Of a stretch of DNA of 64,000 nt, positions 1 through 64,000 are shown in pieces. Within the stretch, counting starts at the first letter, position 1; each line of letters opens with the position of its first letter. The DNA is from Leptothermofonsia sichuanensis E412 (lineage in GTDB: Bacteria; Cyanobacteriota; Cyanobacteriia; Leptolyngbyales; Leptolyngbyaceae), in the NCBI RefSeq assembly GCF_019891175.1, contig NZ_CP072600.1, forward strand, positions 2,170,001-2,234,000, in the 5' to 3' direction. The notes beneath the pieces are model-generated. The model did no database searches, was not told the origin of the DNA, and worked only from the letters and a program-made list of their open reading frames with translations. The translations under genes and the position numbers were made by a program.

Positions 1-186
1 AACGCCCTGAGCAACAGACCCATCATGCCAGTGTCCATCTTTTTGAATGTAGAAGGGCAGTAGTTCATAGGCGGCTTGATTGGCGGCATCAGCAAAGGCG
101 TTTGCGATCGCCCGCGCCGAAGCGATCGATACCTCATGTTCCCCGGAACACCCTCCAAACAACAGTCCTACTCGTCGTTTTGCCAT
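1..186 (-). CDS. ddl: D-alanine--D-alanine ligase, N-terminal part (cut by window edge)
   Basis: The gene reads leftwards from an ATG whose complement is at 184-186 and runs off the window, so 62 codons are visible. The protein starts [20 protein letters not shown]. The GGxSxEHxVS block at residues 11-20 is the conserved N-terminal motif of D-Ala-D-Ala ligases (an ATP-grasp family). These cytoplasmic enzymes join two D-alanines for the peptidoglycan precursor. The rest of the enzyme, including the ATP-grasp core, lies outside the window, so completeness cannot be judged. Confidence 0.9.
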
Positions 187-795
187 GAATCTACTGCCTT
201 AACCCCATAAATTTAGTCATTGTAACCATCCAGGCTGACACCAGCTAACGCCATGTGCAACTTGGAAGCTAAGATCCCAGGTGTCTCGTGGACTTCAATC
301 GAATTGACTGGCTAACCTTGCCAGACACCGGGGATCTGAAGATTGTCGCACTTCGCGTAACTAATTTAGTCAAAGGAATCGGGAATTGAACATTCAGGAC
401 TGGTAGTCAGTTACTGGTTACTGGTCACTGAGGAATCCATCGCTTCAGGGTTTCCCCATACCCTGTACCCCCTATCCCCTCTCTCAGATACTCAGCCTCT
501 CATCCTAATACCCAATAGTCCCCATCTCAACTGTCAAGATTTTTTGTTGAGAGAAGCGACATTTTTTACACTGGCACACTGAGCTGTGCAGTCATTCGTT
601 GGGTCTGGGTACTATGTAACTGGCTAATCTTGAGAAGGGTTACAGAAGGTATCGGTTCTCTAATACAAGTCCCAGAAGGTTATAGAATTTGCTGGGCATA
701 AGGTGTGTCTGCGTGGTGACTCTACCAAACTCGTCAATATTGCAAACATTGGGGTATTTGACGAAGACTGCTCACGCTCACTTACCTGAATTCAT
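187..795. other. Intergenic region between ddl and the TPR gene
   Basis: About 600 bases with no supportable gene. The ddl side holds one copy of a dispersed hairpin repeat (listed separately). Around 455-505 is a pyrimidine-rich, G-poor stretch of CCCCTATCCCC type that recurs in other gaps of this window. The remainder, which must contain the promoters of both divergent genes, shows no motif I can name with confidence. Confidence 0.5.
273..350. repeat. Dispersed hairpin repeat, copy 1 (GGGGATCTG...ATTGTCGC type)
   Basis: The arms GATCCCAGGTGTCT (273-286) and AGACACCGGGGATC (323-336) pair at 13 of 14 positions. They are followed by TGAAGATTGTCGCAC. A second copy at 25201-25280 has the same plan, including AATTGACTG in the loop and xTTGTCGCx after the right arm, so this is a mobile or dispersed element and not a private terminator. 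Confidence 0.6.
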
Positions 796-1335
796 ATGAA
801 ACGGCGAATGACAGCGATCAACCAATTTACGAAAGCAAAGTCAGAAGACGTTAGTTTTTGGAATGAAAAGGGTTCTGCTCTGGTAGAAGAGAAACGCTAT
901 GAGGAAGCAATTTCCCTTTTTAGCCGCTCGCTTCAGCTTAAACCAGATAACTATGACGCCTGGTATGGTCAGGGAGATGCACTGGCAAACCTGGGGCGTT
1001 ATTCTGAAGCGTTGCGGTGCTTTGGTAAAGCCATTGAGTTAAGACCGTCAAGCCACGCAGCCTGGACATTTCGCGGGGTTGTGTTGATTCACCTGCAACG
1101 TTACCAGGAAGCCCTGGAAAGTTGCGATCGCGCCCTTGCCATTGCGCCTGAAGACCGGGAAGCCTGGACATTTCGAGGAGTCGTTTTGCAACGCCTGGGG
1201 CGCTATCAGGATGCTTATGCCAGCTATAACCGGGCGACGGGTACACAAAGGAGCTGGTGTTGGGAAAAGGTTCTCCAGTTTATTCTTCATCCCTTTCAGC
1301 CCCATCCTCAACCCTTAAGTCATGGACCAGACTGA
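796..1335 (+). CDS. Tetratricopeptide (TPR) repeat protein
   Basis: A 179-residue protein made largely of four consecutive 34-residue TPR units (about residues 22-155). Each has the W/Y-G-A-Y/F-A-P pattern, for example YEEAISLFSRSLQLKP, then YSEALRCFGKAIELRP and YQEALESCDRALAIAP. TPR solenoids bind other proteins; no enzymatic domain or signal peptide is present. The last repeat runs into a tail of about 25 residues with no TPR character (NRATGTQRSWCW onward), so the protein may have lost further repeats by an old frameshift. An ATG at 808 is an alternative start; neither start has a clear Shine-Dalgarno sequence. The specific partner is unknown. Confidence 0.75.
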   Translation: MKRRMTAINQFTKAKSEDVSFWNEKGSALVEEKRYEEAISLFSRSLQLKPDNYDAWYGQGDALANLGRYSEALRCFGKAIELRPSSHAAWTFRGVVLIHLQRYQEALESCDRALAIAPEDREAWTFRGVVLQRLGRYQDAYASYNRATGTQRSWCWEKVLQFILHPFQPHPQPLSHGPD

Positions 1336-1424
1336 AGCGATGCAGCACAACTCACCCTATCACCTGCTGCACCACCCATTGCCGTAGACTTGAAACACAA
1401 AGTCTACCCAACAGTTGGAATGGA

Positions 1425-2357
1425 ATGATGGTCAGCACGTCAGTTGAACACAGTACCCAGGTTTTGGGAATTGATCTGGGTGGCACAGCAATTAAACTCG
1501 GTCGTTTCAGCAAAAATGGCACCTGCCTGGCCGCACTCAATATGCCTACCCCCCAACCCTCTACGCCGGAGGCCGTTTTAGCCGCTGTTGTAGATGCAAT
1601 TACTCAAATTGATCCAGATAATCAGGTAGCCGCAATTGGAGTGGGTACTCCAGGTCCAGCCGATGCCACTGGACGCATTGCCAGAGTTGCCATCAATCTG
1701 GCAGGCTGGCACGATGTTCCCCTGGCAGACTGGCTGGAGGCAAAAGTGGGACGACCTGCCATGATTGCTAATGATGCTAACTGCGCTGGTTTAGGAGAAG
1801 CCTGGTTAGGAGCAGGACGGTGGTACAACAATCTCATTTTATTGACATTGGGCACTGGCGTCGGTGGTGCCATCATTCTGGACGGCAAACTCTTTGTTGG
1901 ACATCATGGCACGGCTGGTGAATTGGGCTTGATTACACTCAATCCTGACGGTCCAGCCTGTAACAGCGGTAACCAGGGTTCTCTGGAGTCCTATACTTCT
2001 GTACCGGCGATTCGTCGTCGCACAGGCATGGAGCCAGAGGAACTGGGAATGTTGGCACTGGCAGGAGATTCACAAGCCCTGGAATTCTGGCAAAGCTATG
2101 GTAGGGACCTGGGAGCCGGGCTTGCCAGTTTAATTTACGTGCTGACGCCAGAGGCAATTATTATTGGCGGTGGTATTAGTGCCAGTGCTGACTTCTTTTT
2201 CCCATCTGTGTGGGCAGAAATTGAACGGCGGGTATTACCCAGTTCCCGTGCTGGTTTGCAATTGCTGAAAGCTGAGTTAGGCAATCAGGCAGGTATTGTG
2301 GGAGCCGCAAAACTGGCCTGGCAAATGATTCAAAAACCAGGAAGTCAGGGACAGTAG
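1425..2357 (+). CDS. ROK-family sugar kinase (putative glucokinase)
   Basis: A 310-residue protein. The ATP phosphate-binding loop GIDLGGTAIKLG is near residue 15. ANDANCAGLGEAWLGAG follows, and the ROK signature LGTGVGGAI lies mid-protein. The family phosphorylates glucose or related sugars with ATP in the cytoplasm. The open frame extends back to 1257, but that stretch overlaps the TPR gene and lacks family similarity; the paired ATGs at 1425 and 1428 place the phosphate loop at the usual distance from the N-terminus. The zinc motif of classical ROK proteins (CxCGxxGCxE) is degenerate here, reading CNSGNQGSLE, so two of the three cysteines are serine. The substrate is not proven; glucose is the family default. 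Confidence 0.85.
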   Translation: MMVSTSVEHSTQVLGIDLGGTAIKLGRFSKNGTCLAALNMPTPQPSTPEAVLAAVVDAITQIDPDNQVAAIGVGTPGPADATGRIARVAINLAGWHDVPLADWLEAKVGRPAMIANDANCAGLGEAWLGAGRWYNNLILLTLGTGVGGAIILDGKLFVGHHGTAGELGLITLNPDGPACNSGNQGSLESYTSVPAIRRRTGMEPEELGMLALAGDSQALEFWQSYGRDLGAGLASLIYVLTPEAIIIGGGISASADFFFPSVWAEIERRVLPSSRAGLQLLKAELGNQAGIVGAAKLAWQMIQKPGSQGQ

Positions 2358-2370
2358 TCTTGCAGGCAGA

Positions 2371-4575
2371 TTAGAGAGAAGAGTCACGGCCTCCAGGATT
2401 ATAGTAGGTCAGGATCACCTGATTACGAGGGTCGTGCCCAATCTGGATTTCATCTCCATCCTGGAGTAAATAGCCTTCTTCGGTGGTAATAGGTGTATTG
2501 TCAATCAGTAACCCATTGGTACTGGGGGTTTTGCGATCGCCATTGTAAATTCGATAATCGTTTCCTTCCTGCACCAAAACGGCATGTCGCCTGGAAATCA
2601 CCTTCCAACCATGCTCTGGAATATTGAAATCACACCAGGCGCGATCGCGCCCAAGGGAGTGGGACTCGCGACATAAATAAAACCGCTTCACCTGACCATC
2701 TTGATTGATTAACTCAATAAAAGGCTGTGTACCAACCAGGGTTTCTGCACTGATGGAACCTGCACTGATATGGGTGTCTGATGGGGGTTGGAAAGAAGTG
2801 GGTGATGCCTCAGAACCCCTTTTGCCTGTAACTGGCATACTCTCAGGCTCGATCAGGGTACTTCTCCCTTCAACCGGAGTTCGGGTTGGCTCAAGCGGTA
2901 TACTTTTATGCTCAACCGGAATCCTGGTTGGCTCGAGCGGCATACCTTTATGCTCAACTGGTGTGCTCTGAGGCTCGCTCGGAGCACGTTTACTCTGAAC
3001 TGGAGTCGTGGTTGGCTCAATGGGAATACTTCTCTGCTCAACTGGCGTCCTGGCTGGCTCAGTCGGCATACCTTTATGCTCAACTGGCGTATTCTGAGGC
3101 TCGCTCGGAGCACTTCTCCGCTCACCTGGAACACTTCGCGGCTCAATCGAAATACGGTTGCCCTTACTCGAAGCACCACCAGGCTCAACCGGCATACCTG
3201 GATGAATCACCGGCGGGTTTTTGCCCTCCACAAACGCTCCAGTGGATTTAGCGTGCCCAAACAAAATGGGGTCGGGTGGCAAAGGTCGCTTTGTCCCTTC
3301 AACCGGAGTGCCCGAAGGGACAACCGGAAAATTCGCCCGGTAGTTCCCATTTTCAACGGGAGGAGAAGAACCTGGAGGCGACTGGGAAAATGCCAGGGGG
3401 GGTAATGGTTTGCGGGGTTGTTTCTTGCGCTTCAATAAAAAATAGCCCGCCAGCGCGCTGCTTCCAGCAAGTCCAGCACCCATCAGAAGAAACTGTCTTT
3501 GGGATTGCTGCTTTGCCTGAATCAGTCTCTGTTCACTTTCATGAATCAGCAGGTAGATCTCCGCATTATAGGGGAACAGTTCTTTCACCTTCTCAAAGCT
3601 CGTCTTTGCCCCTTGAAAGTCGCCCTGCTGAAAGCGCTGTAATCCTTCCCGATATAAACGGTCAGTAGGATAGTCCCGGCTGGAACTGGCAAACTCCTTC
3701 ACAAACCCCACCAAATTATTGCCCGGTACCACCGATGGCAGTCCATTTCCAGGTGCCTGGATCTTTCCAGTCACCAGACCAATCACTTCACCTTTTAAGT
3801 TGACCAAAGGTCCCCCTGAACTGCCATAGGGCAAACTGGCATTCACCTTCCAGACAGTGTTATTGCCGGTTCCCGTTTTATAAGATAAAAGCCCATTTGT
3901 TACAGCTACTTTTCCCAGGGGAGAAGTCACCAATGAACTGTCTGAAGACTGCCGTGAAAAAAATGAGGGGGTTTCTTCGTTTAGAGGATAGCCAATGGCT
4001 TTGACCGGGTCCTGCGGCTTCAAAGCATTGGCATCACCGAACTGAACGGTCGGTGCATTTGCCAGTTGAATTTTAATGACAGCCATATCCTGCCCATTAC
4101 CCGCCACAGGCTTTCCCTCTTTTTTAATCTCAAACGGGAAAGAATCTCCGGTAGGCAGAATCACTCGTTTGAAATATTCAAAATCACTGGCGAAGCGGAC
4201 ATTTTCTGTGAGATCTATCTTTGTTCGTTGAGGAATGGTTTCAAAATTCTTCCTGCCAGTCACCCGTTCTGCCAAATTCCTGAGAGCGTAGTCTTTGCAG
4301 CCTTCTCGACTGAGCGATTTGAGGATGTGAGAATTGGTCACAATGTAGCCGTCAGGGCTAATAAAAAAACCAGAGGCAACTTCCCCCACCGTAAAGGAGT
4401 ACTCAATATTGCCATAGGAGTATTGACCAGAGCAGCCTGCTATAGCCCGCACCACAGAGAGATTTGGAGATGCATTCGCTGGTACATTCTCAAACACCTG
4501 GGCAATTTGAAAAATCAATACTTGAGCCGAAATGAGCGCAGGTGTAAAGAGCAATGCTGTCAGGTGTCTGATCAA
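2371..4575 (-). CDS. Exported trypsin-like serine protease with TM segment and C-terminal FHA domain
   Basis: Start chosen at a TTG (complement of 4573-4575) because AAGGAGG lies eight bases upstream and the product then begins as a signal peptide (MIRHLTALLFTPALISA). An ATG at 4614 in the same frame is the alternative. The protease domain carries an HtrA/S1-type triad: His83 in TNSHIL, Asp163 in GNGQDMAVI and Ser253 in GSSGGP. A TPR-like helical segment follows (about 305-355), then a transmembrane stretch near 362-381, a long Pro/Glu-rich repeat region (about 451-583) and an FHA domain (about 630-725) with SLGRDR, SRRHA and NGLLID motifs. FHA domains bind phosphothreonine peptides. The topology suggests a protease outside the membrane joined to a cytoplasmic phosphopeptide reader. 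Confidence 0.85.
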   Translation of the reverse strand: MIRHLTALLFTPALISAQVLIFQIAQVFENVPANASPNLSVVRAIAGCSGQYSYGNIEYSFTVGEVASGFFISPDGYIVTNSHILKSLSREGCKDYALRNLAERVTGRKNFETIPQRTKIDLTENVRFASDFEYFKRVILPTGDSFPFEIKKEGKPVAGNGQDMAVIKIQLANAPTVQFGDANALKPQDPVKAIGYPLNEETPSFFSRQSSDSSLVTSPLGKVAVTNGLLSYKTGTGNNTVWKVNASLPYGSSGGPLVNLKGEVIGLVTGKIQAPGNGLPSVVPGNNLVGFVKEFASSSRDYPTDRLYREGLQRFQQGDFQGAKTSFEKVKELFPYNAEIYLLIHESEQRLIQAKQQSQRQFLLMGAGLAGSSALAGYFLLKRKKQPRKPLPPLAFSQSPPGSSPPVENGNYRANFPVVPSGTPVEGTKRPLPPDPILFGHAKSTGAFVEGKNPPVIHPGMPVEPGGASSKGNRISIEPRSVPGERRSAPSEPQNTPVEHKGMPTEPARTPVEQRSIPIEPTTTPVQSKRAPSEPQSTPVEHKGMPLEPTRIPVEHKSIPLEPTRTPVEGRSTLIEPESMPVTGKRGSEASPTSFQPPSDTHISAGSISAETLVGTQPFIELINQDGQVKRFYLCRESHSLGRDRAWCDFNIPEHGWKVISRRHAVLVQEGNDYRIYNGDRKTPSTNGLLIDNTPITTEEGYLLQDGDEIQIGHDPRNQVILTYYNPGGRDSSL
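2826..3225 (-). repeat. In-frame degenerate repeats inside the protease-FHA gene
   Basis: About 130 residues built from degenerate units of roughly 9-14 residues around the core EP-x-x-x-P-V-E-x-K-x-x-P. Examples are SEPQNTPVEHKGMPTEP and LEPTRIPVEHKSIPLEP. They form a flexible linker between the membrane segment and the FHA domain. The repetition also creates several spurious open frames on the opposite strand at 2705-3405. Confidence 0.8.
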
Positions 4576-4614
4576 TTTAGTATCCTCCTTTTGCCTTGAA
4601 CTGACGGAGGCCAT

Positions 4615-5496
4615 TCAAAATATACGCCCTTCCCAGATCTGGCTGTCCTCAGAGAATGATGTGAACTGTTCTGGCGCATCCCTGTATCAATCTAAAACCG
4701 CCGTGCTCTGGCAGGCTTCGTTGAGCAAGCTTTATTGTTTTGATCCTATCTACAATCCCAGAGTGCGAATTTCCGGTTGAGCGTTTGCTTTATGTAATCT
4801 TTAACGAAGGCACCCGTTGGAGAAAGCTCCAGCAAACAAGAAAAATGGTTGATGATATCCTGACAGCCCTTGAAAAAGGAGGGGGCTGCATCCCTTAATT
4901 CCATCCACTGGAAGCAATTTAACTGAAAAATTTAATATTCTTAATAAAAATCTGGTGAACAGCCCTGCCATCCCCCAGTTTGACCTTTGTAGAAAGGGTA
5001 AACCATCCCTAAATGGCCCGGTTTAATCCTGGGACTTTTTTCAACCGGAACGGATGGTAAGCAGGGGGAAGGGTAACCCTTCCCCCCAACAGCCCTTTCA
5101 ACCTTCCATTGGTCTTTCTCCATTTCACCAGTGTCAAACTTCTGCTATCCAGCACCGGAGTTAGAAGGTTTAGGAGAGGGGGGTCAGGCTGTGCTAAAAA
5201 ATTTGCTTTTATTCCTATTTTTATATAATTCAAAAATTAAAATTTCCTTGAAGGACTTCTGAAGTCAAGGTAATTGATTTGAGCCGAATATAACTCTTTG
5301 AATAATTCAAAACCCTAACGTCTCCTCTTAAGACCTTAAGTTCCATTACTGGTCCCTTTTCTTTGCGACGCAGTTCGACAATAATGCTGTCATTGACCTG
5401 CTGAAAGCGATCGCTGGTAACGGCAGATGATCTTCCTGTCCTGACTCCAGAGATGCTTCTGACTTGTTTGAGACAAGACTATAGGAGACGACTAGC
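4615..5496. other. Long intergenic region upstream of chlL
   Basis: Nearly 900 bases without a supportable gene, between the divergent protease gene and chlL. It contains a perfect G/C palindrome (5064-5086), a short inverted repeat near 4864-4889 (CAGCCC...GGGCTG) and A/T-rich tracts at 4920-4950 and 5200-5300. The length leaves room for extended regulation of chlL or a small RNA, but I see no recognisable riboswitch, tRNA or operator. Confidence 0.5.
5064..5086. repeat. Perfect 23-base G/C palindrome upstream of chlL
   Basis: GGGGGAAGGGT (5064-5074) is followed by one base and its exact reverse complement ACCCTTCCCCC (5076-5086). It could be a protein-binding site or a repeat remnant. It has no following T-run and lies more than 500 bases beyond the protease gene start, so a terminator role is unlikely. 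Confidence 0.6.
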
Positions 5497-6363
5497 GTGA
5501 AACTCGCAGTTTATGGAAAAGGTGGAATTGGCAAATCTACGACGAGCTGCAACATCTCTGTTGCGCTGGCTCGACGGGGCAAAAAAGTCCTGCAAATCGG
5601 TTGCGATCCGAAACACGATAGTACGTTTACACTGACTGGTTTTTTGATTCCAACGATCATCGATACACTTCAGTCAAAAGATTATCACTACGAAGATGTG
5701 TGGCCCGAAGATGTCATCTACAAAGGCTACGGCGGTGTGGATTGTGTCGAGGCAGGGGGTCCGCCAGCCGGGGCTGGCTGCGGTGGTTATGTAGTTGGTG
5801 AAACCGTCAAGTTGTTGAAAGAACTGAATGCCTTTGATGAATACGATGTGATCCTGTTTGATGTGCTGGGGGACGTGGTCTGTGGTGGTTTTGCAGCCCC
5901 CCTCAACTATGCCGACTACTGCATGATTGTGACGGATAATGGCTTTGATGCCCTGTTTGCCGCCAATCGAATTGCGGCTTCCGTGCGCGAGAAAGCTCGC
6001 ACCCACCCGCTCCGCCTTGCTGGTTTAATCGGTAACCGGACAGCCAAGCGTGACTTGATTGACAAGTATGTGGACTCCGTCCCCATGCCGGTGCTGGAAG
6101 TGCTGCCTCTGATTGAAGACATCCGGGTTTCTCGCGTTAAAGGCAAGACCCTGTTTGAGATGGCAGAATCCGACCCCTCTCTCAATTACGTCTGTGACTA
6201 TTACCTGAATATTGCAGATCAAATTTTGGCCCGCCCTGAAGGAGTTGTACCCACAGACGCTCCTGATCGTGAGTTGTTCTCCCTGCTGTCTGACTTCTAC
6301 CTCAACCCTCAAACGCCAAAGGTTCAGACCGAGGCAGAAGAACTGGATCTGATGATGGTCTAA
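5497..6363 (+). CDS. chlL: Light-independent protochlorophyllide reductase, iron-sulfur ATP-binding subunit ChlL
   Basis: A 288-residue NifH-like protein of normal family length. The P-loop GKGGIGKST is at residues 8-16. The two cysteines that bridge the dimer's 4Fe-4S cluster are Cys95 (GAGCGGYV) and Cys129 (VVCGGFAAP). ChlL couples ATP hydrolysis to electron transfer from ferredoxin to the ChlN-ChlB protein, which reduces ring D of protochlorophyllide in darkness. Expected in the cytoplasm. chlN follows on the same strand after one small gene, the usual cyanobacterial order; chlB is not in the window. NifH is excluded by the N-terminus and by the chlN neighbour. Confidence 0.97.
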
Positions 6364-6382
6364 AGAAGAGTGGTGAGTGATC

Positions 6383-6502
6383 AGTTTTGAGTTATGAGTT
6401 AACAGTAGGAAGGATAGAGGACTCAGTCGTTTCCATTGATGGTGTATGAATCATCAACTGTGGATGGCGAATAGGTTCCATTCCGATCCTCAACTCAAAA
6501 CT
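6383..6502. repeat. Inverted repeat spanning the chlL downstream spacer
   Basis: AGTTTTGAGTT (6383-6393) and AACTCAAAACT (6492-6502) are perfect 11-base complements about 100 bases apart, bracketing the spacer between chlL and the next gene. The right arm ends 20 bases before the GTG start of that gene, so pairing in the mRNA could mask or shape its translation start. Confidence 0.5.
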
Positions 6503-6521
6503 CTTAACTTCTTACACGATT

Positions 6522-6980
6522 GTGAACACTGAGCAACTGCGTCAAACCGTCAGGGATAAATGGTTGAACTATTACGAGGAAAATCGTGAATGGTTAAGCC
6601 GATTGGGAGTCTGGGTCAACTGTGATGGGCAACGTCGCCCTTCTTCTGGTTTCATTCTGGCTGCTCTCTCTGTTTTAGAGCCCAATTTAACCCAACTCCT
6701 GCCCCTGATTGTGGATCTCAGCAGCAACCCGGATCGCATCGTGATTGCGCTAGGTCTGAACTTCAACCCTGAAGACTATCTAATTGAGAATGGCGATGCC
6801 AGTAAGTCTGTTGCCAGGGAGCTGGAAACGGCGGCTGAAATTGTAGAGGGTCAGGTCAAAATGCTGCCCTCCTCAAACAGCACAGAAATTAAACTGCCCC
6901 TTTCCAAAGAAGTCGCCAGAGTTCGTTCCCGGCAGGATGAAAGCTGCCAGGGTTCTCGACCACAACAGAGAAGGGATTGA
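6522..6980 (+). CDS. Conserved cyanobacterial protein between chlL and chlN (probable DUF5331)
   Basis: A 152-residue soluble protein starting at GTG (6522). The well-ordered part is residues 1-95, with WLNYYEENREWL, then GVWVNCDGQRRPSSGFIL and ALGLNFNPEDYL. The C-terminal third is charged and looks disordered. From memory, proteins of this type sit between chlL and chlN in many cyanobacteria and are grouped as DUF5331; the family name is not certain. No catalytic motif is visible. Position alone suggests a link to dark protochlorophyllide reductase expression or assembly, which is inference. The start lies directly behind the right arm of an inverted repeat. Confidence 0.75.
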   Translation: MNTEQLRQTVRDKWLNYYEENREWLSRLGVWVNCDGQRRPSSGFILAALSVLEPNLTQLLPLIVDLSSNPDRIVIALGLNFNPEDYLIENGDASKSVARELETAAEIVEGQVKMLPSSNSTEIKLPLSKEVARVRSRQDESCQGSRPQQRRD

Positions 6981-7009
6981 AGGGTAGGGATGAAGGATGA
7001 AGGGTGAAT

Positions 7010-7150
7010 ATTGCTGACGTTCAACGTTCAATTCCCAACCTTCTACTCCGAACTTTCAACACTCAGTTCCCAACTTCTAATGTTCAATGCTCAACGCTCA
7101 CTTCCCAACGTTCAACTCTGAACTCTTAATACTTGACTCCCAACTCCTAC
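7010..7150. repeat. G-poor degenerate repeats upstream of chlN
   Basis: The spacer before chlN is made of degenerate copies of TTCAAC-x-(T)TCAxTTCCCAAC, about 18-24 bases each, at least six times between 7018 and 7148. The + strand is almost free of G. There is no open frame. Related AACTC/TTAACT text occurs just before the gene at 6522 and before groEL (10967-11005). Confidence 0.7.
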
Positions 7151-7160
7151 CTGCCCCTGA

Positions 7161-8588
<1,428 letters not shown>

Positions 8589-8616
8589 GCTCTCTTCTGG
8601 TTCGCTCATCTATCAG

Positions 8617-8697
8617 GGCATTGCTGAATCTGGGGATGAAAAAGGTGCCAGATGAATTGAAACTTCGTCTCAATTCATCTAGCTTTTCAGCAACGCC
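8617..8697. repeat. MITE-like nested inverted repeat downstream of chlN
   Basis: An 81-bp element. The outer arms GGCATTGCTGAA (8617-8628) and TTCAGCAACGCC (8686-8697) match at 11 of 12 positions. The inner arms AGATGAATTGA (8650-8660) and TCAATTCATCT (8670-8680) are perfect 11-base complements with a 9-base loop. The outer ends resemble transposon termini. It may also act as the chlN terminator. Confidence 0.6.
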
Positions 8698-8812
8698 TCT
8701 ATCAGATACGGGTTGGGTTGGGGCGATCGCCTCGACCCACTTTATTATTAGGTTGATTAATTTACCCAGTGTGCAACCTGATCGCTAACTTGATCACTAA
8801 GAAGCCCCTGCC

Positions 8813-10231
8813 ATGTTCAAACTGATCGATGTCTTCTGGGCCTATATTTTGCTTGCCATCCTGGTATTGGTCGGGCGATTTATCCGGCAGCGGGTGCAAA
8901 TCGTGCGAGCACTGTTTTTGCCCAGTTCAATTGTGGCAGGCGTTTTAGCATTGCTGCTGGGACCAGATGTGTTAGGAGCCGCTGCTGGCTGGATGAATCC
9001 AGCTTCACCGCTGGCAACAGGTGTTTTTCCCCAGGTCATCCGAGAGGTGTGGAGGCAATCCCCCAGTATCTTTATCAATATTGTCTTTGCCTGTTTATTT
9101 TTAGGAGAAATTATTCCTGGTCTGAGTGATATCTGGCGAAAAGCGTCTCCCCAGGTCGCCCTGGGGCAGATTTTTGCCTGGGGTCAGTATGTAGTTGGGT
9201 TGCTGCTGGCATTACTGGTGCTGACTCCTGTCTTTGGGATGAATCCGCTGGCTGGGACTCTGATTGAGGTCACCTTTGAAGGGGGGCATGGAACGGCTGC
9301 TGGCATGGCTGAAACCTTTCGTGAACTGGGATTTGAAGCAGGGGCTGATCTGGCTCTGGCACTGGCAACTGTGGGAATTGTCTCTGGAGTTATTGCTGGC
9401 ACCTGGTTGATTGACTGGGGCAGGCGTGCCGGGCATATTCAGGTGAGCGCCTATGGAGAACCTGAACCTACGGATGAAGAGGGCGATCGCGCCGATGAAG
9501 CACCCGCCATCCGCCAGGCACGGGCAAGACTCTGGCAAGATTTGATGATTGACCCACTCACCCTGAACTTTGGTTTCGTAGGGCTGGCAGTGGTCATTGG
9601 TTGGTTGATTCTGGAAGCCCTGAAACTGCTGGAAGCCCTAACCTGGGGAACAACCGGGCTGAAGCTAATGGTCTACGTTCCCCTGTTTCCCATGTCTCTG
9701 ATTGGTGGAATCATCGTGCAATTACTCCTGGTGCGTACCGGGCGCGAATATATGGTCAGTCGCCCGTTGATTAATCGCATTGGAGGGGTTGCCCTGGATG
9801 TGACTGTCGTGACAGCACTGGCAGTTATTTCTATTGCCACCGTTGGCTCCAATTTAGGTCCATTCCTGATTCTTTCAGCCGCAGGCATCGCCTGGAATAT
9901 TTTTGTGTTTGTGATTCTGGCTCCCCGCATCATGCCTGCTTACTGGTTTGAACGGGGCATTGGCGACATGGGTCAATCCATGGGCGTCACCTCCACTGGC
10001 TTACTGCTGATTCGTATGGTAGACCCCACCAACCAGTCTGGTGCCCTGGAAAGCTTTGCCTACAAGCAATTATTTTTTGAACCGATTGTGGGAGGTGGAC
10101 TGTTTACCGCTGCCGCACCAGCACTGGTCGTCCAGTTTGGAGCACCTGCCGTCTTAGCACTGACCACCATCATTCTGACCTTCTGGCTGGTTTTCGGCTT
10201 TTACAACTTCAAGCGCATGACTAAGGAATGA
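8813..10231 (+). CDS. GltS-type sodium:glutamate symporter (ESS family)
   Basis: A 472-residue integral membrane protein with about ten to twelve hydrophobic helices and an acidic cytoplasmic loop near residues 215-245 (EPEPTDEEGDRADEAP). The segment VTFEGGHGTAAGMAETF and a symmetrical region near GDMGQSMGVTSTGLLLIR are typical of the glutamate:sodium symporter (GltS) fold. Members take up glutamate with sodium ions through the plasma membrane. The usual family length is 400-460, so this is slightly long. Glutamate is also the precursor of tetrapyrroles, so its position after chlN may be more than chance, but an 81-bp repeat element separates them and co-transcription is not evident. Confidence 0.8.
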   Translation: MFKLIDVFWAYILLAILVLVGRFIRQRVQIVRALFLPSSIVAGVLALLLGPDVLGAAAGWMNPASPLATGVFPQVIREVWRQSPSIFINIVFACLFLGEIIPGLSDIWRKASPQVALGQIFAWGQYVVGLLLALLVLTPVFGMNPLAGTLIEVTFEGGHGTAAGMAETFRELGFEAGADLALALATVGIVSGVIAGTWLIDWGRRAGHIQVSAYGEPEPTDEEGDRADEAPAIRQARARLWQDLMIDPLTLNFGFVGLAVVIGWLILEALKLLEALTWGTTGLKLMVYVPLFPMSLIGGIIVQLLLVRTGREYMVSRPLINRIGGVALDVTVVTALAVISIATVGSNLGPFLILSAAGIAWNIFVFVILAPRIMPAYWFERGIGDMGQSMGVTSTGLLLIRMVDPTNQSGALESFAYKQLFFEPIVGGGLFTAAAPALVVQFGAPAVLALTTIILTFWLVFGFYNFKRMTKE

Positions 10232-10248
10232 GGATTTTATAACCGGAA

Positions 10249-10336
10249 ACTTCACCACGAAACTTCACCACGAAATTTCACCACAGAGGCACGGAGAACA
10301 CAGAGAATTCCTCGGTGCCCTCCGTGCCTCTGTGGT
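10249..10336. repeat. Dispersed ACCACAGAG hairpin repeat, copy 1
   Basis: ACCACAGAGGCACGGAG (10280-10296) and CTCCGTGCCTCTGTGGT (10320-10336) are perfect 17-base complements with a 23-base loop. They are preceded by three 13-base tandem units of the type AACTTCACCACGA (10249-10285). Related copies occur at 28414-28495 and 41123-41178, with a half copy at 22562-22590. Confidence 0.8.
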
Positions 10337-10461
10337 AAGGTTCTAAGTCTTTCGGTTTACTTCATCAATCACAGATAGCTGACTCCCTTCTCCCTCCTAA
10401 CCACTAACAACCAACAGCCCTTCACCCTGCACCAGTTCGGTAACCCGTACAACCCAAAAAG

Positions 10462-10490
10462 TTGCAATGGGAACCCTACTGCCGCTAAAT
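10462..10490 (+). promoter_or_regulatory. Candidate groESL promoter
   Basis: TTGCAA (10462-10467) and CTAAAT (10485-10490), 17 bases apart, form a plausible sigma-70-type pair. They abut the CIRCE operator, the usual geometry for HrcA repression. The -10 match is only moderate. Confidence 0.45.
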
Positions 10491-10516
10491 TAGCACTCAG
10501 AGGTTGAGAGTGCTAA
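10490..10516 (+). promoter_or_regulatory. CIRCE operator (HrcA binding site)
   Basis: TTAGCACTC, nine bases, then GAGTGCTAA. This is an exact match to the consensus inverted repeat bound by the heat-shock repressor HrcA. It lies about 50 bases before groES, so the groESL unit should be derepressed on heat or protein-folding stress. Confidence 0.97.
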
Positions 10517-10564
10517 ATCAACCTGAACTGTTCAACCCTAACCTGCTAGTTTGGAGAATTTTTT

Positions 10565-10876
10565 ATGGCAGCCGTAACTCTGAGTGTTTCTACAGTTAAA
10601 CCTCTGGGTGACCGTGTGTTTGTCAAGGTGAGCGCTTCTGAGGAGAAGACCGCTGGTGGAATCCTTCTACCGGACACAGCAAAAGAGAAGCCTCAAGTAG
10701 GTGAAGTTGTTGCTGTGGGTCCTGGTAAGCGGGACGAGAAAGGCACCCACCAACCACTGGAAGTGAAGATTGGCGACAAGGTTCTTTACTCGAAGTATGC
10801 AGGCACCGACATCAAACTCGGTACCGAGGAGTATGTCCTGTTGTCTGAAAAGGACATTCTGGCAATTGTGCAATAG
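10565..10876 (+). CDS. groES: Co-chaperonin GroES
   Basis: A 103-residue protein of normal length for the 10-kDa chaperonin. The N-terminal beta-barrel strand reads [12 protein letters not shown]; the mobile loop that contacts GroEL follows ([14 protein letters not shown], about residues 26-39), and [11 protein letters not shown] is near residue 75. As a heptameric lid it closes the GroEL folding chamber in the cytoplasm. GGAG nine bases upstream serves as ribosome site. It is the first gene after the CIRCE operator and is followed by groEL at 133 bases, so the two form one stress-induced operon. Confidence 0.98.
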
Positions 10877-11009
10877 CCGTTGTGAGTTTTAAGTTCTGAG
10901 ATCTGGGCTGTCAGGCTCCATCTTGATAGCGCAAATTCTCAGGCTCTTTTGACTTGTAACTGGCTTCAATTCAAAATCCTTAACTCAACACTCAAAACTA
11001 CTGAGAACT

Positions 11010-12647
11010 ATGGCTAAGCGCATCATTTACAACGAAAACGCTCGTCGCGCCCTGGAGCGCGGTATGGATATTCTGGCTGAGGCAGTGGCTGTTACCCTCG
11101 GTCCTAAGGGTCGTAACGTTGTGTTGGAGAAGAAGTTTGGTGCTCCTCAAATCGTTAACGACGGTGTGACGATCGCTAAGGAAATTGAACTGGAAGACCA
11201 CGTTGAAAACACCGGGGTTTCTCTGATTCGTCAGGCTGCTTCTAAGACCAACGATGCGGCTGGTGACGGTACTACGACTGCAACCGTTCTGGCTCACGCA
11301 ATGGTGAAGGAAGGGTTGCGGAACGTGGCAGCTGGTGCCAATGCGATCGCCCTCAAGCGCGGTATTGATAAGGCAACCAACTTCCTGGTAGATAAGATTG
11401 CAGCTCACTCTCGCCCGGTAGAAGATTCTAAAGCAATTGCCCAGGTTGGTGCAATTTCGGCGGGTAACGACGACGAAGTTGGACAAATGATTGCCAGCGC
11501 TATGGACAAGGTTGGCAAAGAGGGTGTGATTTCCCTGGAAGAAGGCAAGTCCATGACCACCGAACTGGAAGTCACGGAAGGGATGCGCTTTGATAAAGGG
11601 TATATCTCTCCCTACTTCGCCACCGATACCGAACGTATGGAAGCGGTGCTGGATGAGCCTTTCCTGCTGATCACTGACAAGAAAATCACCCTGGTGCAAG
11701 ACCTGGTACCCATCCTGGAACAGGTCGCCCGTGCCGGTCGTCCGCTGGTGATCATTGCCGAAGACATTGAGAAAGAAGCCCTGGCAACCCTGGTTGTAAA
11801 CCGCCTGCGCGGGGTGCTGAATGTAGCCGCAGTCAAGGCTCCTGGCTTTGGCGATCGCCGTAAGGCAATGTTGGAAGACATTGCTGTGCTGACTGGCGGT
11901 CAACTGATTACTGAAGATGCCGGTCTGAAGCTGGACAGCACCAAGATTGACATGCTGGGCAAGGCGCGTCGCGTCACGATCACCAAAGATAGCACCACCA
12001 TTGTGGCGGAAGGCAATGAAGCGGCTGTCAAAGCGCGTGTTGAGCAAATCCGCCGTCAAATGGAGGAAACCGAGTCGTCCTATGACAAGGAGAAGCTGCA
12101 AGAGCGTCTGGCCAAGCTGGCTGGCGGTGTTGCCGTGGTGAAAGTAGGGGCGGCCACCGAAACTGAGATGAAGGATCGCAAGCTGCGGCTGGAAGATGCA
12201 ATCAACGCGACCAAGGCAGCGGTAGAAGAAGGGATCGTTCCCGGTGGTGGCACTACTCTGGCTCACCTGGCTCCTGACCTGGAGTCCTGGGCAAGCAGTC
12301 ACCTCAGCGGTGAAGAGCTAATCGGTGCGACAATTGTGGCCCGTGCTTTGTCAGCTCCCCTGAAGCGCATTGCTGAAAATGCCGGTCAGAACGGTGCGGT
12401 AATCGCTGAGCGCGTGAAAGAGAAGGAATTCAATGTGGGCTTCAACGCTGCAACAAATGAGTTTGTTGACATGTTTGAAGCGGGTATTGTTGACCCTGCC
12501 AAGGTAACCCGTTCGGCTCTGCAAAATGCAGCCTCCATTGCCGGCATGGTGTTGACCACTGAGTGCATCGTGGTTGACAAGCCTGAACCGAAGGATGCGG
12601 CTCCTGCCGGTGCAGGTGCTGGCATGGGTGGTGATTTCGATTACTAA
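11010..12647 (+). CDS. groEL: Chaperonin GroEL (60 kDa)
   Basis: A 545-residue chaperonin with the hallmark stretches [15 protein letters not shown] near residue 30, [10 protein letters not shown] near residue 86 and the Gly/Met-rich tail [12 protein letters not shown]. It forms the double heptameric ring that folds proteins with ATP and GroES. Cyanobacteria usually carry two groEL genes; the groES partner next to this one marks it as the operon copy (groEL1 type). The spacer in front carries the same G-poor AACTC-type text seen before chlN. A long open frame on the opposite strand (10998-12302) is a coding shadow. Confidence 0.98.
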
Positions 12648-12657
12648 TTTGGGTGCG

Positions 12658-12680
12658 GGGTGCAGAATGCCTCTGCACCC
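12658..12680 (+). terminator. Hairpin after groEL
   Basis: GGGTGCAGA (12658-12666) and TCTGCACCC (12672-12680) form a perfect 9-base stem with a 5-base loop, eleven bases after the groEL stop. There is no T-run behind it, so termination could be imperfect. Confidence 0.5.
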
Positions 12681-12719
12681 TGACCTGACGGTATCAATTC
12701 AATCGTATTAATCGAAACG

Positions 12720-12754
12720 GCGATCGCCCTCTTGAAAGAAGCGATCGCTGTTTT
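12720..12754 (+). terminator. Second hairpin after groEL, built from two HIP1 octamers
   Basis: Two GCGATCGC octamers (12720-12727 and 12741-12748) can pair with each other across 13 bases and are followed by TGTTTTCC. The T-rich tail makes this a plausible intrinsic terminator for the groESL transcript, although each octamer is itself a palindrome that is frequent genome-wide. Confidence 0.4.
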
Positions 12755-12792
12755 CCACTTCTCAATCGTTCTGTCTACTTGTCCAGGTACTC

Positions 12793-12845
12793 TGGAAGCT
12801 AGAGCTTCCATGCGCTGTTACCAGGCTGGAGCCTGGTAACGAGAC
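12793..12845. repeat. Dispersed double-hairpin repeat (AACGAG type), copy 1
   Basis: Two adjacent perfect hairpins: TGGAAGCT/AGCTTCCA (12793-12810) and GTTACCAGGC/GCCTGGTAAC (12817-12840), ending in GAG. A second copy with the same plan (two hairpins, then ACGAG) is at 28265-28337. Confidence 0.65.
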
Positions 12846-12930
12846 TAATCACTAACAACGAGGCTAACCACTAGCAACCAACCACGTCTCCTGTTCCCTG
12901 TCCCCTATTCTCTATCCCCTGCTATAACTG

Positions 12931-13170
12931 TCACAAAAACCCCTGACCTTTGTGGCGAAAATCGTGCTCTACCGTCAGCCTTCCAGCTTCGTCTTCCTGT
13001 AACTCTTCCAGTTCATGATGACGCTGAGCCTTCTCTGCTTCGATCTTCTGTTTCAAGTCACCGGGTTGATTGATATACATTTCGGGTTCGATCGCATAAT
13101 TGTTCAATCTTCCGTCTGCATCAATCGTGTAACCAGACCTGCGTGACATTCTTGCTGGCTGGACCTCCAT
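12931..13170 (-). CDS. Small conserved hypothetical protein
   Basis: A 79-residue hydrophilic, charged protein. The frame opens at 13188, but AGGAGG lies five bases before the ATG whose complement is at 13168-13170, so this start is preferred (MEVQPARMSRRSGYT). No membrane segment or known catalytic motif is visible. The central part (DADGRLNNYAIEPEMYI) looks folded; the rest is a Glu/Lys/His-rich helix and a charged tail. I do not recognise the family. Its neighbour upstream is another tiny gene on the same strand, 38 bases away, so they may share a transcript. Confidence 0.6.
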   Translation of the reverse strand: MEVQPARMSRRSGYTIDADGRLNNYAIEPEMYINQPGDLKQKIEAEKAQRHHELEELQEDEAGRLTVEHDFRHKGQGFL

Positions 13171-13208
13171 AACAGCCTCCTGGTTCATCCCTAATTTGAT
13201 CCAGTGAT

Positions 13209-13322
13209 TTAAACTGCGGTGGGAGTAATGAGAGCTGCCCAGATAGCCATTGCCAGAACAAGCGCAATCAGACCAATGATCAAATCTCTGAAGGTCACTG
13301 GAAACAGCGTTGTGTGTCTCAT
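13209..13322 (-). CDS. 37-residue single-span membrane protein
   Basis: The open frame is longer (to 13529), but a textbook ribosome site, AAGGAGGTGG, stands five bases before the ATG with complement at 13320-13322. The product is MRHTTLFPVTFRD followed by one hydrophobic helix (about residues 14-33) and a short tail. Size and form resemble the small single-helix subunits of photosynthetic or respiratory complexes, but I cannot match it to a named one. The part of the frame upstream of this ATG has no ribosome site and no protein-like character. It may be co-transcribed with the small gene at 12931-13170. Confidence 0.55.
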   Translation of the reverse strand: MRHTTLFPVTFRDLIIGLIALVLAMAIWAALITPTAV

Positions 13323-13508
13323 CGTTTCCACCTCCTTACTGAATTGATCCCGCTTTCTACTTCTATTATCCTCCCAGACTCTCGCCTTTAGGAGGGATTG
13401 ATCTGTAAGATTTCTATCTTCTGTACCGACGGCACGGGTGACAGGTCCTCCAGATAAACTGACGCCAGCTTCCCTATGCCACAGCCACCAAAATCTGATC
13501 CACTGTGA

Positions 13509-13842
13509 AATCAACCCGCCCTGGCACAAATCACAGCCGCGGCAAATGATGCCAATACCCTGGTCAACCTAAATCTGAACAATCTGCCAGGCAATTCTGG
13601 GATTTACACCATCACAGGTGGAACTCGTTCTGGCGCTAATCTGTTCCACAGTTTTCAGCTCCACAGTTTTCAGCAATTTGGGTTGACCCAGGGGCAAACT
13701 GCCAACTTTCTTTCTAATCCGGCGATTCAAAATATCCTGGGGCGAGTGGGGGAGAGAAGCCTCTGTGATTAATGGGCTGATGCAGGTCACAGGAGGCAAT
13801 TTCAACCTGTACCTGATGAATCCAGCAGACAAAAACGCCTGA
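13509..13842 (+). pseudogene. Relic of a two-partner-secretion haemagglutinin-type exoprotein (TPS domain)
   Basis: Frame 13509-13772 reads [12 protein letters not shown], then [19 protein letters not shown] and [19 protein letters not shown], before a stop. After a frameshift near 13750 the frame 13750-13842 continues with [19 protein letters not shown] and NPADKNA. Together they match, in order, the conserved N-terminal TPS (haemagglutination-activity) domain of large secreted cyanobacterial proteins, including the signal-peptide cleavage site ALAQ. The start codon and signal core are missing at the 5' side, the frame is broken once, and nothing of the long C-terminal part remains. It is a decayed gene fragment, convergent with the DUF1574 gene. 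A short duplication (HSFQLHSFQ) inside it also suggests decay. Confidence 0.8.
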
Positions 13843-13852
13843 TATATGCCCC

Positions 13853-16800
13853 CTATTTCCGCGCCTGTTGCCAGGGAATCATGACATCTTCTGCCAGACG
13901 GCGGGAAACCTCGTAGGCCCCATAACGGTTCAGATGGCTTGGGTCAGAGAAGTAGTCCGGCTGGCTGGTCAGCGCTGTACTCAGATCCCGGTAGGTAAAG
14001 CCCAGTTGTGTAGAAAGCTGTAGCATATGCTGTTGAAACGCTTCCTCATGGCGTTTGCGGATGGGATCCAGGTAATCGTGCGTGAGGGGCAAATTGACAA
14101 AAACGAAGGGAATGTGTTGGGTCCGCGCAAACTGGGCGATCGCCACCACCGCATCCGTTTGCCTGCCCTCCAGATTAAATGCCTCATAGTCCGAGTCATA
14201 GTCACCAGAAACCCTGGCGTACTTTTGATAATACGTCACCGGGTTGAACCGATTGGGCAGCGGTAAAAAGCCATCTACATCAACAGTGCCGCCATCGTTC
14301 AGGACCGAAGGTGGAGAGTTGGAAGCCGAGGCGGCAGGGCTGGTGGCATCACTCAGTTCATTGGGAGACACTTTCTTGCCCAGGGCAATCCAGGAGTGCT
14401 GACCGGGCAGCAGCGAAGCCACCTGTTGGCTGAGCAGAGCTTTGAGGCGATCGCGCTGGCTGTAAAGCTGGGAAAGTGCCCCCAGGCGCTGGTCTAATAC
14501 CCGGTTCACTGCCTGATACCCATTGACAGGAACACCCGTTCCTTCTCCCATGCCAGTTACAGACTCAGATTGCCCCTGAGCAGGGGGCTTACTGGTAGCC
14601 TGTGCCAGCGTTGTGCCAGGGAGCGGAAACCTGCCAGCTATCAGCATCCGGTATCCTTCAGAGGCAACAATTCCGTTATAGGTGATGTCCAGGCGTCCAC
14701 TGTTAAACGCCCGTGCTCCATCGGCAAACAGGATCAGCCTGGGCATTTTCTCCTGGGGAACGATCTGGTGCAGGATCAGATCAACCACCTGAGCTGTGGC
14801 TCCATTGATGCCAAAGTTAAAGACCTTAATTCCTGGATAACCCTGTGCTGCCAAGTGTTTTTGCAAGGCTACTGGATCAACTCCCCGCAATGCCCTGGAA
14901 CTACCAATCACCAGGACATCTGGAACACCATGTTGGGTCACATACGCCTGGTAGAGGGCAATCTTTTCGTCCAACTGACGGCTGTTAAATGAGGGGAAAC
15001 GGCTGGCAGGCAAATTCGCTTTAGGTTGCAATGGGGATGCCGGCAGCTCAACTGGACGCAAAGGTGGAGAATCAACCCCATCCGGGCTGCCTTCCTGACT
15101 GGGGGAGGGAACCGTCAGGACCGTTCCGGGTTGGGTGAAGCCGCCCGGATTAAAGGCATCGGGATCGGCTGTGGGGGTTTTGCTGAGGGAGATCTGGGGC
15201 AGGGGAACGGGTTTGGGGGAAGGGGCGGGAGACGAGGAAACTGCTGGGGGTGGGGAAACGGGTTTGGGAGGAGCAGGCCGTATCAGTTGACCGAGCAGCC
15301 AGTCTGCCTGAATCACCATCAGTAGACCCACGGTGCCCCAGACTAACGCCACTTTAATACCCCGATAGTCACCTGGATCAGCCCCCGGAGGGAGAGTGGT
15401 GACCAATTCTGTACTGGTGCCAGCAGGCTCCAGGGGAAGGAACAGTTGAGTCTGGATCAGCGATCGCTGGACGGTCTGAATGGCTGTCTCCAGCCAGCGT
15501 GCCAGCACAGAAGGGGCATCGGCAGAGCGATCGGAACGGAGCACCAGCGCCCCTGGCGGTTCCAGTAAATCATTGACATAGATATCGGAAGCTGCAAACT
15601 CTGGAGCGGCTTCCGGTACCAGCCGGTTACGGGAGATGAAATCAACTCCATAACTCCACAGGGGTTGCTTCTGTCCAGCCCGACGACCATAAATTCGGAC
15701 ACCAGCCACCCCAGGAATTGCCAGAGGTTTCAGGAAACGGCTGATTGCAGAACCAACCTGACTCTGGTTGGGGCAGGTTGGGGCATCTGCCATGATGTGC
15801 AACAGGTCTTGCTTCTGCCGAATCTGTATCCGAGTCCCGCCGGTTGCCAGCATCCGTTCCAGATCGGGGTTCAACAGCCGCGTGAGCAAAAACGAAATTG
15901 CATCCAGATGAGCGGCTTGAGCCAGTTCCAGTGTTGTTTTTGCCAGCTCTGGTTGCTGGCTGGCTGGGAGGTTTAGCCAGTGAACCCAGTGGGGTGATGC
16001 CGCTGCCGGGGTTGCCAGGGCAGACGGAGAAAATGGCAGGGCAGAATTTCCAGGGGATTCCCTGGAGAGGCCGTAAACGGTCGCTGCCTGGATGCCTTGA
16101 GGTGAAAGGGATTCCAGTGCAGCCGTAATCACCCTGATGGCTGTCCGCTGATCGGGAACGGTAGACCGGATGTGCTCACAGGACAGGTGCAGAGTAGCGT
16201 CTTTAATCAGAGCAGAAACCTGCATCTCCTCTAGGGCAAGCCTCCGATTCAGCCAGCGGGCGATCGCTGGCCCATCCCCCCAACGTGCCCACTCTCGCAA
16301 AATCTCATCCGTTGGGGTCAGGTCTACCCTGAGTAGCCATTCTGGCTTGGGTTCGCCTCTGACCTGTCCAAACACCACTGCATCCGAGAAACCCTGGAGT
16401 TCCAGTTGGCGCAGCCGCTGGGAGATGGGTTCAGAAAGAACGAGCAAATCGGGGCTGTAGGCAGACTCGCAGATCACATAGAGACGTTTGAGGGAGGGAA
16501 TTTTTGATCTGGACGATCCGACCTTAGAAAGGGGAGGTTCAGGAAGGGGAGATTCCTCACTGCCCTCCACTTTCTCGACCTTACCAATCACCTCGACCCT
16601 GGCTCTCACTGCCACGCCCATCTCACTAAAGGTGCTACTCAGGTAACGGGCGATCGCCTCAGGCTGCCCCAGACGAGCCAGGTCAACCAGCGGCACCAGT
16701 CCCCCTGCACTGCCCGGCATCACCGGGGTATTTTCCAGGGCTACCTGCCTGCCAGCGGCATCGGTTCTCTGTCTGGCGCGGGTTAGCTGGTTGGGATAAA

Positions 16801-17128
16801 ATGACTGTGTCCAGGCGGGCTTTGCCTGCTCACTCTGGCGTCCATACACAATCACTCGATAGATGGGAGGAGCATCGGGTGGTAGCAGGCGACTGAGGGG
16901 AACTGCCGCCAGTGCCTGGGAAAGTTTGGGGACAAGGGTGGATGGGTTTGGACAGATCGGGCTTTCAATCAGAATATGGAGATTGTTGCCGCGCAGTCGG
17001 CTGCTGACCCGCCCCTGATTGACGCCCACGTTCTGATATATCCACTGAGTCAGAGATACCCCACCGCCCTTCTTGTGAGAAAGGCGTTCAGGCACGGCAG
17101 ATCGATTGTGTCCACGATTATCTGACAT
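13853..17128 (-). CDS. Large DUF1574/SGNH-like membrane protein with four internal repeats
   Basis: A 1091-residue protein. The N-terminal half holds four diverged copies of a 55-75 residue unit (about 48-107, 214-266, 312-384 and 440-496). Each has a beta strand such as LHILIESP, then a helix, then VxVYGR and a Pro-Trp pair. A single transmembrane helix lies near 590-616, followed by a Pro/Ser-rich linker to about 705. The C-terminal region (about 720-1091) resembles DUF1574 and the SGNH hydrolase/acyltransferase fold: VLVIGSSRALRGVDP (serine near 743), FNFGINGAT near 770 and a final DPSH (Asp1062, His1065). Activity is not proven; an acyl-transfer or esterase role on an envelope polymer is possible. 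GAGG five bases before the ATG supports the start. Confidence 0.65.
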   Translation of the reverse strand: MSDNRGHNRSAVPERLSHKKGGGVSLTQWIYQNVGVNQGRVSSRLRGNNLHILIESPICPNPSTLVPKLSQALAAVPLSRLLPPDAPPIYRVIVYGRQSEQAKPAWTQSFYPNQLTRARQRTDAAGRQVALENTPVMPGSAGGLVPLVDLARLGQPEAIARYLSSTFSEMGVAVRARVEVIGKVEKVEGSEESPLPEPPLSKVGSSRSKIPSLKRLYVICESAYSPDLLVLSEPISQRLRQLELQGFSDAVVFGQVRGEPKPEWLLRVDLTPTDEILREWARWGDGPAIARWLNRRLALEEMQVSALIKDATLHLSCEHIRSTVPDQRTAIRVITAALESLSPQGIQAATVYGLSRESPGNSALPFSPSALATPAAASPHWVHWLNLPASQQPELAKTTLELAQAAHLDAISFLLTRLLNPDLERMLATGGTRIQIRQKQDLLHIMADAPTCPNQSQVGSAISRFLKPLAIPGVAGVRIYGRRAGQKQPLWSYGVDFISRNRLVPEAAPEFAASDIYVNDLLEPPGALVLRSDRSADAPSVLARWLETAIQTVQRSLIQTQLFLPLEPAGTSTELVTTLPPGADPGDYRGIKVALVWGTVGLLMVIQADWLLGQLIRPAPPKPVSPPPAVSSSPAPSPKPVPLPQISLSKTPTADPDAFNPGGFTQPGTVLTVPSPSQEGSPDGVDSPPLRPVELPASPLQPKANLPASRFPSFNSRQLDEKIALYQAYVTQHGVPDVLVIGSSRALRGVDPVALQKHLAAQGYPGIKVFNFGINGATAQVVDLILHQIVPQEKMPRLILFADGARAFNSGRLDITYNGIVASEGYRMLIAGRFPLPGTTLAQATSKPPAQGQSESVTGMGEGTGVPVNGYQAVNRVLDQRLGALSQLYSQRDRLKALLSQQVASLLPGQHSWIALGKKVSPNELSDATSPAASASNSPPSVLNDGGTVDVDGFLPLPNRFNPVTYYQKYARVSGDYDSDYEAFNLEGRQTDAVVAIAQFARTQHIPFVFVNLPLTHDYLDPIRKRHEEAFQQHMLQLSTQLGFTYRDLSTALTSQPDYFSDPSHLNRYGAYEVSRRLAEDVMIPWQQARK

Positions 17129-17346
17129 GGGAGCCTCGGCACCTGCTACTGAACTGCAAACGAATCATACAGTTGGGTCATTTATTGCCTCATAGAAATA
17201 GCACACTCTGAGAATATTGAGCACATAGTTTAGGCGAAACTTTTCGATCGAGTCTCGATTCTAATCGTTAAATTCCTGACTCAAAACTTTGATCATCGTT
17301 CATGTTTCGCAGCAACCATTCACAAAACTACAGGAGTTAAGCAGCT

Positions 17347-17592
17347 ATGGATTCTTCCCCAAGACCAGCATCCCCATCAGGGACAGAGTGGACCGATCAG
17401 ATAGCTCCAGAGATCCTGATCAGTCTAGCAACTGCCCCCCTATTGTTGGGGCTGGTTGGCGGTAAAGCCCTGTTGGGAGCCATTCGGGAACTGGGGGTGC
17501 TCAGTGAAGAGGTCTTTCGGGGCGATCGCCTGCCACTGCTCAACTTTCCAGCCAATCCCGAACCCAATCCGGATAATCCCGAATCAGTTTAA
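17347..17592 (+). CDS. Small membrane-associated protein, unrecognised
   Basis: An 81-residue protein with an AGGAG ribosome site upstream of the ATG. One hydrophobic stretch (about residues 23-46, ILISLATAPLLLGLVGG) is flanked by a Pro/Ser-rich N-terminus and a Pro/Asn-rich tail. No family is recognised. It lies 99 bases before ppc on the same strand and could be transcribed with it. Confidence 0.6.
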   Translation: MDSSPRPASPSGTEWTDQIAPEILISLATAPLLLGLVGGKALLGAIRELGVLSEEVFRGDRLPLLNFPANPEPNPDNPESV

Positions 17593-17691
17593 TGCAGAGC
17601 TACCTGACACAATAATTTAGTACGCTCTGAACCGCCAAAATGAGAGATTAACCCCTAGAATTATTGAAATATCTTTGGCAAGAGCAGTTCC

Positions 17692-20600
17692 ATGAGTTCG
17701 ACAAGACCTTCGTCTGATGATGGGCAATGTTCCGGGACAGCAACAGAGTTTAGAACATCCGAAGCAATGACCATCACATCTACAAGCTCCGATTTATTTT
17801 TGCGTCATCGACTCAAAATTATCGAAGACCTGTGGGAAGCCGTTTTACAGCAGGAGTGTGGGCAGGAACTGGTTGATCTCCTGAATCGGCTGCGGGATAT
17901 GTGCTCCCCAGAAGGGCAGGCCCCAACGGCTATTGAGTCTGAAGTCCTCAAAGTGATTGAAAAGCTGGATTTGAATGAGGCGATTCGGGCGGCCCGTGCC
18001 TTTGCGCTGTATTTTCAGTTAATTAATATTGTTGAGCAGCATTACGAGCAACGGGATCAGCAACAGCAATACCGGGCTGGGCGGGACACGGCCTCTTCTA
18101 CAGCGATCGCCCGCCAGAAAAGTACCCATGTCCCTATGGAAGTCAACGGCGAATCTCCTACTCCCCACGGGCGGCTGGAAGCCGATCTGCTGGAGAAGAG
18201 TCTGCAAGATCCGGAGGCCCGCAAGGAGATAGGGACCTTCCACTGGTTATTCCCCAAACTCCGCAGTCTGAATGTACCGCCCCGACACATTCAGGCGCTG
18301 ATTAATCAGCTTGATATCCGGCTGGTCTTTACTGCTCACCCGACAGAGATTGTTCGCCACACCATTCGAGATAAACAGCGGCGAATTGCCAAAATTCTGC
18401 GCCAGTTGGATCAGGTAGAAGAGCGGCTGCATTCCCTGGGTCTGCCTGCGGCGTCCTGGGATGCCGATGTTCTGCGCGATCAACTGATGGAGGAAATCCG
18501 GCTCTGGTGGCGGACCGATGAGTTGCATCAATTCAAACCAACCGTTCTGGATGAGGTAGACTATGCCCTCCATTACTTCCAGGAAGTCCTGTTTGATGCA
18601 ATCCCCCATCTTTATCAGCGCCTGAAGCAATCGATGCAGTCCGCTTTCCCTGGCATGACGCCACCCAACTACAATTTTTGTAAGTTCGGCTCCTGGGTTG
18701 GCTCTGATCGGGATGGCAACCCCTCCGTCACTCCCCAGATCACCTGGCAAACCGCCTGTTATCAGCGCGGGTTGGTTCTGGATAAATATATCCACTCAGT
18801 TCGCCGCCTGACGGATTTGCTCAGCCTCTCCCTCCACTGGAGTGATGTCCTGCCCGATCTGCTGGAGTCGCTGGAGCAGGATCAACTGCAAATGCCAGAG
18901 GTCTACGACCGGCTCGCCATTCGGTACCGGCAAGAACCCTATCGGCTGAAATTGTCCTATATTCAGCAACGGTTAGAAAACACCCGCGATCGCAACTCCC
19001 AGCTTTACAACACCGATCACCTGCAACTGGACTTCAGCGAACCCAGTTCCACAACGGTTTATCGCTCCGGCGACGACTTTCTGGCAGAATTGCGCCTGAT
19101 CCAGCGCAACCTCAAGGAAACTGGCTTAAGCTGTCGCGATCTGGATGCCCTCATCTGTCAGGCTGAAATCTTTGGGTTTAACCTGGCAAATCTGGATATT
19201 CGGCAAGAAAGCCTGCGCCACTCCGATGCCCTGAATGAAGTGGCAGAATATCTGCAAATTCTGCACAAACCCTATAACGAACTGTCGGAAACGGAGCGAT
19301 CACTGTGGCTGGCAACTGAACTGCAAACTCGCCGTCCCCTCATTCCAGCAGAACTTCCGTTTTCCGATAAGACCCGTGAAACGATTCAGACCCTCCGCAC
19401 TGTGCGGAAGCTCCAGCAGGAGTTTGGTCCTGACATCTGTTTCACCTATATCATCAGCATGAGTCACGATGTCAGTGATCTTCTGGAGGTGCTGTTACTG
19501 GCAAAAGAAGCCGGACTGTATGACCCCGCAACTGGCATCAGCACCCTCCACGTAGTTCCCCTGTTTGAGACGGTCGATGACCTGCAAAAAGCCCCCGCGG
19601 TTCTCACCAGTTTATTTGAACTGCCCTTCTACCGGGCGATGCTGGCAGGTGGTTATCAGGCAGCGCAGGGGGACACCCTCCCCTCCTCTCCCCTCATCCC
19701 CAACTTGCAGGAAGTGATGTTGGGCTATTCAGACAGTAATAAGGACTCCGGGTTTCTGAGTAGTAACTGGGAAATTCACAAGGCACAGCAGGCACTCCAG
19801 CGGATTGCAGAAAACTATGGAATTGAGTTACGGATTTTTCATGGCCGCGGTGGCTCTGTGGGCAGAGGCGGGGGGCCTGCCTATGAAGCCATCCTGGCCC
19901 AGCCAGGGCGGAGCGTCAATGGGCGGATCAAAATTACCGAACAGGGGGAGGTTCTGGCATCCAAGTACTCCCTACCTGAACTGGCCCTCTACAACCTGGA
20001 AACGGTCACGACGGCTGTCATTCAGACCAGCCTGCTGCGTACCGGGTTTGATGATATTCAACCCTGGCACGAAATCATGGAAGAACTGGCAGCAAAAGCC
20101 CGTACTCACTACCGGGCACTGATTTATGAACAGCCAGATTTTATTGACTTCTTCCTGCAAGTCACTCCCATTGAAGAAATCAGCCAGCTTCAAATTAGCT
20201 CTCGCCCTGCCCGCCGCAGTAGTGGCAAAAAAGATCTCAGCAGCCTGCGGGCAATCCCCTGGGTATTTAGCTGGACTCAAAGTCGCTTCCTCTTACCCGC
20301 CTGGTATGGCGTCGGTACAGCCCTGCACGACTTTCTGGCAGAACACCCGGAAGAGCATTTGAAGCTGTTGCGTTACTTCTACTTCAAGTGGCCCTTCTTT
20401 AAGGTGGTCATTTCCAAAGTTGAGATGACCGTGTCTAAGGTAGACTTGCAAATTGCCGGACACTACATGAGCGAACTGGCCCATCCAGAAGACCGCGCCC
20501 GGTTTGAGCCATTGCTGGAGCAGATCACACGGGAATACTATCTGACCCGTGACATTGTTCTGATGATTACAGGAAATAAAAAATTGCTGGATGGAGATCC

Positions 20601-20808
20601 TGATCTCCAGCGGTCTGTGCAGTTGCGGAATGGCACCATCGTCCCGCTAGGTTTTCTGCAAGTCTCCCTATTGAAGCGTCTGCGCCAGCACAAGACAGAA
20701 ACCGCCATTACCGGAGCGGTGCGATCGCGTTACAGCAAAGGTGAACTGCTCCGTGGTGCCCTGCTGACGATCAATGGCATCGCCGCGGGTATGCGGAATA
20801 CTGGCTAA
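17692..20808 (+). CDS. ppc: Phosphoenolpyruvate carboxylase
   Basis: A 1038-residue enzyme that adds bicarbonate to PEP to give oxaloacetate, the main anaplerotic carbon entry in cyanobacteria. Key sites are visible: catalytic His216 in [18 protein letters not shown], and the glycine loop [14 protein letters not shown] with Arg719. The C-terminus ends in AAGMRNTG, the conserved PEPC tail. The protein is soluble and acts as a tetramer. The N-terminus to about residue 35 is low in similarity; an ATG at 17767 (residue 26) is an alternative start. The insert [18 protein letters not shown] (about 125-143) is variable in the family. Confidence 0.97.
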
Positions 20809-20950
20809 TCAGCTCTTCCCACGGGGCAGGTTAACCGGTTCTGATGGTACCTGGCAGGATAATTTTTTCCTTATTGTGGGGAAACTCATTGCTGGGTGCG
20901 TATTTCTTAATTAAGGACTGCTGACGTGTGTTCTTAATGAGGAAACAACC

Positions 20951-21232
20951 ATGACACTTGAGCAATTAACCCTCAACGGTGCGACCACTCTGTTGACCTA
21001 TCTGCAATGCGCCCGGCTGACCAACGAAGGGATTGGAGCCGAAGCACTGGCTGCAACACTGTGTGAAATGCTGAACCAGATTGAAGCAACCCATCCCGGT
21101 ATTACGCAGGGATATGGCTGGCAAAAAGTCATCTCCTCAGAAACAAATTCAGAGCGAAATTGGGAATCGAATCAATGGAAATCGAATCAGTGGGAATCGA
21201 ATCAGATTGACCATGATCTGCACCGATTTTGA
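20951..21232 (+). CDS. Small hypothetical protein with C-terminal WESNQ repeats
   Basis: A 93-residue protein. Residues 1-65 look like a small helical domain (TLLTYLQCARLTNEGIGAEA). The tail contains three in-frame pentapeptides (WESNQ, WKSNQ, WESNQ) encoded by a 15-base tandem repeat. A GAGG motif precedes the ATG. It lies between ppc and ald on the same strand. I recognise no family or function. Confidence 0.55.
   Translation: MTLEQLTLNGATTLLTYLQCARLTNEGIGAEALAATLCEMLNQIEATHPGITQGYGWQKVISSETNSERNWESNQWKSNQWESNQIDHDLHRF
21161..21205 (+). repeat. Three 15-base tandem repeats inside a small gene
   Basis: Three copies of TGGGAATCGAATCAR (21161-21175, 21176-21190, 21191-21205), with one change in the second copy. 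The unit is a multiple of three, so copy-number change would keep the reading frame. Confidence 0.85.
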
Positions 21233-21382
21233 TTTCTCCAGATTAAGCTAGAAGTATAAGGAGACGCTGAGCAGTCGCTTCGACCTCAAACAGTTCAAGC
21301 GCAGTGACTTGTTAAAAGACCTGCTTCTGTTACAGTTCAGAATTCAGCGTTCAGTATCTGGCATCTAGCGATCGAGGTAAGG

Positions 21383-22471
21383 ATGGAAATTGGTGTTCCC
21401 AGGGAAACAAAGGATCAGGAATACCGGATTGGGCTGAGTCCTGGCAGTGTCAGAAGTTTGACGGAGCATGGACATGCTGTATTTGTGGAAGCAGGTGCCG
21501 GACTGGGTGCTGGGTTCACCGATGCAGAGTATGTTCAGGCAGGTGCCCAGATGGTTTCGACGGCAAAGGCTGCCTGGGATCGAGATCTGGTGATTAAAGT
21601 CAAGGAGCCACAGGTGTCGGAGTATCCCTATTTGCGGAAGGGATTGATCCTGTTTACCTATCTGCACCTGGCAGCCGACCGCCAGCTTACAGAACATTTG
21701 CTGGCAAGTGGAGCCACAGCGATCGCCTACGAAACCGTTGAATTACCGGATAAACGCTTTCCCCTGCTTGCCCCCATGAGTATTATTGCCGGACGGCTGG
21801 CGGTACAGTTTGGTGGACGCTACCTGGAACGGCAACAGGGAGGGCGAGGAGTGCTTCTGGGAGGAGTTCCTGGGGTTAAACCGGGAACTGTAGTGATTTT
21901 GGGCGGTGGTGTGGTAGGCACTGAAGCCGCTCGCATTGCTGCTGGTATGGGTGCCAGAGTGCAAATACTGGATATCAGCGTCGATCGCCTCTCTTACCTG
22001 GAAACCCTATTTGGCTCCAGGGTAGAACTGCTCTACAGCAGCACCAGTCACATTGAATCGGTTGTTCCCGATGCCGATCTGCTGATTGGAGCCGTACTGG
22101 TTCCAGGACGCCGACCGCCAACGCTTGTCCCGCGTCAGCTCGTCGAGAAAATGCGCCCTGGTTCGGTGATTGTGGATGTGGCCGTAGACCAGGGCGGCTG
22201 TATTGAAACCGTTCGACCAACTTCCCACTCCCACCCCACCTATGTGGAAGCGGGAGTTGTCCACTATGGGGTGCCCAATATGCCAGGAGCCGTTCCCTGG
22301 ACGGCAACCCAGGCACTTAATAACAGCACCCTTCCCTATGTTCTGAAGTTAGCAGATCTTGGTTTAGCCGCACTGGACAAAGACCCCATCCTGGCAAAAG
22401 GGTTGAATGTGCAAAACAACCATTTAATTCACCCTGCTGTACAAGAAATGTTTCCTGATTTGATGGGTTAA
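21383..22471 (+). CDS. ald: Alanine dehydrogenase
   Basis: A 362-residue enzyme of normal length. It begins MEIGVPRETKDQEYRIGLSP, containing the conserved Arg and substrate-binding segment. Lys74 and the stretch HLAADRQLTEHLL follow. The NAD-binding Rossmann motif VVILGGGVVGTEAARIA is near residues 170-186. It interconverts alanine and pyruvate plus ammonia with NAD. GAGGTAAGG stands directly before the ATG. In cyanobacteria the enzyme matters for alanine catabolism and, in heterocyst formers, for diazotrophic growth; nothing here shows which applies. Confidence 0.95.
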   Translation: MEIGVPRETKDQEYRIGLSPGSVRSLTEHGHAVFVEAGAGLGAGFTDAEYVQAGAQMVSTAKAAWDRDLVIKVKEPQVSEYPYLRKGLILFTYLHLAADRQLTEHLLASGATAIAYETVELPDKRFPLLAPMSIIAGRLAVQFGGRYLERQQGGRGVLLGGVPGVKPGTVVILGGGVVGTEAARIAAGMGARVQILDISVDRLSYLETLFGSRVELLYSSTSHIESVVPDADLLIGAVLVPGRRPPTLVPRQLVEKMRPGSVIVDVAVDQGGCIETVRPTSHSHPTYVEAGVVHYGVPNMPGAVPWTATQALNNSTLPYVLKLADLGLAALDKDPILAKGLNVQNNHLIHPAVQEMFPDLMG

Positions 22472-22561
22472 GGTCAGTATTTGATAGGTCAGGTCAGTAT
22501 GTCCCTGGGAAGCGTGAATTAGATCAATCGAAAAACTAAAAGTTCTACCACTTAGAGTTCT

Positions 22562-22590
22562 ACCACAAAGCCACAGAGGGCACAGAGGAA
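22562..22590. repeat. Half copy of the ACCACAAAG dispersed repeat
   Basis: ACCACAAAG-CCACAGAGGG-CACAGAGGAA matches the left arm of the hairpins at 10280-10336, 28414-28495 and 41123-41178, without a right arm. It lies between the convergent ald and MscS genes. Confidence 0.55.
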
Positions 22591-22598
22591 TTGCTCTA

Positions 22599-24068
22599 TT
22601 AAATACCAAACAGGGTTTGCAGGCGTCTACGAATTTTCAGTAATGGGGTTTCCTCGGAGAATTCAGACAGAATGCCCATTTCGCGCAGCGTTTGTTGCCG
22701 TTCCATCAGCTTTTGGGCAATCTGGTCTGCCAATCCTCGATGATTTTCTAACAGACGCTGAAGGTCATTTCGTTCGATGACGAATAGAATGGTGTCTTCC
22801 AGGGTGCGGACAGTAGCTGAACGGGAAATACCCAGCAAAAGGGACATTTCTCCAAAAAATTCGCCTTCATTCAGGGTGGCGATATACTGCTCCACCCGCT
22901 TGGAGAAGATTTCTACCGAACCCTTCAGGATCAGGTAAAAGGAATCGCCAGGGGTGTCCTCCTGGCACACCACCTGATCAGCAGGAAACAGTTGGCGATA
23001 GCCATACTCAATTAACTGGAGTAATTCCGCATCACTACACTGCTCAAAATAGGAAATCCGCCGTAATAGATCGCGCAGAGCCAGATTGCTAGGGGGTTTG
23101 GGTGCCGCCTTTTGGGGTTCCGCCACCGCCATCTCTGGCAGCGGTTTTCTGGAATCGGGGTCACCTGTGTGTCCATTGGGGTGAAACAGCGGCAAAACTT
23201 CATCCAAATTGCGAATGTGCAAGTCTCGTTGAGGAAAAGGAACCTGAACATTGCGAATTCGTAACTCCCGTTCAATCTGAAAATTCAAGCTGCTCTTGAT
23301 GGGTTCGCTTTCGGTTGGTTGATTGATCCATACCAGCAGTTCAAACACCAGGGCACTATCGCCAAAAGACCGAAACCAGACTCTGGGCGGAGGGTCACTC
23401 AACACGCGCTGATTTTTTCGGGCAGCTTCCAGCAGCGCCTCAGACACCAGTAACGTATCACTGCCATAGGCAACACCAACTGGAATGTGAAGACGACAGC
23501 GGGGGTCCCGATAACTCCAGTTAACAACATTGCTCTCAACAAATTTCACATTCGGTACGATGACGAACACGCCATCCAGAGTCCGAACTGTGGTGGAACG
23601 AATCGAAATATTTTCGACGGTACCCAGCAGGTCATTGACTTCAATAAAATCCCCAACTCGAATTGGTTGCTCAACCAGTAAGGTCAGACCGCTGATAAAG
23701 TTGCTGGCCAGGTTTTGCAAGCCGAAGCCAAGACCAATCCCCACTACCCCTGCAATCAGCGTCAGAGAACTGAGATTCACGCCTGCCGTTTGCAGCACGA
23801 TTAGAAAGCCGATCAGCGTAAACAGGTACCGGATGAAGGCGGCAATGACTTCGCGAGTTCCCCGATCGAGGCCCATACGAACCAGCACACCGCGTTTGAA
23901 CCAGTTGCTTAAGCCGCGAGATACCCAAAAGACAGCAATGATGATCAGGACAAGACTGCCAAGCTGACTGAGAGAGTAACGGTTGTTCCCGATTTCAAAC
24001 ATGGGCGACGCAAACAGTTTGCCCAGTGCTGAAATCATGCTTTGAAGCTGAGTAAGGAGCCAGTTCAT
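22599..24068 (-). CDS. MscS-type mechanosensitive channel with C-terminal cyclic-nucleotide-binding domain
   Basis: A 489-residue membrane protein. Three transmembrane segments lie within residues 28-135. The pore-lining third helix and beta domain carry the MscS signature (GIGLGFGLQNLASNFISG, then DFIEVNDLLGTVENISIRST). After a Pro-rich linker (about 300-330) the C-terminus (about 340-465) is a cNMP-binding fold with ILKGSVEIF and the phosphate cassette FGEMSLLLGISRSATVR. The design matches bacterial cyclic-nucleotide-gated channels related to MscS: membrane tension and/or cAMP or cGMP may open or shut it. The cassette has the typical Glu and Arg, so nucleotide binding is plausible. Confidence 0.9.
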   Translation of the reverse strand: MNWLLTQLQSMISALGKLFASPMFEIGNNRYSLSQLGSLVLIIIAVFWVSRGLSNWFKRGVLVRMGLDRGTREVIAAFIRYLFTLIGFLIVLQTAGVNLSSLTLIAGVVGIGLGFGLQNLASNFISGLTLLVEQPIRVGDFIEVNDLLGTVENISIRSTTVRTLDGVFVIVPNVKFVESNVVNWSYRDPRCRLHIPVGVAYGSDTLLVSEALLEAARKNQRVLSDPPPRVWFRSFGDSALVFELLVWINQPTESEPIKSSLNFQIERELRIRNVQVPFPQRDLHIRNLDEVLPLFHPNGHTGDPDSRKPLPEMAVAEPQKAAPKPPSNLALRDLLRRISYFEQCSDAELLQLIEYGYRQLFPADQVVCQEDTPGDSFYLILKGSVEIFSKRVEQYIATLNEGEFFGEMSLLLGISRSATVRTLEDTILFVIERNDLQRLLENHRGLADQIAQKLMERQQTLREMGILSEFSEETPLLKIRRRLQTLFGI

Positions 24069-24271
24069 GGGAAGGAGTGAGGGGAGGGGTGGGGGAGTTG
24101 CTGGTTGCTGGTTGCTGGAGACGGGAGAGGGCGAAGTTTTCCTAAATCTAACTTTATGTTGGGAGATAGAAGGGCGATCGCTCCATTCCCCCCAAGCATT
24201 ACCCGGATCCGTTATCCTGAAGAAAGGATTAAGTTCATGTAACTTAATACCTTTCCCAACCAGAAAACCTT

Positions 24272-25144
24272 ATGAAATGTATCATTAATCGCCGCGCCCA
24301 GTTTTCAGCCAGCCATCGCTATTGGTTGCCTGAACTCAGTGAAGCAGAGAACCTGGAGCAATTTGGCGCCTGTACTCGCTATCCCGGTCATGGCCATAAT
24401 TATGTCCTTTACGTTTCGATGGTAGGGGAATTGGATGAATATGGCATGGTGCTGAACCTGTCAGATGTGAAGCAGGTAATCAAACGAGAAGTGACCAGTC
24501 AGCTTGACTTTTCTTATCTCAACCATGTCTGGCAGGAATTTCAGGACACTTTACCGACGACAGAACAGATGGCGCGGGTTATCTGGCAACGACTTGCCCC
24601 CCATCTCCCGCTTGTGCGCATTCAACTTTTTGAACACCCTGAACTTTGGGCAGACTACTACGGAAACGGTATGGAAGCGTATCTCACTATCAGTACCCAT
24701 TTCAGTGCTGCCCACCGGCTGGCACGTCCTGACTTGAGCTATGAGGAAAATTGCGAGATCTATGGCAAGTGTGCCCGTCCCAATGGTCACGGACATAACT
24801 ACCACCTGGAGGTAACGATTAAAGGCAACATCGACCCCCGCACGGGCATGATTGCGGACCTGGTGGCATTTCAGAAGGCTGTCGATGATTACGTGGTGGA
24901 ACCCTTTGACCACACGTTCTTAAACAAAGATATTCCCTATTTTGCTGAAGTGGTGCCGACTGCTGAGAACATCGCTGTCCATATTCGCGATCTTTTGCAG
25001 GAGCCGATTCGCCAGATCGGAGCCAGGTTGCACAGAGTCAAGTTGATCGAAAGTCCTAATAATTCTTGTGAAGTTTATTGTGCGGAGGACGCCTCAGTGG
25101 CAGCGATCGCGGGTCTGAGAGAGCCTGCTTTAGTTGAAGTCTAG
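24272..25144 (+). CDS. 6-pyruvoyl/6-carboxy-tetrahydropterin synthase with two tandem domains
   Basis: A 290-residue protein made of two complete PTPS/QueD-type domains in tandem, while single-domain enzymes are 120-150 residues. Domain 1 has His15, Cys34 and the HGHNY pair His40/His42 as zinc and catalytic residues. Domain 2 has His148, Cys167 (YGKCARPNGHGHNY) and His173/His175. Both keep the zinc triad and the cysteine at the five-residue spacing seen in eukaryotic PTPS. The reaction starts from dihydroneopterin triphosphate and leads to queuosine (via carboxytetrahydropterin) or to pterin cofactors. Cyanobacteria make abundant pterin glycosides, so either route is possible; the neighbours do not decide. 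Confidence 0.88.
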   Translation: MKCIINRRAQFSASHRYWLPELSEAENLEQFGACTRYPGHGHNYVLYVSMVGELDEYGMVLNLSDVKQVIKREVTSQLDFSYLNHVWQEFQDTLPTTEQMARVIWQRLAPHLPLVRIQLFEHPELWADYYGNGMEAYLTISTHFSAAHRLARPDLSYEENCEIYGKCARPNGHGHNYHLEVTIKGNIDPRTGMIADLVAFQKAVDDYVVEPFDHTFLNKDIPYFAEVVPTAENIAVHIRDLLQEPIRQIGARLHRVKLIESPNNSCEVYCAEDASVAAIAGLREPALVEV

Positions 25145-25200
25145 GGAGTATCCCAGGGAATTGGTCATGGATCATAACCTGATGGGCAACCTGGTAGCCC

Positions 25201-25280
25201 GGATCCCCGCTATCTCATTGATCGGTGTGTAATTGACTGAAGGAAATCTCACAGATGCCGGGGATCTGGGCATTGTCGCC
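25201..25280. repeat. Dispersed hairpin repeat, copy 2 (GGGGATCTG...ATTGTCGC type)
   Basis: GATCCCCGCTATCT (25202-25215) pairs with AGATGCCGGGGATC (25253-25266) at 12 of 14 positions, followed by TGGGCATTGTCGCC. Loop and flank match the copy at 273-350. It lies in the spacer upstream of ftsW. Confidence 0.6.
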
Positions 25281-25377
25281 CATCACCCCAGTCTGTGAAC
25301 CCTCTTGATTGTTTGGGGATGCTGGCATAGACTTATGTGCTTGATACGCAAGCCGGAATCCTTGTTCTCTTATTTCT

Positions 25378-26577
25378 GTGAATCTGCGTTTACTGATCCC
25401 CTTTGTTGACACTACTGCCCAGGACTGGGCGGTTGAAGCTCGCTGGCTACGCTGGCTGACCTTTTTGTGGCTGGCTGTAGGGCTGGCCGTGATGTTTTCG
25501 GCATCTTTTGCGATCGCCGATTCCGAACTGGGTGACGGGTTTTATTACCTGAAACTGCAACTGGTCTGGATTGCCATTGGCATGGTGGCGTTTAACCTGC
25601 TGGTTCACTCCCCCCTGCGATACGTGGTGGGGGTAGCAGATTGGCTGCTACTGCTGATCCTGAGCTTTATTCTGGTGACGCTAATTCCCGGTGTGGGCAC
25701 AACGGTGAATGGGGCAACCCGCTGGCTGTTTGTAGGTCCTTTCCCGATCCAGCCTTCAGAGTTGATCAAGCCCTTCCTGGTACTTCAAAGTGCCCGCATT
25801 TTTGGGCAGTGGAATCGACTCCGCTGGGCAACCCGCCTGGCATGGCTGGGCATCTTTATAGTCGTGATTCTGGGAATCCTGCTTCAGCCTAACCTGAGTA
25901 CAGCCGCTCTGTGTGGCATTTTGCTGTGGTTGGTGGCCCTGGCAGCCGGACTTCCCTATACCCAGTTGAGCACGACTGCGATCGCCGGATTTGTTCTGGC
26001 GCTGGTCAGTGTCAGTTTACGCAGCTACCAGCGTCGTCGGGTGATGTCATTCCTGAACCCCTGGGCGGACCCGACTGGAGATGGCTATCAGTTGGTGCAA
26101 AGTCTGCTGGCAGTGGGTTCCGGGGGGCCGCTGGGTACGGGGTTTGGGTTATCCCAGCAAAAGCTGTTTTATCTGCCCATTCAGGATACGGATTTTATTT
26201 TCGCAGTCTTTGCGGAAGAATTTGGTTTTTTGGGGAGTGTGTTGCTCCTGTTGCTGCTGGTAGTCTATGCCACGCTGGCGGTGCGAGTGGCCATGAAAAC
26301 GCAAAAGCCGGTGTATCGGCTGGTGGCGATCGGGGTCATGATTCTGCTGGTGGGTCAATCCCTGTTGCATATCGGCGTATCCACCGGGGTTTTGCCAACC
26401 ACCGGGCTACCCTTTCCCCTGATGAGCTATGGTGGCAGTTCCATGATTGCCAGCCTCGCAGCGGCAGGACTGTTAATTCGGGTGGCACGGGAAAGCAGTG
26501 AAGCAACAGTGGTGTCCTTGCATGACCATCGGGCAGTGGAGAAGGGAAAAGAGGGAGTGAGGCGAAGACTCGTATAA
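25378..26577 (+). CDS. ftsW: FtsW/RodA/SpoVE-family peptidoglycan glycosyltransferase, FtsW type
   Basis: A 399-residue SEDS-family membrane protein with about ten helices, starting at GTG (25378) with MNLRLLIPFVD. Conserved stretches include GATRWLFVGPFPIQPSELIKP, then NPWADPTGDGYQLVQSLLAVGSGG and GLPFPLMSYGGSSM. SEDS proteins polymerise lipid II glycan chains with a partner transpeptidase, FtsW at the division septum. RodA is the alternative, but the N-terminus and the ccdA gene downstream fit what I remember of cyanobacterial ftsW loci. No clear Shine-Dalgarno site precedes the GTG. Confidence 0.88.
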   Translation: MNLRLLIPFVDTTAQDWAVEARWLRWLTFLWLAVGLAVMFSASFAIADSELGDGFYYLKLQLVWIAIGMVAFNLLVHSPLRYVVGVADWLLLLILSFILVTLIPGVGTTVNGATRWLFVGPFPIQPSELIKPFLVLQSARIFGQWNRLRWATRLAWLGIFIVVILGILLQPNLSTAALCGILLWLVALAAGLPYTQLSTTAIAGFVLALVSVSLRSYQRRRVMSFLNPWADPTGDGYQLVQSLLAVGSGGPLGTGFGLSQQKLFYLPIQDTDFIFAVFAEEFGFLGSVLLLLLLVVYATLAVRVAMKTQKPVYRLVAIGVMILLVGQSLLHIGVSTGVLPTTGLPFPLMSYGGSSMIASLAAAGLLIRVARESSEATVVSLHDHRAVEKGKEGVRRRLV

Positions 26578-26751
26578 GACCTCTGGTGTAGGACCTCAGA
26601 GGTTTGAACGGGATGTTCGTATTTTGAGTTCGTTCCCTGGCTAAAACCTCTGAGGTCTACAACTGGTGTCAGAGTCCGGGCTAAGAACTCAGAGGTTTGA
26701 ATCGCTATGCTGGTTGTTATGCTGGTTTTGTAGCAACAACCTCCGAGTTCT
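26576..26751. repeat. Two nested copies of an AGACCTC-type hairpin repeat
   Basis: The spacer between ftsW and ccdA is filled by two inverted repeats. GGACCTCAGAGGTTT (26591-26605) pairs with AAACCTCTGAGGTCT (26644-26658) at 14 of 15. AGAACTCAGAGGTTT (26684-26698) faces AACCTCCGAGTTCT (26738-26751). The arms resemble the perfect hairpin at 55430-55462, so this is a dispersed family. Confidence 0.7.
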
Positions 26752-26772
26752 AGGGCAGGAATCATTTCACCT

Positions 26773-27516
26773 ATGCTGGAAACCTTAAAAACCCAACTGT
26801 ACTGGTTAGAGCACTTTGCCGATACGTTAGTTGCTCAACAATTGGTGCATCTGACTCCCGTAAGTGTGGGGATTATCTTTCTGGCAGGGCTGCTGACCAG
26901 CCTTACCCCCTGCATGCTTTCCATGCTGCCAATCACGATTGGCTACATTGGCGGCTACGAGAACCAGACTCGCCTTCAGGCGACGGCTCAGTCTGCCTGG
27001 TTTTCTTTGGGGCTGGCAACGACCCTGGCCGGGTTAGGGATTCTGGCGGCGGTATTGGGGCAGATTTATGGACAGGTCGGGTTTGGATTACCCATCCTGG
27101 TCAGCATCGTGGCAATTCTGATGGGGTTAAATTTGCTGGAGGCATTACCGCTACAGTTACCTGCCTGGGGTGGGATAGCATGGATTTCTAAGGATTTGCC
27201 CTCAGGGGCGCGATCGTACCTGATTGGGCTGACCTTTGGGCTGGTGGCATCACCCTGTAGCACCCCTGTTCTGGCAACCTTGCTGGCGTGGATCACGACC
27301 ACAAAAGACCCGGTGTTGGGAAGTGTGCTGCTGCTGTTTTATGCGATCGGCTATGTGGCTCCCCTGGTACTGGCAGGTACGTTTACCGCCTCGATCAAAA
27401 AACTGCTGGAACTGCGCCGCTGGTCAGGGTGGATTACTCCTGCCAGTGGTGCCTTGCTGGTAGGGTTTGGGGTGTTCTCGCTGCTGTTTCGGTTTCTTCC
27501 AAACGGCACGATTTAA
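26773..27516 (+). CDS. ccdA: CcdA-type thiol-disulfide transporter for cytochrome c biogenesis
   Basis: A 247-residue DsbD/CcdA-family protein with six hydrophobic helices. The two redox cysteines sit in the characteristic pair of segments LTPCMLSMLP (near residue 46) and SPCSTPVLA (near residue 161). CcdA moves reducing equivalents across the thylakoid or plasma membrane to keep apocytochrome haem-binding cysteines reduced in the Ccs (system II) pathway. ccsA and ccsB are not in the window. It follows ftsW on the same strand with a repeat-filled 195-base spacer. Confidence 0.9.
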   Translation: MLETLKTQLYWLEHFADTLVAQQLVHLTPVSVGIIFLAGLLTSLTPCMLSMLPITIGYIGGYENQTRLQATAQSAWFSLGLATTLAGLGILAAVLGQIYGQVGFGLPILVSIVAILMGLNLLEALPLQLPAWGGIAWISKDLPSGARSYLIGLTFGLVASPCSTPVLATLLAWITTTKDPVLGSVLLLFYAIGYVAPLVLAGTFTASIKKLLELRRWSGWITPASGALLVGFGVFSLLFRFLPNGTI

Positions 27517-27530
27517 TCGCCAGTTCCATG

Positions 27531-27582
27531 AAAGGTATATCAATTCTCAATTCAAAAAAGGTATATCAATTCTCAATTCAAA
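27531..27582 (+). repeat. Perfect 26-base tandem duplication after ccdA
   Basis: Two identical copies of a 26-base unit beginning AAAGGTATATCAATTCTC (27531-27556 and 27557-27582), between the convergent ccdA and pentapeptide-repeat genes. Identity suggests a recent duplication. Confidence 0.9.
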
Positions 27583-27585
27583 TGT

Positions 27586-28221
27586 TTAGCTGGAGCGTCC
27601 CGATGCCTTACCAGACTCTTTCACCGTTCCCACCAGGCAGGCTCCAGCAAAATTAGCCCCCTCCAGGTTGGCGTTGTCTAACTCGGCACAGAGCAGGTTT
27701 GCCCCTGAAAAGTTGGCTCCTGCCAGGTTTGCCCCTTGCAGGTCCGCTTCTTCCAGGTTGGCTTCGGCTAAGAGGGCACCCTGTAAATCCGCCTGACTCA
27801 GGTTTGCCCCCTGCAAGTTAGCGTTACTCAGATTTGCCCCCCGCAGGTCAGTCCCGCGCAGATCAACGCCCTGGAGGTTAACGCCCATCAGGTTGGCACC
27901 ACTGAGAAAAGCACCGGAGAGGGTTGCTCGATGCAGGCGCGATCGCATCAGGTTTGCCCCCCGCAGATTTGCCCCCCGCAGGTCAGCTTCTGTCAAATCT
28001 GCCTGCATCAGATTGGCTCCCATCAGGCTGGCACGCAGGTCTGCCCTGACGAGTTGACAGCCAATCAAGTTCGCCCCTTCCAGGGATGCCCCACTCAGGA
28101 TCGACCGGCTCAGGTCCGCCCCGGTCAGCTTTGCCCCAGCCAGGTTGATGCCCTGGAGGTTTTGTTGCGCCAGGTCGGCGTCTTCTAAATCAGCACCGGG
28201 AAGGAGTTTTGCCGTCGACAT
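27586..28221 (-). CDS. Pentapeptide-repeat protein
   Basis: A 211-residue protein made almost entirely of A(D/N)LXX pentapeptides from about residue 10 to 200, for example ADLEDADLAQQNLQGINLA. Such sequences fold into a right-handed four-sided beta helix. There is no signal peptide, membrane segment or second domain, so a cytoplasmic location is likely. The family is very large in cyanobacteria and mostly of unknown role; some members mimic DNA and protect gyrase, but nothing here shows that. The final 10-15 residues (VKESGKASGRSS) leave the repeat pattern. Confidence 0.92.
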   Translation of the reverse strand: MSTAKLLPGADLEDADLAQQNLQGINLAGAKLTGADLSRSILSGASLEGANLIGCQLVRADLRASLMGANLMQADLTEADLRGANLRGANLMRSRLHRATLSGAFLSGANLMGVNLQGVDLRGTDLRGANLSNANLQGANLSQADLQGALLAEANLEEADLQGANLAGANFSGANLLCAELDNANLEGANFAGACLVGTVKESGKASGRSS

Positions 28222-28264
28222 GGTCTTAATTGCTGAGGAGTGTGGATTGATTAACGAACGACAG

Positions 28265-28337
28265 GAGGCTCTGCCTCCAGGTTTAGCATGAGGCAGAGCC
28301 TCACCAGGGGCATTTCCAGGCAGAACCTGGAAACGAG
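28265..28337. repeat. Dispersed double-hairpin repeat (AACGAG type), copy 2
   Basis: GAGGCTCTGCCTC (28265-28277) pairs perfectly with GAGGCAGAGCCTC (28290-28302). TTTCCAGG (28313-28320) pairs with CCTGGAAA (28326-28333), followed by CGAG. The same two-hairpin plan is found at 12793-12845. Confidence 0.7.
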
Positions 28338-28413
28338 AGGTTTTTCCCTAAATAAAGTAGGTTTTTCCCTAAATTAAAGTTACACATGGCGATACTAAGC
28401 CGTAATCAATAAA

Positions 28414-28495
28414 ACCACAAAGACACATTGGCGCAGCCTGCCCAACGGGCACAGGACACCAGGAACTTACTTTGTGTCCTTTGTGCCTTCGTGGT
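28414..28495. repeat. Dispersed ACCACAAAG hairpin repeat, copy 2
   Basis: Left arm ACCACAAAGACACA (28414-28427); right arm ends TTTGTGTCCTTTGTG and TTCGTGGT (about 28470-28495). It is an imperfect hairpin of the family seen at 10280-10336 and 41123-41178. Confidence 0.7.
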
Positions 28496-28804
28496 TATTC
28501 CTACAGGTTATTAAATCCTCGATCCTGAGAAGAGTAATCAAGCGTTAATCCATTCTATAGCGGTGTCCAGCAACTTCAGGACAGGTTAAAGAGTACCTGT
28601 TAGGGCTGAAGGATGTCAGGGAATCCTTGAGTTCAAGTCTGCGAAATCTACCTGAGCACAGCAATTTTTACCTGTTCAAGGGCTATTCCCTTCCGGTTTC
28701 GGGACTAAGCCATGAATATACTATATCCGATAAAAATTATCCGAAAAAATTGCTGTTCTATGACCCTGTAACCCTATGATTGCTCACCTGACCTGGGGAA
28801 ATCC

Positions 28805-30136
28805 ATGAAAGATCACCACCATCACGCGCACGATCCTGATCTGAATTCTCACCACCATTCGCCGGGTGACTGCCAGGAGAATCACCCGGCGGAACCACAA
28901 AAGGCTGCTCCGGTTCCGCCAGATGATGACTCCCTGGAAGAGCATCCCCAGTTTCTTTCTAAACAATCCCGGCGGGCATTTCTGGCATCCACCGCCGCTA
29001 TGGCTGCCATCACAGCCTCCAGTTGTTCGAGCCGGGGATTTAATCGAGATCCGGAGGAGGCGAAACAGGAAACCATTGCAGCGGGGGAAGCGATTCGCAG
29101 TGCAGGCAATTTTCACACACTCAAGGCAACCTCTCAAACTTGCTTCTGGGGCTTTTTTGACAAAACACTGCCCCCCGTTTTGACGATTGAGTCGGGTGAT
29201 ATTGTCTATGTCGAAACCCTGACCCACCATGCCGGTGATGCCCCTGACCTGCTGATGGATGATGGCACCAGGGAAGTCTATGACCGGCTCACTGACCGGG
29301 GGCCAGGGGTGCATATTATGACGGGACCGATCGCCGTTAAAGGGGCGGAACCGGGTGACACACTGATGGTCAGAATTCTCAATGCCCAACCCCGCCTGCC
29401 TTATGGCAGCAATGCGGCTGCCCATTGGGGCTATCTCTACAACACCTTCAAAAAAGAACGAATCACCATCTATCGATTAGATGTCATGGCTGGACTGGCC
29501 CAACCCATCTTTGGCTATGACTTCAAAGATCTCCCTCTGTACAACAAGCCAGGCCATATCATTCAGCCAAATAAAGGCGCACGACAGGATTTCAAATCCA
29601 GGGTTGCGATTCCGCTGCGTCCCCACTTTGGTGTCATGGGGGTTGCTCCGGCGGAAAGTGGACGGATTAATAGCATCCCGCCCGGTCCCTTTGGTGGCAA
29701 CATCGACAACTGGCGCATTGGTGCAGGGGCCACAATGTACTATCCCGTCTTTAACAAAGGGGCAAACTTCTATGTCGGGGACCCCCATATGGCGCAGGGG
29801 GATGCGGAACTGGCCGGGACGGCGATCGAAGCTTCGATGAATGGTTACCTGCAAATCTTTGTACTCAAAGATTTCCCAATTACCAACCCCATCCTGGAAA
29901 CCGATGCTCACTGGATTACCCATGGCTTTAATGAGGATTTGAACAAAGCTATGCGGCAGTGTGCCGAACAAATGATGGACTTTCTGCAAACGAAGAAGAA
30001 GATCAGTGCGGATGAGGCTTACAGCATCATTTCGGCAGGGGTTGATTTTGGGGTGACCCAGGTTGTGGATATCCGGCAGGGGTGCCATGCCGCTCTGCCC
30101 AAGAATATCTTTGTGCCAGCGCCCTATCAGGGGTAA
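28805..30136 (+). CDS. Tat-exported acetamidase/formamidase-family protein with His-rich leader
   Basis: A 443-residue protein. Residues 1-28 are rich in histidine (DHHHHAHD, then SHHHSPGD) and precede a twin-arginine signal at 55-75 (SRRAFLASTAAMAAITASS). Cys74 behind it could be a lipid-attachment site, though the lipobox is poor. The mature part has acetamidase/formamidase family features: THHAGDAPDLL, then TGPIAVKGAEPGDTLMVRI and PPGPFGGNIDNW. The family hydrolyses short amides to acid and ammonia and is usually cytoplasmic, so export is notable. No alternative start lies between the His-rich leader and the Tat motif. It leads a cluster of four same-strand genes with a BMP lipoprotein and two histidine kinases. 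Confidence 0.85.
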   Translation: MKDHHHHAHDPDLNSHHHSPGDCQENHPAEPQKAAPVPPDDDSLEEHPQFLSKQSRRAFLASTAAMAAITASSCSSRGFNRDPEEAKQETIAAGEAIRSAGNFHTLKATSQTCFWGFFDKTLPPVLTIESGDIVYVETLTHHAGDAPDLLMDDGTREVYDRLTDRGPGVHIMTGPIAVKGAEPGDTLMVRILNAQPRLPYGSNAAAHWGYLYNTFKKERITIYRLDVMAGLAQPIFGYDFKDLPLYNKPGHIIQPNKGARQDFKSRVAIPLRPHFGVMGVAPAESGRINSIPPGPFGGNIDNWRIGAGATMYYPVFNKGANFYVGDPHMAQGDAELAGTAIEASMNGYLQIFVLKDFPITNPILETDAHWITHGFNEDLNKAMRQCAEQMMDFLQTKKKISADEAYSIISAGVDFGVTQVVDIRQGCHAALPKNIFVPAPYQG

Positions 30137-30179
30137 TGCCCGTGCCGATGTAATTGATTGTGGTGGATTGCCATTTACC

Positions 30180-31175
30180 ATGAATAGACTTATCGGGTTG
30201 TTCAGATCCAGCACGCTGGCAGTTCTTGCCGGGTTGATGGTCAGTTGTAACGGAATAGAGACGGAACCGGATCGAGCCTTGGCCAGTAATTTCAAAGTGG
30301 CGGCAGTTTTACCCACTGAAGTTAACGATCAGGCTTTGAGTGAGTCTGCCTATCAGGGGCTGAAGCTGATTGAAAAGCAACTGGTTGCCAAAACTGCTTA
30401 CACCAGTCAGGTTGCTGACCTGCCGGTAACTCAGATGCGAAATATTTTCAGTCAGTATGCCGAACAGGGCTTTGATTTTGTGATTGGGAAAAGCGAAACT
30501 TATATTTCCGCTGTGGAAGCGATCGCGCAGCAGTTCCCGCGCACAAAATTTGCCATTGTGGCCGCCTATCCAGGAAATAACTTCAATGTCGGCAGTCTCT
30601 CATTCCGGGATGGTGAACTGGGCTATCTCTGTGGAGTCGTTGCGGCGTTAAAAAGCACCACCGGCCAGATTGCCTTTATTGGCGATGTCGATTTACCCGC
30701 TTCCAGGAAAGTTGCCCTGCTATTTGAACGGGGAGCAAGATCCGTCCAGTCTGGTATTACAGTCCGGACCCAATGGATAGGCAACCCCAATCCAACCAGG
30801 GCAAAGGAGGTTGCCCAACGGCAGATCCGGGAGGGTAGCGATGTTCTCCTGGTCAGAACAGAGCAGATGGATGAGGTCATCCATCAAGCAGCGGGGGAAT
30901 TGAATACCTATACGGTTGGGTGGGGCAAAGATTGGTACGACGTGGCTCCCGGAACAGTACTGACCAGTGGCATTCAGCGCCTGCCCGAATTACTGCTGCA
31001 AGGTGCCAGTCTGGTGCGCCTGGGGCGCTGGGAAGGGAAGCCATACAGATTTGGGTTGCGGGAAGGGGTGCAAGACCTGGCTCCCTTTCGAGGAGCACTC
31101 ACCCCTGAGGAAGCGAGGACTGTACAGCAAGTCAAAGAGGACATTCTGACGGGCAAGGTAGATGTTTCCCTATAA
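30180..31175 (+). CDS. BMP-family (PnrA/Med-type) substrate-binding lipoprotein
   Basis: A 331-residue protein. The start is the ATG at 30180; the frame extends to 30063 but overlaps the acetamidase gene. A lipoprotein signal ends in LAGLMVSC (Cys near residue 23). The mature part follows the BMP fold: FKVAAVLPTEVNDQALSESA, then FDFVIGKSE, FAIVAAYPG, LGYLCGVVAA and GQIAFIGDV. BMP proteins bind nucleosides or similar small ligands for ABC importers. No permease or ATPase gene is adjacent, so this one may work as a sensor partner or with distant transport genes. It lies 43 bases after the acetamidase and 20 before the hybrid kinase. Confidence 0.85.
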   Translation: MNRLIGLFRSSTLAVLAGLMVSCNGIETEPDRALASNFKVAAVLPTEVNDQALSESAYQGLKLIEKQLVAKTAYTSQVADLPVTQMRNIFSQYAEQGFDFVIGKSETYISAVEAIAQQFPRTKFAIVAAYPGNNFNVGSLSFRDGELGYLCGVVAALKSTTGQIAFIGDVDLPASRKVALLFERGARSVQSGITVRTQWIGNPNPTRAKEVAQRQIREGSDVLLVRTEQMDEVIHQAAGELNTYTVGWGKDWYDVAPGTVLTSGIQRLPELLLQGASLVRLGRWEGKPYRFGLREGVQDLAPFRGALTPEEARTVQQVKEDILTGKVDVSL

Positions 31176-31195
31176 GAAGATGGAGGAGGGCTTCA

Positions 31196-33889
31196 GTGGC
31201 GCGACTATTGCATAACCATCAGAATAAAAAACCAGTTGAGCACACTCCCAGTCCGATTGCCCACTCCAGCCGTAAACTACGCCGTTTGTTGTGGCAATCC
31301 TCGATCGCCAATCAGCTCTGCGTCGGATTGGTCTGCCTGGTGGCTTCCAGCCTGCTGGTGACCGGGGGAATGCTGATCTATTCCAGCTATGAGGTACAGC
31401 AGCAACAGTCAAAACTGCTACAGCGGGAGCGATCGCGGGCAGCAGCTGGGGCAATCAATGCCTACATGGATGACTTAATCCGCAAGCTGAACTATGTGGG
31501 CAGGATTCGGGGCCTGACCAACCTGCCACCCGCCATGCAACAGACCCTATTGGAAGCCCTCACCCGCAACAATGATGCCTATGAGATGGTGGCAATCATT
31601 AACAACACGGGCACTCCAGTCTCGGTCATTACTCCCTATGCCCAGTTGCGAATTGGCAGTTTTGCCAGCACCCCACTCTTTCGGCGGGCATTTAAGCACC
31701 AGGAAGATTTTGTCGATACCGTGGACTTTGGTGCAGACGGCAACCTTTCCACCATGCTGGCAGTCCCCATTCGGAATAAACAGGATGTGGTGGACGGCGT
31801 TCTGGCAGCTAAAGTCAATTTACGGTTTCTGGATTTCGTCGTTTCCAAAACAAAAGTGGGGAAGACGGGCTATACCTACGTCATCGACAATCGCAATATA
31901 GTGATTGCCAGAGCCAGAACCGCCAATGATTACCGCTCTGGGCTGGAGGACATTAGCCATCGCCGATTTGTAAAGCAATTTTCCCTGACCACAGCCACCC
32001 CACCCATGATTTACCAGGGATTGCATAATCAGGAAGTCCTGGGAGCCACCGCGATCGTGCCCACAACCTTCTGGCGCGTGGTTGTCGAATTGCCCACGGA
32101 GGAAGCCTACCAGGCCATCCGCAACTCTATCTGGGCAACATCGGGTGTGCTGGGCATTGCCACCCTGGTAGCCGCCGGGCTGGGTTTTTTGATGTCTCGC
32201 CGGATCATTTCCCCTTTGCAGAAACTCACCGCTGCCGCTGTTGGAATCAGTAACGGCGACCTTAGTATCCAGGTCAAGACCCGTGCCAACAACGAACTGG
32301 GAGTCCTGGCAAGTTCTTTTAACAAAATGGCACGGCAGTTGCAGGAGTCCTTCACTGCCCTGGAAAAGACAAACGAAGACCTGGAACAGCGCGTTGCCCA
32401 GCGCACGATGGAGTTGCAGGAGGCAAAGGAAGCGGCTGATGCGGCTAACAGTGCCAAAAGCGAGTTTCTGGCAAACATGAGCCATGAATTGCGCACGCCC
32501 CTCAACGGCATTCTGGGGTACGCCCAAATTCTGGAGCGATCGCCCACGATGGTGCCTAAAGATCTGCGTGGTATCGACATCATCCGCCAATGCAGCACCC
32601 ACCTGCTTACCCTGATCAATGACATTCTCGACCTCTCCAAAATTGAAGCCCGCAAACTGGAACTGTGTCCCAGTGAGTTTCACTTTCCTTCCTTTTTGCA
32701 GGGAATTGCTGAAATTTCCCAGGTACGGGCAGAGCAGAAACGACTTGCCTTTGTGTATCAGGTGTCTCCCGATGTGCCCACGGGAGTCTACGCCGACGAA
32801 AAACGCCTGCGCCAGGTATTGATCAACCTGCTCGGTAATGCGATCAAATTTACCGAAGCGGGCAGCGTCACCTTTCGAGTAGAGGTGCTGGAAAAGCAGT
32901 CGCCAGCCAGCATAGACGGGCAGGGAATTCCGTCCACCCGCCATAAAATCCGCTTCCAGGTAGAGGATACTGGGATTGGAATGAAAGCGGAACACCTGGA
33001 AAAAATCTTTCTGCCGTTTGAGCAGGTGGGGCAGGTTAAACAACAGGCAGAGGGTACTGGCTTAGGGCTGGCAATCAGCCAGAAAATTATTGAAATCATG
33101 GGTTCAACGATTCAGGTCAAAAGCTATCCAGGAGAGGGCAGCATGTTCTGGATTGACCTGGACCTGATGGAAGCCAGCGAGTGGGTACAAACGGGACTGG
33201 CACTGAATCAGAAGCGGATTAAAGGCTACCAGGGGGACAGGAAAAGAATTCTGGTGGTAGATGACAAATGGGAAAATCGCTCGGTTGTCCTGAATTTGCT
33301 GGAACTACTGGGGTTTGATGTCATCGAGGCAGACAATGCGCCCGACGCCTTCAGCAAAGCGCTGTCATCCCCGGTGGATGTGATCATTACAGAGCCGCAT
33401 GTGCATGGAATGGAGGAACTGGAACTGATCCACAAACTCTGTGCTGCCGAAGAATTGCAGGAAACCATCATTATCGTCTCCTCTGCCAGCGTGTTTGAAA
33501 GTGACCAGCGCAAATTTATGCAGGCAGGGGGAGCGGATTTTCTGCCTAAACCGGTGCAGGCAAACGACCTGCTCTACATTCTGCAAAAGCATCTTCACCT
33601 GGAGTGGATCTATGAGCAGGAGGCGGAACCAATTACGCTGATTCAGCCCCCTTCAGACACTTCAAACATCTCTGCTGCAACGATGACCCTGCCAGCTTCA
33701 GAAGACCTGAAAACGCTGTATGACCTGGCCATGAAGGGGCGAGTCAAAAGCCTGATTGACCATCTAGAATCCCTGGAGCAAGCCAGCGCTCACCTTACCC
33801 CCTTTGCCAATCATCTGCGCCAACTGGCCAGAGGTTTTCAGGTTCAACGAATTCAGGAATTTATTCGATCGCAGATGGCAGATGCCTAA
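31196..33889 (+). CDS. Cache/HAMP hybrid histidine kinase with altered receiver domain
   Basis: An 897-residue sensor kinase starting at GTG, supported by GGAGGAGGG upstream. Order: TM helix (about 41-64), an extracytoplasmic Cache-like sensor (about 75-300), second TM (about 312-334), HAMP (335-390), coiled coil, HisKA with His430 (NMSHELRTPLNG), HATPase (about 535-655; NLLGNAIKF, DTGIGM, GTGLGLAI) and a receiver domain (685-800). The receiver keeps the acidic pair Asp689/690, Ser763 and Lys785, but the phospho-acceptor position is Glu733 (VIITEPHVHG). A C-terminal helical module of about 65 residues ends the protein. The ligand is unknown; the neighbouring BMP lipoprotein is a candidate partner. 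Confidence 0.9.
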   Translation: MARLLHNHQNKKPVEHTPSPIAHSSRKLRRLLWQSSIANQLCVGLVCLVASSLLVTGGMLIYSSYEVQQQQSKLLQRERSRAAAGAINAYMDDLIRKLNYVGRIRGLTNLPPAMQQTLLEALTRNNDAYEMVAIINNTGTPVSVITPYAQLRIGSFASTPLFRRAFKHQEDFVDTVDFGADGNLSTMLAVPIRNKQDVVDGVLAAKVNLRFLDFVVSKTKVGKTGYTYVIDNRNIVIARARTANDYRSGLEDISHRRFVKQFSLTTATPPMIYQGLHNQEVLGATAIVPTTFWRVVVELPTEEAYQAIRNSIWATSGVLGIATLVAAGLGFLMSRRIISPLQKLTAAAVGISNGDLSIQVKTRANNELGVLASSFNKMARQLQESFTALEKTNEDLEQRVAQRTMELQEAKEAADAANSAKSEFLANMSHELRTPLNGILGYAQILERSPTMVPKDLRGIDIIRQCSTHLLTLINDILDLSKIEARKLELCPSEFHFPSFLQGIAEISQVRAEQKRLAFVYQVSPDVPTGVYADEKRLRQVLINLLGNAIKFTEAGSVTFRVEVLEKQSPASIDGQGIPSTRHKIRFQVEDTGIGMKAEHLEKIFLPFEQVGQVKQQAEGTGLGLAISQKIIEIMGSTIQVKSYPGEGSMFWIDLDLMEASEWVQTGLALNQKRIKGYQGDRKRILVVDDKWENRSVVLNLLELLGFDVIEADNAPDAFSKALSSPVDVIITEPHVHGMEELELIHKLCAAEELQETIIIVSSASVFESDQRKFMQAGGADFLPKPVQANDLLYILQKHLHLEWIYEQEAEPITLIQPPSDTSNISAATMTLPASEDLKTLYDLAMKGRVKSLIDHLESLEQASAHLTPFANHLRQLARGFQVQRIQEFIRSQMADA

Positions 33890-33962
33890 TAGGAGATGGG
33901 GTCAGTTTGGGAATCCTGCCTTAAAGATGGCAAAGGGTAGAAATGATAAGAGAGCACAGATT

Positions 33963-35390
33963 ATGATTCAAACGCAGGACATGGGAGTTGTTTTGGTCGT
34001 TGACGACAACCCGACCAATTTAGAGGTTCTTTCCAATGCACTGACAAGTTTTGGCTATGAGACGGCAGTGGCAAACGATGGCGAAGGGGCGATCGCCCAA
34101 ATTGCCTATGACCCGCCCGATCTGATTCTGTTGGATGTGATGATGCCGGGAATCGACGGGTTTGAAACCTGTCAGCGGTTGAAGATGAACCCGGCTACCC
34201 AGGATATTCCAGTGATTTTTATGACTGCCCTTTCCGACACGGCGGATAAGGTGAAAGGGCTGAATTTAGGTGCCGTGGACTACATCACCAAGCCGTTTCA
34301 ACAGGAGGAAGTACTGGCACGGGTGAAACTGCACCTCAGACTCAAAAATCTGGCGCATAGCCTGGAGCAGCAAAATGAGCTGCTGAAAGTCGAAGTGGAA
34401 GAACGCCGGATGGCAGAAGCCTCTCTCCACCGATTAACCCAGGAATTGGAACAACGGGTTGCCGAACGCACTGCCGACCTGTCTAAAGCCTTGCATGAGT
34501 TGCAGCAAACTCAGATTCAGCTTGTTCAAAGTGAAAAGTTATCCAGCCTGGGGCAACTGGTTGCCGGAATTGCCCATGAAATCAATAATCCTGTCAACTT
34601 TATTGCGGGTAACCTGATCCATATTGATGAATATACTCAGAACCTGCTGGAATTTATTCGCCGGTTTGAAGAAAACTATCCAGACCCCTCCCCCCCCCTG
34701 AAACACTATCTGGAAGAAATTGACCTGGAGTTTCTCAAGCAAGACCTGGAAAAAATCGTCAGTTCAATGAAGTTGGGGGCTGATCGCATCCGCCAGATCG
34801 TCCTCTCCCTGCGCAACTTCTCGCGCCTGGATGAAGCAGAGTTTAAAGCCGTCGATATCCATGAAGGCATCGACAGTACCCTGCTGATTCTGCACAATCG
34901 CTTAAAGTCAAAACCAGACCATCCTGAAATTCAGGTGGTTAAGGAATACGGTAATCTGCCAGCCATTGAGTGCTATGCCGGCCAATTGAACCAGGTGTTC
35001 ATGAATCTTTTGAGCAATGCGATCGATGCTCTGGAAGAAAGTGCAACCTTCAAAGAGTTGAATGCTGAGTCCAGCCAGAATGCTGCCTGCCCCCCTGCTC
35101 ACCCCACCATCACCATCCGCACTGAAGTGGCAGAACCGGACTTTATTACAATCACAATTGCCGATAATGGACCCGGCATACCAGAAGAAGTCAGAAAGCG
35201 TTTGTTTGATCCCTTTTTCACCACGAAACCAATCGGTAAAGGAACGGGATTGGGACTATCCATCAGCCATCAGGTCGTGACCGAAAAACACAGGGGTTCC
35301 CTCTGGTGTGTCTCAGAACCAGGCAGGGGAGCGGAGTTTTGGATTAAGCTGCCCATTCATCAGGTGCCCGTGCAGGCGACCGCGGCATAA
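33963..35390 (+). CDS. Receiver-histidine kinase (REC-HisKA-HATPase)
   Basis: A 475-residue soluble protein. The start is chosen at 33963 because the REC domain begins directly after it; upstream in-frame codons to 33804 overlap the previous gene, and an ATG at 33927 is a weaker option. The REC domain (residues 8-125) is intact, with Asp14/15, Asp58 (LILLDVMMPG) and Lys110. A coiled coil (130-190) leads to HisKA with His205 (GIAHEINNPVNF) and a HATPase with NAIDAL, DNGPGIP and GTGLGLSI. This is a typical second-stage phosphorelay kinase: it can accept a phosphoryl group on Asp58 and then control its own kinase core. It follows the hybrid kinase by 73 bases. Confidence 0.92.
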   Translation: MIQTQDMGVVLVVDDNPTNLEVLSNALTSFGYETAVANDGEGAIAQIAYDPPDLILLDVMMPGIDGFETCQRLKMNPATQDIPVIFMTALSDTADKVKGLNLGAVDYITKPFQQEEVLARVKLHLRLKNLAHSLEQQNELLKVEVEERRMAEASLHRLTQELEQRVAERTADLSKALHELQQTQIQLVQSEKLSSLGQLVAGIAHEINNPVNFIAGNLIHIDEYTQNLLEFIRRFEENYPDPSPPLKHYLEEIDLEFLKQDLEKIVSSMKLGADRIRQIVLSLRNFSRLDEAEFKAVDIHEGIDSTLLILHNRLKSKPDHPEIQVVKEYGNLPAIECYAGQLNQVFMNLLSNAIDALEESATFKELNAESSQNAACPPAHPTITIRTEVAEPDFITITIADNGPGIPEEVRKRLFDPFFTTKPIGKGTGLGLSISHQVVTEKHRGSLWCVSEPGRGAEFWIKLPIHQVPVQATAA

Positions 35391-35488
35391 TTGCAGCGAA
35401 TGGCCCCGCCCTGATCGCAGACAGGACTAACCCGCCAGCAGAAACAGACTTTCGGCTGGAATCAGCCGCCGCAATCCCTGGTTCAATC

Positions 35489-35587
35489 AGCGTCGGTACA
35501 GAAATCGGATTTCTTCTGTCGGATGCTCAAATTTCGTTGAATGCTCTACGAGAAATCCGATTTCTTGAAATTCTGTACCGATGCGCT
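35489..35587. repeat. Long inverted repeat with 8-base interruption
   Basis: The left arm, 35489-35514 (begins AGCGTCGGTACAGAAATCGG), pairs with the right arm, 35551-35587 (AGAAATCCGATTTCT, then TGTACCGATGCGCT). The right arm carries an extra TGAAATTC and small mismatches near the tip. It sits between the kinase gene and a convergent gene and could act as a terminator for either. Confidence 0.65.
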
Positions 35588-35616
35588 GACTGGAAAATGT
35601 CAGAAGGCAGAGGACA

Positions 35617-35650
35617 AGAAAAGCTATTTTTATAGAAAAGCTATTTTTAT
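35617..35650. repeat. Perfect 17-base tandem duplication
   Basis: AGAAAAGCTATTTTTAT occurs twice without a gap (35617-35633, 35634-35650) in the kinase/nuclease-fold intergenic region. Confidence 0.85.
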
Positions 35651-35697
35651 AATTGGGGGAGAGCGCAGATCATGGGAAGTTAGGGAAAAATCAGGTT

Positions 35698-36318
35698 TCA
35701 AGTTTCTGTGAATACGGGCAAACCCAGGCCATGAATCAAAATGCCAAGAATTTTGTTGAGATCGGGTGAGATGTAATAGTCGGTCAGGTCGATCGAGACG
35801 ATGTTATGCTCCAGTTTGAGGAATTTCCAGATCTCGCCCGTGGTAATGGCTCCATAGATGGCATCAATGGCTTGTTCTTCCTGCTGGTTAAACCGTTGAG
35901 CGGCAACCATTCCGGCGATACATTGACCTAATCCGGCTTTGATATTCTCATTCTTCGCTTCGGTAATCAGAATCACGGGGGCATTGATCGTCAGTTGTTC
36001 TTTGGAGCGACTGAGGATGTAATCGCAATATCCGACCAGTCCGGTTTCGGCATCAACGTTGAAGTCCACCCCCGAAAACAGGCTGATCTGCCCTCTAGCC
36101 TGTCGGCGGACTTCTAACAAAACGGGGGTAATGATCATTTCCGATCGCGCTTTTTCAGTGTTGATGGCGATCGCCAGTTGCACAGTTTCTTGCAGGGTCC
36201 TGTTGAGCAAATCGCCACTGGCAACCGGGTCAACTGCGGCAAACAGATTGGAGTGCTCATTCACCTGTAACCCAAAGTCCTTTTTAACTTTTTGCAGGGT
36301 AAAGTCGCTGTATGCCAT
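35698..36318 (-). CDS. Conserved hypothetical protein with PD-(D/E)XK nuclease-like core
   Basis: A 206-residue soluble protein. The order Glu60, Asp99 (GYCDYIL), Glu120-x-Lys122 (ILITEAKNENIKAGLGQC) and Gln132 follows the PD-(D/E)XK nuclease core pattern, where the Asp and the ExK bind the metal. The surrounding strands (GLVGYCDYILS, APVILITEAKN) and the helix with Gln (GLGQCIAGMVAAQ) fit that fold. Proteins of this sort are common in cyanobacteria and often not shown to be active. No restriction-modification partner or transposase is adjacent, so a specific role cannot be assigned. The assignment is by motif reading only. Confidence 0.6.
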   Translation of the reverse strand: MAYSDFTLQKVKKDFGLQVNEHSNLFAAVDPVASGDLLNRTLQETVQLAIAINTEKARSEMIITPVLLEVRRQARGQISLFSGVDFNVDAETGLVGYCDYILSRSKEQLTINAPVILITEAKNENIKAGLGQCIAGMVAAQRFNQQEEQAIDAIYGAITTGEIWKFLKLEHNIVSIDLTDYYISPDLNKILGILIHGLGLPVFTET

Positions 36319-36449
36319 ACGTTTGCCAATTACCTGAGTTGTTTCCCTACCATCCCCAAGACTGCATTGAGATACTGCTTAGCCTGCATTATTCATGCGT
36401 AATCGCAGAAGGCAGACAGACCACTCTTGTCTAACAAGAGAGCAACTAG

Positions 36450-37481
36450 CTAAGATGATTGCCCTTTTTGCGCTACCTGCATTGCCTTGAGCAACTGAGC
36501 CAGGGCATACTCTAACTGCTGTCCAGCATCCATTGCCACCCAGCCTTCGGGGGTAAGTTGACGGAACTCAAAATGAAGGTGGGGTCCGGTGGAGTTGCCG
36601 GTGCTTCCAACTCGACCAATGGTTTCTCCCTGCTTGACCCACTCACCTGGTTTCACAAAAATTTCAGACAGGTGGGCATAAAGAGTTTGCTGGGTCCCTT
36701 TGTTATGCTCCAGGCTAACAGTAAGTCCATAGCCTCCCAGAAAGTCAGCGATCGCGACCTGTCCGGCAAACGCTGCCAGTACAGGGGTTCCCATAGGGGC
36801 TGCCAGGTCAGTGCCTGAGTGGAAACGCTGCTCACCCGTAATGGGATGGGTCCGCCAGCCAAACAGGGAAGAGATGGGAGCGGGAATTGCCAGAGGGAAA
36901 ATCAGCCGCAGGTTGCCATTGCCTAACCGCCCAGCAGGGCGAATGGTGCGTCTGTAGTAGTTCCAGACATTGGGGGACGGGTTAACCACACTCAAGCCCC
37001 CCACTGCCACCACGGAAGAGCCACGATTCCCCCCAGAGCCAGCCACACCAGCCACCTCTAATTGAGTCGGTGCCGGTGGCGGACAGATGCTTGCGGGAAC
37101 TGCCTGTCCATTCCTGAGTACAGTCTGACAGCCTGTGGAGCGTTCCGACAGGATGATCGAAGTTGGCGCATCATAACCCGCTTTAGCCCCTGGCAAAACA
37201 ACCGTTGGTTCATCCACCGCATCCCAGACAGGCTGAGAAGCGGGAGAAAATTCTGAAGCTGGAGGAAGGGGAACAACGTCAGGAACAATGGGAGCTTCTG
37301 AGACGGAGGGTTCTACCAGTTGGGGGGGCAATTCTGGAATCGTCAACTCACTGGCTGCGCCGTGAGCCAGAGCCACGCCGCTACCCAGAATGCCAATACT
37401 GCCAATTAGACCAATTCCTTGAACCAGGAAGCACCAGGAAGGCTGGCTCTTGGGAGGTTGGGCGGCAAAATTTTGAGTCAT
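36450..37481 (-). CDS. M23-family (LytM-type) zinc metallopeptidase, envelope
   Basis: A 343-residue protein. A membrane anchor or signal (about residues 15-42) precedes a Pro-rich linker (45-180) and a C-terminal M23 domain (about 195-320). Zinc and catalytic residues are visible: His221 and Asp225 in RFHSGTDLAAP, His270 in LYAHLS and His301-x-His303 in GPHLHFEFR. M23 enzymes cut peptide cross-links of peptidoglycan; members with intact residues, as here, are probably active hydrolases in cell separation or wall turnover. The small ORFs on the other strand are shadows. Confidence 0.9.
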   Translation of the reverse strand: MTQNFAAQPPKSQPSWCFLVQGIGLIGSIGILGSGVALAHGAASELTIPELPPQLVEPSVSEAPIVPDVVPLPPASEFSPASQPVWDAVDEPTVVLPGAKAGYDAPTSIILSERSTGCQTVLRNGQAVPASICPPPAPTQLEVAGVAGSGGNRGSSVVAVGGLSVVNPSPNVWNYYRRTIRPAGRLGNGNLRLIFPLAIPAPISSLFGWRTHPITGEQRFHSGTDLAAPMGTPVLAAFAGQVAIADFLGGYGLTVSLEHNKGTQQTLYAHLSEIFVKPGEWVKQGETIGRVGSTGNSTGPHLHFEFRQLTPEGWVAMDAGQQLEYALAQLLKAMQVAQKGQSS

Positions 37482-37661
37482 CGGGCATTCCTCATCAAAT
37501 GAACGATACCGTTAGCTGGAGTGAGTTGACTGGAAATTATTTACGTCAAATTATTTACGTCAAACTATTACGTCGTTAACAGGGTGATTCAGGTTCCGCG
37601 GTTTGTAGCTCCTTCTGGTCGGATGGGTCGAGGTAGATTGCTATCCGAAGGATAGTTTAGC

Positions 37662-38573
37662 CTACTCTCCGTAACCCAGACTGATTGTACCGGGCTTCAG
37701 CAAAACTTCTACGCTGGCATCTGCTGAAGAGATGCCAGAGGGATTGATGGGCTGAGGAGGCTCCGAGTGGAAACGGACCCGCAATTCTGCCTGAGGGGTG
37801 ATCCCCACAATTGTTCCTGTCCTGCCGTCCACTCTAATGGGGCGATCGCGATGTGCCAGCATCTCCAGGTAGGAGGGCAACAACCCTTCAATCCCTTTCT
37901 GTCGCCAGCACTGGTAACCCAGCATCAGCCCGTGCAATGTCAGCCCTGCCAGCATTTCTAAAGAATCAATTAAAGTCGATTGTTGTAGCTCCAGATAGGG
38001 GCGAAGGCTGATTCCTGTTGGGGGGACTGGATTTGCCCAGTTAACCCCAACGCCTACCACCGCGCTGGTAATCCGTCCCTGGCTGAGGCGAGTTTCAGTC
38101 AAGATGCCCCCCAACTTACGCCGTTCTAAGACCAGATCATTCAGCCACTTTACCTGCACCGGAATTTGCTCATCTGTCCCCCTTAATTTGCCCGGCAGAC
38201 TGCGTAGACAATGGGCAACCCCCCAAACCAAGGAGAGGGTTAATTGGGCAGCGTTTTCAATGGTCAGGTCTGGCGTCAGCAACAGGGACAGATATAGTCC
38301 CCCCACGGGAGAGGACCATTGCCGCCCCCACTGTCCTTTGCCCGCAGTCTGCTGGATTGCCAGCACACAGGTTCCTGCTTCAGCCCCCTGTTCCAGCAAT
38401 TCCCAGGCAACCTGATTTGTGGAGGCAACCGTGTCAAAGATATGCATGGCTGGAACCGTTAGCTCTCCTGGTATTTCAGCGATGTGAAACGTTTCGGCAA
38501 GGCAAAGCTGTGCCTTTCGATAAGCCGTTTCAAACTGCTGCCAATTGAACCCAGGATTTCCTGTGGTATCCAC
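37662..38573 (-). CDS. birA: Biotin--[acetyl-CoA-carboxylase] ligase
   Basis: A 303-residue enzyme without the N-terminal DNA-binding domain of E. coli BirA, so it acts only as ligase. Signature parts are DTVASTNQVAWELL, QTAGKGQWGRQWSSP (the biotinyl-AMP loop) and VKWLNDLVLERRKLGGILTE. It attaches biotin to the carrier protein of acetyl-CoA carboxylase using ATP, in the cytoplasm. It is divergent from pgeF with 62 bases between the two starts. Length is slightly above the usual 230-270 because of an N-terminal extension of about 45 residues. Confidence 0.93.
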   Translation of the reverse strand: MDTTGNPGFNWQQFETAYRKAQLCLAETFHIAEIPGELTVPAMHIFDTVASTNQVAWELLEQGAEAGTCVLAIQQTAGKGQWGRQWSSPVGGLYLSLLLTPDLTIENAAQLTLSLVWGVAHCLRSLPGKLRGTDEQIPVQVKWLNDLVLERRKLGGILTETRLSQGRITSAVVGVGVNWANPVPPTGISLRPYLELQQSTLIDSLEMLAGLTLHGLMLGYQCWRQKGIEGLLPSYLEMLAHRDRPIRVDGRTGTIVGITPQAELRVRFHSEPPQPINPSGISSADASVEVLLKPGTISLGYGE

Positions 38574-38635
38574 CGTTTTTCACTCGAAGAAGTCCGTTGC
38601 ATACGGTAGCATGGATTGGCTGAGCAGGGGAGACT

Positions 38636-39424
38636 ATGCATACCTGGGAATGGCATACCTGGAATGATTTACCTTACCTGACCTGTAGCCTTTTACAGGA
38701 CTGGTCGCATGGCTTTTTTACACAACAATTCTGGTCCCGCCCTCCGGCTCTGTTGACGCAGATTTTGCAGCCTTCTGCTCGTTCCTATCGAGTCAGGCAG
38801 GTGCATGGGAATAGGGTGCTGGTGCCTTCTGAGGTTGGAATGGACCACGGCGAAGATGCCCGGCCAGCGGAGGACCATCCCGCCGCCGATGGTTTGATTA
38901 CGGAACGGGCGGCGCAGGCAGTGTGGGTCTGTAGTGCAGACTGCACGCCAGCCCTGATTGGGGATGTGGCAACGGGGCAGGTGGCAGCCGTCCATGCCGG
39001 GTGGCGGGGAACAGCGATGAAAATTGTGCCAGCCGCGATCGCCCGTCTCCAGTCCCAGGGCAGTCAGCTTCAGAATTTGCGTGTAGCGTTGGGTCCGGCG
39101 ATCGCGGGTGAGGTTTATCAGGTTTCGGAACAGGTAGCGGCTCAGGTTGGTTCCACAATCGTGGCGACGGATGAGATTGCGGTCAATGAAACCCTGGAGA
39201 GGCTACGCCAGGTGCCTGATTCGCCTTTACTGGATGACCCGGAGCCAGGGCGGGTCCGGTTGGATGTGAGGCGGGTGAACGCCCTGCAACTGGAACAGCT
39301 AGGAATGAAACCGGAGCAGATTGCGATCGCGCCTTTCTGCACTTACCAGAACCCGGATCGTTTCTTTTCTTACCGGCGCAGCCGTCAAAAGAAAGCCCAG
39401 TGGTCAGGCATTGTGAGCAAATAA
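38636..39424 (+). CDS. pgeF: YfiH/PgeF family protein (multicopper-like phenol oxidase fold)
   Basis: A 262-residue protein with the YfiH hallmarks VRQVHGNRVL, then VWVCSADCTPALIGD and AAVHAGWRGT, which bring the His-Cys-His zinc site together. Close relatives act as purine nucleoside phosphorylase/adenosine deaminase, and in E. coli YfiH (PgeF) prevents mis-incorporation of serine into peptidoglycan precursors. Which applies in cyanobacteria is not known. It shares a short divergent promoter region with birA. Confidence 0.85.
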   Translation: MHTWEWHTWNDLPYLTCSLLQDWSHGFFTQQFWSRPPALLTQILQPSARSYRVRQVHGNRVLVPSEVGMDHGEDARPAEDHPAADGLITERAAQAVWVCSADCTPALIGDVATGQVAAVHAGWRGTAMKIVPAAIARLQSQGSQLQNLRVALGPAIAGEVYQVSEQVAAQVGSTIVATDEIAVNETLERLRQVPDSPLLDDPEPGRVRLDVRRVNALQLEQLGMKPEQIAIAPFCTYQNPDRFFSYRRSRQKKAQWSGIVSK

Positions 39425-39586
39425 GAAAAGCACAACGGCAGGCTGCCATCATCCGATGGTACCCGGCAAGGGTCGATTTGGCTGTGCTTAAACGCATTGG
39501 TTTCAGGCTATCCAGACCTTTATGAGGATGACCAATGGTGTGCCATCCGCAGTGAGTATCAGGAGATATGCATCAGGAAATATGCA

Positions 39587-41002
39587 TCAGGAAAACAGAT
39601 CTTCACTGCATTGGGAATCAATCAGCCACAGTCCTGAGGAAATTTTAGGGATATTAATCGGCAGGTGAAACCCCTGTTGCAAGCCACTGACTAGTAGTGA
39701 GAGGGTGTCAATCAGCTTTGGATCCCAGCGACTGTTTTGGGCTTGCTGGCACTCCGTCAATGCTTTTGCCATGCACTCCGCCAGAACAGGAGGTTCACCC
39801 TGACTATCCAGACGGTTGTGAAGATGGGCAACCCGCTGTTGAAACTCAACGGCCAACCCCAAAATGCGAGATTCTAAAGGAATTTCATCTCCGGCGAGGC
39901 CGGCGGGTTGTCCCGTCCCGTCCCAGTGTTCGGTTTGATGGCTGATGATGGTCGCGATCGCCCGCAGCCGGGGCATGGTCCTGAGAACCTGTGCTCCTGG
40001 CACCAGGGGACAACTGGGGGCAGCATCAGGTGCGTCTTCTGAGTAACGCTGGCTACCTGAACGAAGTATGGTTTCCGTGCGCTGAAGGGGGGCAAGACGA
40101 TGGAGCAATGCCGCCAGTTTTAAGCGGTTAATTTGCCAGGAGGGTAAATCTAATAATTGGGCGATCGCCTCTGCCAGGGCAGCCACTTCTGCCGCCGCAT
40201 TGGGATTGATTACATCCGCCTGGTCAGTCAACTGGGCCATACGCAGAAACGCCTGCACCTCGTTGGATACCAGATTGTTGTCCAGAATATCCTGATGCAG
40301 TTCCAGCAGTGGTTGAGTCCGGATTGTCTGATTCAGATCGGCCTGTCCCTGTTTGAGATAACTAACAACCCTGGCAACCACAACAGACAGGTCATCCCGT
40401 TCATCAACCTGGACAGCCGCAATCGTTTCCATCCGGGTGGTCAATGCTTCCGCCAGAACAGGATTGTAAGAACGGATATGGGCGATCGCCAGTTCCACTG
40501 TTTCCTGCACCAGGTTGGGTTCAAAAGTCCAAAATCCGTAGAACTTCCGTTCTAAATCCTGGGTTGGCAGTCCCTGCCTGCCATAGTCTGCCGCTGATAG
40601 CTCCTGGCAGAGCACCATTGCCGCATAGGTGGGCGCCAGAATGATTAAATGCCACTCCTGGGCTACCGGATCGGAGGGGTCCAGGTTCACCAGCGCGACG
40701 TTCGGCTTCTGACTGGTCGGATGTTCGGCAAAGCCAGAATCAGGGGCTGCCAGAATCACCACCTGCTCAGACTTATCTGCCAGAGCGGCATACCGATCCG
40801 CCTCTTGCAGGTACCACCTGCCGCGCTGAAATGCTGTAATCACCAGGGGCTTGCTGCCTGCGGTCAAAATGCAGTCTTCCAGAGCATGACACAGGGCAAC
40901 CAGGGTGTTTTTGTAATAAACCCCAAAATTAAGCGATCGCCGACCAATTTGACCCGACTGGTGCGCAGTTTTTAACTGGTACAGGATGGAACCTTCAAGC
41001 AT
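39587..41002 (-). CDS. DICT sensory domain protein with degenerate HD-GYP domain
   Basis: A 471-residue protein. The start is set at the ATG with complement at 41000-41002 (MLEGSILYQLKT), where DICT domains normally begin; the frame opens 24 codons earlier. Residues 1-150 match the DICT domain (SLNFGVYYKNTLVALCHALE), a light- or signal-linked sensory module of cyanobacteria. The C-terminal part (about 265-420) aligns with HD/HD-GYP phosphohydrolases: HQTEHWDGTGQPAGL and GDEIPLESRILGL are kept. In the metal-binding HD motif the Asp is replaced (ALLHRLAPL instead of ALLHDIGK). It is therefore probably not a working c-di-GMP hydrolase and may bind the nucleotide or serve as a scaffold. Confidence 0.75.
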   Translation of the reverse strand: MLEGSILYQLKTAHQSGQIGRRSLNFGVYYKNTLVALCHALEDCILTAGSKPLVITAFQRGRWYLQEADRYAALADKSEQVVILAAPDSGFAEHPTSQKPNVALVNLDPSDPVAQEWHLIILAPTYAAMVLCQELSAADYGRQGLPTQDLERKFYGFWTFEPNLVQETVELAIAHIRSYNPVLAEALTTRMETIAAVQVDERDDLSVVVARVVSYLKQGQADLNQTIRTQPLLELHQDILDNNLVSNEVQAFLRMAQLTDQADVINPNAAAEVAALAEAIAQLLDLPSWQINRLKLAALLHRLAPLQRTETILRSGSQRYSEDAPDAAPSCPLVPGAQVLRTMPRLRAIATIISHQTEHWDGTGQPAGLAGDEIPLESRILGLAVEFQQRVAHLHNRLDSQGEPPVLAECMAKALTECQQAQNSRWDPKLIDTLSLLVSGLQQGFHLPINIPKISSGLWLIDSQCSEDLFS

Positions 41003-41122
41003 GTTCGCAATTCCGACATTCTCAAGCGCTTCTGGTGGTCTGGCGGGAATTATTCTGCGGGTTGAAAACCCCAAAATAATAACCTCTTCCTGATCTCAAA
41101 CACCAGTTTTGGGTTGGGTTGA

Positions 41123-41178
41123 ACCACAAAGACACAAGGTAGACCAAGAAACTTTGTGTCTCTTTGTACCTTTGTGGT
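41123..41178. repeat. Dispersed ACCACAAAG hairpin repeat, copy 3
   Basis: ACCACAAAG (41123-41131) and CTTTGTGGT (41170-41178) are perfect terminal arms. The interior continues with GACACAAGG and TTTGTGTCTCTTTGT. It lies in the spacer between the divergent DICT-domain gene and argS. Confidence 0.75.
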
Positions 41179-41268
41179 GAAAAATTTCTACCACAATGCC
41201 TGGAGTATTGATCTGACGATCTCCTCATCTTCTTAACATAAGTTTACCAGCTAACTTGCAGGAGTGAA

Positions 41269-43104
41269 GTGGTTGACCTGGCAAATCAGAGCGTAGTGGA
41301 AAATGATAGGGTTTTAATGTCATCCGCCATCCTGACCAACCCCATGAGTTCTACGATCGCCCACCTGAAAACCCAACTTGAAAAAGCACTGGTTGCTGCC
41401 TTTGGGGCAGATTTTGCTGGAACAGACCCGATTCTGGTGCCTGCCAGCAATCCCAAGTTTGGCGATTACCAATCGAACGTGGCAATGTCGTTGACGAAGT
41501 CCCTGGGTAAGCCACCCCGGGCGATCGCTGAGCAGTTGGTACAGTATTTAGACGTAACCGAACTCTGCTCCCCCCCTGAAATCGCTGGACCTGGCTTTAT
41601 TAATCTCACCCTGAAGCCCTCCTATCTGGAAGCCCAGCTTAACGCCATCCAAACGGATCCCCGACTGGGCGTTGCCCCCACTCCCCATCCCCAGCGGGTC
41701 ATTGTCGATTATCCCAGTCCCAACATTGCTAAGGAGATGCATGTTGGACATCTGCGTCCCGCTGTGATTGGTGACTGCATCGCCCGCATTCTGGAGTTTG
41801 TTGGGCACGACGTTCAGCGCATCAGTCATGTGGGGGACTGGGGCACCCCCTTTGGGATGCTGATTGCCCATCTGCAAACTGCTTACCCGGAAGCTCTGAC
41901 CAGCCATGAAACACTGGATCTGGGCGATCTGTCTACGTTCTACCGCCAGGCAAAGCAACGGTTTGACGCCGATGAAACCTTCCGAGAAATTGCCCGCCAG
42001 GCTGTTGTGCAACTTCAGGCTGGGGATGAAACCACCCTGCAAGCATGGAAAATTGTTTGCGAGCTGTCAAGCCGATCCTACCGAAAAATCTATGACCTGA
42101 TGGGGATTTTGCCCTTCATTGAGCGGGGTGAGTCATTCTACAATCCATTTCTACCGGAAGTGGTGGAAGAACTAAAACAGAAGGGACTTCTGGTCGAAGA
42201 TAATGGCGCTCAATGCGTATTTCTGGAAGGGTTTACGAATAAGGATGGCAACCCTCTGCCCCTGATTGTTCAGAAATCAGATGGAGGATATAACTATGCC
42301 ACCACTGATCTGGCCGCCATTCGCTATCGGGTGTTTGTAGACAAAGCCCAGCGTGTAATTTATCCCGTTGGGGTGGAACAGACCAACCACTTCGCCCAGA
42401 TCTTTCAAGTGGGGCGACGGGCGGGCTGGATCACAGAGGATGTCGAGTTTTATCATGCTCCCTTTGGGTTGGTATTGGGTGAGAACGGGCAAAAACTGAA
42501 AACTCGCTCAGGAGAAGCTGTTCCCCTGCGGGAGTTGCTGGAAGAGGCGATCGCCCACGCCCGCCAGGATCTCAAAACTCGCCTTCAGGAAGAAAATCGA
42601 CAGGAAACCGCTGCCTTTATTGACCATGTTGCCCGTGTGGTTGGGATCGGCGCGGTTAAATATGCGGATCTGAGCCAGAATCGCACCAGCAACTATATTT
42701 TCAACTATGACAAAATGCTGGCGCTCCAGGGCAACACCGCCCCCTATATGTTGTATGCCTATGTCCGGGTTCAGGGTATCAGCCGCAAAGGGCAGATTGA
42801 CTTTGAACACCTGGGTTCCGATGCCAGAGTTCTCCTCAATGAAGAGACAGAACTGGTACTGGCAAAACATCTGCTGCAACTGAGTGATATTTTGAGCCAG
42901 GTTGCCCAGGACTTACTGCCCAACCGTCTTTGCCAGTATTTGTTTGAGCTGAGCCAGAAATTCAACCAGTTCTATGATCGCTGTCCAGTTCTCCAGGCAG
43001 AAGAACCGCTGCGCACCTCTCGCCTTATCCTCTGTGACCTCACTGCGCGCACCTTAAAGTTAGGCTTATCTCTGCTGGGCATTGAAGTGCTGGAACGCAT
43101 GTAG
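41269..43104 (+). CDS. argS: Arginine--tRNA ligase
   Basis: A 611-residue class I tRNA synthetase. The ATP-binding HIGH motif appears as HVGH in [33 protein letters not shown] follows downstream, and the C-terminal DALR anticodon-binding domain begins near residue 490. It charges tRNA-Arg in the cytoplasm. A GTG at 41269 with AGGAG four bases upstream is the best-supported start; ATGs at 41317 and 41344 would give the N-terminus more usual for the family ([16 protein letters not shown]), so the first 25 residues may not be translated. Confidence 0.96.
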
Positions 43105-43155
43105 AACGCTCAATACCTGCTCCCACGATCGAACGGCACTGACATAAGAGATTAA

Positions 43156-43188
43156 AGATCTCCAACTTCTCGGAGAAGGTGGAGATCT
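43156..43188. terminator. Near-perfect 16-base hairpin between convergent genes
   Basis: AGATCTCCAACTTCTC (43156-43171) and GAGAAGGTGGAGATCT (43173-43188) pair at 15 of 16 positions around one base. It lies about 50 bases after argS and 80 bases from the convergent small membrane gene. There is no T-run, but a bidirectional terminator is plausible. It could also be a dispersed repeat. Confidence 0.5.
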
Positions 43189-43269
43189 GAGCGATCGCAT
43201 TCGGCTTAATTTAGTGACATTCATCCCATGATCTTTAATCTTCCCTGTCCCCTATCCTCTGCTATGAGA

Positions 43270-43659
43270 TTACCGCTGACAGATAAATTTCCAGAGGGGA
43301 TGGGTGGGACCCTGCTGGCGAATGCGGTAGAGCTGCTGTTCCAGGCGTTTTTTTTCCCGATCAGAAAGCCCGACCAGAATATTGCGGCTTTGCCAGATCA
43401 AGACCCCCAGGGTTGAGCCGACGCACACTGCCAGCCCGATCGCCGAGAGGCGGTGAAACGCCAGCCCATAGCGTACCGCTGCCCAGGTAAAGTGATCCAA
43501 AATTAGCGAAATTGGGTGACGCAGGCCCCACAAACTGAGAGAACCAACGGTCAACCAGAGCAGGCCTACCACAAGCCATCGCCCATACACAGTCAGTTGG
43601 TGCAGCCGCTCTATTTCCTGTTGAAAGGCTTGATTGGAAGCAGCTTCAGTGTCCGTCAT
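43270..43659 (-). CDS. Small membrane protein downstream of secF, unrecognised
   Basis: A 129-residue protein with two hydrophobic helices (about residues 26-47 and 70-98) and a charged, Arg/Gln-rich C-terminal helix (LSDREKKRLEQQLYRIR). The frame opens at 43683, overlapping the end of secF; the ATG with complement at 43657-43659 avoids the overlap and is preferred. It is the last gene in the pdhB-secD-secF series. Position suggests, but does not show, a role near the Sec machinery. I do not recognise a family. Confidence 0.6.
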   Translation of the reverse strand: MTDTEAASNQAFQQEIERLHQLTVYGRWLVVGLLWLTVGSLSLWGLRHPISLILDHFTWAAVRYGLAFHRLSAIGLAVCVGSTLGVLIWQSRNILVGLSDREKKRLEQQLYRIRQQGPTHPLWKFICQR

Positions 43660-43669
43660 CGATTGATCT

Positions 43670-44656
43670 CTACAAGGCTTCATCTGACTTTTGAGGAGGG
43701 TCTGTCACGGCTAAATCACCTGCACTCACAGGAGCAACCTTCTCAGTGCGTTCTCGCCAGAGTGCCAGCAAGGTGCTGGCTATGAAAATACTGGAATACA
43801 CTCCAGCAATAAAACCAATGATGAGTGCCAGGGCAAAGAATTTCAGGGTTTCTCCGCCAAATAGAAAAATGGAAATCAGTGGCAACAGGGTGGTCAGGGT
43901 GGTATTGATGGAACGCGCCAGGGTTTGATTAACGGCGGTGTCCACAATATCGTCGATGGAGCGATCGCTGTTAAGGGCAATGGTTTCTCGAATCCGGTCA
44001 TAGATTACGACTGTATCGTTTACTGAGAACCCAACAATCGTCAGCAGCGCCACGATAAACAGGCTATCGACTTCGATACCAAACACCAGCCCCAGAATTG
44101 AGAAGATGCCAACCGTAACCAGAACATCGTGCAGCAAGGCAACCAGCGCAAAAATGGCATAGTCCAACTGGAAGCGGAGACTGAGGTAAACCGTAATCCC
44201 CGCAAAGGCAACCAGAAGCGCCAGCAAGCCTGAGGATAGGATTTGCTGCCCAATCACCGGACCCACGGTATCGATCCGGGTGGTTGCCGGGTCAAAGGGT
44301 CCAATTTTTTCGCTCAGTGCCGTTTGCAGGCGCGATCGCTGCTCTGGACTCAGGGGGGAAGACCGAATGGAAATGCCACGCCGGTCCTGATTTATGGTTT
44401 CCTGAACACTACTATTACCCAATCCCTGTTCAACCAGAACCGAACGGACTGCCGCAAGATCAATCGGTTTACCACAATCGCTCCTGGTGCAGTCCAGCTC
44501 AACTTGAAACCGGGTGCCCCCGACAAAATCCAGGCTGGGACGCAGAGGGGCACCAAACTGTTGCCAGGAAATCACCATAGATGCAATCCCAGCCAGAATC
44601 ACTGCTGCCGAAATCGCCCACCAGAGGTTTCGCTGTTTAATGACCTGAAGCTTCAT
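43670..44656 (-). CDS. secF: Protein translocase subunit SecF
   Basis: A 328-residue RND-type membrane protein with six helices. The N-terminus [19 protein letters not shown] is followed by the periplasmic [12 protein letters not shown] segment. The conserved [14 protein letters not shown] motif is near residue 210. With SecD it uses the proton gradient to help pull proteins through SecYEG. Its start codon overlaps the secD stop by four bases (ATGA at 44653-44656), so the pair is translationally coupled. Confidence 0.96.
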
Positions 44657-46065
44657 GGGGTTGCCTCCGGTTGGGGTTGGGTAGATGACAGATTGGGACA
44701 GAAGTAGCCAGGTTTACGCAGGGCAGAAAAGCTGAGGACAAACAGAAGCAGAGTACGACTACAGGTCAGCGCCGTAAACATACTGGTGAGCACCCCAACC
44801 GATAGAGTCACTGCAAACCCTCTGACAAAACTGGTTCCCAGATAAGCCAATGCTCCACAGGCAATCAGGGTAGTGACATTGCTATCCAGAATGCTGGAAA
44901 ATGCCCGATAGAATCCTGCTTCCACTGAACGATACAGGGTTTTTCCTGCCCTCAATTCTTCACGGGTACGCTCAAAAATCAGCACATTGGCATCCACGGC
45001 CATTCCAATACTGAGAATAAACCCGGCAATACCGGGCAGTGTCAGTGTCACTCCCAGCAAATTAAAGGCCGCAAAGGTCAGCAGGGCATAGATAATCAGG
45101 GAAATGTCTGCAATCACACCTGGCAGGCGGTAGTAAAGCACCATAAAGGTCAGTACCAGCACCAGACCACCGACCCCCGCATAAATGCTGCTTTGAATAC
45201 TGTCCTGACCCAGGGTTGCTCCCACGGTCCGGGTTTCAACCACCTCGACTGGAACAGGCAACGCACCGCCGTACAGTTGGGTCGCCAGGGTAGTGGCAGA
45301 CTGAGCTGTAAAGTTCCCGGTCACAACGGCACTACCTCCAGTGATCCCCGTTTGAGCAAACTCAGGACCTACCGTAGGGGCACTGATCAACTCATTGTCC
45401 AGGAAAATTCCAATCGAGCGTCCGGTGCCTGCCAGGTTTTTGGTTAGGTCCGCAAACAGAGCTGCACCCTTAGTATCAAATCTTAACCCGACTTCCCAGG
45501 TAGTCTGACTCGTGGTGGATTGGGGGAAGGCATCTTTTAAGTTTTCACCTGTTAAGCCCGTAGGTTCAAACAGATTTGCGATCGCCGCATTGCTCCGCTG
45601 AATCGCGGCTTTATTCTCCTCAATTGCCTTCTGGTCATTGCCCTTGATTAAACTTTCCTGCTGAAGCTGCAATTCTTTCAGCACCCGGTACTCTGCCTGA
45701 AGCTGCGCTTCAGTACCCGGTTTTTGCTTGCGAAACTCCAGCTTGGCAACCCGGCCCAGCAACTCCTCCGCCTCCTTGGGATCATTTACCCCCGGTAGCT
45801 GAACCAGAATCTGGTCATTGCCTGCGGACTGAACCACAATTTCAGAAACCCCCTGGGGATTGAGCCGGTCTTCAATCACCCGCTGAACGGCATCCATTTC
45901 CCTGGACGTGATTTCAGGCACTTCTTCAGTCGTCTTGACCTGGACGGTCAACTGAGACCCGCCCCGCAAATCTAAACCCAGCCGTGGTGGAATTCTGACG
46001 ATGACCACAATGGCGGCGATGAGCAACACCAGGATAAGCGCTAAAAGCGATCGCTGTCTTTGCAT
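44653..46065 (-). CDS. secD: Protein translocase subunit SecD
   Basis: A 470-residue RND-type membrane protein with six helices and a large first periplasmic domain (about 32-290). Signature parts are [13 protein letters not shown], then [15 protein letters not shown] and [20 protein letters not shown] (the charged residues of TM4). It partners SecF, which follows with a four-base overlap. About 20 bases before the start is the palindrome CGCTAT-A-ATAGCG (46086-46098), which contains a TATTAT -10-like box for this strand. pdhB lies 101 bases upstream on the same strand. Confidence 0.96.
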
Positions 46066-46166
46066 GTTGTAACCCCTGTAACAATCGCTATAATAGCGCC
46101 TCTAGGAAAGGATGTACGGTCCTGCCCTCTGCCTCCTGCCCAACAATTCTTCTCACTCCTCTCCCC

Positions 46167-47150
46167 TCAAACCTTCAACGTCACCATTTTCTTCACGGCT
46201 TCCACAATCTGATTGGGTTGGACAATGGTGAGATTTTCCAGCGTGCCATTATAGGGAGTAGGGATGTCCTGGGAGGACAGGCGCAGAACAGGAGCATCCA
46301 GTTCGTCAAACAGGCGATCGTTAATAGACGCAATAATTTCGGCTGCGATCCCACCCGTTCGCATACACTCCTCGACAATAATGACCTTATGGGTCTTACG
46401 GACGGAGGCTCCAATGGTTTCAAAGTCCAGCGGCTTGAGGGAAATCAGATCAATCACTTCAGGGTCAAAGCCATCCTTTTCCAGGGTTTTGACAGCCTGG
46501 GTCACATGATGCCTCATGCGGGAGTAGGTGAGAATCGTGACATCACTGCCCTTGCGGACAATTTCAGCCTTATCCAGGGGCAGGTAATACTCTTCTTCGG
46601 GCAGATGATCCTTCAGGTTATAGAGCAGAACATGTTCGAAAAAGAGTACCGGGTTATCATCCCGAATGGCAGACTTGAGCAACCCTTTGGCGTTATAAGC
46701 CGTGGAGCAGGCGACAATTTTGAGTCCGGGAACAGCCTGAAAATAAGCCTCCAGGCGCTGGGAGTGTTCTGCCCCCAACTGCCGACCAACCCCACCAGGC
46801 CCCCGAATCACCATCGGAATTTTGAAGTTGCCTCCAGAGGTATAGCGCAACATCCCGGCATTGTTGGCAATCTGGTTAAATGCCAGCAACAGAAAACCCA
46901 TGTTCATCCCTTCGATGATGGGGCGCAGTCCGGTCATGGCGGCTCCTACTGCCATGCCCGTGAAGCTATTCTCGGCGATTGGGGTGTCCAACAGACGCAG
47001 TTCCCCATATTTTTTATATAGGTCTTTCGTGACTTTGTAGGAACCGCCATAGTGGCCCACATCTTCCCCCATGACCAGGACCGTCGGGTCTTTTGCCATT
47101 TCTTCATCAATCGCCTCGCGCAGGGCGTTAAACATCAGGGTTTCTGCCAT
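46167..47150 (-). CDS. pdhB: Pyruvate dehydrogenase E1 component, beta subunit
   Basis: A 327-residue transketolase-like subunit. Conserved stretches are [18 protein letters not shown] near residue 25, [18 protein letters not shown] near residue 58, [16 protein letters not shown] near residue 116 and [12 protein letters not shown] near residue 255. With the alpha subunit, encoded elsewhere, it decarboxylates pyruvate with thiamine diphosphate and feeds acetyl-CoA synthesis. It stands at the head of the minus-strand series pdhB-secD-secF; a functional link with protein export is not obvious. Confidence 0.96.
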
Positions 47151-47292
47151 CTGGGGTTCCTCTACTCAGTGCAAGCCGTTCTCCATTCTATCGGTTGAGC
47201 GATCGCAGGAAAAGTAGTCTAAAAACCTCGATCTGCAAATGCATTGATTTTGTTAGCTCTCCCATATCCTCACAGATCTACAAAATAAAAAC

Positions 47293-48282
47293 ATGACCCC
47301 TCGCCAATTTTTTATTGTTGATGTCTTTGCTGAAGCGAAGTATGCCGGAAACCAACTGGCGGTCTTCACCGATGCCGGTGACCTCACCACCGAACAGATG
47401 CAGCAAATCGCCAGAGAAATGAACTTTTCAGAGACAACGTTCATCCTGTCACCAGAAGTCCAGGATGGGGGATACCCGGTGCGGATCTTCACCCCTGGTC
47501 AGGAGTTACCGTTTGCCGGACATCCCACCCTGGGAACCGCATTTATTTTGCAGCAGGAATTGATCCGGCAGCCCGTGGAGACGGTCACGCTGAACTTGAA
47601 GGTGGGTCCCATCCCTGTCAACATTCTCTACGACAATCAGCAACCTGCTGTGCTGTGGATGCGGCAAAATCCTCCTGGGTTTGGAGCAATCCTGCCTACT
47701 GAAGTCATCGCACCTGTGCTTAACCTGGAGATTGATGATTTTGATATCCGCTTTCCGATTCAGGAAGTGTCCACTGGCGTCCCCTTCATCATCACACCCC
47801 TGAAGAGTCTGGCAGCTTTGCAGCGAATCAAGGTCAATGTCGATCTCCTGTTTGACCTGGTTGAACCCCTGCAAGCAAAGATGATCTTTGCTTTTTGCCC
47901 GGAGGCGCGGAATCCTACCAATCAGTTCAGTGCCCGCATGTTTGCCCATGCAGTAGGCATTTCCGAAGACCCGGCAACTGGCAGCGCCAATGGTTGTTTG
48001 GCTGGATACCTGGCGCACTACGATTATTGGAATCGGATAGAGGGTAAAGGGAATGGGGTACCGGGGACAGCCGGTAGTGGTCAGAAAATAAGTTCTCTCT
48101 TACCCGATAGACCTCTCCCCTCCTCCCTCTCCTCTCCCCATCTGGTAGAAGCAAACGTAGAACAGGGCTATGAAATCGGCAGACCTTCTCTGCTTCTGTT
48201 AAGGGCACGAAAAACAGAAACAACGATTGAAATTTTTGTCGGTGGATCAGTGATATTGGTTGCTCGCGGAGAGTTTGTTTAG
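47293..48282 (+). CDS. PhzF-family isomerase/epimerase-like protein
   Basis: A 329-residue protein with the PhzF fold. The N-terminal half has FIVDVFAEAKYAGNQLAVF and the catalytic Glu47 (MNFSETTFIL); FTPGQELPFAGHPTLGTA follows. The C-terminal half carries SEDPATGSANG near residue 227. The family shifts double bonds or protons on small acids; the substrate of this one is unknown. Residues about 247-284 are a Gly/Ser/Pro-rich insertion, encoded by DNA with the same pyrimidine-rich look as nearby intergenic regions (48031-48145). It interrupts the final domain just before VEQGYEIGRPSLL. The frame stays open. Confidence 0.85.
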   Translation: MTPRQFFIVDVFAEAKYAGNQLAVFTDAGDLTTEQMQQIAREMNFSETTFILSPEVQDGGYPVRIFTPGQELPFAGHPTLGTAFILQQELIRQPVETVTLNLKVGPIPVNILYDNQQPAVLWMRQNPPGFGAILPTEVIAPVLNLEIDDFDIRFPIQEVSTGVPFIITPLKSLAALQRIKVNVDLLFDLVEPLQAKMIFAFCPEARNPTNQFSARMFAHAVGISEDPATGSANGCLAGYLAHYDYWNRIEGKGNGVPGTAGSGQKISSLLPDRPLPSSLSSPHLVEANVEQGYEIGRPSLLLLRARKTETTIEIFVGGSVILVARGEFV

Positions 48283-48792
48283 AGAACTGAAATGAGATTA
48301 CGGAATATTGATTTTTTTATAGAAAGGGGACAGATATCCTAAGAGGTGTTTTGTGTTCGTGTAAGAAGTAAATAGAGGCGGCAATCGCAAAAGATGCTCT
48401 GGACTGCAAAATCCTGACGGACTCGTTGTCTGGTATAGAATTGGGACGGTGAAATTGCGGCTGCCTGGAGCATTCACCTGGTCAAAGATTGCTGATTCGC
48501 TGGCAATAAAATTATTGATTTATTAAGGAACACATTTTTTCTTTAGCCTGATCTCAAGATTTAGAATTCAAAGTTGCGATCAGGGTGTTTAATAACGGGA
48601 ACTCTACATCAACAGTGGACGATTGAGTTCCTTCACTTTTTTAACGCTCAAAAAATTTCGTCCCCAAATCATTATTTTGATCCTCCTTTGGCGGAAACAC
48701 ACAAAGGGAGAAGGGGGTATGTGCGATCGCACAAGTATTCCTCACAGGTATTCACTCACAAGTATTCACTCATTTGTCAAGAAGGGCTACGG
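48283..48792. other. Intergenic region before the GH65 fusion gene
   Basis: About 510 bases. A frame continues upstream of the preferred GH65 start to 48574, but it has no family similarity, and it contains roughly three 13-14 base copies of CACAAGTATTCACT (48730-48769), which look non-coding. The A/T-rich stretch 48505-48545 is a candidate promoter area. Nothing else is recognised. Confidence 0.5.
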
Positions 48793-51700
48793 ATGCAACA
48801 GGCTGATTGGATTGTAATCGAAACAACGGAAGACAGATTCAACCCCGCTCAACAGCACCATCAAGAAACTGTCTTCACTCTGAGCAATGGTTATCTGGGA
48901 ACACGCGGTTCGTTTGAAGAGGGGTACCTGGGCGATCGCCCCGCCACTCTGATTCATGGAGTCTACGATAATGTTCCGACTGTTTTCACCGAACTGGCAA
49001 ACTGCCCCAACTGGCTGCCACTTATGATCATGCTGGGCGGAGAACGGTTTCGTCTGGATCAGGGCACCGTTTTGAGCTACAAGCGCTGGCTCGATATGCA
49101 GCGGGGGGAACTGAGTCGCTATGTGCGCTGGCGCAGCCCTGCTGGCTACACCCTGGAGTTTCGCTTTGACCGCTTTGTCAGTCTGGCAGATGAACACGTC
49201 CTGGCGCTCCGCTGCCAGGTCACCTCCATTGACTACGCAGGATCCGTGGAAGTTCATGCCAGTCTCAATGCCTATGCGGAGAACCAGGGCTTTTTGCACT
49301 GGAACCCGGTAGACCAGGGCGGGGGTGACCATGCTATCTGGCTGCATGTCCGCAGCCGATGCAGTCAGATTGATCTGGGTATGGCAGCACGATTAAAGGT
49401 CGAAGGAGTGGAACCAGAGCAAACGATTGCGATGGGCTTTCAGGGGTGTCCCACCCTGGTGACGCAGTTTGCGATCGCCCCCGAACAGACCGCCTATCTG
49501 GAAAAAGTAGTAACCGTCTACACCACTCGTGATGTCTGCGATCCAGTCCTGATGTCCCAGGATAAGCTGGCAAACCTGCCAGACTACAAAACGCTGATAA
49601 CTGCCCACGAAACTGCCTGGGCCGAGGTCTGGGATGTGAATGATATTGTGATTGAGGGAGATTTGACCGCCCAACTGGCCGTGCGCTTTAACCTGTTTCA
49701 ACTGCTGGCAGTTGCCCCCCGCAACGACAGTCGGGTCAGCATTCCGGCAAAAACCCTGTCTGGTTTTGCCTATCGCGGTCACATCTTCTGGGATACGGAA
49801 ATTTTCATCCTGCCCTGTTTGACCTATACCCAGCCCGAACTGGCACGCAACCTGCTCACCTACCGTTACCACACCCTGGCAGGTGCCCGCCGCAAGGCAA
49901 AGGCAGCAGGCTACGAGGGTGCCATGTACGTCTGGGAAAGCGCTGATACGGGCGATGAGGTGACTCCCAGTTGGGTGCCCACCCCCACGGGGGAAGACCT
50001 GGTGCGCATCTGGTGTGGAGACATTGAGCTACATATCAGCACGGATGTTGCCTATGCCACCTGGCATTACTGGCAGGCCACGGGTGACGATGAATGGATG
50101 CGCCACTGTGGTGCTGAGATGATCCTGGATACCGCGGTTTTCTGGGGCAGTCGGGCGGAGTGGAACGCCGATCGCCACTGCTACGAAATCAACAATGTTA
50201 TTGGTCCCGATGAGTTCCATGAGCGGGTCAACAATAACGCCTTTACCAATGCCATGATGCGCTGGCATCTGAGAACGGCGTTGAAGGTACTGGACTGGCT
50301 GGAGCAGAGCGATCGCAAACAGGCGGCTGACCTGAAACAACGTCTGCACCTGACTGGCGATCGCCTCCAGCACTGGCAGCATATCATTGACTACATCTGG
50401 ATTGCCCAGGACTCCACCGGACTGATTGAGCAATTCCAGGGATTTTTCGACCTGGAAGACATTGACCTGGCAACCTATGAACCGCGTACCCGCTCCATGC
50501 AGGCAATCCTGGGCATTGAGGGAGCCAACAGTCGCCAGGTATTGAAACAGCCTGATGTAGTCATGCTGTTTTATCTGCTGCGGCAGGGGGTCTTTACCCA
50601 ACCCAATCAAGATGACTTTTCCCGTCAGGCTTTACAAACTAACTGGGATTACTATGTCCCCCGCACGGACCATACCTATGGCTCTTCCCTGGGTCCTGCT
50701 GTCCACGCCATCATGGCCTGCGAACTGGACAAACCCGCCGAGGCTTATGAACATTTTATGCGGGCGGCTCTGGTTGATCTGTCTGATGTGCGCGGCAATG
50801 CCCACGAAGGGATTCATGGGGCTTCCACAGGCGGCACCTGGCAGGCTGTGGTCTTTGGGTTTGGGGGCATCCATCTGACGGAGAATGGGCCCGTTGCCAC
50901 ACCCCGCCTCCCGGAACACTGGACGCGCCTCAAATTTAAGTTCGTCTGGCAGGGAACGGTTTATCTGTTTGACCTCCACCCTCCAGAACCCATCACTCCC
51001 AGACACCAGCACCTCCAGCCATCTTTCTCCGCCTCTCTCCGCTCTTCCCCTTCTCCCGTCCGCCGGACCATCCCGGCAGACACACCCTCTCCCCTTCCTC
51101 TGATCCAGGCCGTCATCTTCGATCTAGACGGCGTTCTCACTGACACCTCCGAGTTTCACTACCTGAGTTGGCAACGGTTGGCAGATGAAGAGGGCATTCC
51201 CTTCGACCGCAAAGCTAACGAAGCGCTGCGGGGCGTTTCCCGGCGCGACTCGCTATTGTATGTGCTCAAAGGACGTTCCGTGCCAGAGGAGCAACTCCAG
51301 GCAATGATGGCACGGAAGAACAGCTATTACCTGGAGTTAATTCGCGCCATTACCCCCAACCACTTGCTTCCTGGCGTACCGGAACTTCTGGACGAACTGG
51401 AGGCTGCTGGGGTCAAAATTGCCCTCGGTTCTGCCAGCAAGAATGCACGGGAAGTGGTGGAACGTTTGGGGATTCTACACCGACTGGCCGCGATCGCCGA
51501 TGGTCTCAGCGTCACCCGTTCCAAACCAGCTCCCGATGTGTTTCTTCACGCCGCTAAACAGTTAAATCTGCCCCCCAACAATTGTGTAGTAGTTGAGGAT
51601 GCCACATCCGGAATTGAAGCAGCTTTGAGGGCTGGCATGTGGACAATCGGTTTGGGACCTGCGGAACGGGTGGGGGCTGCCCATTTGATCCTGCCAGACT

Positions 51701-51813
51701 TACAGGGTGCTCACTGGACCGATTGGCTGGCGCAATTTGCTGATCTAAACTGGAAAGCACCCAGAGAGTTAACAATGCAGCAGGGGCGACCCGATTTTAC
51801 AAACATTCTCTAA
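48793..51813 (+). CDS. GH65 disaccharide phosphorylase fused to beta-phosphoglucomutase
   Basis: A 1006-residue fusion, start at ATG 48793 with GAAGGG upstream and the usual GH65 N-terminus (FTLSNGYLGTRGSFEEG). Residues 1-735 are a GH65 (maltose/trehalose/kojibiose phosphorylase) enzyme; the general acid is Glu474 in VIGPDEFHERVNNN, and phosphate binding involves HGASTGGTW. A Pro/Ser/Arg-rich linker of about 40 residues follows. Residues about 773-990 are a HAD-family beta-phosphoglucomutase with Asp777/Asp779 (VIFDLDGVLTD), the cap GVSRRDSL, the motif LGSASKNA and VVEDATSGIEAA. The first domain would split a disaccharide with phosphate into glucose plus beta-glucose 1-phosphate, and the second turns that into glucose 6-phosphate without releasing it far. 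The exact sugar is not readable from sequence. Confidence 0.92.
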   Translation: MQQADWIVIETTEDRFNPAQQHHQETVFTLSNGYLGTRGSFEEGYLGDRPATLIHGVYDNVPTVFTELANCPNWLPLMIMLGGERFRLDQGTVLSYKRWLDMQRGELSRYVRWRSPAGYTLEFRFDRFVSLADEHVLALRCQVTSIDYAGSVEVHASLNAYAENQGFLHWNPVDQGGGDHAIWLHVRSRCSQIDLGMAARLKVEGVEPEQTIAMGFQGCPTLVTQFAIAPEQTAYLEKVVTVYTTRDVCDPVLMSQDKLANLPDYKTLITAHETAWAEVWDVNDIVIEGDLTAQLAVRFNLFQLLAVAPRNDSRVSIPAKTLSGFAYRGHIFWDTEIFILPCLTYTQPELARNLLTYRYHTLAGARRKAKAAGYEGAMYVWESADTGDEVTPSWVPTPTGEDLVRIWCGDIELHISTDVAYATWHYWQATGDDEWMRHCGAEMILDTAVFWGSRAEWNADRHCYEINNVIGPDEFHERVNNNAFTNAMMRWHLRTALKVLDWLEQSDRKQAADLKQRLHLTGDRLQHWQHIIDYIWIAQDSTGLIEQFQGFFDLEDIDLATYEPRTRSMQAILGIEGANSRQVLKQPDVVMLFYLLRQGVFTQPNQDDFSRQALQTNWDYYVPRTDHTYGSSLGPAVHAIMACELDKPAEAYEHFMRAALVDLSDVRGNAHEGIHGASTGGTWQAVVFGFGGIHLTENGPVATPRLPEHWTRLKFKFVWQGTVYLFDLHPPEPITPRHQHLQPSFSASLRSSPSPVRRTIPADTPSPLPLIQAVIFDLDGVLTDTSEFHYLSWQRLADEEGIPFDRKANEALRGVSRRDSLLYVLKGRSVPEEQLQAMMARKNSYYLELIRAITPNHLLPGVPELLDELEAAGVKIALGSASKNAREVVERLGILHRLAAIADGLSVTRSKPAPDVFLHAAKQLNLPPNNCVVVEDATSGIEAALRAGMWTIGLGPAERVGAAHLILPDLQGAHWTDWLAQFADLNWKAPRELTMQQGRPDFTNIL

Positions 51814-51983
51814 AGAATGAGGCAACTTTTCATCAGACTACGAATTACATTGTCTTTGACCATCAATAACCGTGACACCTGGATCAACATCTCTTGCATT
51901 TGCTCAGGTGTCATTTGTTGAGTTGATTCTTCAATCAGTCTCATTTGAAACTGTTGTTCCAGGGTCAGGTTAAAGCTTTCCAT
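51810..51983 (-). CDS. NblA-like phycobilisome degradation protein
   Basis: A 57-residue protein. It starts MESFNLTLEQQFQMRLIEES and continues with a second helix containing TPEQMQEMLIQ and LLMVKDNVIRSLMK. This is the NblA pattern: an LTLEQQF helix, a turn at a Thr/Ser-Pro/Arg-Glu-Gln step, then a helix ending in a VKDN/VRDN-type segment before a LxK close. NblA dimers bind phycobiliproteins and hand them to Clp protease when nitrogen or sulfur is short. GAGG five bases before the ATG supports the start. It begins 19 bases after the UbiA gene on the same strand, so it is probably the last gene of that transcript, and its stop overlaps the end of the GH65 gene by four bases. The tail SCLIL is unusual. 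Confidence 0.75.
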   Translation of the reverse strand: MESFNLTLEQQFQMRLIEESTQQMTPEQMQEMLIQVSRLLMVKDNVIRSLMKSCLIL

Positions 51984-52002
51984 AACAACCTCATTGATTG
52001 AG

Positions 52003-52890
52003 TTAAACCCCCGGTGGGGCAGTGGCTAATAGGGCAAATACTCCAAGCAGCATACTCAGTCTTTCCCATGAGATAAAGGTTTGATAGGCGATCGCGCTGC
52101 GCTGTTGCTGGTAATGGGCAAGGGCACTGCCCAGAGTGCCTGTTACTGCCACAGCCAGCCCTGCAAATAACCAGGGATGAGCCATTGGCAGCATATAAAG
52201 GGCAAGCGGAATAGACCCCAACAGTCCAGCCAGTAATATCCAGGCAATCAAAAATGCAGTCCGATCACCCCACAGATTGGCAATCGTGGTAATACCCTGA
52301 CTGCGATCGCCCTCCGCATCATGGACATCCCAGACAATTTCCTTTGCCAGGGCATAGAAAAAGAGAAATCCCGTAGGATAAAGCATGGCAAAAGGATGAT
52401 TTGCCACCAGACTCCCCAGAAAAATCAGTGTAGCCCCGATGGTGGCAACAATGAAATTGCCCAAGATGCCACTGTAAAGCAAAAGATGAGAGTAATTCCA
52501 CAGTAGAACAATGCTGATAAAAACAATCATCGCCGGGTAAACCCCCAGAGGAATAGCACTGGCCAGTGAGATGCCAAACAAAATAACAGCCGCCCACCAG
52601 GCTTGCTGAGGCAAAAGGGCACCAGAGGGCAAGGGGCGATCGGGGTGATCAATCCGGTCTTTGTCCACATCCCAATAGTCGTTGATGGTGCAAGCAGCAG
52701 CACTCATACAGAATAGAATCACTGCTGTCAGTCCACATTTCCAGAAGGGCGTCGTGGAATTCACGGCATAGATGGTCGCGCAGCTTGCCAACGCCGCCAT
52801 GATGGCTAGCGGCAATCGGAAAATGTGGGCAAATGCCCGAATTAACCGAAGGTCAAGGGGTGGGTTGGGGGAAGAGGGGTGGCTGTCCAT
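52003..52890 (-). CDS. UbiA-family prenyltransferase
   Basis: A 295-residue membrane protein with about nine helices. The two Asp-rich motifs are present: NDYWDVDKDRIDHPDRPLPS and KEIVWDVHDAEGDR. These bind magnesium and the prenyl diphosphate. The form of the first motif is closer to the geranylgeranylglycerol-phosphate/UbiA group than to chlorophyll synthase or the usual homogentisate phytyltransferase. The frame opens at 52980; the ATG with complement at 52888-52890 (MDSHPSSPNPP) is preferred because the upstream part is low-complexity. The acceptor substrate is unknown. Clustering with hppD and homogentisate dioxygenase makes a homogentisate-like or other aromatic acceptor a reasonable guess. 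Confidence 0.85.
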   Translation of the reverse strand: MDSHPSSPNPPLDLRLIRAFAHIFRLPLAIMAALASCATIYAVNSTTPFWKCGLTAVILFCMSAAACTINDYWDVDKDRIDHPDRPLPSGALLPQQAWWAAVILFGISLASAIPLGVYPAMIVFISIVLLWNYSHLLLYSGILGNFIVATIGATLIFLGSLVANHPFAMLYPTGFLFFYALAKEIVWDVHDAEGDRSQGITTIANLWGDRTAFLIAWILLAGLLGSIPLALYMLPMAHPWLFAGLAVAVTGTLGSALAHYQQQRSAIAYQTFISWERLSMLLGVFALLATAPPGV

Positions 52891-53026
52891 AGGAGAGAGA
52901 AGAGAGAAGAGATGGTAGGGGTGAAAGGTGGTCTGGTAGGGTCTGGTGTAAATCTGACGGCTATTCCTAACACGCAACATCGGATACTTTTAGAAATGTT
53001 ACCAAACTCATCTATAAACCTGGTTA

Positions 53027-53163
53027 AGAAACTGTTTGTAAATAAATATAAACGCCTTGATAAGCGAGGAATTCGAGGTTTTCCAGAACAAATAATCTGA
53101 ACCTCGAAACCTTTGAGTTGCAAACGCCTGAACAGTTTTAACACTAGTTTACAAACAGTTTCT
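53027..53163. mobile_element. MITE-like element with 16-bp perfect terminal inverted repeats
   Basis: AGAAACTGTTTGTAAA (53027-53042) and TTTACAAACAGTTTCT (53148-53163) are perfect 16-base inverted repeats bounding 137 bases. A second, internal pair TTCGAGGTT/AACCTCGAA (around 53073-53107) sits inside. There is no open frame. The right terminus overlaps the last codons and stop of the heme-oxygenase-like gene. I see no clear target-site duplication. Size and plan fit a non-autonomous transposable element. Confidence 0.75.
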
Positions 53164-54069
53164 AAAGCGATCGCGCTCCAGTCCATCCCAGAAGACAGCG
53201 ATCGCTTCCAGGATTTCTTTTCCTCCTTGCAAAAACCTGATCCGGTCAAAGTTGGGGCTGAAATAGACTGTCTCCAGTTCTTCCAGGGTGTGTCCGGCGT
53301 GTTGTGCCTCTACCCGGTTGTGCCAGGTAAAAAATGCCAGTCGTAAATTGGGATAGCGTTGCTGTTTCAGCCGCAATAACCCATCTTCCAACTCCTGCCA
53401 GAACCCGGCAGCCGCCCAGTTTTCTACAGCAAAACTGGCACCCTCCGCGATCGCCGGATCATCACTGCCATAAAGCCGCTGCAACTCATCACAAAAATGC
53501 AGGGTTGCGGGTGTGCCGTGCTTGCGCTTACCAATGTCCTCGTAGTGTAACCCCAGCCCCTCTGCCACGACTGTCAACCACTCAAAATGGGCTGCCCGAA
53601 AACGGCAAATTCCACCATCAACAGTGCCCTCGGTGCTGACCAGTTCCGGGTCACCTTCCCGGTCTTTGTCGATGTCAGTTTGAGCGGGGACAGTGGCACC
53701 AGATTGCCCGGTTCTACGGTAAATCACCCCTAACTCGTTCAATAAAATCTCCCGACTGGCGCGGGATTGTTGCAGCGTAGGTGAGTTAATCACTTTCAAC
53801 AGGGCAGCAATCAGAAATTGATTGGAAAAGACAGAAAACTGCTTAATAAAATGCCGCAATTCTTCATCGGTTGCTGTACCTGTGGCAAACCAGCGGGTGT
53901 AGGCATTGTCAGTGATAATCCGGTGCTGCAAAAACTCGCGATCGACCTCTGCCAGAAAATCCTGAAAATCCCTCACCTGTTTTTGAGTTAGCTCCCCCTG
54001 GTGTAACCGTTCCTCAATCCGGACAGAGATGGTTGAGTGGTTGGGGGAATTGGTAAGAACATGAACCAT
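53149..54069 (-). CDS. Heme-oxygenase-like di-iron (HDO-type) protein
   Basis: A 306-residue, all-helical protein. The start is the ATG with complement at 54067-54069, preceded by AGGAGGAGG at eight bases; the longer frame to 54192 is rejected. Near the C-terminus His250-x3-Glu254-x2-His257 (FFTWHNRVEAQHAGH) matches the third-helix metal motif of heme-oxygenase-like diiron enzymes such as CADD and UndA. Glu112 (NELG), His161 (HFEWL) and Glu216 (ENWAA) are candidates for the other ligands. Enzymes of this superfamily use O2 to oxidise small acids or amino-acid-like substrates. The substrate here is unknown; the neighbours suggest an aromatic or homogentisate-derived compound. The last codons (RNCL) and stop come from the terminus of a MITE-like element. 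Confidence 0.7.
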   Translation of the reverse strand: MVHVLTNSPNHSTISVRIEERLHQGELTQKQVRDFQDFLAEVDREFLQHRIITDNAYTRWFATGTATDEELRHFIKQFSVFSNQFLIAALLKVINSPTLQQSRASREILLNELGVIYRRTGQSGATVPAQTDIDKDREGDPELVSTEGTVDGGICRFRAAHFEWLTVVAEGLGLHYEDIGKRKHGTPATLHFCDELQRLYGSDDPAIAEGASFAVENWAAAGFWQELEDGLLRLKQQRYPNLRLAFFTWHNRVEAQHAGHTLEELETVYFSPNFDRIRFLQGGKEILEAIAVFWDGLERDRFRNCL

Positions 54070-54222
54070 AATCGGTTCCTCCTCCTGAGGTTTGAAATAA
54101 CTGTCTGGTGGACAAAATCCCCGTTTCATCCAACTCAGTTGAATTGACTGCATCCTCTTTCCCAAACACCGGGAATCGGTGATTTGTCCCATACGGTGTG
54201 ATTTGTGAAGCTTACATCCCTC

Positions 54223-55377
54223 CTAAACACTCCAACTGTAGGCATACTCCCTGTCTTCAACCTGAACGGCTTGCTGTGTGAATCTCAGTGGATGAAACAC
54301 ATCAATCATCACCGCCAGTTCATCGGTTCGTTCTTTGCCAATCGACCCTTCATACATACCGGGATGGGGACCGTGGGGAATTCCCCCTGGATGAACAGTG
54401 ATTGAAGCTGGCTCAATCCCTTGCCGCGACATAAACGCCCCATCCACGTAGTAAAGAACCTCATCCGAATCCACATTGGAATGGTTGTAAGGTGCAGGAA
54501 TTGCCTGGGGGTGATAGTCAAACAGACGCGGCACAAACGAACACACCACAAAACCTGGACCATCAAAGGTTTGATGCACCGGGGGGGGCTGATGCACCCG
54601 ACCTGTAATCGGCTCAAAATCTTCAATATTGAAGGCAAAGGGATAGAGATGCCCATCCCAACCCACCACATCCAGGGGGTGATAGCGGAACAGGTAATGG
54701 GTGATGCGATCGCGGGCCTTCACCCGCACCTCAAATTCACCCTCTTCATCGTGGGTCACCAGCTTATCTGGTGGACGAATATCTCGTTCACTGTAGGGAG
54801 CATGTTCCAGAAACTGTCCATAGCGGTTGAGGTAACGAGCTGGTGGTTCAATATGCCCGTGGGCTTCAATCACCAGCATTCGTTGTTCCGTGTCCTCTGG
54901 AATAATCCGCCACAGCACACCCGTTGGAATCACCAGATAATCACCGGGGCGATAGCGCAAAATCCCATACTGACTTTCTAAAACACCTGTACCTGTATGA
55001 ATAAAAAACAATTCATCTCCCTGAGCAAACCGGTACCAGTAAGCCATTGGTTCCGTTGGACAGGCGATCGCAATACACAAATTAGAGTTAATCAGCAAAG
55101 GAACACGGGAGGCAATCCCATCGCCTGACGTGGTTATTCTGGCAGTCCGCAAATGGCGAGGACGCAAAGCATCCGATTCCCCATAGTGGATCTCGACAGG
55201 GTTCTCCAGCAGAATCTTCTGGATCTGGGTGGGTGGATGCAGGTGATAAAGCAACGATTGAATCCCGGAAAACCCATGAATTCCCATTAACTCTTCGTGG
55301 TATAAAGAGCCATCTGGCTGTCGGAACTGAGTGTGTCGCTTGTGGGGAATCGTGCCCAACTTATAGTAATAACTCAT
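54223..55377 (-). CDS. hmgA: Homogentisate 1,2-dioxygenase
   Basis: A 384-residue cupin-type dioxygenase. Candidate Fe(II) ligands are His299 (YNHSNVDSDE), Glu306 and His335 in GGIPHGPHPG; His329 six residues earlier matches the position of the catalytic histidine in characterised enzymes. It opens the ring of homogentisate with O2 to maleylacetoacetate, the second step of tyrosine breakdown after HppD. The enzyme is shorter than the animal type (about 440) but of the size seen in many bacteria. It lies 125 bases after hppD on the same strand. Maleylacetoacetate isomerase and fumarylacetoacetase are not in this window. Confidence 0.9.
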   Translation of the reverse strand: MSYYYKLGTIPHKRHTQFRQPDGSLYHEELMGIHGFSGIQSLLYHLHPPTQIQKILLENPVEIHYGESDALRPRHLRTARITTSGDGIASRVPLLINSNLCIAIACPTEPMAYWYRFAQGDELFFIHTGTGVLESQYGILRYRPGDYLVIPTGVLWRIIPEDTEQRMLVIEAHGHIEPPARYLNRYGQFLEHAPYSERDIRPPDKLVTHDEEGEFEVRVKARDRITHYLFRYHPLDVVGWDGHLYPFAFNIEDFEPITGRVHQPPPVHQTFDGPGFVVCSFVPRLFDYHPQAIPAPYNHSNVDSDEVLYYVDGAFMSRQGIEPASITVHPGGIPHGPHPGMYEGSIGKERTDELAVMIDVFHPLRFTQQAVQVEDREYAYSWSV

Positions 55378-55429
55378 TTTATAAAATTGTTGGTGAAGAG
55401 TGTGGGAAAAGGGGTGAGGAAGAGTTTCC

Positions 55430-55462
55430 AGACCTCGGAGGTTTTGAAAACCTCCGAGGTCT
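55430..55462. repeat. Perfect AGACCTCGGAGG hairpin
   Basis: AGACCTCGGAGGTTTT (55430-55445) and AAAACCTCCGAGGTCT (55447-55462) are perfect 16-base complements around one G. It is the same family as the two imperfect copies at 26576-26751. It lies between hppD and hmgA and could weaken read-through inside that operon. Confidence 0.8.
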
Positions 55463-55502
55463 TACTCTTAACTCTAAATTTTCAAGTTTTAACTTTTACC
55501 TT

Positions 55503-56612
55503 CTAAAGGTTTCCTCTCAACGCTTGCTCTCGTTCGATCGCTTCAAACAATGCCTTAAAGTTTCCTTCGCCAAAGCCCTGGGATCCCTGACGCTGAATGA
55601 TTTCAAAGAACAGAGTGGGTCTATCCTGAACAGGGCGAGTGAAGATCTGGAGCAGGTAACCTGCCTCATCTCGATCAATTAGAATTCCTAACGCTGCCAA
55701 TTTCTCAATGGGTTCACCGATTGTTTCAACCCAGGGGTCTAAATGGTTGTAATAGGTTTCAGGTACACTCAGGAATTCAACCCCAAGCTGTTTAAGGATA
55801 GCGACTGTTTCAATAATATTGTCAGTTGCCAGGGCAATATGCTGCACACCAGCACCATGATTGTATTCCAGATATTCCTCAATCTGGGATTTACGTTTTC
55901 CAGAGGCAGGTTCATTAATTGGAAACTTAATCTTACCGCTGGTGTCTTGCATCACTTTAGACATCAGTGCAGAGTATTCAGTTGAAATGGTTTTGTCATC
56001 AAACTGCATCAGCAGATTGAAGTCCATAATACTGGCGAAAAACTCTGCCCAACGATCCATTTGCCCAAACTCAACATTCCCAACCACATGGTCGATCGCC
56101 TTCAATCCAGTCTGGTTCTCTACCTTCTGTGACAGGGGATGCATTTCTATTGTCCGGGGCACAAAACCTGGCGCAAATACTCCAGCATAATCGGCGCGAT
56201 CAACAAACTTGATTACCACATCCCCGTAAGCATGGATCGCGGCATAGCGCAGATTGCCCCAGGCATCTCCCATTTTAGTGGGTGGAATTGCTCCGGTTGC
56301 TCCTCTAGCCGTCGTTTCCTGGTATGCCCGGACGACATCTGGAACTTCCAATGCAATCACCGCAACTCCATCCCCGTGTTTCTGCACACTGTCTGCAATC
56401 CTGTGGTAGGGATGGAGGGCTGCACTCAAGACAAATCGAATTTCTCCCTGCTCCATGACATAGGAAGCGACTTCACGATTTCCCGTTTCCAAACCCTGAT
56501 AGGCTGTGTTAGTAAACCCAAAACACCTGGAGTAGAATTGTGCCGCCTGTTGGGCATTGCCCACGTAAAACTCCAGGTGGTCAAAGCGTTTGACCGGAAA
56601 CAATCTGTTCAT
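55503..56612 (-). CDS. hppD: 4-hydroxyphenylpyruvate dioxygenase
   Basis: A 369-residue enzyme of the vicinal-oxygen-chelate fold with two related halves. Fe(II) ligands are His175 (IDHVVGNV), His258 (VQHIALATDN) and Glu337 (FFEIIQRQGS). It converts 4-hydroxyphenylpyruvate, the deaminated form of tyrosine, to homogentisate, the head group for tocopherol and the substrate of HmgA. AAGGAGG six bases before the ATG is a strong ribosome site. It is the first of five consecutive minus-strand genes and is divergent from an Lrp/AsnC regulator across a repeat-rich 480-base control region. Confidence 0.95.
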   Translation of the reverse strand: MNRLFPVKRFDHLEFYVGNAQQAAQFYSRCFGFTNTAYQGLETGNREVASYVMEQGEIRFVLSAALHPYHRIADSVQKHGDGVAVIALEVPDVVRAYQETTARGATGAIPPTKMGDAWGNLRYAAIHAYGDVVIKFVDRADYAGVFAPGFVPRTIEMHPLSQKVENQTGLKAIDHVVGNVEFGQMDRWAEFFASIMDFNLLMQFDDKTISTEYSALMSKVMQDTSGKIKFPINEPASGKRKSQIEEYLEYNHGAGVQHIALATDNIIETVAILKQLGVEFLSVPETYYNHLDPWVETIGEPIEKLAALGILIDRDEAGYLLQIFTRPVQDRPTLFFEIIQRQGSQGFGEGNFKALFEAIEREQALRGNL

Positions 56613-56707
56613 CTGATACCTCCTTACATGCAGCGCATAGACTGAATCGGATCAATCATTCACGAACAATCCTGATCCGTCAGTAATCGCGATCGCTGCG
56701 TATTTAA

Positions 56708-56763
56708 TGATTGATTCAAAGTGATTGATTCAAAGTGATTGATTCAACGTAATTGATTCAACG
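56708..56763. repeat. Four 14-base tandem repeats in the hppD/lrp control region
   Basis: Units TGATTGATTCAAAG, TGATTGATTCAAAG, TGATTGATTCAACG and TAATTGATTCAACG (56708-56763), about 95 bases before the hppD start. Evenly spaced direct repeats near a start can be regulator sites; the 14-base spacing is more than one helical turn, so neighbouring sites would face different sides of the helix. Confidence 0.85.
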
Positions 56764-56869
56764 TGCAATCAAAGGGATACTTGTCTACAGGTCAATGAAG
56801 GGCGAGTGCGTCTATCACTCAAAAAGCAACAACCCATCTGCTCACCAGGCTTCCACCCCAACAACCGTC

Positions 56870-56929
56870 TAATTTAAGCCTATTTAATTTAAGCTTGCTT
56901 AATTTAAGCCTGTTTAATCTAAGCCTGCG
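56870..56929. repeat. Four 15-base tandem repeats in the hppD/lrp control region
   Basis: Four units of TAATTTAAGCCTGTT type (56870-56884, 56885-56899, 56900-56914, 56915-56929) with two to four differences each. They directly precede the inverted repeat at 56928-56970. Confidence 0.85.
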
Positions 56930-56970
56930 GACTTTTAGTTAACTAGTTAAACAATTAAACTAAAAGTCCG
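56928..56970. promoter_or_regulatory. Inverted repeat with internal palindrome, candidate operator
   Basis: CGGACTTTTAGTT (56928-56940) and AACTAAAAGTCCG (56958-56970) are perfect 13-base complements. Overlapping the left arm is the 12-base palindrome TTAACTAGTTAA (56939-56950). It lies midway between the divergent hppD and lrp genes, where an Lrp-type regulator would be expected to bind. Confidence 0.5.
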
Positions 56971-57093
56971 TAGCTCGATTATAAAATCAACTATAGGGAA
57001 GCATCAAGGAGTATTTCTTAACAGATCAATTCAATATCCGTAATAAAATAAATTCTCTAAGCTATCGCAAACGCCATCAAAGGGAGAGCTACT

Positions 57094-57630
57094 TTGCCCA
57101 AACAGCCTGCCAGAGGAAAGTCTAAAGTGAAACCGGCCCTGAAACACTCAGAATCACTTCAAGCCCTTGACGAAATTGATCGTCAAATTTTGCAACTACT
57201 CCAGGAAAATAGCCGTATTACCAGTACTGAACTGGCCCGTCAGGTCAACCTCTCCACACCCGGACTGCAAAAGCGACTGAAGAAGCTGGAAACAACTGGC
57301 GTTATTGGACGGTATGTCACCCTGATGAACCGAGAAGCACTGGGTTTAGACCTGTTGTGCTTTGCTCAGGTGACACTGGCGCATCATCAGCCTGAATGTG
57401 TGGGTGAATTTTGTCATCAGGTTACAGAACTACCAGAAGTGTTGGAATGCCATCACCTGACAGGTGACTTTGACTATTTGTTAAAAGTTGTTGTGGCAAA
57501 TCATCAACATCTGGAACAGCTTCTGTCTGAAAAAATTACCAAGATTCCCGGTGTAGATCGGATTCGAACCAATATTGTTTTGAATGAAATTAAAACCTCG
57601 ACTTCATTACCGTTGAAGTCAGTCCATTAA
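57094..57630 (+). CDS. Lrp/AsnC-family transcriptional regulator
   Basis: A 178-residue regulator starting at TTG (57094) behind AGGGAGAG. After a basic, probably disordered N-terminal extension of about 22 residues comes the winged helix-turn-helix (LDEIDRQILQLLQENSRITS and ELARQVNLSTPGLQKRLKKL), then the RAM/effector domain (about 85-165) with HHLTGDFDYLLKVVV. Lrp proteins form octamers or other oligomers and respond to amino acids. Its divergence from hppD is the usual position of a local regulator of aromatic amino-acid catabolism; tyrosine or phenylalanine would be a natural effector, which is inference. The stop codon lies in a short direct repeat of AGTCCATT units (57615-57645). Confidence 0.9.
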   Translation: MPKQPARGKSKVKPALKHSESLQALDEIDRQILQLLQENSRITSTELARQVNLSTPGLQKRLKKLETTGVIGRYVTLMNREALGLDLLCFAQVTLAHHQPECVGEFCHQVTELPEVLECHHLTGDFDYLLKVVVANHQHLEQLLSEKITKIPGVDRIRTNIVLNEIKTSTSLPLKSVH

Positions 57631-57669
57631 AGCCAGTCCATTGAAGTAAGCACAGAGAGGTCCATCCTC

Positions 57670-58569
57670 ATGCTGAATTCAACAAAAATCCTCCTGAAGT
57701 CGATTGTGGATTATGCTGGGCTGTTTCCTCCCGCCGCATTGGATATGCGGCAGGCAATGGAAAATTATGCCCGATACCAGATGTCAGCCGCTGCCTGGAT
57801 GCTGGGTCGCTTTATACTGCCTGCATCCAGATTGGAGGAATTCATTGCCCTGCTGCCCTCAGTTTGCTTAAAACCAGCTTGTCTAAAGCAATGGTCCCTC
57901 AGCCTGATTCTGACGGCAGACTGGAGAGAGGCGATCGCCCAGGTCCAATCTTTTACCACTCCCGAAATTGCCATCACTGCCTTAGAACTGCCACCCCTGC
58001 CATGCCAGGAAATTACGCCCGTTCTGGCTGACCTGCCCAGGGAAATCGAAACCTTTGTTGAAATTCCCCTGAGTGAAGATCCTGTTCCCTACCTCGAAGG
58101 TCTGAAAAACACCGGAGCCGCCGCAAAAATTCGCACCGGGGGTGTGACGGCAGCGGCATTTCCCACCTCTGCCCAATTAGGGCGTTTCATCACGGCCTGT
58201 GCTGAGATGGTCATTCCCTTCAAGGCGACTGCCGGTCTGCACCATCCCTTACCCAACTGCTATCGCCTTACCTGCAAACCAGACAGTCCTTCCAGCCAAA
58301 TGCATGGCTTTTTGAATGTGGCAATTCTGTCTGCCCTCCTGTTTCAGCAAAAAAATAAGCGACAATCCATAACTTCAGAACAGGCATTCGCAGTTCTCGA
58401 CCACGCCTCCCTTAAGCAGTTCCAATTCAGCGACAGCGGCATTTTCTGGAATGGGCATTTCCTGGATTGTGCTGTCCTGGCAAACACGCGACAACACTTC
58501 TTTCGTTCCTTTGGCTCCTGTTCCTTCCAGGAACCTGTCCAGGACCTCCAAACCCTTCATCTACTTTGA
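57670..58569 (+). CDS. Conserved protein of unknown function next to the tyrosine-catabolism regulator
   Basis: A 299-residue soluble protein. AGAGAGG precedes the ATG. The best-defined parts are the N-terminal DYAGLFPPAALDMRQAMENY and the C-terminal strand-turn motifs AAAKIRTGGVTAAAFP and IPFKATAGLHHPL. The alternation of strands with KIRTGG and KATAGLHH late in the chain looks like the phosphate- or acid-binding end of a TIM barrel, but I cannot name a family. It follows the Lrp gene by 39 bases on the same strand. Its position suggests a part in the aromatic catabolic pathway, possibly a step not covered by the genes seen here; this is inference. Confidence 0.6.
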   Translation: MLNSTKILLKSIVDYAGLFPPAALDMRQAMENYARYQMSAAAWMLGRFILPASRLEEFIALLPSVCLKPACLKQWSLSLILTADWREAIAQVQSFTTPEIAITALELPPLPCQEITPVLADLPREIETFVEIPLSEDPVPYLEGLKNTGAAAKIRTGGVTAAAFPTSAQLGRFITACAEMVIPFKATAGLHHPLPNCYRLTCKPDSPSSQMHGFLNVAILSALLFQQKNKRQSITSEQAFAVLDHASLKQFQFSDSGIFWNGHFLDCAVLANTRQHFFRSFGSCSFQEPVQDLQTLHLL

Positions 58570-58620
58570 AATTGCTGCTATACATATTCTTAGTCCCTGA
58601 TTTGTGTAAAAATGTAAAGC

Positions 58621-59601
58621 GTGTGGATTACCTCATCGCTCACTACTGTTCTCACTCCAACTGCCGTTGCCCTGGGCAATTTTGATGGTGTACATTTGGG
58701 ACATCGGCAGGTAATTCAGCCTGTGGTGCCTTCTCACCCCCTGGGGGAATCAGGTCAACTGCTTCACTCTACAGTGGTGACCTTTCATCCTCACCCACAG
58801 GAATTCTTTAGTGGGCAGCCCCGTCGCCTGCTGACCCCGGTTCATGAAAAAGCCGTGCTCCTGAAAGCACTGGGGGTTGATCAACTCATCCTTCTGCCGT
58901 TTGACCGGGAACTTGCCAGCCTGAGTCCAGAGCAGTTTGTTGAGCAAATTCTACTAGATCGGCTCAAAGCAAGGCGAATAAGTGTCGGTTTAGACTTTCA
59001 TTTTGGTCGTGGACGAACTGGAACGGCTGCTGATTTACAGGCGATCGCTGCCAGCAAAGGTGTTGAAGTCATGATCGCCCAACTCAAAAGCCTGGATGGC
59101 GAGCGAATTAGCAGTTCTGCCATCCGTCAGGCTTTGCAAGCGGGAAATTTGGCACTTTCCAACCATTTGCTGGGTCGCCCCTACTCTCTGGTAGGAAGAG
59201 TTTTGCAAGGGCAGCAATTAGGCAGGAAATTGGGATTTCCAACAGCAAATTTAAAGCTGCCCCCCGAAAAATTTTTGCCCAAACTGGGAGTTTACGCCGT
59301 CCGAGTTCATATTTGCCAGCCAGGGGATAGCCGCGCTTTACTTGCCACTCCCAGTCTACCGGGAGTAATGAATCTTGGTTACCGCCCTACGGTAGATGGC
59401 ACAACCCAGGTTGTGGAGGTTCACCTGTTGGACTGGTCAGGCGACCTCTATGATCAGACAATCGTAGTCAGTCTGGAAAAATTTCTTAGACCTGAACAAA
59501 AATTTGCCTCCCTGGAAGACCTGAAGGCACAAATCCAGGTAGATTGCGACTCCGCCAGGAAAATCCTGACAGGCGGATGCGCCGTTGAAAGGGAACTGTG
59601 A
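58621..59601 (+). CDS. ribF: Bifunctional riboflavin kinase/FAD synthetase
   Basis: A 326-residue enzyme starting at GTG. The N-terminal FAD synthetase domain has the nucleotidyl-transferase signature VALGNFDGVHLGHRQVI, with DFHFGRGRTG and the ISSSAIRQAL segment. The C-terminal flavokinase domain has GRKLGFPTANL and GVMNLGYRPTVDG. It makes FMN and then FAD in the cytoplasm. It lies 51 bases after the unknown gene on the same strand but is a housekeeping gene and is probably unrelated to it. Confidence 0.96.
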   Translation: MWITSSLTTVLTPTAVALGNFDGVHLGHRQVIQPVVPSHPLGESGQLLHSTVVTFHPHPQEFFSGQPRRLLTPVHEKAVLLKALGVDQLILLPFDRELASLSPEQFVEQILLDRLKARRISVGLDFHFGRGRTGTAADLQAIAASKGVEVMIAQLKSLDGERISSSAIRQALQAGNLALSNHLLGRPYSLVGRVLQGQQLGRKLGFPTANLKLPPEKFLPKLGVYAVRVHICQPGDSRALLATPSLPGVMNLGYRPTVDGTTQVVEVHLLDWSGDLYDQTIVVSLEKFLRPEQKFASLEDLKAQIQVDCDSARKILTGGCAVEREL

Positions 59602-59688
59602 ATTCAGCACATAGGACTTTCAACTCATAGGGCTATTTAGCAGCGCCCCATCGGAGCCTGTCCCCACTTCTACTAGTTTCAGCTATCT

Positions 59689-59781
59689 TATAGCGATCCT
59701 ATCTGGATTGTGAGAAAGGATTCCCCAGGAACCCTTTCTCACAAAGCCTCTCACTCTCACAACTGATTTAGGACTGCTATA
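59689..59781. repeat. MITE-like nested inverted repeat downstream of ribF
   Basis: A 93-bp element. The outer arms TATAGCGATCCTA (59689-59701) and TAGGACTGCTATA (59769-59781) match at 11 of 13. The inner arms TTGTGAGAAAGG (59708-59719) and CCTTTCTCACAA (59733-59744) are perfect 12-base complements. It has no reading frame. It may double as the ribF terminator. Confidence 0.65.
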
Positions 59782-59850
59782 GTGATGTCAAGAATTGAAT
59801 TAGGGGAACTCTACAGATAGATAGACCTCCGGTAAACATGAGTTATTACT

Positions 59851-60657
59851 ATGTCAACCCCTATCCCCTTTACAGTTCCCTGGTTGGCTCAAACCTCTAG
59901 CAAGCCTGCCGTCAAACCCAAATCAGCCGCAACAGAGCCAGCCACAGCAGTAGCTTCCGTTACTCTGGAACCTGCTTCTCCTATCTGGATATACACCACA
60001 GGTGGTCTGGCAGTTTTGTTGATAGCCCTGGGTGTTCTTTCTAAGCTAAGTGTGGATAAGGTCAGAAAGCAGCTTAAGTTTGAAACCTTTAAGAATCGGG
60101 AACTCCAGAAAAAGCTCAAGTATGCCGTTGAGACTATTGGTAAGATGGAGCGAAACCCCGATCTCATCCATTCACGGGAGTTTAATCTGGACTACCTGCG
60201 AATGCGGATGGAAGAAGAGGTCTTTCATTTTGCCATTTTGAACCAGATCAAAATCAAGGTCAAAGATAAAATCACGATCGCGCTCCGCCCCAATCAGGGG
60301 CACCAGGGAGAGATTGGAATTGCCAGTACCGGGCGACAAATTGACGAGATCTTTGATGTTGAATACGAACCGGGAGATTTGCCGAAGGGAACCAAGCGTG
60401 TGCTGTTTCGGATTCAGATCAAGATCTTTAAATTGCCCACTCAACCCACGTCTGTCACCATTAATCAGATCATCGACTGCATGGAAACCTTCCTCAGCCC
60501 AGCCGGGGAAAATGTTACATGGCAACCTACCATCCAGGGGCGAATTGCAAACATGCACTGGGATCAGAAAGCAAAACCCACCCCCCTGCTGGTCCTGGAA
60601 CAAACTCAAGAAGGCTCTAACGTGACCTTTAGAACCACCCGGATGGCACACAATTAA
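59851..60657 (+). CDS. Conserved membrane-anchored protein, function unknown
   Basis: A 268-residue protein. Residues 1-42 are Pro/Ala/Thr-rich; a transmembrane helix follows at about 43-65 (IWIYTTGGLAVLLIALGVL). A charged coiled-coil stretch (66-105, KVRKQLKFETFKNRELQKKL) and a soluble alpha/beta domain (about 110-260) complete it. The domain contains FNLDYLRMRMEEEVFHFAIL and a beta-rich section. I do not recognise the family beyond a cyanobacterial look. It is not obviously part of an operon with the DevB gene 200 bases downstream. Confidence 0.65.
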   Translation: MSTPIPFTVPWLAQTSSKPAVKPKSAATEPATAVASVTLEPASPIWIYTTGGLAVLLIALGVLSKLSVDKVRKQLKFETFKNRELQKKLKYAVETIGKMERNPDLIHSREFNLDYLRMRMEEEVFHFAILNQIKIKVKDKITIALRPNQGHQGEIGIASTGRQIDEIFDVEYEPGDLPKGTKRVLFRIQIKIFKLPTQPTSVTINQIIDCMETFLSPAGENVTWQPTIQGRIANMHWDQKAKPTPLLVLEQTQEGSNVTFRTTRMAHN

Positions 60658-60891
60658 GTGAGGAAAGAGGAAACAAGAGAGAGGAGAGAGGAACTATTAG
60701 TTGTTACCAATCTATGTGCTTTCTCCTAACTCGAAATTCCTGAGGCTGAACGCCCATTTCAGTTTTTTACTCTCAACTATCCCTTTTAACTCTCAACGCT
60801 TCCCTTTGAAATCAGCCACTCTACTTGTCTAAGAATTGTTTAAAATTTCTTAGGGCTGTAAGCGTTTGTTTTGTTTGTGGAGTTGTGCGGT

Positions 60892-62004
60892 GTGCTAGAC
60901 CCTCTTTTCAGATCATCTGGCAAGTTCATTGCAGCATTGATTATTCTGGCGTTGGGCGTTACCGGGTGGGGAATTTTTCTGGCATTGCGTCCATCTACCA
61001 GCAGCCAGAAGGTTGAATCTTCCCCTGCGGCCCCTCCCCCTGACGAGCAACCTGAGGGGGCAGTTTCAGCCCTGGGACGCTTAGAGCCGGGAGGGGAAGT
61101 TTTTTGTGTGGCATCGCCTTCCTCCAGCAGTGGGTTTAGTAGCGTGATTCGTAAGTGGATGGTAAAGGAGGGCGATCGCGTCAAGGAAAATCAGGTAATT
61201 GCGGTGCTGGATACCTACGATCGCCTCTATGCCAATGCGTTTCAGGCCCAGGCGCAGGTACAGGAAGCCCAGGCCCGCGTAGCCCAGGCAAAGACAGGGG
61301 CTAAACCGGCTGAAATTCAGGCCCAGCAAGCTGAAATCGCCCGCTGGGAAGCGGAACGGGCTAACGCCCTGGCAGAGTACCAGCGCTATGAACGACTTTA
61401 CCAGGCTGGAGCCATTTCTAAATCAGATCTGGATAGCCGCCTGCTGGCTCTGCAAACAACCACACGGCAAATTGAGCAGGCAATCAGCAAGGCTAATAGT
61501 CTGGCACAGGTGCGTCCGGTGGATGTGCAGCAGGCAGAGGCCCAGCTTCAGGTGGCGATTGCCAGTCTCCAGCGGGCCAAAGCCGAAATGGAGACATCAG
61601 CCGTCAGGTCACCTATTTCAGGGCAAGTACTCAAAATTCGAGTCAAAGAAGGGGAACAGATTGGCGCTTTAGGGAGCAGCAACAGCCAGCAATGCAATGG
61701 CGTTGCTGAATTAGGGAAAACTGATCAGATGTATGCGGTGGCTGAGGTTGATGAAACTTCAATTGGCAGAGTGCGGACTGGACAGAGAGCCACTATTACC
61801 AGTCTGAGTCAGGCGTTTCCTGGAACCATTGCTGGAACGGTCGAACATGTCGGGTTACAGATTCGGAGAAACGATGTTTTAAATACCGACCCTGTGGCGG
61901 ATACCGATACCCGTGTGGTTGAAGTTAAGGTTCGGCTGGATGATAGTAAATCAGTGACCGGGCTAACCAACTCTAGAGTCAGCGTGAAAATTCTTTCTCA
62001 GTAA
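60892..62004 (+). CDS. devB: DevB-type membrane fusion protein of an ABC exporter (HlyD family)
   Basis: About 370 residues. The frame opens at TTG 60871, with GTG at 60877 and 60892 as options; the last has GGAG seven bases upstream and is preferred. One N-terminal membrane anchor (FIAALIILALGVTGWGIFLAL) is followed by a lipoyl half-motif, a long Ala/Gln/Glu-rich coiled-coil hairpin (about 125-235) and a beta barrel with SAVRSPISGQVLKI. It forms the periplasmic bridge of the exporter and is translationally coupled to devC (TAA immediately followed by ATG). In Anabaena, DevBCA with TolC exports heterocyst glycolipids; paralogues export other lipids or peptides, so the cargo is unknown here. 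Confidence 0.88.
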   Translation: MLDPLFRSSGKFIAALIILALGVTGWGIFLALRPSTSSQKVESSPAAPPPDEQPEGAVSALGRLEPGGEVFCVASPSSSSGFSSVIRKWMVKEGDRVKENQVIAVLDTYDRLYANAFQAQAQVQEAQARVAQAKTGAKPAEIQAQQAEIARWEAERANALAEYQRYERLYQAGAISKSDLDSRLLALQTTTRQIEQAISKANSLAQVRPVDVQQAEAQLQVAIASLQRAKAEMETSAVRSPISGQVLKIRVKEGEQIGALGSSNSQQCNGVAELGKTDQMYAVAEVDETSIGRVRTGQRATITSLSQAFPGTIAGTVEHVGLQIRRNDVLNTDPVADTDTRVVEVKVRLDDSKSVTGLTNSRVSVKILSQ

Positions 62005-63162
62005 ATGTTTGCAATTCCCCTTGCCTGGCTTCAACTTAAACGTGAACGAATTCGTCTGCTGGTTGCCCTTGCTGGAATTGGGTTTGCCGTTATTCTGATG
62101 TTTGTTCAAATGGGTTTTCAGGATGCCCTGTTTGACAGCTCAGTTCGACTGCACCAGAACCTGGAAGGCGAGGTGTTTTTAATCAGCCCTCAATCGACGG
62201 CATTGATTGCGATGCGGTCATTTTCTCAGCGGCGGCTGTATCAGGCGTTAGCTTACGAGGGGGTTGAATCTGTCAGCCCGATTTATCTGGGGTTTGCCTT
62301 CTGGAAGAATCCAGTCGATCGCAGTACTCGCAGCATTCTTGCCATTGGGTTTGATCCCGCCAATCCAGTCTTTAGTCCAGAAGTGGTCCCTAATTTGGAG
62401 CCGATTCGTCTTCCCAATGTGGTGTTGTTTGATGACAAGTCCAGGGAAGAGTTCGGACCCATTGCTCAGCTATACAATCAGGGCAATCCAGTGATCACCG
62501 AAATTGATGGTCGGCGAGTAGCGGTTGGAGGTCTGTTTAGTCTGGGAGCTTCTTTTGGAGCAGATGGGAACTTTATTACCAGCGATCTCAATTTTCTGAG
62601 AATCTTTACTCGGCGCAAAATGGGGTTGATTGACGTAGGCTTGATCAAGTTGAAGCCGGGAGCGGATAGCCAGAAAATCGTCAGTCAGCTAAAACGGGAT
62701 ATTCAGGAGGTTACGAAGGATGTCGTTGTTTTGACCAAATCAGAATTGATTGAATTTGAACAGAACTACTGGAAAAGCAGCACCGCGATTGGATTTATCT
62801 TTACGCTGGGAGCCGCGATCGGGTTTGTAGTGGGCACCGTCATCGTTTACCAGATTCTGTACACCGATGTCTCAGACCACCTGGCAGAATATGCCACACT
62901 GAAAGCAATGGGCTATAAGAACCTGTACCTGCTGTCGGTCGTGTTTCAAGAAGCCTTGATTCTCTCTGTCCTGGGTTATATTCCCGGTTTCTTCCTCTCC
63001 ATCGGACTTTATAATCTGACCCATAATGCCACCGCGCTACCCATCGGAATGACCCCAGCAAGAGCCATCCTGGTCTTCTGTCTGACCGTCATCATGTGCA
63101 TAATTTCTGGCGCGATCGCCGTCCGCAAAGTCCAGGATGCTGACCCGGCAGATATTTTTTAA
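62005..63162 (+). CDS. devC: DevC-type ABC exporter permease (MacB/FtsX fold)
   Basis: A 385-residue permease with a first helix at about 17-37 (LLVALAGIGFAVILMFVQMG), a large extracytoplasmic domain (about 40-250) and three C-terminal helices. MFAIPLAWLQLKRERIRLLV at the start and YATLKAMGYKNLYLLSVVFQEA near the end are typical of DevC proteins. Its ATG directly follows the devB stop. It works with DevB and the DevA ATPase as a tripartite exporter in the plasma membrane. Confidence 0.92.
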   Translation: MFAIPLAWLQLKRERIRLLVALAGIGFAVILMFVQMGFQDALFDSSVRLHQNLEGEVFLISPQSTALIAMRSFSQRRLYQALAYEGVESVSPIYLGFAFWKNPVDRSTRSILAIGFDPANPVFSPEVVPNLEPIRLPNVVLFDDKSREEFGPIAQLYNQGNPVITEIDGRRVAVGGLFSLGASFGADGNFITSDLNFLRIFTRRKMGLIDVGLIKLKPGADSQKIVSQLKRDIQEVTKDVVVLTKSELIEFEQNYWKSSTAIGFIFTLGAAIGFVVGTVIVYQILYTDVSDHLAEYATLKAMGYKNLYLLSVVFQEALILSVLGYIPGFFLSIGLYNLTHNATALPIGMTPARAILVFCLTVIMCIISGAIAVRKVQDADPADIF

Positions 63163-63244
63163 CGCCTGGCTGCCAGCTTTCTTTCCATCCTCTCCTATTG
63201 CTTCTATTTTCTCCAGTCTCTTTTCTCTCCAGCCTCTTTACCCA

Positions 63245-63943
63245 ATGCTTCAAGAACCCATCATTGCGATTGATCAGGTCAGTCACTACTACGGAACCGG
63301 GCGCTTGCGGAAACAAGTCCTGTTTGAAGTAACCGCCAGTATTCAGCCAGGGGAAATTGTCATCATGACGGGACCCTCTGGTTCTGGCAAAACAACGCTC
63401 CTGACGTTGATTGGGGCACTGCGTTCGACTCAGGAAGGCAGTATGAAAGTATTAGGAGAAGAGCTGAACGGTGCTCCTCCGGGCAAGCTGGTTGAGTTGC
63501 GACGCAATATTGGCTACATTTTTCAGGCCCACAATCTTCTGAACTCCCTGACAGCCCGCCAAAATGTGCAAATGTCAACCGAATTGCACGAGCATCTGAC
63601 TGATCGGGAGCGTCGCGACAAAGCGGAAGCGATGTTGGCAGCCGTTGGACTGGGGGACTGGATCAATTACTATCCCCATGAGCTTTCCGGTGGACAGAAA
63701 CAGCGAGTGGCGATCGCCCGTGCCCTGGTCAGTCAACCCAAAATCGTGCTGGCTGATGAACCGACGGCAGCCCTGGATAAAAAATCAGGTCGCGATGTGG
63801 TTGAAATTATGCAAAAACTGGCAAAGCAACAGGGTTCTGCCATCCTGCTGGTGACGCACGACAACCGCATTCTGGATGTCGCTGACCGTATCCTCAACAT
63901 GGAAGATGGGCGTCTTTCCTCCGTGGAGTTGTCTGTCATGTAA
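63245..63943 (+). CDS. devA: DevA-type ABC exporter ATPase
   Basis: A 232-residue ATPase. The frame opens at 63137 within the end of devC, but family members start at MLQEPIIAIDQVSHYYG (63245). Walker A GPSGSGKTT, the ABC signature LSGGQKQRVAIARAL, Walker B IVLADEPTAALD and the switch His (LLVTHDNR) are intact. It powers the DevBC exporter. The three genes form one operon in the order B-C-A with an 82-base gap before devA. Confidence 0.94.
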   Translation: MLQEPIIAIDQVSHYYGTGRLRKQVLFEVTASIQPGEIVIMTGPSGSGKTTLLTLIGALRSTQEGSMKVLGEELNGAPPGKLVELRRNIGYIFQAHNLLNSLTARQNVQMSTELHEHLTDRERRDKAEAMLAAVGLGDWINYYPHELSGGQKQRVAIARALVSQPKIVLADEPTAALDKKSGRDVVEIMQKLAKQQGSAILLVTHDNRILDVADRILNMEDGRLSSVELSVM

Positions 63944-63977
63944 GTTATGCCGCTTAGTCCCTGGTAGGGGCATAACT
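63943..63977 (+). terminator. Hairpin directly after devA
   Basis: AGTTATGCC (63943-63951) and GGCATAACT (63969-63977) form a perfect 9-base stem with a 17-base loop, beginning at the devA stop codon. No T-run follows, so it is a weak terminator candidate. Confidence 0.45.
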
Positions 63978-64000
63978 GCAAACTTAGTTAGTGGACTTTG

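What the first reader, a model, noticed from the sequence alone, without database searches (positions are those of the whole stretch)
53149..54069. Heme-oxygenase-like di-iron enzyme in a homogentisate operon
The C-terminal His250-x3-Glu254-x2-His257 pattern, with Glu112, His161 and Glu216 as further ligand candidates, points to the HDO superfamily, whose members carry out unusual O2-dependent reactions. A member between homogentisate dioxygenase and a prenyltransferase is unexpected and may mark an undescribed aromatic oxidation.
Basis: partly seen in the sequence, partly recalled or inferred. Interest (0 to 1): 0.65.

Follow-up and report, generated by a model that had tools for sequence, protein, structure and literature searches.

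The report
Candidate iron enzyme replacing phenylalanine hydroxylase
A cyanobacterial gene of a poorly explored iron-enzyme family sits in the pathway that breaks down tyrosine, and across two phyla it was found only where the standard phenylalanine-to-tyrosine enzyme is missing, so it is probably a second, unrelated natural solution to that reaction, the one that fails in phenylketonuria.

Summary
Window 53149-54069 (-) encodes a 306-aa protein whose predicted fold is heme-oxygenase-like (BesC Z 21.3; HrmI, FlcD, CADD and UndA also match). E112, H161, E216, H250, E254 and H257 are invariant in 53 relatives and in a clade at 37-38% identity. It is an HDO by fold and motif; metal binding is untested.

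The gene belongs to a tyrosine-catabolism cluster: HPPD-HGD-HDO in 47 of 48 cyanobacterial loci, HDO-HPPD-HGD in Planctomycetota. Fumarylacetoacetase, an acetoacetate-CoA-ligase-like gene and an Lrp regulator are often close by. The neighbouring prenyltransferase is incidental (2 of 48).

Pterin-dependent phenylalanine hydroxylase (PAH) is absent from 22 of 22 HDO genomes. Among 51 HPPD-positive genomes of two phyla, 24 have the HDO, 19 have PAH, 8 have neither and none has both. The downstream genes are the same with either enzyme, and in Planctomycetota PAH sits inside the same cluster. The best explanation is a pterin-independent, di-metal phenylalanine 4-hydroxylase. No described HDO hydroxylates an aromatic ring. 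The function is inferred and needs an enzyme assay.

Side finding: the unannotated 299-aa cluster protein has an aldolase-like barrel and may be a glutathione-free maleylacetoacetate isomerase.

The parts
53149..54069 (-). HDO-type protein, 306 aa; proposed pterin-independent phenylalanine 4-hydroxylase; ligand candidates E112, H161, E216, H250, E254, H257
   Evidence: sequence, conservation, fold; context and alternation with PAH
54223..55377 (-). homogentisate 1,2-dioxygenase homologue, short form (384 aa), metal-ligand positions H299, E306, H335 conserved
55503..56612 (-). 4-hydroxyphenylpyruvate dioxygenase (HPPD)
   Evidence: TIGR01263, 445 bits, cut-off 277
57094..57630 (+). Lrp/AsnC-type regulator, divergent from HPPD
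   Evidence: found in 18 of 48 cyanobacterial HDO loci
57670..58569 (+). U299, conserved 299-aa protein without Pfam or NCBIfam match; predicted aldolase-like (beta/alpha)8 barrel; candidate glutathione-independent maleylacetoacetate isomerase
   Evidence: 37 of 48 cyanobacterial loci

Best explanation
The protein is a heme-oxygenase-like di-metal oxygenase that hydroxylates L-phenylalanine at C4 to give L-tyrosine, and so feeds the tyrosine/homogentisate pathway encoded beside it (aminotransferase, then HPPD, HGD, isomerase, FAH, acetoacetate activation). It takes the place of the pterin-dependent phenylalanine hydroxylase. Proposed mechanism: three His and three Glu (E112, H161, E216, H250, E254, H257) hold two metals, probably Fe2; O2 binds the reduced cluster; a peroxo or high-valent species attacks the ring of bound Phe; two electrons come from a general carrier such as ferredoxin, because no pterin-recycling or reductase gene is in the cluster. 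Shown here: ORF, fold (predicted), invariant ligand set, cluster membership, co-occurrence with HPPD, alternation with PAH. Inferred: metal binding, substrate, product, electron donor.
For: (1) Synteny: HPPD-HGD-HDO in 47 of 48 cyanobacterial loci; HDO-HPPD(-HGD) in Planctomycetota, in a different gene order. (2) PAH (PF00351) in 0 of 22 HDO genomes from several phyla; HPPD in 17 of 18 genomes with the full-type HDO. (3) Krumholzibacteriota sample, 80 genomes: 35 HPPD+, of which 22 HDO, 10 PAH, 3 neither, 0 both; Fisher p 1.6e-6. All 10 PAH genomes are HPPD+. (4) Planctomycetota sample, 149 genomes: 16 with true HPPD, of which 2 HDO, 9 PAH, 0 both. Pooled p 4.7e-8. (5) In Planctomycetota PAH lies inside the same HPPD/HGD cluster (L158, L160, L161). 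In Krumholzibacteriota the HPPD-HGD-U299-FAH-AACS cluster is the same in PAH and HDO genomes. (6) The PAHs scanned are aromatic amino-acid hydroxylases; most exceed a curated cut-off, mainly that for phenylalanine 4-monooxygenase. (7) The HPPD tree needs at least 5 PAH/HDO switches. (8) Several described HDOs act on amino acids (PMC13108848), and AetD and PolF structures with Trp or Ile match the model.
Against: No HDO is known to hydroxylate an aromatic ring (PMC13108848). No dedicated electron donor is in the cluster. Complementarity rests on related genomes: on supported branches only 4 independent contrasts exist, with PAH going the opposite way in about 2, so a phylogenetically corrected sign test has no power. 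Eight HPPD+ genomes have neither enzyme, and one HGD locus examined in a cyanobacterium without HDO shows no PAH nearby (local only). Three HDO+ Krumholzibacteriota MAGs lack a detected HPPD. On a Gloeothece plasmid a 69%-identical HDO lies beside a 2OG-Fe dioxygenase and a PLP enzyme, not HPPD. Alternation names the pathway step, not the exact substrate: phenylpyruvate to 4-hydroxyphenylpyruvate would fit too.
Confidence: 0.7

Rival explanations
1. The HDO acts downstream of or on the pathway itself: on 4-hydroxyphenylpyruvate, homogentisate or a ring-opened product, for example as an alternative to HGD or as a maleylacetoacetate-processing enzyme.
For: Position directly after HGD in the cyanobacterial operon. 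The HGD is a short divergent form, 54 bits against a cut-off of 511.
Against: PAH-bearing genomes run the same HPPD-HGD-U299-FAH-AACS set without an HDO. The short HGD keeps the metal-ligand positions, and the isomerase slot may be filled by U299. It would not explain alternation with PAH.
Confidence: 0.13
2. It opens a different entry route into homogentisate, for example hydroxylation of phenylpyruvate, phenylacetate or another phenyl compound.
For: Same context data; alternation with PAH fixes the step only to 'supplies a hydroxylated precursor'. Phenylpyruvate to 4-hydroxyphenylpyruvate would satisfy every genomic observation here.
Against: The simplest functional replacement of PAH is phenylalanine itself, and several known HDOs act on amino acids (PMC13108848).
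Confidence: 0.12
3. A CADD/PabS-like self-sacrificing p-aminobenzoate synthase or another cofactor-making HDO that happens to be linked to tyrosine catabolism.
For: CADD is among the close folds (Z 19.3), and its product derives from a tyrosine of the protein itself (PMC11965152, PMC13108848).
Against: Association with catabolic HPPD/HGD and alternation with PAH; no family that recurs in the neighbourhoods was recognised as a folate gene.
Confidence: 0.03

Closest known systems
HDO superfamily (BesC, HrmI, CADD/PabS, UndA, AetD, PolF, SznF)
   Same: Predicted fold and an E, H, E, H-x3-E-x2-H set of three His and three carboxylates; BesC is the best structural match (Z 21.3).
   Different: 11-18% identity to the listed HDOs. 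A loop of about 40 residues of low confidence between E112 and H161. Sits in primary catabolism, not natural-product or cofactor synthesis. The proposed aromatic ring hydroxylation is not among the reactions reviewed in PMC13108848.
Pterin-dependent phenylalanine 4-hydroxylase (PhhA/PAH, Pfam Biopterin_H)
   Same: Proposed reaction, pathway position, and in Planctomycetota the same gene cluster.
   Different: Different family: no Biopterin_H match in the protein. Never found together with PAH in the genomes tested.
CADD-like protein Npun_F6505 of Nostoc punctiforme (PDB 3b5o/3b5p)
   Same: HO-like fold, cyanobacterial, function unassigned (Z 17.5).
   Different: 15-16% identity; not shown here to be linked to HPPD.

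Membership tests
[quoted passage not shown]
   Predicted model, pLDDT 82; Z 16-21 to BesC, HrmI, FlcD, CADD, UndA, PolF and AetD over 210-230 residues
[quoted passage not shown]
   E112, H161, E216, H250, E254, H257 invariant in 53/53 and 15/15 sequences; four of the six align with BesC
[quoted passage not shown]
[quoted passage not shown]
   Needs purified protein
3H/4C subset of HDO (SznF type) | Additional Glu ligand from an auxiliary helix | tested here: inconclusive
   E163 is 53/53 in the full-type set but N in two divergent members; its position relative to the metals is unknown
BesC (4-chloro-allylglycine synthase, NF042919) | Score above the curated equivalog cut-off | tested here: not met
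   20.3 bits against 500
Pterin-dependent aromatic amino acid hydroxylases (PF00351) | Biopterin_H domain homology | tested here: not met
   No match in the Pfam scan at E 1; proposed to work like, but not a member
CADD/PabS self-sacrificing pABA synthases | Sacrificial Tyr and supporting residues in the active site | not tested
   Would need residue-level superposition; function is also disfavoured by context

The most novel reading that the evidence does not exclude
A pterin-independent phenylalanine 4-hydroxylase of the HDO superfamily: a non-homologous replacement for the phenylketonuria enzyme, spread over Cyanobacteriota, Planctomycetota, Krumholzibacteriota and other phyla, and the first HDO to hydroxylate an aromatic ring.
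Probability: 0.65. Interest if true: 0.85.

Novelty: new variant of a known kind. Interest (0 to 1): 0.76.

Why it matters
Phenylalanine to tyrosine is a textbook reaction long tied to one enzyme family and its tetrahydropterin cofactor. A second, unrelated enzyme that needs no pterin would show convergent evolution of that step, extend HDO chemistry to aromatic hydroxylation, explain how these bacteria could degrade phenylalanine without PAH, and give a new scaffold for making tyrosine or for research on phenylketonuria treatment. The prediction is testable in a laboratory E. coli tyrosine auxotroph.

Tried and rejected
Prenyltransferase link: UbiA homologue near the HDO in only 2 of 48 cyanobacterial loci, rejected as part of the system. 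Biosynthetic role (tyrosine supply in tyrA-less organisms): TyrA-type domain found in 18 of 22 HDO genomes, so not a general explanation. Solved-structure searches by sequence found no significant relative. PHROGs: no match. Papers on HDO with phenylalanine hydroxylase, on HDO with homogentisate, and on pterin-independent phenylalanine hydroxylase: none found; the library is open-licence PMC only, so absence is weak.

Full report
What is there. The finding is a 306-aa gene on the minus strand, 54069 to 53149, with a strong ribosome-binding site in front of its ATG. The window lies in a 6.43-Mb single-contig genome, read as a cyanobacterium because its nearest relatives by this gene are Leptolyngbyaceae and Fischerella at 80-85% identity. 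Upstream on the same strand lie HGD (54223-55377) and HPPD (55503-56612); a divergent Lrp/AsnC regulator and a conserved 299-aa protein (U299) follow.

Is it an HDO? Sequence models give only sub-threshold hints. The predicted structure from 53 natural relatives matches solved HO-like proteins, led by BesC (Z 21.3) with FlcD, HrmI, CADD, UndA, PolF and AetD in the list. The ligand set equals the 3H/3C set described for most HDOs (PMC13108848). Side-chain distances could not be measured. By fold and motif the protein is an HDO; metal content is untested.

Which system does it belong to? A scan of 84,980 species genomes gave 123 related stretches, 80 kept. HPPD and HGD are each present next to the HDO in 47 of 48 cyanobacterial loci; in 12 of 13 planctomycete loci HPPD is present, usually following the HDO, in a different order from the cyanobacteria. 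Fumarylacetoacetase (TIGR01266, 524 bits), an acetoacetate-CoA-ligase-like enzyme, U299 and the Lrp regulator are frequent members in cyanobacteria. This is the tyrosine-to-fumarate-and-acetoacetate pathway. The UbiA prenyltransferase beside the window gene is not conserved (2 of 48).

What is missing from the pathway? PAH. None of 22 HDO-bearing genomes has a Biopterin_H protein, while 17 of 18 genomes with the full-type HDO have HPPD. To get a baseline, HDO, PAH and HPPD were searched in the same genomes of two phyla. In the phylum of a Krumholzibacteriota carrier (80 genomes) 35 have HPPD: 22 of these have the HDO, 10 have PAH, 3 neither, none both (Fisher p 1.6e-6). All ten PAH genomes lie within the HPPD set. 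In Planctomycetota (149 genomes) 16 have true HPPD: 2 HDO, 9 PAH, 5 neither, none both. Pooled: 24 HDO, 19 PAH, 8 neither, 0 both, p 4.7e-8. These p-values ignore shared ancestry. On the HPPD gene tree the two states need at least five switches, but only four contrasts rest on well-supported branches, too few for a corrected test.

The rest of the pathway does not change with the swap. In Krumholzibacteriota the cluster HPPD-HGD-U299-FAH-AACS is the same whether the genome carries PAH or the HDO elsewhere. In Planctomycetota PAH is found within the cluster, for example with HGD and HPPD in L160 and with AsnC, HPPD, FAH and HGD in L158, just as the HDO lies beside HPPD in other planctomycetes. 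Most of the PAHs scanned exceed a curated cut-off, mainly that for phenylalanine 4-monooxygenase; the rest are weaker matches of the same family.

Explanation. The economical reading is that the HDO does the job of PAH: O2-dependent 4-hydroxylation of phenylalanine, without pterin. Known HDOs use O2 on a Fe2 or Mn/Fe site and several act on amino acids (PMC13108848), so substrate class and oxidant fit; ring hydroxylation itself would be new for the superfamily. Electrons would have to come from a general carrier. Phenylpyruvate as substrate cannot be excluded. A downstream role on homogentisate is disfavoured because PAH genomes run the same downstream genes without an HDO, and the divergent HGD keeps the metal-ligand positions.

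Divergent relatives. Small Cyanobacteriota genomes outside the window's class carry an HDO at 33-38% identity next to a divergent HGD, an FAH-family gene and a glyoxalase-like protein, but no standard HPPD. The association with homogentisate-type genes may therefore be old, and the exact substrate in that clade may differ. On a Gloeothece plasmid a 69%-identical HDO, annotated 'hypothetical protein', stands beside a 2OG-Fe dioxygenase and a PLP enzyme.

Side finding. U299 has no family match but a confident model (pLDDT 92.5), a (beta/alpha)8 barrel closest to deoxyribose-phosphate aldolase (Z 14.6). Its two motifs with invariant lysines, KIRTGG (K153) and KATAGLHH (K185), resemble the catalytic-lysine motifs of that aldolase as I remember them. 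It lies between HGD and FAH in Krumholzibacteriota and in Streptomyces, and between HPPD and FAH in Priestia, the place for the maleylacetoacetate isomerase that is glutathione-dependent elsewhere. A Schiff-base isomerase is a reasonable guess.

Verdict. The functional claim is genomic inference at about 0.7 confidence and is open to a simple test.

Noticed in passing
57670-58569 (+): U299: unannotated protein conserved between HGD and FAH (or HPPD and FAH) in Krumholzibacteriota, Streptomyces and Priestia and frequent in the cyanobacterial cluster; predicted deoxyribose-phosphate-aldolase-like barrel with invariant K153 and K185; candidate glutathione-independent maleylacetoacetate isomerase.
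   Followed up: partly
G000:C1:4794084-4795142 (L127), outside the window: A second HPPD in the same genome lies beside a TyrA-type domain protein (4792851-4793159), which suggests a separate biosynthetic copy.
   Followed up: no
52003-52890 (-): UbiA-family prenyltransferase, nearest to the PRK12884/geranylgeranylglycerol-phosphate type, downstream of the HDO; present in only 2 of 48 cyanobacterial loci.
   Followed up: yes
L172-L175, L320, L321: Small Cyanobacteriota genomes outside the window's class carry a divergent HDO with HGD, an FAH-family gene and a glyoxalase-like protein with an HPPD-like FFEFVQR motif, without standard HPPD; possibly a variant pathway.
   Followed up: partly
L322:8001-10896 (Gloeothece verrucosa plasmid): HDO homologue (69% identity) followed by a 2OG-Fe dioxygenase and a cysteine-desulfurase-like protein, outside any HPPD cluster; may be a natural-product use of the same enzyme.
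   Followed up: no
G505, G469, G532, G423, G522 (Planctomycetota); G583, G616, G621 (Krumholzibacteriota): HPPD-bearing genomes with neither PAH nor this HDO; they may lack phenylalanine entry, be incomplete, or hold a third solution.
   Followed up: no
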